From: Sparassis latifolia
Taxonomy: Eukaryota > Basidiomycota > Agaricomycetes > Polyporales > Sparassidaceae
Reading direction: 5' to 3'
Assembly (NCBI GenBank): GCA_018466975.1
Contig: CM031563.1
Coordinates: forward strand, 1,054,001-1,118,000
DNA length: 64,000 nucleotides
Shown here piece by piece: positions 1 to 64,000 of the stretch. The notes beneath the pieces were generated by a model. That model did not search any database. It saw nothing but the letters and a program-made list of their open reading frames with translations, and had not been told where the DNA came from. A program made the translations under genes and the position numbers. How positions within the stretch are numbered: position 1 is the stretch's first letter; each line of letters opens with the position of its first letter.

Positions 1-1837
1 GATCACCGCATCTGCGCCTCAAGTGTACGGGTGTGATGACTTCTCTGGAGCCCAAGAGTTGGTCACAGCTCTCTTGGAGGAGCCTTTCGCGTCCGAATCA
101 CAGAAGGAGAGCGTCCGGACTCGATGGAAGTCGATGCCCGACGACAGAGGCAGCATGATTATCCAGTACGCATATATACTACCGTTCTTCGTATTTTTCA
201 GAGTTTACTCGCAATAGAGATGCTCCATCACCGGCCTCTGGTAGCCTCAGCATTCATTCCTCTTGGTTACAGCGATTTGGCGTCCCGATCCAAGTATTGG
301 AGCTGAGACCTCCTACACATGATCCGTGGTCTTTTGGAGATCTCTCTACGTCGAAGGCGCTGCTTGCGGCCGATGTTCCCATCGTCGTGTGTAATCCCAC
401 TTCTACACCGCTCCCTTCCCTTCTGTCTTCACCCTCGAGTTCCCCTCTGAATCATCCCAATGCCATTCTAGTGGTGACATCGCCTATTCCCTCGGTAGCA
501 CTTTCGCGGCATGTGCAGTCCCTCCGTAGTTACGGCGCACCGACGCTGTTCATCGACGCGGCCCGTGCACTCACTGCCCTTCGAGTTATCAGTGTAGAGC
601 CCTCCTCTCCCGTCGCCGTGCAGAAATATCAGAACGAATTCGAAGGATCCAACCTATCAAGTCTGACAGAGACAATTGCCAGTGTCATAGCATCCAAAAG
701 TGCAGCATCCAACGTTGTCGCTGCCATACATGCGCAAACAGCCCGAGCGCTCATTCAAGACTCACTGTCTGCGTGCCATTCAACACTGGAACGAGCCGTG
801 CGTGGAGTGGATGAAATATCAGAAAGAGTGAGTACACTGGAGGATCGAGTGGAAGAGGCTAGGGCAAGGGTAGGCCTAGAGGTATTTGGCGCCCCAGGAG
901 GAAAGAATGGTGAGGAGGACGAGATTCAAAGAGCTGTGAACGTCGCGAAGAGAGACGTCGAGCGGGTCATGAATGACTTGACGTGGTGGAGGCTACTGTG
1001 GAGGGTCGACGATGTGAGAGAGATTGTCGGTGGTGCAATTGACAGGGCGTGGTGCAAGGATCTAGAGATGAAGGTAAGCACATACTTCCCCCAGCAATTT
1101 CTACCGTGAAGCTGATCTTCATTCTTAAAGCTCACGTTCCATGCCGGACGCCTCGCCGCTCTTCAGCAGTCACTGACAACGTCCAGCATGGCGCTGCTTG
1201 CGTCTTTGCCTTCACCTTCGCCATTCTGCTCTCCAGTCCTCCAGAACACTCTATCACAACTTGTCTCTGCTCCTGCCTATCCCCTGGATGCTGCAGCATT
1301 TACCGCGCCCTTACATTCGCGGCGGCATCAGCTGAGGTTCCCCACGGCAAGGTTGCACTCAGCAGCTCAGCAGACCGTGCTGGGAATGGTCGGCAGTACT
1401 TTCGCGGGGCTAGGTGTCGCCTGGGCTGGTTGGGCCGGTCAGCTCGGACTCTTTGACATGGGTATGCAGATGGAAACCGCAATTGCCGTCGGAATGCTGG
1501 GTGCGGTCGCAGGAGTGAGGTGGGCTGCAGGCCGTTTCGAGAAGGCCAAGAAAAGGTGGTGGCAGGATTGGGATAGGGTGGGAGAAGGTCTTGCGAGGGA
1601 TCTCAAAGTGCGTGCACGTACTCATTCCGGAAGAGGACGCTGCTAACGGGTAAATTCCTGTGATCTTGGCTCATACTACAGACAACGTTGAGCCGGACAA
1701 TGGACGATCGAGTGCTTATTGTTTCAAAAACAGCCTGTTCCGGGCTGGAACAGCTGGCTGCGGAAAGGCGAGATAAAATAGATGAGTTAAAATACGAAGT
1801 GACCGTGTTGGAAGAGGAATTGCAGCGGTCTAACTGA
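1..1837 (+). CDS. Mmc1-like mitochondrial matrix protein (5' partial)
   Basis: The gene is cut by the window start. The main exon is open from about 204 to 1073. It is followed by introns 1074-1130 (GTAAGC..AAG) and 1608-1681 (GTGCGT..CAG), and the stop is at 1835-1837. The predicted protein reads WLQRFGVPIQVLELRPPT, then a coiled-coil-prone stretch, then TWWRLLWRVDDVREIV. Near the C-terminus are two glycine-rich hydrophobic segments (around 1384-1530) and a final coiled coil ending ELQRSN. This arrangement resembles the fungal Mmc1 family, degenerate dynamin/mitofusin-like proteins of the mitochondrial matrix needed for cristae. No GTPase P-loop is visible in this part. The name rests on remembered family character only. 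The splice near 165-204 does not resolve with a normal GT..AG intron (see findings). Gene 2 lies tail-to-tail downstream. Confidence 0.55.
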
Positions 1838-2278
1838 TCTCTGGAGTACCTCGTATCACCATGTAATGCAGTCCTCGCAATCTTTAACAAAATAAAGTTT
1901 GTACTGCACTGGATTGATGCGAATGAATGCGAAGTCTGATTCAGGCGCCACAGACCTTGCAATCCACTACAACTTTCGGCTGTCCCCCTCAGACGTCTGT
2001 GTTTGTACGGTCCAGATCGCGAAGAAAATGTAGAAATCATGACGCAATCAGACTAAACCATTGGAAGCATGGTTTCTGATCAGAGATCGCACTATCGTTT
2101 GAGTATGTGCGCATGTGGGAGAGCCTGAGCAGACGACATAGTGATGCGAAATTACGATGACAAGGATGAGCAGTGTATAGGATAGAAAAACAGTGAATGC
2201 ACATCTAGTGTCCAAACAGTGAGCAACTTCATGATGACTGTGGTTGCATCGACTCCGGCACTAGAAAAGCCATGTGTA
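1838..2278. other. Convergent intergenic region
   Basis: About 440 bases between two convergent stop codons. I see only short chance frames here. It should hold the 3' UTRs of both neighbours. Confidence 0.6.
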
Positions 2279-3091
2279 TCAGTGAACGTCACCAACGACT
2301 GAGAATCATCGCGGTAGAAAGAAGATTGTGGTGAAGAGCGTCAAAAACAGCACAGTACGATAGGGATGAAGGCTCAAAATCGATGACTCACTCGGAGGGA
2401 GCTGAGGCCGCGTGCCCTCATTCAATACGCGGGAGAAGAGGACGCCTACGCCTTCGAAGACACTGAGTAGAATACCACATGCGATGGCAGAACTGAGTGC
2501 TGAACGGGGTCCACCTGGAATGCGCATCAGTAACACGTTACAGGGTTTTCCTTCTCGATCAAGGAAAATAGACTACGAGGAAGTTAGGCCTAACGACCGA
2601 GCGTTTGACCCTTTTCAAGATATGCGTTCGTGCATTCAAGAATATACACAATAACTCACTTCTCGCAGCCAGACATCCACCGGTTAAGAACCCAGAAATG
2701 ATAGCATTCCACATGTCCTCCTTTTGTCGCCACCCCTTGACAGCACAGTCAAATGTAGAGAACATACCACCCCAGACACCGAAGTTACCGCCAGTGACAG
2801 GAGCTCGGGCTTTAATGACAGACAGCGCTCCAACAAAGCGATCACCCTAAGTAGAATAGCCATCCAAATAAGCACTAATGATAGAGTGGCGAAACCCTGC
2901 GTACCCTTGGAGAGTTGCGTGCACCCTTGATGCCATGCCAGATTGTACCGCCAATGGCGCCCATTGAGAACGCACTCCCGAAGTCAGAAAGGATCACCCA
3001 CGGACTGCAAGGATAAAAAATCTTTTAGCAGCATACAGACAGGACAAAGCCAGACTAACCATGGATCTCGCGTGTGGTCTGCATGTGCCAT
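2279..3091 (-). CDS. TIM17: Mitochondrial inner-membrane translocase subunit Tim17
   Basis: Tim17 is the essential partner of Tim23 in the TIM23 channel, which imports presequence proteins into or across the inner mitochondrial membrane. The first exon (3060-3091) codes [11 protein letters not shown]. The next begins [19 protein letters not shown], the diagnostic Tim17/22/23 start, with glycine-zipper membrane helices. It continues through [20 protein letters not shown] and ends TGGCLAAR. The splice to 2392-2514 gives [14 protein letters not shown], the conserved GGCLA.RSG region. A short last exon (2279-2298) gives a C-terminus of about six residues and is the least certain part. Estimated length is about 160 residues, normal for Tim17. 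It is head-to-head with the next gene across 197 bases, so the two probably share a promoter region. Confidence 0.93.
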
Positions 3092-3288
3092 TTTGATTGG
3101 GAAGAGGTAGGCGTGTCCGTGAAGTATACAACAGTGGTGTAGCTTGCACTGATTGAGTGAGGTGGCTGCGAAACTTTTGGGCGTTTAGGGCCGGCCTGAT
3201 ATATCACGTGATAACGCGCTGCATGTGATGTTGACGAACCGCGACGCGCTTCGTTTCACATCGCTAATCGCAACCACGATTACTCTTC

Positions 3289-6005
3289 ATGGCCACACAC
3301 TCTCACAAGTCAAAGCCTGTCTCCTTCATGCGGAAGAGGCGTCAAGTATATGTCGACATACCCCCTTCTCCTCTTCATTCGTCCACCCGTAGCGCGAGGT
3401 TAGAACATGCATCCGAGAGTAGCCTCAAGGAGAACGCACCTCTGCAGCCTACGCCCCTGCCGAGCGACAGTAGTTTGACCAGCCTGAGCAGCATTAACTC
3501 TCGCCCGAACAAACGCAAGCTCTCAGACGCGTCGCGTCAGATCTCTGGACGTGAGGAACTTATCGTCTCTAACTCCAAGAAGCCCAGGGTTGTTACCCAG
3601 GCCACACCCAAGTCCGACAATGTACATGCCTCGATTCAAGATCAGGGCAAAGCGGCCCAGAAGGTCAAAGTTGCTACACTCTCCCTGGACTATCCCGATG
3701 AAACAGACGACGAACTCTTTTACTGCCACCAATGCAACAAGAAACGTGTCGTTACTCGTCAGTCTTTCACTAATGAATGCGTCCTGGCTCAATGATGACA
3801 TACGCGCGTAGATATCATTCAATGCACCGCAAAGAAGCAACCACTGAAACTCCACAGCCAGCGGTGTGGCGCCAAGTATTGTAGGGCCTGTCTGTTGAAT
3901 AGGTATGCTCTGGAACTCGATGATATCAAGAAGGCCGGTGAAATAGGCCTGAGTAAGAACGAAAAGGAAAAGCATGTTTCTGGAGAAGGTTTTTACTTTC
4001 AGTATGTATGCGCATTTGACGCCGAAGTTCTCCTCTGATCGAGTTTCACTAGATGCCCGAAGTGTAAGGATGAATGTAATTGTCGCAATTGTCGCAAGGC
4101 GCAAGGTCTCCAACCTACAGGGTCGGTTATGTGTTTCTTTACTGTAGTCTAGTCATATTGACTAGTCGAGCAGGAACTTGACCTTGATAGCTCGCAAAGC
4201 GGGCAAAGATTCTGCTGCTCAGATGCTCGCAGACAATCCCTCTGCTATGGTGAACTTTATTAACTGTTCAAGCGATGGCATTAGATTTACCGATGATATC
4301 ACAGGGTATTTTGCCCGGTTTGGGTCGACAAGTCGTGCACGAAAAGAAGCCCAGAGCCACGAAAATAAACGCTGCTTCCTCGTCCTCCGGAAAAGAGAAG
4401 AATACACAACTGGGCAAATCACGCGTGAAACCTCTCGCCCAGGAGGTCAAGCGAAAGCCTCGTACGACGAAGCCCAAAGCCCCCATGGCGCGGAAGCCAG
4501 TGCCAAAACCGACATGGACTCGTGTATCCACGACATTGACTCTGACCGCAGCCGAGATGCGGATGGACATCCGCGAGTTTTTCCTCCGGTTCTTCCCTAT
4601 CCTGGACATCGCCAAGGGACACCTGGAGGACCTGGAGGTAATCTCCACTTCGCTAGGACCTCCTGTAACTCCAGTCAACGATGCCGAGGAAGAAGAGCTA
4701 GTGGGATGGGTCAGCGAGCCATGCGCCAAGGCTCTGATACTCAGTCTTTTGGCTGCGATCTCCGGTAGCTCCACCTGCAACGATGACTTCGGGAAGCGGA
4801 TGAAGGCGGCAATGAAAGAGATTCGCACAGCTGGTGCGAGCTTGAATCGAATCTGGAGTTCGCTTATGTCGTTGCGGCAGGCCCTCGGACTCATGTTCCC
4901 CGACCCACTTCCTCCTCCAGCGAGCTTCACGTACCACAACACGCGCAGTGGACTACAAGGAACGAACGTAGAGATCGTGCCGTACATCGCGATGTCTGCA
5001 CAGCTCGTTCCTGTCATTGCAGCTCTTCTGGAACTGGCTCTCGATGCAAGTACAGTGCGGGAGGAGCTAGAGCAAAGTGCCACCAAGGAGAAAGACATAG
5101 GAAAGGACGTCAAAGAAGGCACCGCGAAAGAGAAGACCAGGTGGAAAGATCAAAGAGAAACCTTGGAGGCAACGGCAAAGGGCAATCTCATTAAAACTCA
5201 GCGCGAATTTCACAGGCAAAAGCTCGAGGGCATCGAGCACGCGCATCGCTTGGCGTTGTACACATGTACACCACGATTTAGCCCGCTGGGTCAGGACCAC
5301 GAGGGCAGGGTGTACTATGCCCTGACGCCCGGGATGGCGGAGAGGGAGGCCGCGTTGCAGGTAATTGCAGGTAAGGAAGGAAAAATCAAGGTCAGCCGGA
5401 AGCGGGGAGTGATGACAGAGGATGATAGAAAAGGGATGCAACGGTGGTCCTGGTTTGTGGCCGTATGGGGCCGCTTACCCAGAAATGCGGTTAAGGCCGG
5501 GAACGACGACAATGAAGACGAAGATGAAGACGAGGGCTGGTGGGGCTTTTGGGAGCCAGAGCAGGTCAGGAGGGTCGCTAGCTGGATCGCTGAGGAGTGT
5601 CGGCTCGGTGACGACGGCTTCACCACCACATCGAAGGCCTCCAGCTCCCATCTTAACGATGGCGAGGACCACCCAAGACGTGCTGGCTCGAGCAACTCCT
5701 CCACTAATGTCAACAATCTTCACGACTCTCGCGAGCTTTCGCCTCTATCAGATCTAGATTCCGACGAAGATACCTTATCCGACGAGGATGAGAGCGATGG
5801 AGAGAGCGACGACAGGATGCATTCCAGATCACGAAGCGCATCCAAGCCAAACAGGAAGGAATTAGGTGAACTCGTGAACCGTCTCCAGGAGTACGCGGTT
5901 CTGCTTCAGTGGAGAATCCAGCGTGTCGAGGGAGAAGGAACCGCTCTGAAAGAGAAGGATAACGGAGTCCATGCCTCAGTTCCCGCGAAGAAGTTTTATG
6001 GGTAG
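3289..6005 (+). CDS. CDCA7-type zinc finger (zf-4CXXC_R1) protein with DDT-like region
   Basis: Five exons (3289-3745, 3812-4001, 4053-4121, 4174-4249, 4305-6005) give 830 residues in one frame. The N-terminal third is basic and disordered. The cysteine-rich domain starts at residue 146 with CHQCNKK, continues with QRCGAKYCRACLLNRY and ends CPKCKDECNCRNCRKAQG. This is the CDCA7 zinc-finger pattern, including the CNC.C tail. Around residues 348-420, MDIREFFLRFFPILDIAKGH looks like a DDT domain. FSPLGQDHEGRVYYALTPG (about 587-608) looks like a WHIM-type motif. Both are typical of chromatin-remodelling proteins. Animal CDCA7 recruits the HELLS remodeller and supports DNA methylation. The glycine that follows NRY in CDCA7 is alanine here. 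The acidic C-terminal third is low complexity. A role in DNA methylation is inferred from family, not shown. Confidence 0.85.
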
Positions 6006-6165
6006 ACGTTGCATATGTAGAGGCCATGATTTATTCCTCGCTCACTGAATCGACAATTTTGTCGCCCGCTGCATTTTAGTTCGTACTGAATCTGCTCCTT
6101 GTATCATCAAATAGTCTACGCTACATCCTCAGTAAATATATAGCAGACCTTTGACACAATGCCAT

Positions 6166-6770
6166 CTAGGAGCACTGTCGAACAACAATGGATGCGAGGT
6201 CGTCCTGACTAACAGGACGCTCTATACATTTTGACAGCCGCTCGGCTAGCAGAATTGCTAGGACATGCTTGCACTGCGCGCAGTCATGCGGTAAAAAGGT
6301 AGCGACATGAGTATCATAAAGCACATGTAGAGGAACAAGACTTGCCATGAGGTGCGACTCCGAGATTAGTACAGAGTAGGAGTATGCCGGACATGTGCAG
6401 TACACTTGCAAGCGTGATTTCGAGGTGCGAAGTCCAGGAAACACGGAATACATCGCAGTAGAACCAATAACTTCGTAGCGAGAACTCCCCCAAGGCGTAA
6501 CATACTTTAAGACTGCGAGCTGAAGGTATCAGAAATAATATATATTTAAAATATGAGCAGATCTTACCGCTTTCTCTGTCAATCAGATCTAAGGCCGAGA
6601 GTAAGAGAGTATCTGGGAAGAAGAATCGTAGCTCTGCCATATAATCGCGATCTAGTACACCTAGGTTACACGTGCAACCTTCGGGCACAAGAAGAGATAG
6701 TACCACTGTCAGGTTTTATGGATGCGATGACTTCCTGGACCAGCTCGAGCAAGTCAGCAGTGGCCATCAT
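6166..6770 (-). CDS. sws1: Sws1/ZSWIM7-like SWIM zinc-finger protein (Shu-complex type)
   Basis: Sws1/ZSWIM7 works with RecA-like paralogues in Shu-type complexes to promote Rad51 filament assembly in recombination repair. The predicted protein (about 140 residues) starts MMATADLLELVQEVI. It contains RFFFPDTLLLSALDLIDRES, then YVTPWGSSRYEVIGST, and ends with the SWIM signature. The CxC is in VYCTCPAYSYSVL and the CxH in LMCKHVLAILLAERL. This order and spacing match ZSWIM7 closely. The CxC and CxH halves are separated by intron 6274-6345, which uses a GC donor (GCAAGT..CAG). Two other introns lie near 6634-6670 and 6525-6575. An upstream in-frame ATG at 6863 exists but is less like the family start. 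The gene is convergent with the previous one and head-to-head with TRM11. Confidence 0.88.
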
Positions 6771-6911
6771 GGCTGGCCCATAAGAATGAACGTCGCAGTC
6801 ACTTAGTAGCGCCGGATGGTTGTTTATTTCCAAAGCTCTTGCCAAACAGCCACTGAGTTTCAATTTCTCCTTCCTTCCTGGTACATCTCAGTGCTTGCTC
6901 ACTTGACGCCA

Positions 6912-8802
6912 ATGAACTCGGCGACGCAGACTATGAGCTCCCAGTATTTGTTTGTCTTCGCCCAAGCACACGATGAGTTTAGGATACCTGAGCTGCTCTC
7001 GGTCGCAGAGCTGTATGGATTTAATATCACATTCCCCACTCATACCCGAAATGTGGATAGCTCTCGACCATTTCTGGTATTGGAGCTTGCCAGCGCGGAG
7101 CATGCGAAACTTCTAGCTAGGAGATGTATCCTTGTAAAGTGAGCGTTTCGATGCGCTAGCGTTCCCCAACTGAAAATTTTTCAGATCTGTATACGAGTAT
7201 TACGGCAGTGGTCGAACATACGATGAATTGCATGAGCAGACCCGTGCTCGTCAGCCCCAGTGGATCCAATATGTCGATGACACATCTTTCAAATTCTTTG
7301 TGTCGGCGTATAATCATACAATACCCCAGTCACGTCAGCGAGAGATCGTTGAGAGTTTTTCCTATATGCGTATGATGGGGAAAATCGACATGAAAAATCC
7401 CGAAGTCACATTCGCTTGCTTCGAAGAATGTACGCAGTGGTCAAGTGGAGAGTTATTATCTATTGCTAAGAAATTTGTCTCCATGTTGTTCTACAGATCA
7501 TGATCCTCGTGGTACTACATCTCGTGCAAAGCACGAAAGAGACGGAACTTTCAGAAAAGTTTGGTTTGGCAGGTTGGTATGTCTTCTCGAAAGAACAGTC
7601 AGGGTGCCCGTTGCAAACTTCTGCTTCTATGTGCTAGGTGGAAGAAGGATCCGCGCGTATGTTAATCAAGGAGTTTGACGTCAAGAAGCGAGTCTACTAT
7701 GGCAATACAACCATGGAGGCCGAAATGTCTCTACTAATGGCAAATCAAACACTCGTCGGTTTCCGTGCTTAAAATAACCTTCACTGAAGTGTCGTCTTAA
7801 CCGTGCTCCTCTCAGGCTTCACCAGGCAAACTCATATATGATCCATTCGTGGGTACTGGCAGCATGACCTATGTAAGGGGTATACTCTTCGTTTTGTCGT
7901 TATGATCGATTTAATAATTGCTTAGACTACAGCACACTTCGGTGCGTTGATTTTTGGATCAGACATAGACGGCCGACAGATGCGAGGCAAAGGTGAGTAT
8001 ATCTCAACAGCTCCACGAAAACCAGGACTCCATTATTCTGTATAGTAAAGCCTCCCGGTATCATTCGCGCTGCCGCCCAGTACGGCGTAGCTGATCGCAT
8101 CGTCGACTTGTTCACTTTCGATGTGACACGAAACCCGTGGAGATGCGGCAGCCTTTTCGACGCAATAATAACGGATCCGCCCTGTATGTTTCCTCATTTA
8201 CCATAGCCTCAATGATTCTTGACAATTATTCCAGACGGTGTAAGGGCCGGTGCTAAGAGGCTAGGCAAGAAGGATCGACCTCTAAGGCCTCCCAAAGAAA
8301 CCATGCCAAGGGAACATGACCTTGAGCGTGTGTGAGGATGAATAATCCCAATGCCGCTGCAACAAGCTTACTAGAGATTCAGAGATAACCAACCGTACAT
8401 CCCTCCAACCAAACCATACGAACTGTCAGCTCTCGCATCCGATCTCGTTCTTTTGGCACGGCACATGCTGAAAGCTCGTGGAAGACTCGTGTTTTTCCTT
8501 CCTACTGTGACAGACGAATACGAGGATCTAGATACGCAGACGTTGCTGTGCGAAGGCATGGAGATCGTCGCCAACTCGCTGCAGGATTTTGGCTCGTGGG
8601 GACGTAGGGTGCGTGCATCACTTGCTGGTCTCAGCGGGAGGCGATATTCACACCCACATAGCTAATCACAATTCAAAAAAACACAACGATGCAGTACCCA
8701 CCACCCTCATTTCACCACTTGGAGAGAGCTGTCAGCGCACATGTTCCCGCCCACAGGGATTTCCGCGAGAAGTACTTCCAGGGTTTCAAAGGCACTGATT
8801 AG
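6912..8802 (+). CDS. TRM11: tRNA (guanine-10-N2)-methyltransferase catalytic subunit Trm11
   Basis: Trm11 with its activator Trm112 makes m2G10 in tRNA using S-adenosylmethionine. The N-terminal part (YLFVFAQAHDEFRIPELLSV) is the THUMP-related region seen in Trm11. The Rossmann methyltransferase half follows: YDPFVGTGSMTYT (motif I), IFGSDIDGRQM, then DAIITDPPYGVRAGAKR with the DPPY catalytic motif of N2-guanine methyltransferases. The tail is LLARHMLKARGRLVFFLPT and GMEIVANSLQDF, ending FREKYFQGFKGTD. The coding sequence is split by about eight short introns (for example near 7141, 7500, 7580, 7816, 7875, 7994, 8183 and 8608). Start could also be the second ATG at 6930. The ATG is 142 bases from that of the divergent sws1-like gene. 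Confidence 0.92.
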
Positions 8803-8993
8803 CTGGGCTAATGCCAGAAGCTTTATGTGTAGATTAGGTATACGTTAATGCTGGTATGACAGAGAGTAATGACAGCACAGCACGGAAAACATCAAACGAT
8901 GGATGAGTGCGACAGAGTATGAATAGAATGCATTCACCCTCAGAGTGAGCGGAACGGGTAGCGACAGAAATGCGGACAGCGACAGAAAAGTGA

Positions 8994-11900
8994 TCAATGA
9001 TTTTCGGGTCCGATAAAACGTGCGGTTGCAGCGATACGGAAGTTCAAGGGAACAACGGTGTGTCTGTATTATCTGCGTTAGCAAAACCTCACCGTTTCTC
9101 GTACAAACGTACTCGTAGAATTTTTGGACTCCCTCGCCTTGCATGACCACGACGTCACCCTGGTCAAAAGATATTCAGACAAAGTAGATTTTCTGTCATA
9201 CACACTTACATGGCGCAAAAAGAGTTTCAGAGCAAGTCTGCTTGATCCATTTCCCGGCTTGTCGTCATACTGGGAGTGGAGACGGAAATACATATGCGCT
9301 GCAGAACCGAGGGATAAGGCCGCAACAGTGGGACCTAATCCTCGCTCGCTGTCGCTGTGGAACTAGAGGAAGAGTATTTGACCATGTGTCCTACAACAAC
9401 GTTATGTACTCACGGCCATTCTCTGTTTCTCCATGTATGCAGCACTGAGGACCTCGTTGAATTGGGATCGCAGATCTAGAGCATCTAGCATTCGGCGCTG
9501 GATCAACTCAAGAGCATGATGAACAGCGGAAGGTGCCTTGTCCCAAGCGACCGTGTTATCGGCGCCCCCAACATACTTCAGCTCTGTCAGCTAGGGCTCA
9601 CTGTACGATCATGATGCGCACCTGGTATGGCTCTCCAGCTGGAAGATTTCAACCAGTTAATACAAAATTCTGAAAGGATTACCGACGGCATGCTTACAAT
9701 TCTGGGAGAAGTAGTTGGTCAACAGGGTACCCCTACCTGTGGTCATGATCAGATCAAGAATGTGTGGATGTACCAACATGCATACATTTGTGCTAAAGTT
9801 TTTATGAGACTCTAGTGCGTTTCATAGAAGAGAGAACGTACGCTTCTCAGAGGCCACCTTCGGAACAGAAGTTCCCCCCCAACCGCTTGTTCCTGATATT
9901 CTCTGAAAATAGCATCGGCATCCCGGTTTGCAATAGAACTGCCAAGAATAAGGTATATATGTCCACTGGGATATAAGGTCAATGCGCAAATTGGTATGGC
10001 AGGTCGCGCTGAAACTCACCGACCGTATGGCAGAATATAATGATGACAAGGAAGAAAACCCGCTCCGTGATTGTAAAACTGCATGTGGGGGAGGATGATA
10101 CCTGAGGATTGAAAGACACTTAAACATGAGAGGGTACATCCTCTCCGAAAAGACATTTGGTCCCACCAGAATCCTCTCCGACAAAATGATGCATGTAAGA
10201 CTCCATGTTCTTTTGATACCAGAACTCCTTCGGTTCCCGAAACCTCCCGATCACCTTGTAAGTCTCCTGAGTACAGAAAGGAACCATTCAACTTCTCCCA
10301 AGGAAGCGGGTGAAATGGTTACTCACCCCACAATGTGCACACTCCCAATGTTCCCATTTGTATCTACCTAATGAGAGACATAATCACGACGAAGCTTAAG
10401 AGCCTTACCTGCTTGATAACCGGCCGCATCGCACACAGTGCCAGCCCTTGCAGAAAAGACGAGTCGTTGTGACGCCATTCTGCGCTTTTGTAGCGGGCAC
10501 GGGAGGTCGGAGGTCATCGAACTTCTCATGCTGACAAGGAAGCAACTCGAGGAATTTCTCCGAGTATGCCAATCCCATGGACGGGGGTACACCTGACGAT
10601 GTCTTCCAGAATGCGGTACAACTCGGTGTCAAACACATCCAGCGGCCATCGTAGACAAGAGGAGATTTAGTGTTGCACCGTGAGCATACACGACTGGTAG
10701 CTTCATCTTCAACAGAGCTGGCCATGGAATGAGTTAGAGCACAAAGACCTCCACACCAGGCAACCTATCTCACATTGAGGGTGGCACGGTTGCTGTACTA
10801 TCATCTACGACAAACCAACATAAGGCGGGAAACCGTGTGGTCTACGATCAGGAGCATACCACTAGCCAGTACTAGCTCGCATATTGCCGCTGCATGAGCA
10901 GCACCGTATTGGTAAGAATGCGAAACCTTTAGGTGGCGTGAAATAACGTACAAGCCTGAGATGGGATCCACCAGGGGTCACCCTGTTGATCGCACCATCG
11001 GAAGGCAAACTTGTATCGAACAACATAACCTCTCGAATTTTTTGCAGGCTGGCGTTCAGCTGAGTGCGGCGTCAGTTAGGTCAGGGCATTTGGGAGGAAA
11101 GAACGGACCCCATGCATGTCTAATATGATAGTAGCCGAGCACAACGTAGGAGTATCCCTTCGCTGTAAGATCATACGGAAAAAGTTTGTACTTATCGTCG
11201 ATAAGGAGTACAACTGGACGCTGCAGTCTAAATGTATTCAAGAGCGCTCGAACCGATTTGTCTTCTGCTAGCTGATCATTTGCTTCTTGCACCGTGCTTT
11301 TCCCACCTTTCGTATGGATACTCTCCGCCTTCCCTCCACTAGTAGTACGGACTTACTCAGTGTCGATGTAGACGCATAAAATAATCGACGCACCCATGAG
11401 AGACAATCAGACGTCCGTCACGATGAAAGACATCGCGGCTAGAACCAGAGTGCTGGATCGATTACAACACGTAGACAGCATAACTGCATTCTTACCTTGA
11501 CGAGAACGCGCTCAACAAGTAACCTTTCACCATGTCCTTCAAGAAATAAACACCACCCTGATATGAACGGAACCAGTCAAAGGCTTCGCATACTTCTTGT
11601 CGGGACTGTAGACATAATAGTGTCAGCAATGAGTGGTACGCTAGGGATCACTGTACCAACCTGAGCCCAGATAGGCGGTAAGATCTCCAAGGGAGGTCTC
11701 GGACGGGCATCGTGTATCTCGTTGGATGCGCAAACGGTTGACGCCAGTGGAAGTACTAGCTCTATATCTGATGACTTATCTGCCGGTACCTGCGCCAATT
11801 CTTGCTCGTGTTCGTCTTCGCCCTCCGCTCCTCCCTCCCAGTCACTTCCATGTTCTACGTTGGTACTGAGCGCATGGTGCAAAAGCGCCTCGCTGGCAGC

Positions 11901-13964
11901 GTGGCGAATGACACTGTCAACTTCGTCCAACGTTTGCGGCTGATTGGACTTTTTGGTCACAAGCGGTACAGGAAGTCGCACATGCGCTGCCTTTTTGGAA
12001 GATCTTCTGGGTAGTCTGATTGTAAGTCGTTGAGAATTGTCAGTGACCGGCTGGATGACGTCGGCACTCTGTAGAGATTCGCGGAGTCGCTTTCGTGTCC
12101 GCCTAGCGATGGAAGGAGGCTCGCGAGGAGCAGTGACATCCTCCGAAGCCACAATTTCGGGTTCTGACCCCAGTCCAGCTTGAGGTATCCCGGACTGCAT
12201 CGCCGAATTTCCAACGGTGGGTTCCGAATGCTCAGGCACAGCATCTGCAGGAGGCTGTAACTGCACACCGGCCTGCTGCTGTCGACAAGAAGACCCCCTT
12301 CCTCCTCTGCATGCCATCTGGGCCTCCTCTGGACGTGTCGCGTGCCCACCGTCCTCAGCATCCCTGTAGCGACGACGTTTTTGAGCAGGACCGGCCAGTG
12401 GAACGTCTGGCCTTGCATCCTTCAACTTTTTATTGGCAGTTTTCTTCGCTGAAGAGCGAGTCACGCGAACCTTGTCAACAGCTGCAGAAGGGAAATTCCG
12501 AAGTCTCCCCTTGATATTGTCGCTCTGGTGCTGTTCCGGCACAGATATAGCAGAGGTCGCTGCGTCCGCTGCAGGAGATGGAACTGCGGAACATGGTTTC
12601 TGCGGTGCGATCGCATTCCTCTTCCGTGGGTTCGTGGCTTTAGGTGGCGCTATTATCGCTGAGAGGGTTGCACCTATATTAGCGACCTTCGATTTCTTCG
12701 CCGCTTTCTTGCGATTAGTAGACCTTGTCTGTGGCTTCTCTCTCAGATTGTTCTTGAGTGCTTCGTGCTTAGCATCCGAAGGAGCCTGCGATTTCGGAGT
12801 GCCCAAGAAATCTTCCTTGAGTTTTGCCTCATACAAGGTCTCCCTCTCCATCAACTTTGTGAGATTCTGGCGATTGGATGCAGTCCTTCCGGGGTTTCGC
12901 CTCCTGCCTGCGCCATTCGCATTGCATTCGACATCAAATACGAGTTGTTCAGCTGGAGGACCGTCCTCTTTGAGAGATTCATCGGATGTGAGCTCACTGA
13001 GCGAAGAAGGATCGTCTTCGTTCGTACGAGCGTCGTTCATGGGGGCAACACCTGATACAACTCTTGAGGCCGTGTACGCAAACTGCGAGACAGGGATGTC
13101 GTCTGAAGAAGAGTGGGAAGAGCTAGAAGGTTGTTCGTTGATAGCTTTACGTTTGTTGCTCTGTTCTTCACCAATGTTCTGCTTCTCGAGAGGTGAAGAA
13201 GGCCCATACGCGACTCCGATGACTTGAGCAGACGCTGAGAGCAGTAGCTGGGCATCCGGAATGGGTATGTCAACGGTACGTTCGAAAGAAGAATGAAGGT
13301 TGTCTGGGGTTGCGCGAGTAGTGGCATGCTGAGGAACTTCGTTTGTGGGTCTGTCGTCTTCCCCTTCACTAACCTCAGCATCGTACGCGTCCTCAGCATT
13401 ACGAGACAAATGCTTTGGGCGTCTCCGACGATTTCCCCGGTGGTGGGTAGGAGAGCCTGCATGTGCACCAGAATCGGAACCGACAGGCAGTAGCACACGA
13501 GCATGTGCGCCGGACCCCCAGACGCGTTCGTCTACGAAATATTGAAAACCACGCGACTTGCGCTCCTGCAGAAGGTACCGTTTGGCCTCATCGCGGTCGC
13601 CGTTGTAAAGGCGCCAATAGAAGTCGATGAAAATCTCCAGTTCCGGAGAGTCTGCGAGGACGAGAGTGTTCTGGACGGACGTTTCCTCTTCCGGGCTTGC
13701 AGCGAATGCCAGCCTCAACCAAGCTTGTATCGCTCCCTATAAGACGCGTCAGAACGCGTCAATCGTAATCATGGTTAGCGCGACTGCACTTGCACCTACA
13801 CTCACCGCCTCTTTCTGAAAATCAGCGCGTGGAGTTACGCAAAACCAATCAGTTTTTCCCCTGCCGCGTCTGTTGGGGAGATCCGCACTATGGACTGCGA
13901 ACAGCGTCGAGAGTGGTTCATCCTGTAGAAGATCCTCATCGTCCCAGGACCGAGGCTGCCTCAT
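8994..13964 (-). CDS. Fusion: SRA/YDG-like module, zinc ribbons, AlkB-like 2OG-Fe(II) dioxygenase
   Basis: Exon 1 (13806-13964) codes MRQPRSWDDEDLL. Exon 2 (11661-13736) is a long disordered basic region. Exon 3 starts at 11605 with SRQEVCEAFDWFRSYQGGVY. Next come LIVSHGGGKAESIHTKGG, SVRALLNTFRLQRPVVLL, GYSYVVLGYYHIRHAWAE and VVRYKFAFRWC, whose order recalls a diverged SRA/YDG domain. Two zinc ribbons follow (CSRCNTKS..CLTPSC near 10690-10610; CVRCGR..WECAHCG near 10450-10325). The C-terminus is a 2OG-Fe(II) oxygenase: HSD (His codon 9357-9359, Asp 9351-9353), distal His in FYEHTVVPLNF (9060-9062) and RIAATAR, the R-x5-R of AlkB proteins. AlkB enzymes remove alkyl groups from nucleic-acid bases by oxidation. 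I recall whole proteins of this architecture in Agaricomycetes. The link between 10985 and 10700 could not be spliced cleanly, so two adjacent genes (boundary near 10725) remain possible. Confidence 0.75.
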
Positions 13965-14282
13965 CGTGGATTTTAATGAGTGACAGTTGAAGGAGAGACG
14001 ACCAAAAATAAAGAATGTGTGTGGGTCTGACAACGACTAGTAGCAGACTACTCAACAACTTGCTCGTCTATGTGCCACCTCAGTGGATGAACGGCATAAG
14101 CTCATTTTTGATGGGAGACGGGATTCCCGAGCGCTATGTCTCGGCAAATGCCGGTGAGGCACCGGCCGAATCGCTTTCAGGGGTGTAAAATTGGTGTAAA
14201 CATGGTGGAAAGCTGGCCGTGGTATGGCATAGGTACCTTGGGGATCGTATAATACCCATACAAGCACACTTTTACACGCACT

Positions 14283-14944
14283 TTACTTCGAGGCCAACGC
14301 GTACTGCAACGCCTCGTACACATCCGCCTCTATGCGCGCCTCCATCTTGTCCTCTTCCGATCCATTCCCTGCTGCAACCTTCAAGGCCTCCTGGAGGTTG
14401 GCGCGAACAGCCTGACCATAATTCATTGAAATAAGCTCCATGTAGTCATGCAGGCGTACATTGACCTTACCTCAGCAGAGAAGCTGTCCAACGACGCAGC
14501 CTCCACGGCGTTAATGGTCAACTTGTTGTTGGGGTGAACCGTGGCGAAACCGCCGGAGACTGGTAAAGAGGGGTCAAAGAGGATGCAAAGTACATCAATG
14601 GCGGCAAATACTCACCAAACCACTTCTTTGACGCATTGCTGGACTCGATGACCTCAACGACGCCCGGACGGAGAGGTTCAATAGATGGTACATGGTTCGC
14701 GAGGATACCCATGTCTCCGGTGGCAGCGGATATGTTCACCTGTACGACATCTGTAGAGGAGAAAATGGACTAGATGGGAGGGTCAACTGCTCGTGACTGC
14801 GTCGTAAAGACTTCGACGAACTTCGTGAGGGAGGACCAAAGAAAGTTTGATCTTGTCCGCCGCCTCCGCATATCCGCGCCTGCCTGTGGCAAACGTTTTT
14901 GTCGATCTCCGAGCCGCAGAAGACACAAGACGAAGCGCAGACAT
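14283..14944 (-). CDS. ATP16: Mitochondrial F1 ATP synthase subunit delta
   Basis: This is the central-stalk subunit (bacterial epsilon equivalent) that couples rotation of the c-ring to the F1 head. The start MSALRLVSSAARRSTKTFAT is a typical positively charged mitochondrial presequence. The mature part begins near YAEAADKIKLSLVLPHE. The beta-sandwich domain shows VNISAATGDMGILANHVPSI, LRPGVVEVIESSNASKKWF and SGGFATVHPNNKLTINAVEA. A helical C-terminal hairpin ends YEALQYALASK. About 163 residues with at least three short introns, for example one between LVLPHE and the VNISAATG exon. Family length is normal. It lies downstream of the dioxygenase gene on the same strand, about 320 bases away. 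Confidence 0.95.
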
Positions 14945-15206
14945 GTTTCTGAGATGTGTGTACTTGGTACTCGCCTGTCTAACAGTCGCTGTCGGAGAAT
15001 GCCGGATACTTGTCTCACGTGCCCGGACCCTAACCCCACAAACTTTCAGTCCAGTGGTCGCAGACTCGACGCAGAGCATGCGGTCCAAGAGTCAAGAAAT
15101 GTCCAAGGTCAAATATTCCAAGCCAGGATTCCGGAACATTAATATTAGGTCGTTTCATTGTGAAATTCTCCGGAACTATGTAAAGAAGTATCGACATCCT
15201 GTTTTC

Positions 15207-18200
15207 TCAGCCGTAAGATGATCCTGGTCTCGTCGTAGGGCTCGGCAGAGGTCGACGCATGGGATGAGCAGCAACTGGTACTCCCCCCGGAACCGGAGGT
15301 GCGCTCTGTTGTCGCATATGCATTTGCACGGCATGACGGGGTCGATGGGAACCATGCTGCTGCCAAAGGGAAGATGAAAAAAGTCTCACGAACTCAATCG
15401 CGAGACTCACCCCTCCTCCAGCTTGCTTCTGCTTGGAATAGAATGCGAACAAGTCGGCAATCTGCTGCTCCATCGCCTGACGCTCCCTCTGCAAGCGCCC
15501 GACCTCTTGCGTCATCGCGAGCACCTCTCTCGTGAGTTCCTTCTTAAACTCCTCGACGTGAACTGTAATCCTGTCGTTCAGAGATGTCCGAGACTTCACA
15601 CCGCTCGCTTACTTTGGACATTGATTGCTGTAGCCTCCTTCATAGCCTCAACAAACCTCAGACGTTCGCCGCGGATCTCATTGGACAGCTCTGTGGAAGA
15701 AGGTCAGATCGCGGACGAAGCGCATAAGTCAAACTTATACTCACCACTTCCAAGGATTCGCAGCATGCGTTCATGATCTTGCCGCTGGCGGTTTATCAAT
15801 CCAACAACCGACTCGGTGGCTATAACTAAATGAGCGCAAAGCTTGAGGGGCGCGCAAATACTACTCACTGAGCACGTCGCGCGCCTCCGCATTTCTCCGC
15901 ATTTCTTCCTGCACGGCAGCAATAAGGCCATTCACTGATGCATGGAGTGTCGCGGAATCGTCTTCTCGACCCTTGGCTTCGGCGAGGTGGCTGCGTAAAT
16001 CAGCCAACACACCACTCACAGGCTGCCCCTCTCTATCACCACCTTCAGTATTACCCTGCGCCTCCGGAACAACACCGAGTTCCCTACAAATGTGCTGGAC
16101 GCCTGCGACTACACCGTCTATCTGAGATGTACCGTGATTGACAAAGGCTTCCAGCCACTGGACAGAATCGTCACGACACCATGCAGCAGATGAGAAATTG
16201 TGACTTACGGAATTGAGCTCATTTAGGTACCGGATATTGTCGGTCTGTTGTTCACTCTGCGTGGACCATTGAGGTTGGGCATCTTTGAGCAACATCAGAA
16301 TCTCCTGGATCTTTTCGAAGCTAGTAAATTAGGCGAATTTCGTTGAATAGAACAACAGGTGACCTACCTCCTCGCTCTGCGGTTTGTCACTGTCTCCAGT
16401 ATTTTCGTGAAAACCACGACGATCATTCTGCAGACCTTGACATAAAGATGCCAAGCCATCTAACTTTGCGTGCAATTCGGACAAGTCGACGTGTGGGCCT
16501 CCGTCGGGCACGACCGATCGACCGATGTTCTTCAGCTCGCTGAACTCAGCGACATCTCGCCCTGCCCGGAGTTCTTCGATCTCCTGTGCCCTCGTTGATG
16601 ACGCACTTCGCAGCTCGGCGCGCATCTGGTCTAACTTGTCCATGACATTGGAAAAATCGACCGAGACAGTCGGAGCACCACGTCCCTCCTGCGCAGCAGC
16701 ATGCCGGCGTAGCTCCTCCAGTATGGTGCTGACTTTGGTGCGCACGTCTCCTAGATTCATCCCCGACATCTCTGACCGCCCTTCCAAAGACTTGACAGAT
16801 TGGTCGATGCCCTCTAAGAGCTTCTGGATTTCACCGTTGGCAGCAACTCCATGGGGTGAATCCCGGTCGTAGTGAGGCTCCGACCCGCGCTCACGGCCAC
16901 GATCCATATGCACTGGCTCGGCCTCTGCGGATCCCGCGGCAGCTTCATGAGATGGCTGCTGTCGTAGAGCACCGAATAGAAACGGTGGTCTAACCTCGTG
17001 AACATCTTCAGATGAGTACTGCGAAGTCGGCGAGAACATCGCGACCCCTCGAGTGGATTCCATAAACAACCCCGCCTCACTTGCTGCCACGGGGCTTTCG
17101 AGCTCTATACGTGCTCTGAGCGTGTCAACTTCAGAAGGGACCGAAGTGAGGCGGCCGGAGTACATTGACAGCGGCGACACAGGGCTGGAGGTGTTATATG
17201 ATGCAACGATAGACTCTTCAACACCCAAAGCAGAAGCTGCACTGCTCTGCCTCTGCGCCGATTCGCTGGCGCCGCGAACGCAGTATGTGCTCGGACCACG
17301 AGTATGTACGGGTGTGACCAACAGATGCGAGCCGGTAGGCGTAAGAGTATGATTTGCACCGGAGGAGGTATCAGCCTGCGTCCGCTCAAGCTGGGCAAGA
17401 CGCTGCTTAACCATAGAGAGCTGGCCGAGATTGCGCACAGACGGGCTCTGCGAGCGAGACGGAGTGGAGGGGTGCGACGTGAGAGGAGAAAGCGCGGTTG
17501 GTGTCGCTGGCGGCACAGGGAGGGGGGAGAGGGAAGCGCGGATAGACGATGGCGACTTCGATGGATCATGCAAAGAGTAGCGGACTGGGGACATTGAAGG
17601 CGGAGTGGCGGAAGGGGGAAGCTCGGGGAGGTCGCGCTCCTTGTTTTGGGGAGACGATCGGCTTGCATTGCTAACCGCAAGGGTGGCGAGCTTGGGGAGA
17701 AGGCTGCGGTCTCCGGGATGAGAAATGACAGGAACATGCTCATTTGTACGAGTGCCTGCGCTCAGCGTAGCCTCTAGTAACGGGGAAACGATGCTGGAAG
17801 TATCTGTCCTCCGTTCCTGTGCCTGAAGAATTGCATCCCTAGTAGAACGTCAAGTCGCTACCTAACAATCAAGTCTGAAGGCGAGGGTCTGCTCACCAGA
17901 TAGTGCTGACCCACGTCGCCCGCTCCCCAACCGAACGCGCAGCAAATTTCTCCCTCGGTCTTCCCTCGAAGAGCAGCTCAAAGACCTTCACATCTCCCAC
18001 ATCTGGGCTCCCAGGTAGTAGAGCCCTCTCTTCCGGCGCGAGGTCGTTCAACGATAGCGAGCGTACGTCAGTACAACGAGTGAAAGAGACGATGGAGGTT
18101 GACGGGTTGCCCTGCGCGGTATGCCAGGTGACGAGGACGTGGCTGGAGTGCAGATGCGCGTTGCAGTTCGTCCACACAGGGTGTATAGTAGGCGAGGAAG

Positions 18201-19107
18201 ACCGAGAGAGGTAGAGGAGCGGCCCGGAGAGCTCGGAGCTCGGAGAGATGGGAGTGGTGCAAATCGCCTTCTCGTCTCTGCTGCTGGGAACTGAGAGTTG
18301 CTTCGCGGACACATCAACTGAGCTGTGTAGTACCTGTGACGCAGAAGACCCAACATTGCTTGGGATCGTTGGAAGATCTGCAACACAGTTCTGCTCGAGA
18401 AGTTCCCTGGCAATTCCAGAAGATCTGTTCTTCCTCCCGAAGACCGACAAGAGATTACGAAGGGATTGTCGGATGGGCGAGCGACCCTTGTCTTTCTTGT
18501 CCGGCTTCGGGCTAGATCCTGAGCCATCCTGAGTGCTGACCGTGTCGGATGAAGGGGCGGCACGGCCTCTAGGTGGTGGCTTCAAATTGAAGCGGCCTTC
18601 GTCACGCACACCGCGAGTAGTGTGTGAGCCTGAGGGAAGCCGCGATATCACTTTACGCGCCCCATCCACCAAGGGTCTAGTGCTACGCGGATTTGACTGC
18701 GAACTCATAGATTCATATCGCCCAATCAGTTCCTTCGTGGTTTTCCTCCGCGCGAGTGGAATGGCATCCGCAGCAGAATCCAGGGGGATAGCAAAGTAAG
18801 AATCACGCTGCTCCGTATCGCCTCGAAGCATCCCAGAGAGTGATCCCAACGGCCTGTCTCTCATGTGGCACTGCGACACGTCCGGCGTTCCCGACTGTAT
18901 GCGCACGGCGTCGACAGCGAGTTTACTGGAACCAAATCCCCGTGTTTTGCAGTTCCTGGGGAGGGGAAGCTCGTCCATCGGTGTCGATAGAGATTCTGAA
19001 TCCTGGGTTGCCGAGCTTGCCCTTGTCATCGGCTGCAAATAGACAGAGTAGATCTCCGAGGAGACATCGTATCCTCGAGACATGACGGCGGGAATTGCAC
19101 AAGTCAA
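15207..19107 (-). CDS. PH-domain and coiled-coil protein of unknown function
   Basis: This large protein (over 1,000 residues) is Ser/Pro-rich and mostly disordered. The first exon (17893 to 19083 or 19107) starts MSRGYDVSSEIYSVYL or 24 bases upstream. It carries GRSPIRQSLRNLLSVFGRKN and ends DVKVFELLFEGRPREKFAA, then SVGERATWVSTIW. The last part has the shape of the C-terminal strand and helix of a pleckstrin-homology domain. The exon ending near 16370 is long and disordered, with short heptad-like helices (EIQKLLEGIDQSVKSLEGRS, NVMDKLDQMRAELRSA). Exons from 16320 to 15440 form a long coiled coil ending VLAMTQEVGRLQRERQAMEQ. The tail is basic and proline-rich, ending RPGSSYG. Similar proteins occur across Agaricomycetes. 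A cortical or membrane-scaffold role would fit but is inference. Confidence 0.72.
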
Positions 19108-19670
19108 TAGACATGTTGGATGAACAACTCACCAAGCACCTGCTGGGACAGTCAAATTAGCAACAAGACCGAGGAGGCTGGCCCCATCGATGACACCACC
19201 GGAGGACGCACAAACAGTAATTGGAAGCTTGACGCGTTGGAAGGATGAAACCAGCATGTCGTAGTTTCATGCACATAAGAGAGTTGTTTTCGCCGTGTGT
19301 TGACCTTGTAATAGACAGCAAGCTGTTAGGTGAAACACGAAACCGAATCGATGGAATGTACAACTTGGCTATATAAATTTTCTCACTTTCGGCCTATATT
19401 ATAGCTATAGGATTAGTAACAATGAAAAGTTCAATTGTCTCGAGCTCAGGAACCCACTCAATTTCAAGGAGGCCATGGCGCACAAGCGAGAGTACTGGCA
19501 AAAGTTCAAACTTACTTAAAAGGGTTTAGCGCGAATGCGTCACTACACGAGGCTACTCTACCGCAACACATCGGTGCGCCACGAAGACCACTGAACATCA
19601 CATTGTACAAAGCCTATACTACATCGGCATCACGTCCTAAAGTTCGCATACCGCCTTCAAAGAGAGTGAC
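19108..19670. other. Intergenic region between the PH protein and HSP12
   Basis: About 560 bases. Open frames here are short and lack family features. AT-rich around 19370-19420. Presumably the PH-protein promoter and the HSP12 3' UTR. Confidence 0.5.
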
Positions 19671-20090
19671 TCAGTTATTATCACCCAGGCCTACAGCGTC
19701 CTTCGCCTTCTGCAACATGGAAGGCTGATGAGAACGAAAAAAGTTAGCGTCGGGGATATACATCGGGACAGGAACAAACCTCGTTCTCGTTAGAGTTGCT
19801 GCTGAAGGCATCTCCAGCCTTTTGGCCAGTCGACTTCTCGCTCTGCGGATTGAGGGATGAGAGGTTGGATCAGACAAATGCCGCACGACTTACCTGGGGC
19901 TGGAGGGAGGACGCGATGGAGTCGCCGGTGCCCTTGAGCTTGTCGCCGATATGCTCGGTAGTCGACTTCTGTGAGTCGGGCTGCAGATGGACGCGTCATC
20001 GTGTGTGCGCCAGCGAGCATTCGTCGGGGTGCTCACCTTCATGGCGGAGCTAGCCTTGTCGGTGAAGGATTGTCTGCCAGTATCGGACAT
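19671..20090 (-). CDS. HSP12: HSP9/HSP12-family small heat-shock protein
   Basis: Four exons join cleanly into 85 residues. They begin MSDTGRQSFTDKASSAMK, PDSQKSTTEHIGDKLKGTGD, SEKSTGQKAGDAFSSNSNEN and PSMLQKAKDAVGLGDNN. The MSDTGRQSFTDKA start and the DKLKGT and AKDAVGLG motifs are diagnostic of fungal Hsp12/Hsp9. These are small, soluble, natively unfolded proteins that fold on membranes and protect cells in heat, osmotic and stationary-phase stress. Introns are 50-58 bases long with GT..AG ends. The upstream region has a TATA box and an STRE-type CCCCT motif, consistent with strong stress induction. Confidence 0.96.
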
Positions 20091-20170
20091 GGTGAACAGT
20101 GGATTGGTGGTAAGAGACGAGTGGTGGTAAGTGGGGAAAAGGTGTGAGGCGATAATTCGCGACCGACGGG

Positions 20171-20196
20171 GTTTATATAGGCGGGAGGACCCCCCT
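20171..20196 (-). promoter_or_regulatory. HSP12 promoter: TATA box and STRE-like motif
   Basis: CTATATAAAC on the minus strand (20171-20180) lies about 80 bases upstream of the HSP12 start codon. CCCCT, the stress response element core bound by Msn2/4-type factors in yeast, lies at 20192-20196. An ACGTCA half-site (CRE/ATF-like) is at 20235-20240. Position and gene identity make these plausible. Function is inferred. Confidence 0.6.
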
Positions 20197-20555
20197 TAGA
20201 GGGCGCGCAATATGACGCGCCTGTAAGTGGGACGACGTCATCACCCGGGCATGACGCGTTTCCGCTTGGGGGCCGTGTCGTTCACCGTTCGCGACGCGTC
20301 ACCCATACCCCACTTGTCCAAGATCATGGCCCACGATCTTGACTTGACGTGGGGAGTCAAAATTCGGGGGTTTCCAGAACTTAGAACGGGCGAATATCAT
20401 GCAAATAATTACGACATTAGCATTATTATATGCACCGCAAATACATCGTACACGCATACGTACACATAACAACAAAGCTTGTCCATCCCTGCGCACATGT
20501 ACAACTCGGGTCAACACAGATGAGACAACAGATACAATTAACTGACGGTGCACAT

Positions 20556-22681
20556 TCAAACACGCGCTTCCGACGCCAAGGGCATCGGAGGGTCCGTCAC
20601 GTCGTATCCATGCCCGTCATCCCGCTCTCGCACCTGCCTCCGCCGAGCAATTCGCAGGTACCGCGAGAAACGCGCCGCGGCCGTGGACAGAGGTCGTGCA
20701 GACCCGAACATATGTGGCAGCTCCAGGTGCTCATCGTCACGCGCCATCATCGTCTCTAGCGCATGGAAATCTGTGGCACAAGGTCAGCTGGGAGGCAACG
20801 GACTAAAATGATCTACTCACCTTGCCGACAAATCGGGCAGCTGCTACTCAGCTCTAGTAGCCACTGGTCCACGCACTCGCGATGGAAGCGATGGTGTCCT
20901 TCACACGGTAGCACCCGCAGGTCATCACCGTCCTCGAAGTCCACGATGCAGATAGGGCACGTCTCTCGCCCGATAGCATCAGGAACCACCTCCTTCTCCG
21001 CACGACCGCTAGTCGATGCACGAGTGAGAACGCGTGGGCGTGGACGTGGTAAGGGCGTAAGATGATCCGAGGCTGATGCGCTTGCGCCCGGCGTCGTGAC
21101 ATCCTCCTCCCCCTCGGCGTCCTCCATAGTGCCACCCGAATGGCCATGCACAGACGATTCGCCCTCTTCATCCGTGCTCTTCCGTCCCTGGCTGCTCAGC
21201 CTCCACTCACCATCGACCACCTCCCAGGCCTGCAGCGCAAACTCGCCCGGCATCGCACCATGCGCTAAATCCTCCGCTTCTTCCGCAGTAGGCTGATCGA
21301 CAGGCGAAGACTCGACGTCTTTCGGCCGCACGTTCTCCTCGTGCCCTGAGCTTCCAAACTTGACCACAGGGAACGTATCGAGGATCGCGCGCGTGAGCCC
21401 ACGCGCTCTGCTTTGCGCTGCGCCGAACCCTGGTGCGTCGCCTGCACGCGGGCCGTATCGCTCGGGATGGCGGATCGCTCGGACTGCCTACGGAAGAGCG
21501 GATGTAAGATCTGAGGAATATGAAATCGCGACCAAGTCGGAGACGTACTCCTGATGCAATGACCACACAGAACAACGCTGACACGCAGCCAGTGATAGCA
21601 TAGAGGATGATCCTATGAAATTCTCTCATGAGCCTACCTAGATTGATGTTAGTATGACTACGTACATCGCCAAGCTCGTATTGGCCCCCCCGCCGCTGGA
21701 ACTGCTGGAGAACGACTTTTGCCCTTGGCCATCGGACGGGGCAGGATCCGTCGCATTGTACGCTATGAGGGTCGCGAACACGTACCCTTCAGAGCCGACA
21801 TCGCCGGTGGCAATGGTGTCGTTAATAGCGGAGAAGGATTCATTCAGCAGCGTTGAGTTGAAATAGTAGTACTTGGTATTATTGATCGCATTAAACTGGT
21901 CCTCGATCGCGCTGACAAACAAGTATATCATATTATCACCGCAAGTCAGGTGAGATAGATTAAGAGGTATGTACTTCGCTGTGGCGAGCGACTCCATGGT
22001 GAAGATATCCATGATCTGGTTGAAATTGGCGGGGTCGGCGTAATCGGGATTGATGGTGCAGGACTGGGATTGTAGCGAGTAAAGCAGCTAGATGAATGCG
22101 GCCTATCAAAGTCGAACCGTCACACCAAGGACAGGTACACTCACCGCTGAGACCGCGCCTCGCTGATTTGCTAACGTGAATATATCCGCCTCTTGCGACG
22201 CATTCGTTGCATTGCCGTCACAGGATACTAATGCTATCCAAGGCGTTGTCGCTGCCCAACGTCAACCCACGAAAGCACACGGAAAGACGGTCAGTAGCGA
22301 CACAGCCACCACGATTACATAGACTCACTAAAGTCGTTCGTCGTTAAATTCGTCTCGGAGAAGTGCACGAGCGCGCCCTGTTCAGAGACGAGGCATGAAG
22401 CCAACAACATCAAGTACTGGCAGAACACGAGAGTTCCGCACCTTGCTGACACCCGAGCTCCCCGCACCCACGAGCTGGTACGAGACCTGCTCAGAGTACG
22501 AGGCCATGGGGTACCACTGCAGATCGAGGTGCGACGAGGTGTTCCCTCCACTGCCCACAAGCGCAGTGCTGTTCGTCGGTATCGCCGGGATGTACGCACG
22601 CACGCGTGCGCATAAGCCGCACAAGAACTGTAGCACGCAGAGCCGCAGCCACAGAGTCAAAATCGCCGCCGAGGTGGCCAT
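20556..22681 (-). CDS. PA-TM-RING type E3 ubiquitin ligase
   Basis: The start [20 protein letters not shown] is a signal peptide; an in-frame ATG also lies at 22765. The luminal part has several N-glycosylation sites (NSTAL, NTSSH, NATNAS, NNTKY) and a protease-associated-like segment ([23 protein letters not shown]). A transmembrane helix follows at [20 protein letters not shown]. The cytosolic tail carries a RING-H2 domain: [19 protein letters not shown], then [13 protein letters not shown] and SCPICRQ. Zinc ligands are C..C..C.H..H..C..C in the usual order. PA-TM-RING ligases act on endosomes, Golgi or vacuole membranes and ubiquitinate membrane cargo. The last exon (20556 to about 20770) is a basic helical tail. 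At least four introns. The exact substrate cannot be told from sequence. Confidence 0.88.
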
Positions 22682-23195
22682 TGTCACGGGTGTGGGTGAC
22701 GGTGAGACGGTCGTGTGGCAGCCAGGTTTCAGAGCGTTGCGCGATCCGGGAAAGAGAGTGAACATAGAATTAGCTGTGGGAACTTGCAGCTTAATTAATT
22801 CGGGAACACGACGACCACGAGGATCGGTGCGTGAGTAAGTACGGTTTCAACGCGCAGACATTGTGAGCGGGATCTGGAAAGGACCAATCGTGCCAAGCCT
22901 ACGCGTGCTAGCCGGATTCGGATCGTTGTCGACTTTATATGGATCTCCAAACAATCTCATTGGCTGGGCCCGAGCACAGATTTCCGGAAATGCCAAAAGA
23001 GACTAAATTTGGAATAATATACCTGACGAATATGTCAATTTCACACACTGTAGATTTACATCCGATTCGATTCCATTGCGTGTGTTCGCTGTATTCGACA
23101 TATTGCTGATGATAGGCTATAGCGAGCTTCGTAACATACTTCTCCTCGATGCACAGCATCTCCTTCAATTTGGGTGACCCGGTCTGTCAGTGAGG
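22682..23195. other. Intergenic region upstream of the RING gene
   Basis: About 510 bases between the RING-gene start and the aminotransferase stop. A 77-codon frame (22935-23168, minus) has no recognisable features. I see no gene here. Confidence 0.5.
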
Positions 23196-24934
23196 TCAAC
23201 CCTCCTTCACAACCTCCTCGACTGCCTCCGCAAAGATGTTGCAGCCCTTTGCCAGATCCTCCTTAGAAATGTTCAACGGAGGAATGAACCGGATGACCTC
23301 GTACACGCTCGTCGTGAGGATGAGTAGTCCCTTCTCCACACACCTCTTCGCTACTCGGCTTGCCAGCTTCTTCGGTACAGCGGGATTGACGAAGGTGTCA
23401 TACGGTCCCGACCCAGTCGGGGATGCGAACTCAACAGCGACCATCAAGCCTTCGCCTCGTACATCGAGGATGCTGGGCGCAAGGCTCGCGTTATTCCGCA
23501 GAGCGTTTAACGCGAAGAAGAGTTCTTCGGACCTAACGCGAGCAGTCAGAACATAGATAGGACATTTAAACATTCAGACTTACCGAGCACTGACGTTCTC
23601 GAGGACCTTCTCTTCCTTCAGCACGTCGGCGACAGCGACTGCAGCTGCACACGCAACGGCATTACCAGCGTACGTTCCACCCTGAGGTAGTCGGCGGCAA
23701 TTATTCTCTCTGTATCTGCACGAAGCAGAGCGTGGGACTTACCATGGATCCGGGCTTCAGCTTGTCCGTTAACTCCTTCCGGCTGATCACGCCGCTAAGC
23801 GGGAACCCGTTCGCAAGACCCTACAGAATCACCAGATTCGAAATTCGTCAGAAACAATAAGTTGATATGACAAACCTTCGCGATGATCATGATGTCCGGG
23901 CGCACACCCGAATATTCGATGGCGAAATGTTTACCGGCTCGTCCGTAACCACACTGAACCTCATCGATGATGAGTAGAATACCCTCCTTGTCGCATACCT
24001 CCCGCAAGCCTTGCAAAAATTCGGGCGGGGCAGGAACATATCCGCCCTCACCGAGGATCGGCTCAATAATGATGGCAGCGGTATCACGGGGAGCAGTCTG
24101 CTGCGCCAGTAAAAGATTGAGCTGATTCAAGCAGTAAGCGGCGAGCTGCGGGCCTGGCGTCGAAGGAGGAAGACCAAGTTGGTGCCAGAATGGGTATGGC
24201 AGAGTGTAAACACCAGGCTGTTATCGCGTGTAAGAGTGTCAGCGGGCGGTCCGGCGGGAAATGACGTTAATACGTGCCATCAGTGGGAAGACACCTTCGC
24301 TGTATACAGTCTTGCTCTTCGTGACGGCCATCGCGCCAAAGGTTCGTCCATGATACCCGCCTGTTCCGTTATTGGTTGGCGAAGACGGCGATCGATAGGA
24401 TAGCCGAGCTGCACGTACCTTGCATTGCGATGATATTTTGTCGACCAGTTACAGTCCTCGCGATCTTTATGGCTGCCTCAACCGCCTCTGAGCCCGAGTT
24501 CCAGAAGAAGAACGAATTAAGAGATGGGTCAGGCATCATCGGGAGGAGCTTCTTGATTAGCTCTAAGTATGGCCCATGAAAAGCAATGCTGCACTGCAAA
24601 GGGGAGTTTCGATATAAGGTCAACAGTAGACAGGCTCGACGAAGGGTGCGACTTGCCTGCCCATGGACGAGCTTCATGCACTGCTCAGCCGCGGCACCGC
24701 TGATTTTGGGATGGCAATGGCCTTGTATCACAGGTTCGTGGTAATCTCAAATGAACTCGTGATGAGAAGCCTACCAAAGCTAGTCACACCGATACCGGAA
24801 GTGAAGTCTAGCATCATTTGGCCGTCTTCAAGGGTCACGTATGACCCTTCACCCTTGGTGATAACAGCATCCACGGTACGGGCGAGTCCCTTGGTGACAT
24901 ACTGCTGACCAAATTGCACGAGAGATGAAGCCAT
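23196..24934 (-). CDS. Class III PLP aminotransferase, GABA aminotransferase (GabT)-like
   Basis: The protein starts [18 protein letters not shown] and runs through [58 protein letters not shown] and [37 protein letters not shown] carries the PLP-contacting Asp, and [17 protein letters not shown] contains the Schiff-base Lys. It continues with [20 protein letters not shown] and ends [10 protein letters not shown]. These are the canonical class III (4-aminobutyrate/acetylornithine) motifs. It moves an amino group from an omega-amino acid to 2-oxoglutarate. The NSGSEAVE motif is the GabT-like form rather than what I recall for classic fungal Uga1, so the substrate is uncertain. At least five short introns. 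I see no convincing mitochondrial presequence. Confidence 0.88.
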
Positions 24935-25650
24935 TCTGGCGTGACGTGGTCCAGCTACTGTCGCTGAGACAGGAGGGAGTACTAATGGATGGCGGGTCGA
25001 GGACGCAAGGTTTGTGGAGTGGTCTCGGGAGGTGTTCCTGGTGCTGGTGGAGATATAAGAGGTCAGAACCCTGTATGAATGGAATGACTCGAATGATATA
25101 AGCCATTGACGATATGCATATTTACAGACCGGCCGAGTGCGATGTTTGGAGATAGGAGAGAGACCCGATCTCGGTGTATGAGGATGCAGATTGTTTGACT
25201 AGCGGGTATAACAATACCGGAGCACGCGTATATGCACGCGGAGTCGATCACATAAAGTAAAGATGTTACTCACGATGCGAGCCTAGTGACTGACTTTGTG
25301 AAATTTGTGGGAGATTGAATGGCGGAGGAGCGGATGCGGGCTGAAGAGAGCATGATGGTGGAGAAGGCAGAGGAGGAGCTCGAGAGAATGAGCCATATCT
25401 TTAAAGCACGAGCCTAATTTTGCAGCTGGAAAGATAAGTGAGAGTGACTCCAGCACGGGATCGAGCTGTGCCTCTCTGGACGAGTCGGCAAAGGGCCGTG
25501 AGCTCAAGGTGGACATCAACAAGCGCCGTTCGGTTGTACAGCTTTCTCTAGCCGATGGACTAGCCGAACTGTACTTACTTCTCCCAGCCACATCGCCGGA
25601 TCTCGCATCCATCTCTCGCTACTGCATTTGTATTTTCTTCAACCTCTCCG
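24935..25650. other. Intergenic region upstream of the aminotransferase
   Basis: About 700 bases. A minus-strand frame at 25283-25612 (109 codons) is Ser- and Leu-rich with no family features, so I do not call it a gene. It probably holds the aminotransferase promoter. Confidence 0.45.
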
Positions 25651-25945
25651 GCCTGCCGAGGACCCCCGACAATTGGTGAATAGGCCTGATCCAGAGAGGG
25701 CAAGAATATCCGTTGGGAAAAGGCCGTTTTTGGCCCAAAATGTCAGTGAAAAATGAGGCCTCACCGCATTTTTTGCTCCCCGGACCGCGTTTCTCCTCAT
25801 TCAGTTTCTAACCCTTAAAAGGTAATTTTGGGCGCTCCTGAGGCGGCGGCCACGCGAAATACCAGGCATGAGGCTCTCGAAAGTTCAAAATTTGTCCGTA
25901 ACTGGCTCAGGGACCTTCCCCAATTGTCGGGGGTCCTGCCTGCCG
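25651..25945. mobile_element. 279-bp hAT-like MITE with 8-bp target-site duplication
   Basis: The element spans 25659-25937. Its ends are inverted repeats: AGGACCCCCGACAATTGG at the left is matched perfectly over 18 bases by the reverse complement of the right end, and matching continues to about 22 bases with one mismatch. It is flanked on both sides by the same 8 bases, GCCTGCCG (25651-25658 and 25938-25945). An 8-bp duplication is the hallmark of hAT-superfamily insertion. The interior has no open frame of note, so it is a non-autonomous copy needing a transposase from elsewhere. It sits between the aminotransferase promoter and the next gene's 3' end. The intact ends and duplication suggest a fairly young insertion. 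Confidence 0.82.
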
Positions 25946-26152
25946 ATGCCGCATATTCGCCTCCACCACCCGTACCTGGTCGATATCCTCCTGCCGGACC
26001 GTTGACTCGTGCTGCACAAGATTGTTTGCTATGAATCAGTTATAAGCGGTTCTTCCCTATCGAGCCTGAGGCTATCGTTTGAAATGCTTTCAAACCGACG
26101 CACCCGACACCCTTCAAAACCAAGCCTCAGAAGCATCATCGGTGCATTTAGT

Positions 26153-27330
26153 CTAAGCGAGTGTACGAAACACTCTGTGCAGCAACTCTTTGCCGATAAG
26201 GTGGTTTGGGTCAATGCAGTCTAGACTTTCCGTTGGGAGGCGCACAAGATACGCAGCCTCGTGTGATGGGGCAGTTGGTCCCAACTTGTGCAACGTACCG
26301 ATCTCCACAATAATAGCGGCAGCCCCGAGTTTGTGCCTCCTCTGTAAGCAAAGTTAGTCTGCATACGTACACACTCATACTGCATGGCCGAAATTGTTAC
26401 AGAGTCCGCACTTACGCCCAGGAACGCGGTTGTATGTATGTATCACTAAGTGGGTTCCTTGTCTTATATGTTTATCTGACATATTGACGACAAGATGCTC
26501 TGTGATTTCGTCAGTCTTCTCGAAGCCGTCATACCAGGTCAGGCGGTTCCTGACACTGTTCTCTTTGCAAATGATGCAAACAAAACGGTTTTTCCTGTGC
26601 CCATGTCGTGGTGGATGCCATGACGTCAACAGGAATATGTCCTTTTGTCTTCATGACGTGGCTACCCACAAGGTTAATACGAAGGTGCCTCGCGGTGGGA
26701 GGCTTCCACCTCACCAGCGGCTTTCGGATCGGCTCGATTGCTAAGGCCAATCCACTCAGGCGTCTCAGTGTAGCGAGCAAGCAGTGGTACCGGCCGTTCT
26801 AACTTCACGCCACGATGTACGGGAAAGGAGGTACGATAGGGCGAACACGTCCTTCACCCTATCATCGTCATCGTTGGTCACGGCCTCTCAGATCTCAACT
26901 CCCGGGCGGAACTTCAAACATGCGCATGCTATCACGAGGTGGAAATCCCTCGGCGCGAATCAGAAGTACCCATTGGACAGCTGCAAAGGGGACTTGACCT
27001 GGGCTCGCGATTGTATTTCCAAGGCCGTGCAGATCTGCAGAGCGCGCGAGTCGTGCGAGCGAATGTCGCTTACTGTGGAGTGGTATCGAAGAGCATGGCC
27101 CGCGTACTGTTTCAGAGCGCTGAGTGACCTTGTCGGCTTGTCGGGCGGAGCGCTCTGTGGTTCTGACCGCATGGTGAATTCTCACTCGTACTGCATCTTG
27201 ACAAAGTGGGATGCTTCGGCTGACCAGATATACCTTACACAGGCACTCGTGTCACGTCCTCCTGACGAGAACTCTGGGGCAGGGTCAGAAGGATATATTG
27301 CGGACATCTGTCCCAGATATTCATGACTCG
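26153..27330 (-). CDS. Unresolved multi-exon hypothetical gene
   Basis: I do not recognise this gene. The best-supported part is the last exon (about 26153-26341). It follows a good acceptor (TTGCTTACAG) and reads RRHKLGAAAIIVEIGTLHKL, then HEAAYLVRLPTESLDCIDP, ending VFRTLA. Upstream, 26375-26629 codes FVCIICKEN, then VIHTYNRVPGRKCGLCNNFG, with two CxxC pairs that could bind zinc. Further upstream frames (26529-26780 and 26895-27185) could be exons, but I could not join them with confidence. A possible start is the MNIWDRCPQYIL frame near 27322. Could be an intact intron-rich gene or a decaying one. Confidence 0.35.
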
Positions 27331-27780
27331 ATGAGCTAATATGCGTGTCTGTAGGTTTGGCTGCGTTCTAGAGGATGTCGGAGTGTTCTGCGTGCACGAG
27401 TATTACGAGCCCTCGGCGAATCGACGGTGATATCTGCAGTAAGGGACACAACGAAGCATCGTGCAGAGACAAATGCATACCAATTGATCCTCTATGTCAC
27501 GTTTTACAGTATTCCGGCCTATGAATAAGCTGGGACTCACGACTCTTCAGACTCTTGAAGTTCAGAGGATTCTCTTTGTGGGTTTGGTATTCGAAGGGGC
27601 GCCTGCTGGTAATGAAGTGTAAGTACTCCTACTGCTTCTTTAACTTACTTTCTGTATTTCTGATCTTACTCATTTCTATTTATAACGTGCACCTAAATTA
27701 AAGTACTTACGTCTTTGCGGCGTAACTTGTTATGGCAATAGTGTTGCCCGATTTGGCATGCAAACTGTTGAGGAACCGGA
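27331..27780. other. Intergenic region upstream of the bli-3-like gene
   Basis: About 450 bases with no long frame. AT-rich at 27640-27720. I see nothing else in it. Confidence 0.5.
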
Positions 27781-27846
27781 TGACGTCACGAAGTCTCCTC
27801 CGACGTCATCCAAAAAGGAGCCCACCAAGTCTGGAGTATATATAAG
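27781..27846 (+). promoter_or_regulatory. CRE/ATF site and TATA box of the bli-3-like gene
   Basis: A perfect palindromic CRE/ATF site, TGACGTCA, is at 27781-27788, with a second GACGTCA copy near 27802. A strong TATA box, TATATATAAG (27837-27846), lies 60 bases before the ATG. bZIP ATF/CREB factors bind such sites in stress responses. The regulatory role is inferred. Confidence 0.62.
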
Positions 27847-27905
27847 ACCAACCTATCCAATCGCGCACGAGCTCTCCTTTCCCCCAACCTCCATCACAGA
27901 TCGCC

Positions 27906-28704
27906 ATGTCGAACAAAGACCTTGACCCTTACACCGCGAAGGCTGAAAACAATAATCTGACTCTCCAGGAGAAGGTTGACGGGCTGCGGAAAATCGTGAA
28001 GAGCGTCAAGGCCGGCATGCTCACCACGCGGAGCCCGAACGGCGCCCTCCATTCGCGTGCAATGGTGCCCGCTGGCCGTCAGTATTTTGCATCCGGACTA
28101 TATGCGCGTAATCGCAGCGTACTAATTAGCACCATCACAGTATCTCTCTCTCCTTCTCAAGTCACGCTCTGCTTCATCGCAAACCGCGTGTCCGGGAAGT
28201 TTGACGAGATCGGGAACGACGCGCACGTGAACGTGTCTTTCTACGACGAGTCTTCCACCAACTGGGCGTCGTACGCTGGCATCGCGAAGATTTCCCAGGA
28301 CAAGGAGAAGATCGAGAAACACTGGAGCTCCACGTACGTTTACATTTCTCGTGAGAGCATCTGGTTCTGATGCCGGGTGATTTTGCATTGGCAGGACGGC
28401 GGCGTGGTTCGGGGACCTCGGAGACGGTATCCATAAGGGGGACCAACACGACCCACGCGTTGCTCTCATCGAGGTCGTACCCTCGGAAATAAGGTACTGG
28501 ATCGCGACGCAGGGCGCCGTGGGACGGGTGGTGAACATTGCTACGAGTGCCATCATGGGAAATGCTGCAGCCCCGGGCGAGTTGAGGACTATCACGCAGG
28601 ACGAGGTCAGTCCAGTTCATTTCAATAGGGTTTGGGCATGCGCAGCACACTGACTTGTGAAACATGTACAGATCAAGCTCGTCCATGGACTTGAGTCAAA
28701 GTAA
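27906..28704 (+). CDS. Bli-3-like pyridoxamine-phosphate-oxidase-fold (general stress protein 26 type) protein
   Basis: Exon 1 codes MSNKDLDPYTAKAENN and KIVKSVKAGMLTTRSPNGAL, then HSRAMVPAG. A splice (donor GTCAGT near 28067, acceptor CTCAAG) gives LTLCFIANRVSGKFDEIGND, then VNVSFYDESSTNWASYAGIA and ISQDKEKIEKHWS. Two more introns lie near 28335-28394 and 28604-28671. The following exons code AWFGDLGDGIHKGDQHDPRV and IEVVPSEIRYWIATQGAVGR, ending HGLESK. These motifs match the split-barrel flavin-binding Pyrid_ox_like family that includes Neurospora bli-3 (blue-light-induced) and bacterial GSP26. It probably binds FMN or a related cofactor; the reaction is unknown. Promoter elements suggest stress or light control. 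Confidence 0.87.
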
Positions 28705-28988
28705 ATTCTAGCAAGTTCTTGCCGCGCTATAACGGTCGTAATTATAGCAGTATTCGTGGAGCAATTACTGTATCATCTGAAATTGCATTATTTTTTGCTG
28801 CCGACACATCTAAGAATTACAGTATCTACAAGTAGCAAACATTCATAGAACACAACAGGGGTGATAGAGGTACATCTACGGAGTTTCTTTGATAAGCAAC
28901 GCGTAACAGTCTCTCATTGTTCTAATACACACGCGGACAGAGACTTCTCGCTCCATAAGCGACGAGAAAAGATTCGTGCAAGTGTTAT

Positions 28989-30022
28989 TTAGTGCCGGAA
29001 CAGCACACTGTCAATGGACATGTGCGGAGAAGGTCTGTTGAAGATGGGAACGCTGTCATACCGCGCAGTGCCTGTTAGAGCAAAGCAGCAACTGACAACG
29101 GCAGTCCTACGCTCACCTCGCGGGAACGAGCATGGTGCGATGCACTGGTGAGCGCGGGTCCTGACCAGCTTCATACATAACGTTCGATGCATGCATGGGC
29201 TGGCTCAGCCCAAGGCCGACGAGCGGCGTCAGGTTCGGTGTCAGTGAAGGCGAACGATGCTCATGCTTGGGTGACCGCGGAGGCGAGCGATGCTCATGCT
29301 TGGGGCCAGTCCACGGGCTACGGCTGGCAGACCGGAGCTCGGGAGGGTAACGCTGGTGGCACTTTGGGCACGTCGAGTGACATGTACAGTAGCTCGCGCT
29401 GCCACGAGGGGTGGCGGGAGAGCGCGGCACAGGCGAGGTCGGCGGGTTGTAGGTCTGCACCTGCGCATCGAGCGTGCGGCTCCGCACGATCCTCTGGGGA
29501 GACCTCGTGTGTGAGGCTGGAGAGCTCATTGCGCTCACACTCCGGCTGGAGAAGCCGGGCTCTATCTTGGTCACTCCTGTCGTAGGAGAAGACGAGGTGC
29601 GTGCACCATGGTACGAAGAGGCTGGACTGGAAGGTTGCATGCTGGTGGCGCGCGCAAGTCGTCCACCAGGCGGGGTGAAGGGAGCCGCGTAGCTGTGGGT
29701 CGGCGTTGCCGTCTGTGTGGGCGGCGGTACACTGTGATAGATGTTCGTGCCGGTTTGAACCGCCCTGACTCTCCCTTGCGCCTGCGCCTTGCGGAATGCA
29801 TTTTGAGCCTCCTGCTTGCTAGGAAATCCTTTGTATATCGCTCCGGGCACATTCATCACTCGGTCAGCAGCCTCGTCCCTATACAACACAGCGGTCCGCA
29901 CCGACTCATCAGCTACATCAAGCTCGCTGACGTCGCGTCCCACGGTGACAAGATACTCACCAAGAGTCATACACGCCCGGTTCAGTACCGACGGTGACGA
30001 GGTAAGCACCCCACCTGCCCAT
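28989..30022 (-). CDS. RNase H1 N-terminal-domain-like protein with Ser/Pro-rich tail
   Basis: From MGRWGAYLVTVGTEPGVYDS, a splice (GTGAGT..GTCAG) leads to SVRTAVLYRDEAADRVMNVP and GAIYKGFPSKQEAQNAFRKA. This is the compact fold of the RNase H1 N-terminal (Cauli_VI) domain, which binds RNA-DNA hybrids or dsRNA, in the lineage-expanded form seen in Agaricomycetes. No RNase H catalytic domain follows. The rest (about 240 residues) is Ser/Pro/Thr-rich. It includes a small cysteine cluster (YCTCHSTCPKCHQRY) and a PKHEHRSP octapeptide occurring twice, encoded by near-identical repeats at 29249-29271 and 29282-29304. The last exon ends MSIDSVLFRH. A longer start at 30120 is open but breaks the domain. 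Function unknown; nucleic-acid binding is inferred. Confidence 0.65.
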
Positions 30023-30532
30023 TTCTCTGATCTCTCCGCGAGCCTGGGGGAAATGCGGAGAGGAAAAAGAGGGCTTACGACTCGCGCCCAACCCAGCTTT
30101 TGAAGTGGGTCCCACGACACGGCTGGCTAGTCACGGTGATATCGATGCTTCTACTAGGCTTCTGATATGTACATAATGGGCCATCATGCCATCTCATTCC
30201 GTCGGGTCAAGCTGTCGTTGAGTACAAGTATGCTGCACGATACTCAGACTAGCTACGAAATACACTTGCACCTATGCAGCAGCACGGTGAGCATACCCAT
30301 GCTAGAGGGAGGCAGACCCCCTTCGAATTCGTCAAGATTCTCGCTGCGTCAAAATTGTATTGAGTGCCTGGCAACGGATTCGAGGTGCTGCTTCGAGAAG
30401 TCGAGCATAGACTTCACATCCGTCTGAGAACTTACCAACCGTCATGCCGAAAATTACAGTGAGCATACCAAAGATGAATCCGACACTGCCAACCTCGAGA
30501 CTGCGCATACCACGCGCTCTGAGTACATCGCC
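30023..30532. other. Intergenic region between the RNase H1-like gene and ATG27
   Basis: About 510 bases. A plus-strand frame at 30167-30427 has no family features and overlaps expected promoter and 3' UTR sequence. No gene called. Confidence 0.5.
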
Positions 30533-31649
30533 TCAAACGGCTATATAGCCTCCTCGACTGGCACTCTGACGTGACCGTACAGAAGAACATAGATGTGAGA
30601 CGACATCCCTCAGCATGTATGGCACTTCCCTCCAGAAGTCACGGTGTCTGCCAAACGGGTCAGTTCGAGAAGGTAACGAGACGGCGGGAGGGCATACGGA
30701 ATGAGATCCATCCCTGTGGCACCGTATGTAGAGTAATTATAGTAGGCGCCCAATGTGAAATAGGCTGCGAACGAGAGGAAGAGTCTTGGATATCCATTCC
30801 AGAGGCAGTCAGAACGTGAAAGCACACAGATAAATGCAGTCCACTTACAATAGGAAGAAATAACCGACGCCAGATCCAACAGACTTTTGTTTCTTATCAT
30901 CTCCGCTGCCATCATCTCCTCCTGGCAAGTCTTCTGACGGCGCGTCCGGCGAACTGCCCAAAAGGCAACCAGCAGGTGCGCTCCACTCTACCGACATATC
31001 AGAGCGATTGTATGATACAAATGATGGTCCAGAGTCCTCTGGATTGCACAGTAGTTTCAGGTTAAAAGTTTGGGGTATCAGGTCGTTGCTTGTAGGGTCG
31101 GGATATGATGGCCCTCTGAAGGTAACACAGAGACCCTGCGGTGCTGATGCACATGGCGTAAGCAATTGATGTGAATGAGCGACTCCTGTACGCACAGGTA
31201 AGGGAAGTATATGCCATGTCTGTGGTAGATGACTTGGCTAGAGGAATAACAGCAAATATTCGGTCTGCCTCGCCTTCCTTGCGATTTGTTTTGGTGAGAC
31301 ATGCTCGTGTTCCTGAAGGACACTGAAAGTTCCGCGAGAACGGGACGTATGCGATTAGCGCTATGCACTGCACCGCAACTAAGCGACTTACTTGGTCTTG
31401 GGCACCGACTCCATCCTTCTGCTGCAAATCCGCGCAAAGGTTGAATGCAACGGAGTCAATCATTTCAGTTGGTGGGGACATTCGTGTGCGCGACACTGTG
31501 TGTTCGCCAGCCAAGGCAGTCAAGTCATACTTCAGGTTTCCAGAGGTAATGTGACAGTCGAATGGCGAGCCATCGTCCTGAGCAGAGACTAACGAGAAGA
31601 GCTGAAGTAATGTGTATGCGAATACGCGAATAGTGCGCCGTAGAATCAT
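30533..31649 (-). CDS. ATG27: Autophagy-related membrane protein Atg27
   Basis: Atg27 is a single-pass membrane protein that helps traffic Atg9 vesicles between Golgi, endosome and vacuole. The start MILRRTIRVFAYTLLQLFSL is a signal peptide. The luminal MRH (mannose-6-phosphate-receptor-like) domain follows: FDCHITSGNLKYDLTALAGE, VAFNLCADLQQKD, CPSGTRACLTKTN, GLCVTFRGPSYPDPT and FNLKLLCNPEDSGPSFVSYN, then WSAPAGCLLG. The paired cysteines are typical. After an Asp/Gly-rich linker comes the membrane helix (VGYFFLLFFLAAYFTLGAYY), then DLIPHRDFWREVPYMLRDVV, the conserved cytosolic tail. The C-terminus is GGYIAV, a YxxPhi sorting signal in the same place as the YSAV motif of yeast Atg27. About seven introns. 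It is head-to-head with the ataxin-3 gene across 283 bases. Confidence 0.92.
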
Positions 31650-31932
31650 CCGGATAGTTCAGAGACACAATTCCAGGGCTGCGAGAATTGAGAAGATGAT
31701 GGTCACCGCTGTGTACGGTACACAGGCCGCCAGTCCAGAAGTCCAAGGTAACAGGACCCCGTCAGCCAACTTACGTAAGAGACGCGACATTAGTAAAGAC
31801 CCTGAGCACCGCGTGTTACGCGTACCGCGACGCGTCACTCGAGGCAGCCACCACCGTGACTCTACGACAGGACTCCAGTATTTAGGTCCTCGTCTTCCCT
31901 CTGAGTTCCCAAGATATCTCTCTTGTACCACC

Positions 31933-33857
31933 ATGACCTCTCTCGACACTCTTATTCCCGTCATTTACCATGAAAAACAGCAGCCAGGGTCGATGCTATG
32001 TGCTCAACATGCGTTGAACAACCTCCTCCGTACGCCACCTGATGCCGTTAAAACGTGTTCATTGACCTGAGAAGGACTGATTCGATACAGAGGGAAATTT
32101 TGTTAGTTCACTTCTTCCCAGTTTTTTCCCGATGGCTATAGATGCTCAAAGATGTCTGGGGTTAGTTCACCGCTCCTGATCTATCAGCCATAGCCGAATC
32201 TCTAGATGCCTTGGAAGAGAGCTATGACGCGGACCGTGGACGTGCAAGCACGAATATGGACGATACAGGTATACTTCATCTGTTGATATCGGGCTTCCAG
32301 CAAGCTGAGGACCTCTTAGGTTTTTTCTCCGTGCAGGTGCTAGAGAATGCGCTGCAAGTGTGGGGACTTACGTATGCATCCCCACCTCTTATTACCTCTT
32401 AGATCGCGTATTAATTAGTTTGCGTGTCTAGACTCATCCGATGGCGAAGCGAAGCCATGCGCCCTTACCAACAATTTCCACAGTACGTCCTATAAAATCC
32501 GAACCAAATACGTTTTATCAACTTGCACTATCATGTCAGGACGCAGATGGCTTTCATACTCAATCATGAGCAACACTGGCTTACTCTGCGCCGCTTCGGG
32601 CACGTTTCACCCGCTCCCTTGCACGCTGATTCTGGCGGAGGACATTGGTTCAACCTCAATTCGTTCCTGGAAGCACCGCAGTGGATCAGCAACACATATC
32701 TCGGCATGGTCTTACAACAGTCCGAAGCTGAGGGTACGCTGAGCATATATGCATTACTCTCGTCTTTGACTCAATTTCGCCCACCAGGCTACTCTGTGTT
32801 TGCTGTAATCCAGACCGATCCTGAAGGACCCCTTGCACTTCCACGCACAGAGGCCGATGAGTTGGCGGCGTCAATTCCCGAATCGTCTGCCCCAAGTTCT
32901 GGAAACCGCATTTCGACTTCCAGAACACCACCGTCGTCAGCGGCGCTTCATGGATTCGAGGACGAGGACATGGAGCTACAGGCGGCCCTACAGGCATCGC
33001 TCACGGGCTCCCCACACGATTTTCTCCATCCGCCTTCATCAGCGCCTTCATCGTCGTCAGCCTATCGCGAGGCAAACCGTGGTGTACCTCCCGCGGCGCA
33101 GTACCCGTATTACAACCATGGCGAACCTCCGGAGCTGGAACCAGTAGACGACGAGGACGACGAAGAGGGCGACGCCGCGCCTATGGATCCCGTGGCAGCT
33201 AGCATGGCTCGAAACCGCGCCATCATGGAGCGCATGCGGCGCGAGCAAGAAGCGGCACTCCGGGAGGGATATGAACAGGAGGCGGCACGGGTCGAATGGG
33301 CCGCTGCGCACAGACCCCCTCAGGCCGTACAGGAGCACGATGACTACGAAGAGATGCTCCGGCGCGCGATTGAAGAGAGCGAGGCTGAAGCTAGGGTCAG
33401 AGACAGACCCGCCACGCAGCACACGGATGAAGGTGAGGCCGCTGACGCTGACGAGAACGAGGACGAGGACATGGACGACGAGGATTATGCGCCGCCTGTT
33501 GTTCCGCCCCGGATACCACATCCGTCTTCCTCGTACGGCGCGCGAGTGTACGACGACGAAGACGCGGAGCTGCAGGCGGCACTGAAGGCGTCGTTGGAGA
33601 GCGTTCCAGAAGATTTTCGGTTTCCCAGTCCCCGTCCTCCGATCCGACCACTGCCTCCTAGCTCCGGCGCGTCCAGTCTTTCCACGCCACGAGAGCAGCA
33701 AACTCCGCACGGTACGGCAACTCCACAGCGACCGGAAGAGGACACAGAAGACGCAGAGACGCAGTCCGAGGCGGAATCAAGTAGTGCGGCGGAACCTGAG
33801 GAACAGTTGAGCGTAGAAGAGATTAGGAAACGACGGCTGGCAAAGTTTGGTGGATGA
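31933..33857 (+). CDS. Ataxin-3-like deubiquitinase (Josephin domain plus three UIMs)
   Basis: This cysteine protease trims ubiquitin chains. The Josephin domain begins VIYHEKQQPGSMLCAQHALN, with the oxyanion Gln and catalytic Cys. It continues LSAIAESLDALEESYDADRG, NMDDTGFFSVQVLENALQVW, then NHEQHWLTLRRFG with the catalytic His and HWFNLNSFLEAPQWIS with the Asn. It ends YLGMVLQQSEAEGYSVFAVI. About 14 extra residues (HVSPAPLHADSGGG) lie between the His and Asn motifs. The C-terminal half has three ubiquitin-interacting motifs: MELQAALQASLTG (near 32974), YEEMLRRAIEESEAE (near 33346) and AELQAALKASLES (near 33565). Acidic linkers separate them and the end is EEIRKRRLAKFGG. Five or more introns before 32780. 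No polyglutamine tract is present. Confidence 0.93.
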
Positions 33858-34343
33858 GTCTTAATCAGAGGTTTGATCCTTGCTTCGGAAGTTGATTTGT
33901 GCTGATGACAATGGTAGATGCATGCATGAGTGGAGACGATTCGCAGGAATCAGTAACGCGATCTAGTAACATGCACCTTGTAACATAGACTTTCTGCGCC
34001 GCACGTCCTTCTGATCAGTCCAATTTATTAAAAATTCAAGATCCATATGCCGACAACAGATAGATCTATCTCTACAGGTGCCTGAGCAAAGATTCTGCGC
34101 ATTAATGCCCAAAAATATGACGAATAAGTTACGCGCAGAATGAAGAGATAGTAGTGTACAGCAAGCGATAGAAATCGGACATGGCGAGGTGAGCACCACG
34201 CGAGAAGGTCTCTGACAATAAAGTCCTGCGGACACCGATCGAACAATGAGTACTGGGACCGAAGAAACAAGTCGGAGTAAGGATAATGAGATAGGAAGAA
34301 TAAAGTATACCACTGGAACGCGTGTCCAGTATGCCACAGATAG
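33858..34343. other. Convergent intergenic region
   Basis: About 490 bases between two convergent stops. AT-rich 3' UTR-like sequence. Minus-strand frames are hydrophobic by composition only. No gene called. Confidence 0.55.
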
Positions 34344-36147
34344 TCAATGATCAGCAGACACATCAGCAACCTGGCGGTCGATCCAACTCACGATGACTTC
34401 CAGTCGCTCGGGAGCCACCATGGTACCAACACTGCCTTGTGCGCGCAGGACATCCGACATGCGCTGCCCTACAGCAGCCGCACACTCGTCTGCACGCCCA
34501 AACCCGCTCAGGCAGCCTTTCCTGTAATCCTCTTCGGAAAAGCCAAGTAGGGATGCCACGCTGTGTTCATGCTCAGAGGTACCTTCGACAGGCAAAGGCA
34601 CAAACGCACGCAGCAGGACAGGCAGTGCGATGAGCAACGGAAGGTCTGTCGTGATGACATCCAAATCACGTCCTAACTCTATCACATTGCACGCATCCGC
34701 AGGGGACCCGCCAGGCCTGCCGCGCGCGACCTGAGCTTGCGATCGCACAAATTCTAGCAAAGCAGCGAGAGCATTTAGTGCCTCGAACGCTTCATCGACC
34801 ACTTCGCGCGCAAGCTGCGTGGGCTCCTTGTCTGCGGACGGCCGCGGCAGCATGTTGAGCAAGTCATACAACGCACGAGCATCCGCAGCTACTGTTGTGC
34901 TTCTCGCCCCCACATTAGTGGAAGGTGACGGAGGGCGTGACGGAGGTAGTTTCAACGTGAACCGGCTGGAAGGGGGGGTCGAGGGTGAGATCGACAAACT
35001 ACGCTGTATGAGGTCCTTCGACTTCAAACCCGCCGGAGTCACCGCTGGGGAACCCGGCGGCGACGTGCTCAAATTGGGACGGTTGGACAGCGCCACGAGC
35101 CCGTGCCAGATGAGAGAGATTAGCAGAGACGCAAGAATGGTATCTGCAGTCGTGGATGTCGCACAACGAGCAAGCGTCCGTGAATAAAGTGGCACCAAAG
35201 TTTGGAGCGTTGAAATGGATGGATGCGGAATAGGCGATTTGGCGCCTGTCGAAATTTTTCCTCCCGCAGAACCATGACCATGACTGGGAGTAAGGGGTGC
35301 AGGATAGACACAGGCCAGTGCGTCTATGACAGGCGTCATCTCGTTCTTGATACCAGACATAAGAGGGTCGACAACCCTCTTTACGACGGACAGAAGCCCG
35401 TCCCGGACGGGCTTCAAACCGTCGCCCCTCATATCAGTGTCAAGACCTAGGCCAAGTTCGTCAAAAGTTTCCAAAACCTCCCCAGCGAAGGTCGCCCAGC
35501 CAAGTGCATGCAACTGAGTAGGGTTAAGAGTCGGTGCCTGAGGCGTCGGCGCTAACGGAGTTAAGAGTGCTGGGGAAGAGAGAAGCGGAAGAACGTTGTT
35601 CGAAACATTCGTGAGAAGTACGGACAGCGGACGATGGAGAGTCCGGATGAGCGCTCTATGCAAGTGCAAATTCTCACGGGATGCTTTCATTTCGCTGCAA
35701 AGTGGTGTCAGAACTGTTGGAAGGAGCGAACATGCTGGATACTCACGAGGCAATCAGAGCGCCGAGGGTACGACCACGTCCTGCAGGGATTGGTCGTCTA
35801 CTACCAAGCTGCTCGTGTGGGGCAGCGGGTCCACTGGGCTGCGCTAACGCCTTCGTCACAGCTTCACTGAGCTTCAGGCCCACCACCTCTAAGTATGACC
35901 CATCCTGTGCCACAGTCAGCGGCAGCGATGTGAGTCCAGTGGCTAGCGACGGTGAAGCCCGCCTGAAAGTGGACAAGGAAAGCTTCGAGAGGGGGCGAGC
36001 AGTACGATCCATGAGTGGGTCTTGACTTTGGGTAGAAATTGGTGGAGAGGCAGGACGGCTAGACGGACGAAGGAAAGTCTGTGTCCTGAGTGCGTGGATC
36101 ATCCCTGGCAAAAGCGATGGGTGGAGTGCTGGAGGGGTCTCAGACAA
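34344..36147 (-). CDS. Uncharacterised Agaricomycete protein, helical
   Basis: Two exons. The first (about 35748-36147) starts MSETPPALHPSLLPGMIHAL and reads THR/SER-rich sequence, then SYLEVVGLKLSEAVTKALAQ. A 45-50 base intron leads to the second exon, KASRENLHLHRALIRTLHRP, which is open to the stop at 34344. The protein (about 590 residues) is rich in leucine helices (VLLTNVSNNVLPLLSSPALL, DTILASLLISLIWHGLVALS, LLIALPVLLRAFVPLPVEGT) with proline-rich loops between. The C-terminus reads SLLGFSEEDYRKGCLSGFGR and ends WIDRQVADVSADH. It looks like an alpha-solenoid-type cytosolic protein. I do not know its function. Confidence 0.75.
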
Positions 36148-36861
36148 AAAAAGCCCCAGAGTGAGGTACTATCTGTTGTGTTGTGTTGTTCGGGTTATAT
36201 GTGTACGCTATGGCCAGAGCAGGAGACCTGGACCCGAGTGTTCAGACGATGCAATTATCCCATGAAAGACAACGTTTTGCGAGAGCGTTGCCGATGGGGT
36301 GTGGAGCAAGGATGTTCTAAGGAGGCCTGTCGGTGTCGACGAGGGGGAATGCAAGTGGTCCGAAGAGAATGTTGATACGAGTTGTTGGGCTGGAGTGTGA
36401 GGTCAGCTAGACTGAAAAGACCGAGCAGCGGCACGACAACACTGACGAGAGAACACGACGTACCCAGCTAGCGAGGAGACTTTCATAGATCAAGAGGGTG
36501 CAGGATGCGTTGTGCTCGAAGAGTTCGCGCGAGTAGAGGAGGCGAGGGAGACGAAAAGAATTTTGGTTCCCCGGATATATGCAGTTGCTCTTCCCACGCT
36601 GCCCATCGCGGCGGATCTCTGAAGACTGGCAGTCCGTCGCCTCTTCCTGGCATCCCGTCCGGCGTAAGTAGATTAATCTGCTTTTATCGCGCGCCCAGCG
36701 TACGCCACGGATCGTGTTTGACAATGCCAAGATAGCGAGACGTCTCGATAACCTATCGCAGACATCATATACAACGTGCTCAACTCGATACAAATCTAGT
36801 GAATGTCCATTCAGATCCTCAAGTCCTTCTGCGTCCTGGTAAATATCTCTATGCAGGTATA
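36148..36861. other. Intergenic region between the helical protein and the GH55 gene
   Basis: About 710 bases. A 157-codon minus frame (36407-36880) overlaps the GH55 stop in another frame and has no family features, so I treat it as chance. Confidence 0.5.
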
Positions 36862-39800
36862 TCAAGCCCATGGCGTCCATGCAGTAATCGTCTCCGCAAA
36901 GCCGTTCCTGTTGTTCGTATAGCTGATAACCCCGTTGTCGTCGACACTGAGCATGTACGTGCTATCGACAGTCTGGAGGCCGTAAATGCCGACACTCGTA
37001 AGCGTGTCCACGTTCACGATCTGCATCTGGCACGAAAAGGTAGCTTCGCAGGTTTGGGTGTAGTTCTGAAACCACCGTCTATCAGTGCACGTTTAGGTCC
37101 CCGGGCAGACGAACACAGCTGACCTGGAAGAAGCTATAGAAACCAGCACCTATGCATCACATGAGCTACTTGATCTCACACAGTGACAAAGATGGAGCAA
37201 AAACCTCACCGTATACCAGGATGTTCTCCGCAGAAGAGATCTGGAGAGCAAGGGCTGCTCCAAACCAGGCTTCAGGATCAAGGTAAGCCGGGTTCGGAGT
37301 GAAGGGAGCAGGCGGAGCGGGATCCGGTTGGAAATATGGCTAATCATGTCTCATCAAATTCTCATTGGACTGTGCTAGCACAAACCACGCTCACCGTCTC
37401 CGTCTGCATGGTGCCTATGTAGTGATTTTGCGCACCAACCAGGCTGTACTGGTACATGACGTTGTGTTCAGCTAGATGTGACGGCTGCATTGAGAAACTT
37501 GGATATCATATCAAGTCGCCCATGCTTACAGGCTATAGGAAGCCAGTCAGTTTCTGGCAGATGTCAAAACGAGAAGACGTACCAGTTCCGATCAACCATG
37601 CGGGTCCGAGAGATTCTGACAGAATACCGCGCCCACTGTACAAGCTGACTTGAGCGTTGCCTGGGATGCCATTTAAATGAGTTTTCGAGAATGAAAGAGT
37701 GAGTGTAAATCGTGTACCTGGCCAATCCAAGTCATGATCCGCCAACCACACCCAAAGTCCCTACGAGAGGGCCAAATCGTTAGTATCTCAGAATCCCAGC
37801 GCTGACAGTCAAATCTAACACTCACTTCAAGATACGCGCTGGAACCAGGTGTGAGATGCAATGCCAAGAAAGCGGCGTAGCATTCAGTATTGACGTCATA
37901 GTACGCAGCTGCACAGTTGTACGCCTGCAGATCCGATCCGTTCTCTGAAAGTGAATCAGCACGGAGAATTCCCTGAACGATACATCCGACGTACTGCCGC
38001 CTAGACTGGAGGAAGATCCAGTAAGCGTGATAATTGATGACGGAATGGCGCTACTGACATGATATGTGTATCCCAGGCTCCGGCGGCGCCTTGCTGGCCA
38101 GCAGGGTCGTGGACATTCCATTCTACAACAATAGCTCCGGCAGCTGCAAGATTAGATCAATTATCTGCTCTACTGGACGAATAACCACACGCGTACCTGG
38201 CCCCCTGGCAGTAAAAATCATGTCGGTGATCTCAGCGAGGCCATATGAGTAAGGCTCTCCAACCCTGACGACGACCTGAGGGTCATCCATGTTCTGGAAG
38301 TACGCTCCACTTCCCATGATTGTCGACCAGGCCTCGCCAACCACTTGGGTACCCGCCGGGATAGTGATCGTGGAAGTGACGATGTAGGTTCCGGCGTCGA
38401 AATAGATGATGTAACATCCAGCATACTGACAATAACGAAATTATCACTTCGCCGCACACCGAAGTCCAGTCGAGAAGCGAACCTCGTCGAAGACCCTCTG
38501 AATGACCGCAGTATCGTCGGTATGGCCATCACCTGCCGCACCTTGAGATTTCACACTCATGAACTGGCTTGCCGAGTAGTCAGCGTACTGGGGATGGCCC
38601 TTGGAGAAGATCTTCCCCGTGCTATCCAACACAACAGGAGATTTGAGGAGAGGATCGATATAGCCTTGAGTGTACGTCCCATTTGGATTTGATCCGGCAT
38701 AGACATTTCCTTGCGCCCATGCGTCGATTCTGAGTGTGCCACCGGCCAACTGTTGGAAAGTAACATCTCAGAAATATTCCGGGGGAATGCGGTTTTTTCC
38801 TAACCAAAACTTCGCCACCTACGACACCGACAGCAGTAGTCACATTGTCGAGCTGAACATTACTCAAGACAAGTGAACCATCCAAAGTGTGGTTGCTCGT
38901 TGCAGATCGTTGAACGAAGATTGGTGTGTTAGTGACAGTTGCATCGATGATGGCTTCCGAGCCAATTCCTTGAGCGCTTCCATTCGCAGTGCCGATTGTG
39001 AGATCAAAACCTATCTGGCAAATGATTCAGCAAAGTCAGCATGAAATAATCCTAACAACCGTAACTGACTTCACAGTTGTTGATATTGATGCCTAGAGTA
39101 ATGGAGTCAGCAAAGTCAAATACAATGCGTCGAAGATGGCGAACGCTGGTAGGTCCAGCCCCAAGACCACAGCCCGTATACCTGTGGAGAGAGATCAGTT
39201 GGTGTCGACCACATGTGCTTGGCCTCAGAGTGACACTTACCGCTGAAACATAATAAGCGAATTTCCGTTAGTGCCACATTTTCCGCCTGCGGAACGGGCT
39301 CACCAGTGTTGGCGCCATTCACAGTGATGTTCCGCACAGTGAATCTACAGTGGCTCTCGAATGAGCACAAACGTAAATATGAAGAGCCTTCACAATTACT
39401 GACTGCTGGTTGCCGACCCATAGGCCATATTTCCCTCCATTGAAAACCATGTCTGACAATGTCGTGAATCTTGGGCCAATCTCTGCGTAGGACAGACATA
39501 CCACCCATGAAGCCACCGCTAGCATGGTAGAGAGATGAACTGAGTATGCACAAATCCAACTAATCTCTTACCTCCCATCTTCCATGTAAATTCCTGACGC
39601 AACATTTTTAGAATAAGAAAGTGTGCTGACTATAAACAGCGATGCTCACCCTGGTGGTTGTTTTCAGGTTCAGTCGACATGTCGAAAACGAGGTTCATCA
39701 AGGAGGTGGCTTGTGAAACCTGCCAGTGAATACCAGTAGCAGAGGCAGAAGCAGGCATCTGCGTCAGGTCAATCACGAAGTTCCGCACGGAGCGATAACT

Positions 39801-40646
39801 AGTCGTAGAACGGTGCCGGCGTCACTTGGGCCATTTAAACCGTGCTGGTACGGAATACTCACAAGTTGTCCTGGTTAGTATACCAGTTGCCATATGCATC
39901 GTATGGGTCCGCATCTGAAGATGCAAAGTTCAGACGTGCAAAAGAGTATAGAGTATATCAGCATACCGATAACTGCAATTCCTGTGAAGTTGGGAGCTGC
40001 GAGGATGGTTGGAGGAACTTTGGCATCGCCGACGATCACGGTATAATAGTACGCGATGATAGGTTCAGAGACCAAATAGGTGCTTTTAAGATACCAGAGG
40101 CTATTGGTAGTGAAAGTGAGAGCGAATGATTGGACACACCCTTGCGGGAAATACACCACTGCTGGAGAAGTACTACATCCGGACAGGAACAATTAACACA
40201 GGCGCAAGCGCATCGAACTTGATCACTCACGTAGCAGACCCACAACCTTCACCACAACGATCGCCAAATGATATAGCATAGCTACGCACCTCTCCGGTGA
40301 GTCACATCATCAAGTGCGTCACTAGGAGTACTTACTTGACAGCTGCAGTGTCATCCGTTACACCGTCACCAGTTGCTCCATAATCCTTCATGCGCAATCA
40401 GTCAAAACGGTCAGTTTATATTTGCATCACATGGTGCAATACCTTGACGTTGCGGTAGACCTGATATGTCGCTGGGTCAGCGTTGAAGGCAGACGTTCCC
40501 CTTTGTACCATGTCCTCCAACCAGAACGGTTGGCTGGGCGTCGAATTTCCGGCAACAAGAGGGGAAATGCAGAGCGAGCCATGTCCAGAGACAATGAGCC
40601 AGCCCATAAAAATGACCAGAACGGGGAAGGGTGTATGCACAAGCAT
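36862..40646 (-). CDS. Secreted GH55-family beta-1,3-glucanase
   Basis: GH55 enzymes cleave beta-1,3-glucan, here probably for cell-wall remodelling or breakdown of fungal walls. The start MLVHTPFPVLVIFMGWLIVS is a signal peptide, followed by PFWLEDMVQRGTSAFNADPA. Two pectate-lyase-3-type beta-helix halves follow, as in the family: YRNVKDYGATGDGVTDDTAA, then VVYFPQGTYLVSEPIIAYYY and GGFMGGMVFNGGKYGLWVGN; and SVKSQGAAGDGHTDDTAVIQ, then YIIYFDAGTYIVTSTITIPA and VVGEAWSTIMGSGAYFQNMD. The tail contains EGLWVWLADHDLDW, GRGILSESLGPAWLIGTASE, HNVMYQYSLVGAQNHYIGTM and SAENILVYGAGFYSFFQNYT, all usual GH55 C-terminal motifs. The coding region is broken into more than ten exons. No carbohydrate-binding module or membrane anchor is seen. 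Confidence 0.92.
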
Positions 40647-42447
40647 CTTGGAGTACTACACCTAGAAATGGTGCAGGAGGATGAGCGTGTTCCTGCGAGG
40701 GAAAGAGGCTATCAAGACATTTATACACGTCTTGGGCAGACCAGCACAGGCTGTGAGAACCGGCTTGTGGAACCCGTGATGACGGCAGGCACAGGCAGGA
40801 GTGACTTCTCGCCAATTGTGCCCGAGGTGCACCACTCCATGCATCTTCATGGAAACGCATCGAATACAGACTTACAAGAATTAGTGTTTTCAGTGACTGA
40901 TGCACTGACTCCCCTGGAAGTCAGAGTCGTGATAGGTATACTGCCATGGAGAAAAAATGAGTGAAAGAGAACAATATTCTCGCGATCTGCCGCCACGAGT
41001 GGACAGAAGAGTGCCACGGTTGACTCGGAAGTCACTCGATCAAAGACGCGTCTCGCGTTTCTCACGTGCCTCGCGCGTGTGGCTCTTCCGCAGTCTCAAC
41101 TTTCCACTTCCAGCAGGCTATGTACTAGCTCACAGGATGATGATGCCCCCGACTATGATGCCGCCGCCACCGGCCGTTGGAGATGACCTGTGCAGCCCTC
41201 GGCTAGCAGCTTTTCATAATAGACGCCACTCCGTCACTTCCATACATTCGCGCAGGCTTCATGTGAACGTGCAAGGTGGGTAGTGGCAAATCCAATGGTG
41301 CGAACCCTGTCAGCTGCACTTCTATTCTCTCAGGTCCGGTATGTAAGTTTATATATAGGACAACCGTAGGCTCCTTACAGCGTACACTGATTGGGTGCAT
41401 CTTCATGACCGAGTGAGTAGTAAGTACCTTACGATGCTTTGACGGTCTCATCGTCAATACTTATCATGGACCCTATCATATGGCCTGAATCAACAGCGAA
41501 ACACTTCTATTCCTGAAGGCCGATCCACGCCTAACCTGGTCGTAAAGCACACAACATTTCCGCGTGGCTGTCGGAGCCTTCTGATAGTATGAGCTACTGA
41601 TGTATTTCTTTACAGTTGCAGTGATCAAGTGACTTATTCACTCTCTCTTTTGTGTGAAGGTGGAACGCTACAGTTGGGTGTACAGGTTTACAATCCCGGA
41701 AGCGTGAATGACAGCTCGAACCGCATGCGTCTTCAACTTGGATACCTCCGATTGCTGGACGTGGGTGACCTCCGTTTGTATCTGATATGCCATAGTACGT
41801 ATAGACCTGTTACTCAAGTGTAGGATCATTGACAAGCAGCAGCAGACGCGATGACTTTGAGATCCCCACTTGCCAGCATGTACACTTTCGAATCGTGATG
41901 CACGGCGATAATTGGGGTCCGCTCACGATGCCATCAGCTTTTGACAGACAGCGAGGTCACATTCCATCTGTGTCATGTGTGGATCTCGTATTGCGGTCTC
42001 GAATTGGGAAGCGAAAGAAAATGAGAAGGAAATCGAATGTCAGCGCTAAGTCTCGGTGAACCTGAAGTAACAGGTATTTGATCTTTCCTTATTGGCAAAT
42101 CTGAGACGTATAGATTCCTCGAACGAATATTCCACTCTCGTACCGCTAGGTTTCGCTTGGATAAAACAGCGTATATCTTGTTGACTAGATGAGCGGGAAC
42201 GTCGGCGGCACGCAGCAACCAATTGCAAAGGGTAAATTTGAATGTTTGAACCCTCAACATCGCGGCTCTCACATCAGTGGTACGTGTAGTAAACGTGTGT
42301 TCCACTCGGTTGTATAGACGTGTTCAAATCGGACGAGTCTTTTTTAACCAACTCGTCGTCAATGGTCCCGCTATCTTATGTTCAATAGTGAAAATGATAT
42401 CTGTGACACATTATGCTCGGATGTATGAAGCCAGTAGATGAGGCCCA
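40647..42447. other. Unresolved stretch, possible small plus-strand exons
   Basis: No gene can be called safely in these 1,800 bases. The plus-strand frame 40957-41280 starts MSEREQYSRDLPPRVDRRVP. It could splice (GTGGGTAG..CTCTCAG, 41278-41331) to a short ending. A second exon-like block at 41612-41795 reads CSDQVTYSLSLLCEGGTLQL, then NSSNRMRLQ-type sequence and YLRLLDVGDLRLYLICHS. It follows a good acceptor (TTTCTTTACAG) and may join 41830-42060. None of this matches a family I know. Minus-strand frames (41203-41457, 41973-42305) are equally weak. Confidence 0.3.
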
Positions 42448-43787
42448 TCAGTCCGTTTCATGTGAGAATTCTTCCAGCTGTAACTCATGGACGCTCTCCA
42501 GTCCAACATCTCTCAATATTTTCCCAACACCCTCCATCTTGACCGCATCTAGCTCTTTCTCACTTTTCACGAGTAACAACCCAGTAAAGCCAAGGGCGTT
42601 GACGCTCAGCTGGTCGCCAGTCTTCTGCAGCACGTGGTGTTCTCTCCGCCGGGGTATAACATGCATGTGCTCGAGCGTGAGAACGAAGTTGTATGACGGG
42701 GAACCGGGGGGATAATCGCCGTCGTGCCGTATCGTAGAGATAGCGAGATCGAGAAGGGAGAGGAATGCATCGGAAAGGCTTCCTTCGAGGTCACTCCGAG
42801 GAACAGAAGCTAGATTCGAGGGCAACCTGCGCACATGATTTGCGTACGGCAAAGTGGTCAGTGAAAAGGGCCGAGCTATGGGGAATGAAGTGTGAGTTAT
42901 CGGTCGATTTCGCTGACTGAGACTCACTTATGACCTCTATTGATGTCGACCTTGCTAGTCGCTCTATTGGAGGACCGTCATCCTCTATAGGTAGGAACTG
43001 CACGTGTTTATGAGGCTGGCTAGCGCCACTTAGGTCTCCACCTAAGCAAAAGCTTCATGTCAAGACCGATGAGACAAGCGGAACAGGAACAAGTCCCGCA
43101 CAATTGTAGAAGGCGAAAAAGTGACGACCCGCTTGGCGCGCAGCAACAAGGAATGTGTATATTTGAGCAAGCTCTGCGGGTAGCAGTGGTGATGCCTGGG
43201 ACTTGTACTCTGATTGAAACCAAAAATCAGTGAGCATCATCTCTCCCGCGATCAGGACTATCATTCGCACACGCACCTTTTGTGACTAATAGGATATGGT
43301 GTGGCACCACAGAGTATTTGTTCAACTGTTACCAGACGCAGAGGGAAACCGTAGGAGAGTACTTCGCGATCAATGCCCAAGTCTCGTCATCTATAAGCAC
43401 TCCGCCACGAACCAGAATCACATATTCAGAATCATCTTCCTCGTCTCGGATTTCTCCAAGGTACAAGTTGGGTATGTAGGGTGGCGCAAAGGGATCTGGT
43501 TTATGGGCCTTCCCGACTGGCTTGCCTTCTGCTGCAGGGTCAAAGTGAGGCGTCGGGAGTGACGGTTTCTGCTGCAACGCTGTACAGAGGCGTATCTCGA
43601 ACTGCATTTACCTGTCAGCTTCTATCATCTCACCGAGAGAAGTGAGGAGACAAGTAAGAATGCTAACCTCTATGCCATGATCGTTATGTTTGTACACTGT
43701 AGAGGGGAAAAACAGCAAATCTCCAGAGGCGAGAGCTCGCTCAAAGTTGTCGGATAAACTCGCGATTATTGCCGAGTGCGAAGACAT
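42448..43787 (-). CDS. APA2: Diadenosine tetraphosphate (Ap4A) phosphorylase / ATP adenylyltransferase
   Basis: Apa1/Apa2 cleave Ap4A with phosphate to ADP and ATP. The start is MSSHSAIIASLSDNFERALA; an ATG 33 bases upstream is also in frame. Family motifs follow: GDLLFFPSTVYKHNDHGIEF, FEIRLCTALQQKPSLP, PFAPPYIPNLYLGEI, VILLNKYSVVPHHILLVTKE, then FYNCGDLSGASQPHKHVQFL. The HKHVQ (HxHxQ) motif carries the nucleophilic His of the HIT/GalT superfamily. The C-terminal half holds YNFVLTLEHMHVIPRRREHH and LSVNALGFTGLLLVKSEKEL, ending HELQLEEFSHETD. Length (about 330 residues) is normal. At least four introns, one placed just after the NCG of the active-site region. Confidence 0.93.
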
Positions 43788-44285
43788 CGCAGTCGGGCGT
43801 CCGTGGCAGAGCAGATTCAATTATTGGTCTTTCCCTGGTCTTTCCTTGTTATCAAGTTGACGTGCGCAGTCTCTACAAAGCGTGATGGGACGCGATGATG
43901 GGTAAGGCGGCAGGCGGACAGTCAAAGAACACGATGTAGACGAGATCGAGATGAGATCATCTACATATGTAGTGGATCCAAATCTAATATACATGCACGT
44001 TCAAGTATTAATTACTGCTCATGCATGGCCACGGCCAACCACAATGCCAAAGGCAATCGCACATCAGTCCTGGACTGCGTACAGACAATAATTCGCCATA
44101 TATACGACCAAATGTACAAGAAAACACGGATGCAACATACTGAGTGTAGTAGTAACTGGTACAGAGAGTCAACTGTGCATGTTGGCTAGGAAAGCAACGA
44201 AAGATGAAAGGACTGTCAAAGTAAAGAATGAAGAAATGAACTCAGATGAACCCAGTCATCTGTGAGAGATGAATCAATATCAAGG
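43788..44285. other. Intergenic region upstream of APA2
   Basis: About 500 bases, AT-rich in 43970-44230. No long frame. It should hold the APA2 promoter and the 3' UTR of the membrane-protein gene. Confidence 0.5.
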
Positions 44286-44918
44286 TTAGGCCTGCCCGCC
44301 TCTTCCACGATTGTTCTTGGCTTCTTCCATGACCTCTCCAAGCGCCAATGCCCGCGTATAACATATGGCGGCAACGAGGGACCACAGTGCCCCGTTTGTT
44401 CCCTGTCACAAGGAGTCGTGACACAGTTTGAGGTTCAGTTACACAGAACGCACCTCATAATATAACACAGCTAGAAACGCCTGATTGATTAACGCTATGA
44501 TTCGAACGATGATACTCCTGTGTAGCGCAGTTCCCTTTAAAAATGGTGCGGGATATTCCAGAGCAATCATCGCAAAACCCAATAACATTGAGATAATTGG
44601 TATGACAGGCACTTTCACGATGAGGGTGATGAAGACCGCAACTTTCGGTGAGGGCCTAACAACGCGTTACAATCGCACACGAACCAAACAACATAGCATA
44701 GTGTACTCACTGGATACCTCCGGGGTCCCGAACAGTGCCTCCGATGAAGTCCCAAAAGAACTTGCGGAAATACAGGGCGAAAAACGAGGCCCACACAGTG
44801 TCTGGCGACGGGTCACCGGAAGGTTATATTCTGTTGAATCTCAAGGTCTATGACACTTACAAACTGTCGCAGTCAAAGAGACATAGCGAGAATACTCGTG
44901 CCAAACCAGCTTTCCCAT
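44286..44918 (-). CDS. Small multi-pass membrane protein of unknown function
   Basis: Exon 1 codes MGKLVWHEYSRYVSLTATVY. After an intron (GTAAGT..CGCCAG) comes TVWASFFALYFRKFFWDFIG, then GTVRDPGGIQ. Next is VAVFITLIVKVPVIPIISML, LGFAMIALEYPAPFLKGTAL and HRSIIVRIIALINQAFLAVL. The last exon gives YEGTNGALWSLVAAICYTRA and the tail LGEVMEEAKNNRGRGGQA. About 150 residues with four likely transmembrane helices and a charged cytosolic end. I recall very similar proteins across Basidiomycota, annotated only as conserved domain proteins. No catalytic or transport motif is visible. Confidence 0.82.
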
Positions 44919-45650
44919 GTCGAAGATCTGCGAGACGAAGTGCACTTGTTGTACAGGCGAGATACCGAGCACCGCTCCGGAGAGAAAGAGTAACTCAAAC
45001 GGAGAAGATGTAAGCTTCTGATGTGAAAGAAGAAGCGAAACCAGCGGGACCAGCGAGCTCAGCTCGTCCAACAAAAGGAAAGGTGAATGGGAGAGCGAAG
45101 GAACAAAATGCACACAGCAATGAGGGAAAGTGTGTTCATGGCCGCTTTCATATACCCGTGACATCTCCCGTCGCGAGGACAACAATGCGTGACACCCCGG
45201 TCACAACAGTTGGCTTTTGACAACTGCAGCGACCGACGTGCTCGTTAATGATAGCAATGACAAAAACCACCGCTTTACACATGCAAGCACTACTAGAAGT
45301 AAGCATCAAGGGACACTGAAGTCGATCCGAGAGAAGGAGGTCCGAGTCCATGTCGAGGAATTAATGTCACGACCATACGCGCGTTACGCGCAAACCTACG
45401 TAGATCTACTCACACCTTGTCATTAATTATTCCACTGCAAAGAAACACAACCTGACAACAGCGACAGCAGATATAAGCTTAAATAGACTAGAAAATGACC
45501 GTGACATCGACATCGAAGCGTGTTTCAGGATCTTGTCCGTGACATCAGAAGCATCCTCTCAGTTGAGGCCTTTGTCCGCAAGGACTTGAAGAGGTGGAAC
45601 GTTTGGCTGAACGATCTCGGTGAGACGATGCAATGCCACATCGCGAGATA
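44919..45650. other. Intergenic region upstream of the small membrane protein
   Basis: About 730 bases. Short frames at 45148-45351 (minus) and 44735-45013 (plus) show no family features. Nothing else seen. Confidence 0.5.
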
Positions 45651-47390
45651 CTAATTTACCTCTGCATCTTCCCATCGAAGGTCATCGCGAGGGACCTCCA
45701 GATCTGGCCTCGAGTAGCGATACATATCAGCTATTTCCACGAACGTCGATGCTTCCGACACCTGACGACCATGGCCTGGTCCCATGGTTTCGAACTTCAT
45801 ACCAACTGACGGGTCGTGCGAAGGCGGCCTGAGTGTTGGACTCGATTCAAATGAGGCCTGAGACCATCGAGACGCCATCGAGGCAGTTGTCATCCGCTTC
45901 TCCGAAACGACAATATCCGAGTCTGCTGCCTTCTCATCTTCTTCATCACCGACTTCGTACGTTCCCAATTCTAAATCCGGATCCTGTATTGGAAGTGCGG
46001 GTGTTGGAGCATCTTTCCCCACGGAACGCGTGCGCCTCCGCTTGACGAAGAAATACAGCAAAACGAGCAGGATAACAACTCCAAGGATGGTGCCAAGAAC
46101 TGCTCCAACTACAGCACCTTGGGACATGCCGGGTGCAGGCTTCATGGAACTAGGTACCATCGTCAACAGAGACGGTAGATTAAAGTGAGGAGACCGTCAT
46201 ACACATTGTTGTTGGGTTGGGTAGGTCCAGTGTTGAAACCGTCACCATCTTGTCCTGTACCAGACGGATTGGGACTGCTTGAAGTGGGAACACTAGAGCC
46301 AGTCATACCGGCGACGTTTCCACTACTGGTGACACTTGCCTCCGAACTATTGGACGCCGTATACACAGTTACGTAGTCAACGTCCACGTAGTGTCCTGTG
46401 TTGTTTTGTCCGGAGTTACCAGTTACCACGAGACAGTGCATTCCAGCGCCTAGATTCTCTGCGGAGAACTGCGCGAAGACCAGAATTAAGAGAATTCGTC
46501 ACTATGTATTCAACAGATTGATACACCGACCAGTAATGTCTGATGAAAGACGTCAGTGTGTGTGCGATCAAACCACTTCACTGTTGGAGACGTGCCTGCG
46601 CATGCAACTGCCGTACGAAGCCATCGGCCCCTCCATTGATGATCTGAGAGATGTGACCGTTCAAGGTAACGGTGTAGTTTCCATGTTGGGGTGAAACAGT
46701 CCCGTATACAGCGACACCATCACCCGAGAAGGAGAGTGACGCCTGAGCCCCGCCTGCATCAGAATAACTGCACTACACGTATTAGCGTGGAGACTGTAGT
46801 AAGAGGACACAACACTCACTGCAGTGTATTGTTGTAGAACTGCGAATCGTCGACTAGAGCCCACCTAACGGATGGCGTATACGTGAAGCGCGAGCTCGAG
46901 TCGTCGATATTTGTAGTGATCACAGAATCTCTGAGCTGCGTCAGGATCCGATGCCTCAGGAAAGAGCGGTGGCATACCCAGTTGAGCCTATCTGCGTTTC
47001 AAGAACAAGGGAGTCGATGTCCATTGGACCAGTTCCAGCATTGCGCAAGACAACATTATGTTGACCCATAGGTAAATTCGAGGTGCCACCCAGGAATTGC
47101 CCCACCGTAGAATTAGCAGCTGTAGCATTCGTGTGAGCGACGACATTGTTGTCAACCAAGACGGTGTAGGAGCCATAATCAGGCCTTCGAGCGCCGTACA
47201 ACCAGATGCCGGTCCCATTGAACGCAAACTCTGCATACGCGCCACCAACAGATGTCGCATGGAATGAGGATTGAGCGTAGAAAGCAGCTAGTGTGTCATT
47301 TGCGGGAGTGTCAATCCACGCATTAAGAGGGAAGTAAGTAATTAAAGGAGAGCTGTCGTCAACTGCGTGCACCTTTAGTGGCGGTATCAT
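45651..47390 (-). CDS. Cell-surface single-pass protein with two jelly-roll-like domains
   Basis: The extracellular part contains two related beta-sandwich units. The first reads AEFAFNGTGIWLYGARRPDY, GSYTVLVDNNVVAHTNATAA and GQHNVVLRNAGTGPMDIDSL. The second reads ASLSFSGDGVAVYGTVSPQH, GNYTVTLNGHISQ and GMHCLVVTGNSGQNNTGHYV, then VDVDYVTVYTA. A Ser/Thr/Pro-rich linker precedes the transmembrane helix GAVVGAVLGTILGVVILLVL. The basic stop-transfer KRRRTR and a cytosolic tail ending DDLRWEDAEVN follow. Many basidiomycetes carry this arrangement; ligand and role are unknown. The ATG at 47390 gives no signal peptide, so the true first exon is probably further upstream (47400-47560), where a hydrophobic LLFLFLSWVAGSTIE frame exists. 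Confidence 0.72.
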
Positions 47391-47399
47391 GCGCGGATG

Positions 47400-47972
47400 T
47401 CATAGAGCTAACCTGAAATATTAAAAGCAGCCATCAAGGCTCAATGGTAGAACCAGCAACCCAAGAAAGAAAAAGAAACAGAAGGCTCTCGCAGAGAAGA
47501 AAGTCGTAAATCAGCACGTAGGTCGGAGAGACGCCGTGTTAGTGCTCTGGCTCTTATGCATAGTCATTGAGAAATCATCACGTCTCCCTCCACACAGCCA
47601 CGACAGAATGCAGCCCAAGGTATGTTTCAGGTTGATGCTTGTGATGCGGCAGGCACGCAGACGTCAGAGAGCAAAAAGTGCTGATACCTCCTGGTATTTT
47701 GTGGCTACGTCTCCGACAGCTCGACCTACCGATCCCCAAATTTCCAAAGTACGGGCAAGCATGAAATAGTTTTGCATGGACATTCAGATTCAGACAAACT
47801 GAGTCGTGTGAGAGATGATTAATGATTCACGTTGCCATTTCTGTCGCCTCGACAACTTGTCGACAACATCGCCAAACAAGTCACAAGCGCCTGGAATTTG
47901 GCTGCTTCTCTGCTTTCCTGGATTTGCACTTTGAAGCTTGGATTCATCATCTGTCTTTGTTGCAGTGCATAA
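47400..47972. other. Divergent intergenic region
   Basis: About 570 bases between two outward-facing genes. The part nearest 47400-47560 may contain the missing signal-peptide exon of the minus-strand gene. The remainder looks like promoter sequence. Confidence 0.45.
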
Positions 47973-50900
47973 ATGCCTCCTGAGAAAGCCAAAGCCAAGA
48001 CCGCCCATTCCACTTCTCGCGATCTTGTACCGGTTGGCCCAAGGCATCTCTCTGCGAAGAATCAGACCAAGCGAGACGAAAACGGGGACAAACCGACCAC
48101 AGCTCGCGCACTTGTTCTTCGCAATGGAAAATATGGCGCGCGTGGTACGGGAGAGTTAATGGCCATGGGGAAGATGAGTGGTCGAGAGAAGCTTGACCTA
48201 TTGGCCGGTAAGCTCTGGTCGAGCAATACGCCCCTAGCTTACCGCAATATTTTCCCAGAGGATCTCATTGAACGCTCGAAGAAAGCGCTGGGCACCCCAT
48301 TTAGGCTCGAGCGATGCATCAACATGGGTGATTCTCAGCTCAGCGGTACGCATATCGTCATCCGGTTCCACATATACTGCTACTTAACGGCGCTGGATCC
48401 TAGCGCAACTCGACGATATCAGCAACTTGCAAGACCCTGATTTGTTTTACGACAAAATTAAGACCGAGGTGTTGGCCCGTGAGCCGCGGTTGGGGAAGGA
48501 TGTACCTGATCCTCTACGAAGCCGCGATAAGGTTGTCCCAGTTGTAGCATCCAGGTGCGGCTGTTATGTCAGACATACAAGCCACAGGAGTGCTAGACAA
48601 TTATCTGTTTTCTGTGTGCTCATTCAGGATTCACAATGCATACATGATGGCAGCTGCCTGGAGGCTGGTGGTAGAAACATTGAGTGACTTGGCCGAGGAG
48701 GGACTTGAGGACAGTCCCGTCAAATCTCAGCTGAAGAAGAGTGCTGGCTTCAGAGGCCGATATCTTGTTCTCTATGACATCGTCAACACACTTGCTCAAG
48801 CCGCTCAAGCGAAGTTTGCGCTTCTGGCTACTACAGCACGTATGCAGCCTATTCACCGATATTGCTGGTGACTTACCCCCATGTCAGCCCATTACGAGCA
48901 ATACTTCAAAGTTCAAGTAGCGGACGGTAAGCGTGAGTATATTTTTGACTGGGATGGTTTGAAGGCGGTGCACAAGTCCTTCCTCGATTCCATAATTGTC
49001 GAGCTATGTCTTCCGGAATCAGCTATCCCTAGGCAGGTCTTGTATCAGATATTGCACGAAGCAATTGAAGAATCTCCTCGTGATGCAAAGCTATTTCCTC
49101 AGGCGGTCTGGGATGCAGTCGGAGATCTTTCAGTAGGTATTTCCAAGCGTAGCCCGTGGCTTGTGAAGTGGGTTGTTTGTACGGTCCTCATTCCGATATC
49201 GTTCTTTAGGTGATTGTGCAGCTCCTAGAGATGCTGGAGAGCCCGTTGCTCGGTCCTGAAGGGGAAACGTGGAAGAAGGAGACGCGCAAGATGCCTGAGG
49301 AGTTTGAGGATTGGGCGGATGCTCAAATTTTCTCTGCAAGGGCTTCCGAGAAATACGCGAACTACGCGGACATGATATTTCCTCTGGAGAAAACTAAAAG
49401 TCGCCATGTTCTGGACAATATGTGGAGGCAGGTGGACAGGGTGAGTGAGTCTGATCAGTTCCACTATCATAGCTCTGATGAACAGTTGCTCTGGCGCAAC
49501 TATTAGAACTACGAAGCCGTTTGCGGCATGGATGTTGATTCCTTGTGGCAGTTGAAAGACATCCGACATCGGGCTCCTCAGTGGCATGCAGTCAGATTTT
49601 CTGGTAACAGCAAGTCTTACGACTCCGATTCTGATGGCGGTCGCCCTAAATCCAAGGGTAGTAGAGGCATGGGCTCGAAGGGTCGCAGACTTCCCGCTAT
49701 CATGAACGGGCCCGCGGACGATAGCGATGCAGATATGCCGGATTTGCAATCTGTTTCTGACTCTTCGAGCGAGTACCAGAGTGAGAGTGATGATGACGAG
49801 GACGAATACGACGAGGATGAAGACGAATCTGGGGGGTCGGAAGACGGATACGACACCGACGAGGAGGATGCTCTTCGTGATATGTTGCGGGAAGCTATGG
49901 ATACTGCTGCAGCCACTCCGGATTTCTTCGACCCTAAGAGTCCTGCTCCGGAGTTTGAAGCATTGGCTGAGGAAAGGAAGGGCAACCCATTTCTGAAGTT
50001 GTTGGGTTCTCTCAGAGGTATGTATGACGGAATGACTGCAGATGTCCTTGCGTTATACTCTGGCCGTGTTAGGTCGCATGTTCTCCTCCAATCCGACTTT
50101 GAAGACTACTCCTCGCACCGAACCTCGACACCCATTCGCACCAGGAAAGACGGGCGCTGTTCCACGGCCTACTCCCGTCCCACCGTCACCCGCGCGTAAG
50201 CATCCTTTCATTTAGATTAGCGTCGTTACTCATTTATACTTATTTACCAATAGCATCACCGAAGAGTCGAAAGGCAACGGTGGAGGCCGTAGAAGATGAA
50301 GAGGAACTGGCCGCCGCCGCGAAGAAAAAGAAAAAGAAGCCCAAGAAGAAGAAGAAATCGGCTACCGCGGCTGCTGGGCAGGAACCTGTGGACGTGGCAA
50401 ATGGTGCGGCAACAGAGCCCACGTCTGTCCAAGCACCGCCGGTCATTGTGACCCCACCTACGCAAGCGAGTAAAGCGAACGGCCAAGCCAATACACCGTC
50501 GTCTACAAAGAAATTCAATGCCCCGAAAACACCTGCGAAACCTCCTGCTGTCAATGCCTCGACCACATCACTGCCTCACGTTCCACTTTCTCATGTTCAA
50601 ACTGCGCAGTCAGCGCACTCCTACCTCACGAGGGAAGGTCTCATGAACCAGAAGGCCAAGGTTAAAGCCAAGCGGGATCCCCTGACTCCCGTCCCAGAGA
50701 AGAAGGGCCTATTCAGCCGGTTTAGGAAAGACAAATCTAAGGACAAGGAAAAAGATGCGGAGGCGGAGGAGTCGAAGAAGGGCAGCAAGTTTAGTTTCTT
50801 CTCGCGGTTGACCAAGCGGGCAAGGGAAGACATGCACAAGTTATTGGGTACCTCCGAGGACGAAACAAAGGGTATTCAGCCGATGAAGTGGGAGAGCTTC

Positions 50901-51270
50901 TTGAAGGTCAGCGATCTGTTCAGCTGTCGCTAAAATATTGATAGCAGAATGTTAAGCAGCTCATGCGTGAAATGGGTTTTGAATATGATCCGAGTACCGC
51001 CGGTTCTAGCGTCCGCTTCGACCCTCCAGATCCTCGAGATGTGGTGAGTGATTGTAGTTTCTTCGTTATCTGCGCAGCGATGAACTCTTTTGTTAGCCCA
51101 TCACATTTCACAGGCGTGAGTACAAATTTTCAAAGAAATATTCTACCTGATACTGACTCCACTTGGCTGTAGCACACCCCGACCCCACGCTCTATCCCAT
51201 ATTACTGAAAGAGTTCAGCAAGAAACTGAAGCGACAGTACGGATGGTGCGAAGAGGATTTCTACCGCTGA
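47973..51270 (+). CDS. Large uncharacterised protein with acidic and lysine-rich tracts and HicA-fold-like C-terminus
   Basis: The start is MPPEKAKAKTAHSTSRDLVP. The N-terminal half is helical: KMSGREKLDLLAGKLWSSNT, NLQDPDLFYDKIKTEVLARE, then AGFRGRYLVLYDIVNTLAQA and DAKLFPQAVWDAVGDLS. A very acidic tract (SESDDDEDEYDEDEDESGGS, near 49788-49850) follows. A lysine block (AAKKKKKKPKKKKKSA, near 50325) looks like a nuclear localisation signal. The C-terminus (50880-51270) is spliced as MKWESFLKLMREMGFEYDPS, SSVRFDPPDPRDV, ITFHRPHPDPTLYPIL, LKEFSKKLKRQYGW. Its order (helix, strand with SSVRF, PHP before a final helix) resembles the HicA/dsRNA-binding-like fold. Known HicA proteins bind RNA in bacteria; the likeness here is by eye. 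Function unknown, probably nuclear. Confidence 0.72.
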
Positions 51271-51842
51271 GCTAATATCTCTGTGGCGCGGTATTGCATG
51301 ACGTTCTGAGCACATATTGTAACCAGATGTTGTCTAAACTTATCGTAGTGTGCTCGCCGACTGTTGATAGTGTTATCACATCAATTCTCCTCTCTCTGAG
51401 CTTTCAGAACTGGTCCGCTAATTGCGGGAAACCTTTTGTCCACGCATTCGTATCGAGAAATTCTTTACGATCGACTTGTCAAAATTGATGATGAGCTCGA
51501 GGCTCAGAAGCCTTACTGTACTAGGATTTCTTATCTGTGTATACTGTACGTGGGGTATCGGTATACGCAGCACCTACATTACGACTTGTCCTTATATTAA
51601 AATTACGTAGACTGCAATCTTGTTCTGTCGGGCCTTTCCGATCAATTGATGTACAATAATCTCACTGAAGAAGTTCTGCTCACACTGCACGACATTTTGA
51701 TTGCGAATAGCACCCTGGTATGCAGACAGAGCAAGGTTTGACGTATCAGGTCGCTCAGGCATGGAAGGGGTCAGGAAGGGGTCAGCATCGTCGAGTAAAC
51801 TCGTAGCTGTTGCGTAGCTTCCGTCGAAGAAAGGGACCAAAA
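51271..51842. other. Convergent intergenic region
   Basis: About 570 bases between two convergent stops. An 84-codon minus frame at 51592-51846 directly abuts the next gene's stop in another frame and has no family features. No gene called. Confidence 0.5.
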
Positions 51843-52709
51843 TCATACTTGGAATATGGGCCTGCCACGCCAGTCGACCAAGTGTCCCGTACGAACATCA
51901 ACGTAGTTCGCGTAGTGTTCAGGGGGAAAGCCGAAGAAGCGACGAACACGTTCGCCTACAGTGGGGCCTGGCTGAAAGTGAGTTAGTTTCGACGGTATTA
52001 TTATAGAGTATTCGAGGCGAGTACATACGTGGCGAGCTCGCAGTGGCTCGTTCAGGTTGACCACATAGGGACTGCGGTTATGATAGTGTTGCCCCGATGT
52101 GTGGTTCCCTGAATGATGGTGATGCGGTGGGAATATCAGATGATCTGTGCCGACAGCCGGATGTGTGTCGACATAGTGGTGGCCACTTCCATGCTGGATG
52201 GATGTCGGTTTCAGTTTTACTAGGAAAGGGAGGAGCGTAAAAGCGATACCTGCCGAGACGGGTCACTGAGGTTTATAACTTGCGGAACGGTTGAAGAGGC
52301 ATAGTGATGACGACCCGAAGAGTGGGGATTCCCCCGAGAATAGTACGTCGGCGTGGCTGTATTGTACTGTGAATGGTGCTGCAACGGAACACGGAACGAC
52401 GATAAGTTTCAATCGACATCAGCACCCAACATCATGACTCACATTATTCCCTTGGTCATAGTTCAAGGGGTAGTTATAAGCCGGAACTGAATAGGATCCT
52501 GCGGGAACTCTGCTACCGTGTTGATAGCCAACAGGCCGAGAGTAAGAGCGATGGGAATGGTGAGAGTGACCATGCTCGCTCTCGGCGCGACGGTGAGCCT
52601 CGCCCGGCAGGTGGGTAGAACCATGGGAGGGTTCACCATACGCGGTATGTCCGGTCGACGGCAGTAGCGGGGGAGGGTAGGGGCAATACGCTGCTGGGTG
52701 ATAGTTCAT
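51843..52709 (-). CDS. Tyr/His/Pro-rich protein with a conserved short C-terminal motif
   Basis: The start is MNYHPAAYCPYPPPLLPSTG. The body is rich in His, Tyr, Ser and Pro (ESEHGHSHHSHRSYSRP, SGRHHYASSTVPQVI, FPPHHHHSGNHTSGQHYHN). The end is a compact conserved-looking block: NLNEPLRARH, then GPTVGERVRRFFGFPPEHY, ANYVDVRTGHLVDWRGRPIF and a final QV. I recall similar endings on other Agaricomycete low-complexity proteins. Four exons are likely (introns near 51972-52030, 52195-52250 and 52380-52440). Function unknown. Confidence 0.65.
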
Positions 52710-53757
52710 GAGCACGGTGTGGCACAGGTAAAGTGCAAGGGCGAGTTTTCTGCCACTCACCTCGGTACTCTTTCATGACTGTGTCGGTGAGCGTTCGAAC
52801 TAGCCCAGACCTAACTGGACTCTGTTTGCGGCCGATCTGGCTGTGTTACGTGTACGCTCGCTCCAAGTTCATGAGTCGAGGAAGACTAACTATGGATACA
52901 TTGCGTGGGCCACTGGATGACACCATTATTATAACATGGCACAGAGGCTTACCTCCCAATGAGCCGCAGTGTCCGTGAGAGACAAATGGCTTATAACTTG
53001 CTTAGACGTACATTCATCATTTTAGCCAGGAAAAGCACATACAATCGAATCGTGAGCTCGGCCAAACTATCCTCATAAGAACAGCCGCAGTATTCTGGAA
53101 GAAGGCTGTAACACGCCAATCGACGGACAAGCTCGAACGAGGGTGGTTGTACGTGGCAGTTTTGGAGTCAGAACAACGGACAATGAATTGATCCAAGTCC
53201 TCAGAAATAGTTTGACATCTAAGGGCAGAACGTCGAGCAATATATGCATCACGAGGTATCAAATTACTGTGGTGTACAAAAAAATACAGCAGTGTCTATG
53301 AGATAAATGTCAACGAGATGAGTTGCTGATCAGGGGACAAACTCACAGTGCTACATGACAACCTATGAGGGACGATGTACCTTAGTCGATAGCCACAAAC
53401 AAAAACAACTGGAAAGCCACCCACAGCAATGAAGAACAACGAAGATATCGACATTAACTAGTAATACAGGACTGTAGTACGACAGGAAAGGCTCAGAAAT
53501 TGAGGTCCGAGACGCCTACATTAGCGCCTGTCCGTACGGAAAAGCACATCAGCTTCTGCTTGGTTGGATACATGATTAAATGAAGGGAGAAAGTGCACGC
53601 ACGCAAGTAATTCTGTCCAAAGCGATGACAAACCCGACGGTGACCTCCAGGACATGATGTGTGAGCTCGACATGTGCATTCTGATACCTCCCCAGGGAGC
53701 GAACCAAACGTCAATTTTTGACGACGGATCGTCGCAGTGGTATGCATGGCCGCAGGA
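52710..53757. other. Intergenic region between the two low-complexity genes
   Basis: About 1,050 bases. Frames at 53017-53262 and 53493-53700 (minus) lack recognisable features. The second could be a downstream exon of the next gene, but no convincing splice was found. Confidence 0.4.
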
Positions 53758-54267
53758 TTATAATCGATATCCGGACTGGCCGTAGCTGGCATATGGGTAC
53801 GGAGATGGGTGATGGAATGGTGAGAGGTGGGAGAGGTGAGAGTGGTGAGAATGAATCGACTCCGTATCAGAATGCGGGTGTCCCTCGTGATGATGACGGT
53901 GCGTGTGTGAGGGCTGCAAGTAGATAGTAGTCGGAGGATTCGGAGATGGAGGGATGTACGGGTATGGCTGCTGCAAAGGATATGTCTGAGGGTACGAATA
54001 TCCTTGCGGGTATCCTTGCGGGTATCCTTGCGAGTATCCTTGCGAGTATCCTTGCGGGTATCCTTGCGGGTATGAGTATGGCTGAGGGTATGATGGATAT
54101 GCATACGCATACGGCTGCGCGTATGCATACGATGAAGGATATGTCGTCGCGAGCCCCGAGTAGGGGATGGTGGATAGAGAATATGGGTTATAGGCGGAAG
54201 AATAGCGATACGGACTCGCGAAAGACGTAGGATAGGTCGAATATGTGGTGGGATAGTAGTAACTCAT
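53758..54267 (-). CDS. Tyr-rich YPQG-repeat protein
   Basis: One uninterrupted frame of 169 residues starts MSYYYPTTYSTYPTSFASPY and ends YASYGQSGYRL. Tyrosine, proline and serine dominate. Residues near 65-93 form a tandem repeat of the tetrapeptide Y[PS]QG, seven units in a row, followed by YSYPQTYPLQQPYPYIPPSP. The second half is His-rich (HTHRHHHEGHPHSD, SIHSHHSHLSHLSPFHH). No signal peptide or transmembrane segment is seen. Composition resembles prion-like, phase-separating or adhesive sequences. It lies beside another Tyr/His-rich gene on the same strand, so the two may be diverged relatives. That it is translated is inferred from an open frame through biased sequence. Confidence 0.55.
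   Translation of the reverse strand: MSYYYPTTYSTYPTSFASPYRYSSAYNPYSLSTIPYSGLATTYPSSYAYAQPYAYAYPSYPQPYSYPQGYPQGYSQGYSQGYPQGYPQGYSYPQTYPLQQPYPYIPPSPNPPTTIYLQPSHTHRHHHEGHPHSDTESIHSHHSHLSHLSPFHHPSPYPYASYGQSGYRL
53992..54074 (-). repeat. 12-bp tandem repeat coding Y[PS]QG
   Basis: On the plus strand the unit TATCCTTGCGGG or TATCCTTGCGAG repeats head-to-tail seven times in a row with single-base variation. On the minus strand it codes YPQG or YSQG. Such arrays change copy number easily by replication slippage. Confidence 0.85.
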
Positions 54268-54517
54268 AGTTCAGATTGAGTGAGAGTGCGTGCGGCTGGG
54301 GCGCTTTATCATGGACGCGTTACGCCCAGGCCCAGTCTACCCGGTTGCCCCAGGTGTCGGTTGCCGTCTAGAACACAATCGGAGCATGAATGGGCTGGGA
54401 ACAGTGCTCCCTGAGTTCAAATATTTCAGCCCAGACAACGCCAGACTTCTTCCCAGTTATGTATCCTCATTCTAATCAATATGTGCATACCGTGTGCGCG
54501 ACCATGTTTACAGCGCC

Positions 54518-56568
54518 ATGGCTGCTCGTCCTCCACCAGCTCGTCCGCACATTGGTTTGAATCCATCCCATCGCTTCTCGTCATACTCTGCTACAGATTG
54601 GGCCGAGGATGATGCCTGGGACAGTGCCTCGGATTCAGAATCTCAGAGTTCTACTACGTGGAAACGCCCTTCCAATGCCGGATCGTCAACCACCGCTCCG
54701 AAACCAGTTCCCAAGCCAGTCCGCAATAATTCATCCACTACTCTAGCTTTCTCATATACCCATGTCCATGCTCCGAGTCCTAGCTCCTATCCGCCGAGAC
54801 AGGAATCCACCCATAAGAATGGTTGGACTATGGTCTCGAAAACGACCGCCCACCGAGGTAGTCTCGATGCCCGCGAATCGTCCAAGCCGAGCGGAGCAAA
54901 TACATACGATGATGTCGAGGGTGACATGATTATTGGTGACCTAGATCCAGAGTTATTAGAGCGCACCGCTATACCCCACCATAAACCCAGGCAAGATCAA
55001 GGTTCCATACGAGATGACGTTGAAGAAATTGTCAACGGTACACTCAGTGCCTCTCCTAGCGTTGCATTCGCCCCTCATCCAAAAGTTAGATCCATCGCAT
55101 CTCGTTCGTTCGCGCCCTGAGAAACGATCTAGTTCCCAATCCCGCTCGGCAGTAGATTCACCACCCTCCGATTCTGCTTCTGAGAAGTTGAATCGCGAAC
55201 GCTCAATACGAACGAACAAGCGCCGGAGATTCATTGACTGTATTACTTCTGAGGATGTTAACATGGGTGCGTGTCACCATAGCTCAAAAATTAAGTCCAG
55301 TATCCACATATCTTCTACTAAGCGCAACTACGGAAACTTGCATGGAACGGGGTGCCGAGCGACCTTCGGCCAGTAGCATGGCCCTTACTCCTTGTACGCG
55401 CCATACATTCGACGGCTTGCCTTGCTTGACATTGTCTGCAGGGCTATCTCCCTTTACCTGCACCTCTCCGTTCATCTACTCTTGCACGAAAGCGACAGGA
55501 ATATCAGTCGCTTGTGGAGCTTGCCTTTGCGCGAAATCGGGATGGCCTTGACCAGCAAATATGGCACCAAATTGAGATTGATGTTCCTCGTACGAGGCCA
55601 GGCATACAGTTATGGATGCAGGCTTGCACTCAGCGAGTGTGTCCCTAGAGCGTACATGTTCAGTGATATCATACTGATGGTTCGAGTCAGAGCTTGGAGC
55701 GGATACTTTATGTCTGGGCGATCCGACACCCCGCTAGCGGGTATGTACAAGGCATAAACGATCTTGCCACGCCTTTCTTCCAAGTTTTCCTGTCAGCATA
55801 CATCGGTAGGCTACTTCTTCCCCACTCTTTCAGCATCATCGTCTACAAGTTCAACAGATTCGGACCCGGAAGAGTTTGACCCGGCGCTCTTACCTGGGAA
55901 CATCTTGAACGCAATTGAAGCGGACACCTTCTGGTGTCTCTCTCGCCTACTTGATGGGATCCAGGATAACTATATTGCGACTCAGCCTGGCATTCAACGA
56001 AGCGTTAAACGAATGGCAGAGCTCGTGGCGCGCATTGATCGTATGTCCGGTTCAGCTCTTATTCGCGATTTCCGCTCACGGTATACTTTGGCCGTGTTGA
56101 TATGTAGCACCGCTAGCGGCACATCTAGAAGCGGAGAATGTCGAATTCATGCAATTCGCTTTCCGTTGGATGAATTGTCTCTTGATGCGAGAAATCAGTG
56201 TGCAAAATACGATCCGGATGTGGGATACCTATCTGGTGCGTAATGATCACATTCGACGACCGATAACATTCGTTGTCTGATTCTTCAACAGGCCGAAGGT
56301 CCAGATGCATTTTCGCAGTTCCATCTCTATGTCTGTTCTGCGTTTCTGGTCAGGTGGAGTAAGAAGTTGCAAGAGATGGATTTTCAGGTACCGTCAATGT
56401 GCAATACACCCACTCTCGGCTTACGCTTCATCGTAGGGCATAATCATGTTCTTGCAGTCCTTGCCCACACAAGGATGGACAGACTATGAGATAGAGATGC
56501 TGTTGAGCGAAGCATTCGTGCATTATTCGACATGGCACAATGCGCAGAGTCACTTCCACGCCAAGTAG
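54518..56568 (+). CDS. GYP1: Rab GTPase-activating protein, TBC domain (Gyp1 type)
   Basis: Gyp1 stimulates GTP hydrolysis by Ypt1/Rab1 and other Rabs at the Golgi. The start MAARPPPARPHIGLNPSHRF leads to a disordered Ser-rich N-terminus with an acidic DWAEDDAWDSASDSES. The TBC domain begins LRKLAWNGVPSDLRPVAWPL (near 55345) and shows IEIDVPRTRPGIQLW with the arginine finger. RILYVWAIRHPASGYVQGIN carries the glutamine finger. The remainder is ADTFWCLSRLLDGIQDNYIA, LVARIDAPLAAHLEAENVEF, FAFRWMNCLLMREIS and TIRMWDTYLAEGPDAFSQFH. About eight short introns interrupt the domain. The end is HNAQSHFHAK. The arginine and glutamine fingers are intact, so it should be active. Confidence 0.93.
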
Positions 56569-56723
56569 GTTTTATGCGAGTGGACGTATTGATACCACTT
56601 CTTGCGTTTGGACGGTCGGTGTAAGCTGTCACGTAGACCACCTATTTATTCATCACACTCACGAACCCGGAGTCCGCGGCGCATGTATCAATCATATGCA
56701 TATAACATGTGTATGAACATCTA

Positions 56724-59000
56724 TCATGGCGTGTCCGACTTGGCCCGCACGAATTCAATCTCGCGATCCAAAGCGAGTTTCAGGGCACTGGCTTGGTCTT
56801 CTGTTTTCGTTCGTACCCGGAACGGCGTCGCCGTACCCTCGTCGTGTCCTATGAATGAGACCATGTTACGCTTCGCTGAAGCATTCATGCCCGAGTAGAG
56901 CTTAAAGTTCTGCGAATGGCCAGTTCAGTAGATGGCACCACCACGTTGCTGAAACACGTACGATGGTGACCTTGCCCGTGCTAGTATTCCGTAGCAACAT
57001 CCTGCGAGCACCAGTCAACTTATTCCTTTTCAGTCGCAAGATACCTGTTCAATTCGCAATCAGACCATTACCAACACACGGCGGACATTTGACTCGCCTA
57101 CGCCCATATCACTCCATTTGTCCTTGCCGTCCTTGTCCTTCACCATCTTGAAAACCTTACTCCTAACTTCATGCGTTGCTTCCTCATTTTCTTCTCCTTC
57201 TCCTTCTAGGTCATGGACGGATGATGATGATGACATGAGGATTTGCGCAGGCTCTGCACCTTCGCCTTCCGTGTCTGGAGCAGGGGTGCCTTCCATGGAG
57301 CCAATGGAACCGGTGCTAGGTTGCGCCTCCAGGCTACTACTGCGGCTGGTCTCTGCGGTCTGAGGCGGCGCCAAGAAGAATCCTGGGAGCTTCGCCGTGG
57401 ATGTGGATGTAGATGTAGATGCTGAGGCCTCCAGATCCGGTGACCTCGGTGGGCTGCCGAATCCAAATCCGACAGGATTGCCTATACTCCCGCTGCTCTT
57501 GCTGAGGCCGTTGAAGACCGACGGCCTGCTGGGAGAACCAGACCCGAACGTGAGGGCGCTGTTGCTGCTGCCCGGTGCAGACTTCTCCGGAGTACCGAAC
57601 ACGGATGGGCCACCAAACAGACTTCCTGTGCCGACCTCTCTGTCTTTCTCGTCTGCCCGCTTCGCAAACAAATTACTAGAGAAAGCGGATGGCGAACTGG
57701 TCGCTCCAAAAAATGCCGAAATGCTCGAAGAGCTAGTATCCCCCTTGCTCGGTGAGGATGGCGCGGGGTTGAAGGTGAATGTGGGTTGCTCGGGTGTTGC
57801 AGAGAAGCTTGGTGATGAGCCAGAAGAACCGAAAACAAATGCGGACTTCGGAGGTGCTGGCCCTGACGATGATTGAGCATCTGGAGAGTGCGTAGAACTG
57901 GCAAAGGAGAGAGCGGTCGGGGGAGTGGTACCAGCACCTTCGCGTTTAGCACTGGTAGTATTCCAGGATGATGCACTGTCTGAGAGAGGCTTGAATCCCG
58001 CAAAACTCTCTGGGGGTGTGGGCATCGAGGTGGGCTCTTTCTGGGATAGTGACGTCACGGGAGGTGTAACGCTTGATGGTTTGCTCGCGAAGGTAGCCTC
58101 CGCAGATGATGGACCCGCACTCGCACCTGCTCCGGTATCGAGTCCGTGGATCTCTTTAACTTTTGCGTCATACTCTGTTTGGACGGACACGCGGTAAGAC
58201 TTGTATAGCTCCGCCAGGTCTGCCACATCAGTGAATGGATCGTCCTCGATGGCCTTGGACACCGCTGACAAGAACGAGATGTTAAGACCGCGGAAATTAA
58301 CGAGTAACTTTACTTCGGCCCGGAATTCTTCATCCTCTGCATCAGAGGACGGGCTGCTCGGTAATGTAGGTTGGGAAGGTGGGGCAGACGACGAGCCTGA
58401 CATGAACCCGGAGGCTTTTGTGGCAGGAGATGCCGAGGCTGCCGCTGTTGGGAATGATGTAGACGCTGTTGTCCCAAAAGCAGACGAGTAAGATGAGAAG
58501 GCAGTGGTCGTAGGAACTGCCTGTGGTTTAGGGGAGTCTGACAATATGGGACTGGCAGTGAAGGTGAAAGGCGCAGAGTTGGATGCTGCTCCCCCAAATC
58601 CGGAAAATCCAGGAAATTTGGGTGTGCTGAAAGGCTAGCAGGTCGTAAGATGAACTTCGGTTAACAACAAAACTTTCTGACACAGTCACCGCTGACATAC
58701 CTCTGGGGTAGGAGGAGCAGATGGAGAAGGGGACGTCGCCGCACTTCCCGCTAATGACCGCTTAGGGAGAGCCTTAATTCTAACACCACGCGCATAAATA
58801 ACGAGACTCGTGGGCATAAAGCTACACGTACTTCCTAGTCGCTAGCACACTTTCATCTGCCTTCCTGAAACCTTCGGGTGGCGGAACTTCCTACACCTTC
58901 CATCTGCATTAAGCAACGGCAGAGAGGCGAGCAAACGCACCTCAACATCATCATCGTCCGCGTCGTCCTTTGAGATCTGTTTTTCTGCGCCTCGCTTCAT
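56724..59000 (-). CDS. NUP2: Nucleoporin NUP50/Nup2 family (FG repeats, RanBD)
   Basis: These nuclear-basket nucleoporins bind importin-alpha and Ran-GTP and speed import-complex disassembly. The first exon starts MKRGAEKQISKDDADDDDVE, and the spliced continuation gives ADESVLATRKIKALPKRSLA. That N-terminal pattern matches the importin-alpha-binding segment of Nup50/Nup2. The large exon (57060 to about 58630) holds many FG dipeptides (SAFVFGSSGSSPSF, FGSGSPSRPSVFNG, VGFGFGSPPRSPD). The RanBP1-type domain is at the C-terminus: VRSKVFKMVKDKDGKDKWSD, MGVGESNVRRVL, and in downstream exons VSFVGHDEGTATPFRVRTKT and ALKLALDREIEFVRAKSDTP. About 600 residues. It shares a 400-base divergent promoter region with the next gene. 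Confidence 0.9.
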
Positions 59001-59400
59001 GGCAAGCAGAAAGAGGAGAAAGAGAGCGTCGCGGTGTATAATGAGCCGCGCGCTGCAACGCGTTTCTTGTTGAGAGGGCACGTGCAGCTTGTGAGCGGGA
59101 CCAGTTCGGGACCAGTTCGGCTGGCTAACCGAACCGGGAAGCGGCACCCGAAAGCGAGGCAATCCTCACGAAGAAATGTCAAGTTTGCATGTATCACTCC
59201 GGCTTTTGATACGAACCAGAATGTTTCTCGTTCTAAGACATGTTTTCCGGGGAAGAGACCGCCGGGAGCGTGGGCCGATCCGACAATATAAGAACGTTAT
59301 ACCGCTGCTATCCGAGTCTGCCAGAGATCCAATTCCCGTTACGTAAGCACTAAACTGCTGTTGTAGCGCGCCTGGACGGCTCCCCAAGTCTCTCCTAACC
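59001..59400. other. Divergent (shared) promoter region
   Basis: 400 bases between the oppositely directed ATGs of the nucleoporin gene and the Mga2/Spt23-like gene. No open frame of note. Probably holds both promoters. Confidence 0.6.
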
Positions 59401-62400
59401 ATGTCGTCCTCGTCGACCACCGCCTGTTCGAGATCGCCTTCACCGTCACCAGCGACACCAGATTCGTCAGACACGCTCGAACCAGTTGTCACTCAGGAGG
59501 AGCTCGTGGCTTGGTGTAATTCACTATCGTCCGGCTTTCTCGTCGGAGATGAAGCGCAGTTCCTCGACAACGACAAGAGGGAGCAAGGACAAATCCTGGA
59601 CTTAGAGGACTTGTTGCAAGTCACTGCGTATGAGGAGTGCGTACTTGTTAATTGGCATACGTGTGACGCTGCAACAGACATTCCGTCCGTAGCAGCTCTC
59701 CCCCGCCCGCTCAGGAGTACAAGTTCCCGTCCCCCGATTCTGCTGCTCTTTCTGGTGCATCGTCGCCATCGTCTCTCGAAATCTCCGATTTACTTGCGCG
59801 CCCGCGTGGCTCGGGCTCAATGAAGCCGATCCCTCCCCCACCTTCGCAACCTCGCAGAGATCCCTCCATCGTTGCACAGCGTGTGGTCTATCCGTCGAAG
59901 GACTCATGCTACAAGTGCGTCACAGGCTATCTTACTTCTATCGTTAGCAGCTAATGACGCTTGTCTTAGTCTTCCTATCCTGATCCCCAGCATCCCCGAA
60001 GGCGGTACCAAATCTCGGGTTGAGACCCAGGTGCGATTGACCGTCGACTTAGCTCATGCGAGCGCGTCTTCAGGAGAGCCCTTCAAGTATGACCGAGTAG
60101 GAAGTTGGAAGTGGCTCAGATTGCCCAAGGGCACCTCCACCAAGAGGAGAACGCGTAAGGAGGGCAAAGTCGGTGAGTGCGAGCGTATCTTCAACAACGT
60201 ACGAAAATTCCTAATTACTTACATTTTCATTCCTAGAAACACAAGTAGACGACACACTCTATCTTACGGCCGAAGTGACGTGTGCATCTTCTCCTCATAC
60301 TCCTGTGACCTGCTGCGCGAGTTGTCAAACGCGAGAGGTCCGTATATGCTATCTATTTTCTTCTAACTCTCATTCATGTCTTTGTATAGGCAAAGAGAGT
60401 TGCGAGAAAAATTGCAGCGCGTGTCAGGCCCGCTCGTTCTGATTCAGACTCTCCGGATGAGGCTAGGACCATCCCTGGGCGAGGCAAACACGAAGATACC
60501 TCAAATCTCCTCCAATTCAACTGCCCTGAAGTAATGGATTTCTCCACTGGTTCGGTGGTCCTTCCTCTGCGTATCACTTGCTACTGCCGTCACCATCGGG
60601 AGAAGGTGGGGTTCAACGTGCACTTCTCTATGTTGGACCGCACGGGACGCATCGTGGGGACAGGAACAACCAGGCCAATCATGATCACCGACGACCACAA
60701 GAGCACAGGCGTCAATTCCAAGTCGGCCACTCTGTTGGGTGGTTTCGAAAGGTCGCAGATTGACCGGTCTTCCAGGGTTGCAGGCGACTCAGAGAAGCGA
60801 CCTACGAAGCGGAAGATTCGTGAAGGATCCGACCGCACCAAGAAGCGGACTAAGCCTTACGATGTTGGCCGCAGTGCTTGCCGAGGTTCCCAAAACACCA
60901 GCGATGGCAGTCTGGATTCACCTAAAACACCTAGTTCTACCTTCGTGAGCAGACCAACGTCCCCTCTGCACTCTCTTGCGTCAAGTGTGCTCTCGCAGCC
61001 GGGCCCGAGCAGACAACTCACGTCAAGTCGTTTGGATCACAGTCGTACTCACTCAGCCTCCACGGCTGTTGAGCCAGTATTCGATATTTCTCAGTCTGTC
61101 GGACAGCTGTCGTCAACAAGGTTCGATCCGGATATCAGTCTACCTTCACAAATTAGTGTCCAGAGCGTCTCGCTTGATCAATTGGCAAACTCGTTTTTAC
61201 CTACCACTCCTTCCTCGCCGATTCCATTGGCCCTTAATCCAGTCCAGACTTTGAACGTCCCTCGACCGCCGTCAATGTCATTTACACTATTTAAGCATGA
61301 CCCTCCTCCATCAATTTCGAGTCTTCCTCCCCCAAGGATACACCGTCTGATTCCGTCGTCTGGTCCTACGTACGGTGGAATCGAAGTGACTGTGCTAGGC
61401 GCCAATTTCCATACTTCTATGCAGTTAAACTGTGTCTTTGGTGGTTCACCAGCGAGTTCGACCCAACGCTGGAGTGACAACACCTTGGTGTGTCTACTGC
61501 CACCCAGTACGAACCCGGGTGTTGTTCCGGTCTGGTTCGATGGCATACCGAAAGAGGAGAACGGTACTCCTGCTTGCCTGTTTGCATACACCGATGAGAC
61601 CGATAGAGCATTGTGCGTTTTTTGGTCCTTTTTTGGCGTGCATTTGGTGTTACTAATAAGATGATATTCAGGATGGAACTAGCTCTGCAAGTGGTAGGGC
61701 TGAAGATGACCGGCAAGATTGAGGATGCTCGGAATGTCGCCATGCGTATTGTGAGCAACACGGACTCGAACGACTCCGGAAGCGGCATAGCAGCAAGTGA
61801 TGCCATGCAGCTTGCTAATGATAGTGCCACGCGATCTCTCGATATTCGTCGTGTTCTCCTTAGCCGTGCTGGTGACAACGGCGACTTTGAATCACTCATC
61901 TTGGATTTCCTCTCCATCCTTGATGTTCCCGTGCCTGTACAAACAGCTTCGCTTTCGTCTTCCATCTCCCACCAGTCTGGAAGTGGGCAGACTCTGCTTC
62001 ATCTGGCAACCTTCTTGAACTTCCCGACCCTCGTATCCTTCTTAGTATCTCACGAGATCGACGTCGATGCTCGTGATAGGAATGGTTGCACCGCTCTGTG
62101 CCTAGCAGCCATCGTGAAATCGACTCAATGCGCTAAGATTCTCACTGACGCCGGTGCATCCTTTGATATTGTCAATGCGTGGGGTAAGACACCAGCGCAG
62201 ATTGCACCGTCCGGCTTCTTCGACTTTGTATCATCCGAGAGTGGCCACACCGACCAAGGTTGCGATGCTGATGACAGTCTTGACGATGAATCGGCCTGGG
62301 GGGATGTGGAGGACCACACCGATGACGAAGTGGAGGTCAAGCAGGTAAGACGTCATCATCCTCGCAAGTTCCTCCACCGGATGCGCAAAACTATACATCC

Positions 62401-63324
62401 TCCTGCTGAGTCTGACAAGGACACGGAGCAACGTCCCGCAGCTACGCAGAAGTCAGAGGAGAAGAAGGAGCTGAAGCTTCAAGACGAGAAGCAGGCCGTC
62501 GCTCCATTCATGGAGACTTTATTCCGTACCTTGGCTCAGTTGCAGCACCCCCAAGGAATGATCCCAAATATGCCAAACCTACCGCCTCTTCACTTACCTC
62601 AAATTCGTGGTATCCCGGGTATTCCGGCGTGGAATGCTCTTTCCCAAATGCCTGCTGTCTTCCCAGTATTTGTACCGATCCCTGCCTTGTCGGCTATTTT
62701 TGGCGAAAAGCGCGCTGGGGAAGTGCAGTCGGAAGGAACTCCAGGCACCAATGGTCAAGCATGGTTGGGTATGCTTACTGTTCAGGATTGGCGAGCGATC
62801 TGGGAAAAGTGGATGACGCAAGTCTCCATGTCAGCGAAGGAAACCACGGAGTTTCCGCCTCCTGCATATACACCGAGGTCTGAAGGAACCGATGCTACCG
62901 CAGTCGAAGTACGCGAAGACGATTTACCCTCTGTGGGTGCTTCGTCCGCAACCGCCGACAGAGTCGTTGCTCGCCATGTTGGATACAATGAAGACATGCC
63001 TATACCTGAACAGGAAGTTAACGCTTATGCGTATAGACCAGCGCGTAAGCCCTCCCGTAGGTCGCAGAAGAAGAGTAAGTTGCTACTCGCTGTAGAGTTC
63101 GCGGATTGTTAATTTCATCTGTCTGCATTGTAGGTGACCGTATGCTTGTGCTGTTCTGGATTCCAATTCTTCTCAGTGAGTTTTCTGATCGTCTCGTAAC
63201 TGCTGCTGCTACTTACTGACGGTTCATTCTAGTTGGTGTTGCGTGGGCTTTCCTGCACTTCGCGCGCGTTGCTTTTCATGCTACGAGGGCAGTCGTCGGC
63301 TATAAAGCCGGACTGCGGGTATGA
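59401..63324 (+). CDS. MGA2: Mga2/Spt23-type ER-tethered transcription factor (IPT/TIG, ankyrin, C-terminal TM)
   Basis: Yeast Mga2 and Spt23 are ER-anchored precursors freed by ubiquitin-dependent proteasome processing when membrane lipids are too saturated. They then induce the OLE1 desaturase. The order here is identical. A disordered N-terminus (MSSSSTTACSRSPSPSPATP) comes first. The conserved block LPILIPSIPEGGTKSRVETQ follows, then VDLAHASASSGEPFKYDRVG. Next are VMDFSTGSVVLPLRITCYCR, a Ser-rich linker, and the IPT/TIG domain IHRLIPSSGPTYGGIEVTVL, GANFHTSMQLNCVFGG. Ankyrin repeats follow: GQTLLHLATFLNFPTLVSFL, DRNGCTALCLAAIVKSTQCA, AWGKTPAQIAP. A C-terminal membrane helix, MLVLFWIPILLIGVAWAFLH, ends the protein with GYKAGLRV. 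Introns lie near 59640-59710, 59916-59970, 60174-60237, 60341-60388, 61614-61672, 63076-63132 and 63176-63232. Confidence 0.93.
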
Positions 63325-63679
63325 GGCGCCTTAGCAGCTGCTCTGGTATGCTCATATACCATTCTGGGATTACCTTTGCAGCGTGCACTTTCGTGGATAC
63401 ATTAGATTCTGCTTAGATGTGTTGTAGGACACTATAAGACACGGTACTGCGGACGTATAGGCGTTCGCCTGAAAGTTATTGCTATTGTACAACCCGCGTA
63501 GATACACGTTGGAATGTCGTGTTTTTAAATATGTTTGCATTACAGCAGTCAAGCAACGATGGCGATGATCAAATTAAATCTTGTGCAGCGAGTTCCCTGA
63601 CCGGGCCTGACGCATATCTGAACTGAGTTCACAGAATTTGTACAGTGTTTTTCTAGCTGAGTCAGCTTCAGGTATTCCT
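63325..63679. other. Convergent intergenic region
   Basis: About 355 bases between two convergent stops, 3' UTR-like. No gene seen. Confidence 0.55.
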
Positions 63680-64000
63680 CTACAAAGCTGAACGTCCGAC
63701 GAAGCCCTTGACCCTCCACATCGAGTCGAGATCCTCAAGCTGGAGAGTTCAGCTAACATTGACCCACCATGGTTGAGACGACAACGTACCAGTTTCGCGA
63801 AGCCTTCTTCGCGTATTACCTTCGCTACAAGGTTCTCGAGATCCCTCCGGGGAAGATTGTATAATGTCGGTATTTCGTTTAGAGATGTCAGGAAGGCTTG
63901 TTTCTCGGAATCAGCGCTGAGCGGGGCAGGATGGCTTGGATCTAGGCTGGGAGCGTGGACAGATGGAAGAGTAACAAGAATAGGTGAAGGCGCAGCAGGC
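63680..64000 (-). CDS. C-terminal end of an unknown protein (5' end outside the window)
   Basis: On the minus strand, from the window edge, the frame reads SPILVTLPSVHAPSLDPSHP, then EKQAFLTSLNEIPTLYNLPR and RDLENLVAKVIREEGFAKL. A short intron (GTACGT..CTCCAG) leads to LEDLDSMWRVKGFVGRSAL and a stop at 63680-63682. The helical RRDLENLVAKVIREEG block looks conserved, but I do not recognise the family. The gene continues beyond position 64000. Confidence 0.6.

Follow-up and report, generated by a model that had tools for sequence, protein, structure and literature searches.

Within the window analysed here (64,000 nucleotides of Sparassis latifolia DNA), a gene on the minus strand runs from an ATG at 13964 to the end of a TGA at 8994, exactly the bounds given by the original prediction. 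The spliced model has 20 exons with GT-AG introns and consistent phases, and encodes a protein of 1311 amino acids. Exons 7-9 were set from the splice pattern of the annotated Sparassis crispa protein SCP_0308700 (P0001), and the other exons were read from the sequence. Exon 14 is a 7-base micro-exon (9792-9786) within the dioxygenase, placed in the model because the conserved HKCRG stretch must stay in frame. From the N to the C terminus, the protein consists of an N-terminal module, a linker, an SRA-like domain, two four-cysteine modules and an AlkB-type dioxygenase:

8994..13964, minus strand: whole gene, ATG to TGA, 20 exons, 1311 residues, 1309 of them the same as in S. crispa SCP_0308700
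13506..13964, minus strand: conserved N-terminal module, residues ~1-130, with an intron (13805-13737) inside it; occupied in 72 of 86 aligned relatives
11679..13505, minus strand: long linker of low complexity, Ser-, Lys- and Arg-rich, encoded by exon 2 (from the translation)
10962..11678, minus strand: predicted SRA-fold domain, residues ~740-906, end of exon 2 and exons 3-6 (AlphaFold, PDB fold matches, SAD_SRA matches in relatives, hhalign)
10327..10717, minus strand: two zinc-ribbon-like four-Cys modules, residues 940-967 and 1022-1045, exons 9-10 (Cys quartets in relatives)
8994..10266, minus strand: AlkB-type 2OG-Fe(II) dioxygenase, encoded by exons 11-20
9351..9359, minus strand: HxD iron-binding motif, here HSD (H in 85 of 86, D in 85 of 86)
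9018..9062, minus strand: distal His (9062-9060; 83 of 86) and R-x5-R (R at 9038-9036 in 83 of 86, R at 9020-9018 in 84 of 86)

No second copy of the gene was found, as all 10 exon matches of SCP_0308700 in the genome fall at this locus. The N-terminal module gave no Pfam match in SCP_0308700 at E up to 0.5; the stretch 13964-13506 may serve to bind a partner. Searching plasmids with the cysteine-rich exon returned no match.

Conservation of the architecture

A database search returned 208 relatives, of which the best 120 underlie the counts out of 120 and out of 86 below. With no selection for length, 114 of these 120 reach a coverage of the query region of 85% or more. Their precomputed Pfam tags are PF13532 in 117 and nothing in the remaining 3. 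For the alignment we chose 86 of the 120 that are near full length, and the other 34 were removed manually as redundant or only partly covered. Those dropped include six with less than 85% query coverage (P0068, P0093, P0111, P0112, P0116 and P0117) and three without the PF13532 tag (P0039, P0101 and P0112), so that counts out of 86 lean towards complete proteins.

The SRA-like and AlkB stretches lie in one annotated protein in all 86 aligned relatives, and the cysteine stretch is joined to them in 85, the one-protein status of each resting on gene predictions made by others. The SRA-like domain is followed by the first cysteine after 15 to 102 residues. Because 85 of 86 aligned relatives unite the modules in a single annotated protein, we reject a reading as two adjacent genes. 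Together with the coverage of the best 120, this supports the view, taken from comparison of sequences, that the SRA-like, cysteine and AlkB modules belong to one gene, as was originally proposed.

Judged by their names, the named relatives are Agaricomycetes (Polyporales, Agaricales, Boletales, Russulales, Jaapiales and Hymenochaetales), three taxa having been looked up; they include the Coprinopsis cinerea orthologue CC1G_01939 (P0083). Among 117 short relatives found with the SRA-like domain, those that bear names also appear, on the same basis, to be Agaricomycetes. This range describes the best 120 of the 208 relatives and does not imply absence outside the class.

Domain assignments

The C-terminal domain matches PF13532 with E 5.4e-16 (59.8 bits against a cut-off of 31.2), as does SCP_0308700 with E 5.5e-15. 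The Pfam match ends before R-x5-R. The HxD, distal His and R-x5-R on which the original prediction of an AlkB-type dioxygenase relied are present on the minus strand at 9359-9351, 9062-9060 and 9038-9018, and the iron triad and both arginines occur together in 81 of the 86 aligned relatives. The predicted fold is that of AlkB proteins, of the ALKBH3/ALKBH2 kind, and the rows listed in fold searches with the whole model are all AlkB/FTO-type entries. Among the matches listed, ALKBH3 and ALKBH2 are closest and ALKBH3 is the nearest solved relative, as ranked by similarity. No match to the TET/JBP family (PF12851) was found: with E allowed up to 10, Pfam reported PF13532 and one chance match only. 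The evidence thus supports an AlkB-type 2OG-Fe(II) dioxygenase, as judged from profile, motifs and predicted fold.

Two positions depart from the usual pattern. The asparagines of N-x-Y and R-x-N, which we take to be usual but not universal 2OG contacts in AlkB proteins, are Asn in 0 of 86 aligned relatives and mostly Ala. The sites read mostly A-A-Y, with the Tyr kept in 86 of 86, and R-I-A. Since an ALKBH2-like gene of the same genome (L001, below) also lacks them, having Q and S by eye, we do not take the missing asparagines as excluding the AlkB type.

Upstream of the dioxygenase lie two cysteine quartets. All four cysteines of the first (C-x2-C-x13-C-x4-C) are present in 81 of the 86 aligned proteins, and all four of the second (C-x2-C-x13-C-x2-C) in 84 of 86. 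The quartets are predicted to be zinc ribbons, in line with the pair originally proposed.

Because AlkB/FTO-type entries filled the listed rows of the whole-model fold searches, the middle domain was folded alone, giving an AlphaFold model with a mean pLDDT of 82.5. Among the 50 best PDB rows listed for this model, each of the top 38 is either a chain that bears an SRA domain or an oocyte lattice complex; of the latter, 12dl and 9sfp are confirmed as UHRF1 entries, and 9w2m and 9xrl are unconfirmed by name. Several of the best-matching SRA-bearing chains were solved with methylated DNA. The Foldseek superpositions are loose, their rmsd ranging from 4.6 to 9.5 across the 18 rows whose E is no higher than 0.001. 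RNA-binding PUA or ASCH entries do not appear among the 50 best rows, which excludes nothing.

Profile comparisons point the same way. A profile-profile alignment (hhalign) to SRA, the SRA profile being built from 39 of 82 SRA matches, is collinear. The Pfam SAD_SRA profile (PF02182) matches 13 of 23 relatives, picked from 42 diverse pieces, at E up to 10, the best at 4.9e-6 and below the Pfam cut-off. At E up to 1 it matches 3 of 10 proteins, with 26.4, 25.5 and 22.2 bits against a cut-off of 30.7. It gave no match in the window's own sequence or in any of four further full-length relatives, and as a precomputed tag PF02182 stands on only two short relatives (P0205 and P0216). When the middle domain was searched against the PDB by sequence alone, no SRA entry turned up, and the best row was a nanobody at E 0.23.

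The YDG signature is absent in 86 of 86 aligned relatives, which mostly have V-L-G instead, and we therefore class the domain as SRA-fold and not as canonical SRA-YDG. The pocket that holds the flipped 5mC in UHRF1 is, we assume, formed by Y466, D469, Y478 and T479, and two alignments of the SRA-like domain place these columns differently. Given this disagreement and the missing YDG, 5mC binding by the domain is left unsupported. Of the SRA/YDG module originally proposed, the SRA-like fold is thus predicted from the model with its PDB matches, from the collinear profile alignment and from the weak SAD_SRA matches in relatives, and the YDG part is not supported.

Genome context

We searched the genome (41.4 Mb, 22 contigs) for related functions at the level of exons. 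The window's own intron-split gene escaped the PF13532 search, and the counts are therefore lower bounds. DNA methylase (PF00145) gave at least five exon-level matches at four loci, which by eye are DNMT1-, DNMT5- and DNMT2-like, and canonical SRA matches were found at two places. The usual 5mC writers and readers thus appear to be present, with the fusion protein in addition. MT-A70 methylase gave three exon-level matches. TET/JBP (PF12851) gave 44, of which 32 are over the cut-off (for example L020-L022); many score almost alike, which would be expected if the family had multiplied recently. Elsewhere in the genome PF13532 has four matches (L001, L002, L003 and L004), of which L001 is ALKBH2-like (E 1.8e-18) and L003 weakly ALKBH3-like (E 0.003). 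With L001 as a separate ALKBH2-like gene, the genome may already have what plain repair of 3mC requires.

Discussion

The original prediction saw in this gene a self-targeting eraser of base modifications in DNA or RNA. Our analysis supports its single gene, AlkB-type dioxygenase, zinc-ribbon-like quartets and SRA-like fold; the reading of a modified base, the erasing activity and the substrate are still proposals. We give about an even chance to the reading that a protein with a predicted SRA fold, two predicted zinc ribbons and an AlkB-type dioxygenase, annotated as one protein in mushroom-forming fungi, docks on DNA and removes N-methyl groups. The SRA-like domain would anchor it to DNA, perhaps where a base is modified or flipped out. 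The dioxygenase would act like ALKBH2/3 on 3mC or 1mA. Counting against this reading are the missing YDG, the pocket columns that two alignments place differently, the lack of a SAD_SRA match in the window's own sequence and in four further full-length relatives, the missing asparagines, a PF13532 match that ends before R-x5-R, and the separate ALKBH2-like gene. In its most specific version, the protein would clear 3mC made by mistake by DNA methyltransferases, where these work. According to a review (PMC9246332), DNA methyltransferases make 3mC, which is toxic, as an off-target by-product, and they co-evolve with ALKB2, a relation that is weaker in fungi. A methylation-reader fold and an ALKBH2/3-like enzyme combined in a single protein would fit this model well. 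The full form of the proposal is more doubtful and is offered tentatively: a self-targeting DNA dealkylase in which a module derived from SRA, its base pocket rebuilt, holds methylated DNA and is fused to an ALKBH2/3-type remover of 3mC made by DNA methyltransferases or of other N-methyl marks.

Three other readings have to be weighed against a DNA dealkylase. The SRA-like fold and zinc ribbons may instead bind RNA, with the ALKBH3-like domain removing m1A or m3C. ALKBH3, the nearest solved relative, also acts on RNA, and the genome has MT-A70 methylase matches, but by fold the middle module is matched best by SRA-bearing chains, of which several were solved with methylated DNA, and we consider an RNA demethylase rather unlikely. 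An epigenetic eraser, as originally proposed, whose SRA-like module would recognise 5mC or some other deliberate mark for the dioxygenase to oxidise, would agree with the fold of the middle domain and with the genome's matches to DNA methylase and to canonical SRA. Fungal DNA demethylases of the AlkB and TET families (Dmt1 and CcTet) are also described in a review (PMC13297926). However, the YDG motif is absent, the dioxygenase is closest to ALKBH3/2 and lacks a Pfam Tet_JBP match, and the genome is already supplied with TET/JBP matches, all of which makes this reading improbable. A weakened or dead dioxygenase serving as a DNA-bound scaffold or a 2OG/oxygen sensor is less likely still: although the usual 2OG-contact asparagines are missing throughout the alignment, 81 of 86 relatives retain the iron ligands along with both arginines, which would be unexpected of a dead enzyme, and L001, the ALKBH2-like gene, does without these asparagines too.

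Both halves of the protein are of known kinds. Compared with ALKBH3 and ALKBH2, it adds the SRA-like, cysteine and N-terminal modules and mostly has A-A-Y for N-x-Y and R-I-A for R-x-N, and the same genome holds a separate ALKBH2-like gene. SRA domains are coupled to RING in UHRF1, to SET in SUVH proteins and to nucleases in TagI and MspJI. Unlike those of UHRF1, SUVH5, TagI and MspJI, the domain described here lacks YDG, scores below the Pfam cut-off and is joined to a dioxygenase. CcTet and the fungal TET/JBP proteins are likewise basidiomycete 2OG-Fe(II) dioxygenases proposed to act on DNA bases, but they carry PF12851 where this protein has PF13532, and their 44 exon-level matches in this genome contrast with a single locus. 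Dmt1 of Mucor lusitanicus is, according to PMC13297926, a 6mA eraser of the fungal AlkB family; there it is an NMAD-1 relative from an early-diverging fungus, and we set it apart by this description, not by sequence.

In the open-licence literature searched, we found no report of an SRA and AlkB fusion, and the combination is apparently unreported there. If the dealkylase reading is true, this is to our knowledge the first fusion of a DNA-methylation-reader fold with an AlkB eraser, maintained in one protein across mushroom-forming fungi. A DNA dealkylase of this kind would directly link DNA methyltransferases to ALKBH2/3-like repair, and a fusion that reads and erases 5mC or 6mA would found a new class of enzymes that erase DNA marks in fungi. 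In both cases, the precomputed tags give the SRA-like half almost no label, with PF13532 (117) or nothing (3) on the best 120 relatives.

Two further loci in the window carry recognisable domains on the plus strand. An open reading frame at 32523-33857 contains a Josephin domain (E 4.9e-18) and is probably an ataxin-3-type deubiquitinase, and two adjoining open reading frames at 60534-63112 carry SPT23/MGA2 DNA-binding, TIG and ankyrin domains, as in an SPT23/MGA2-type regulator.
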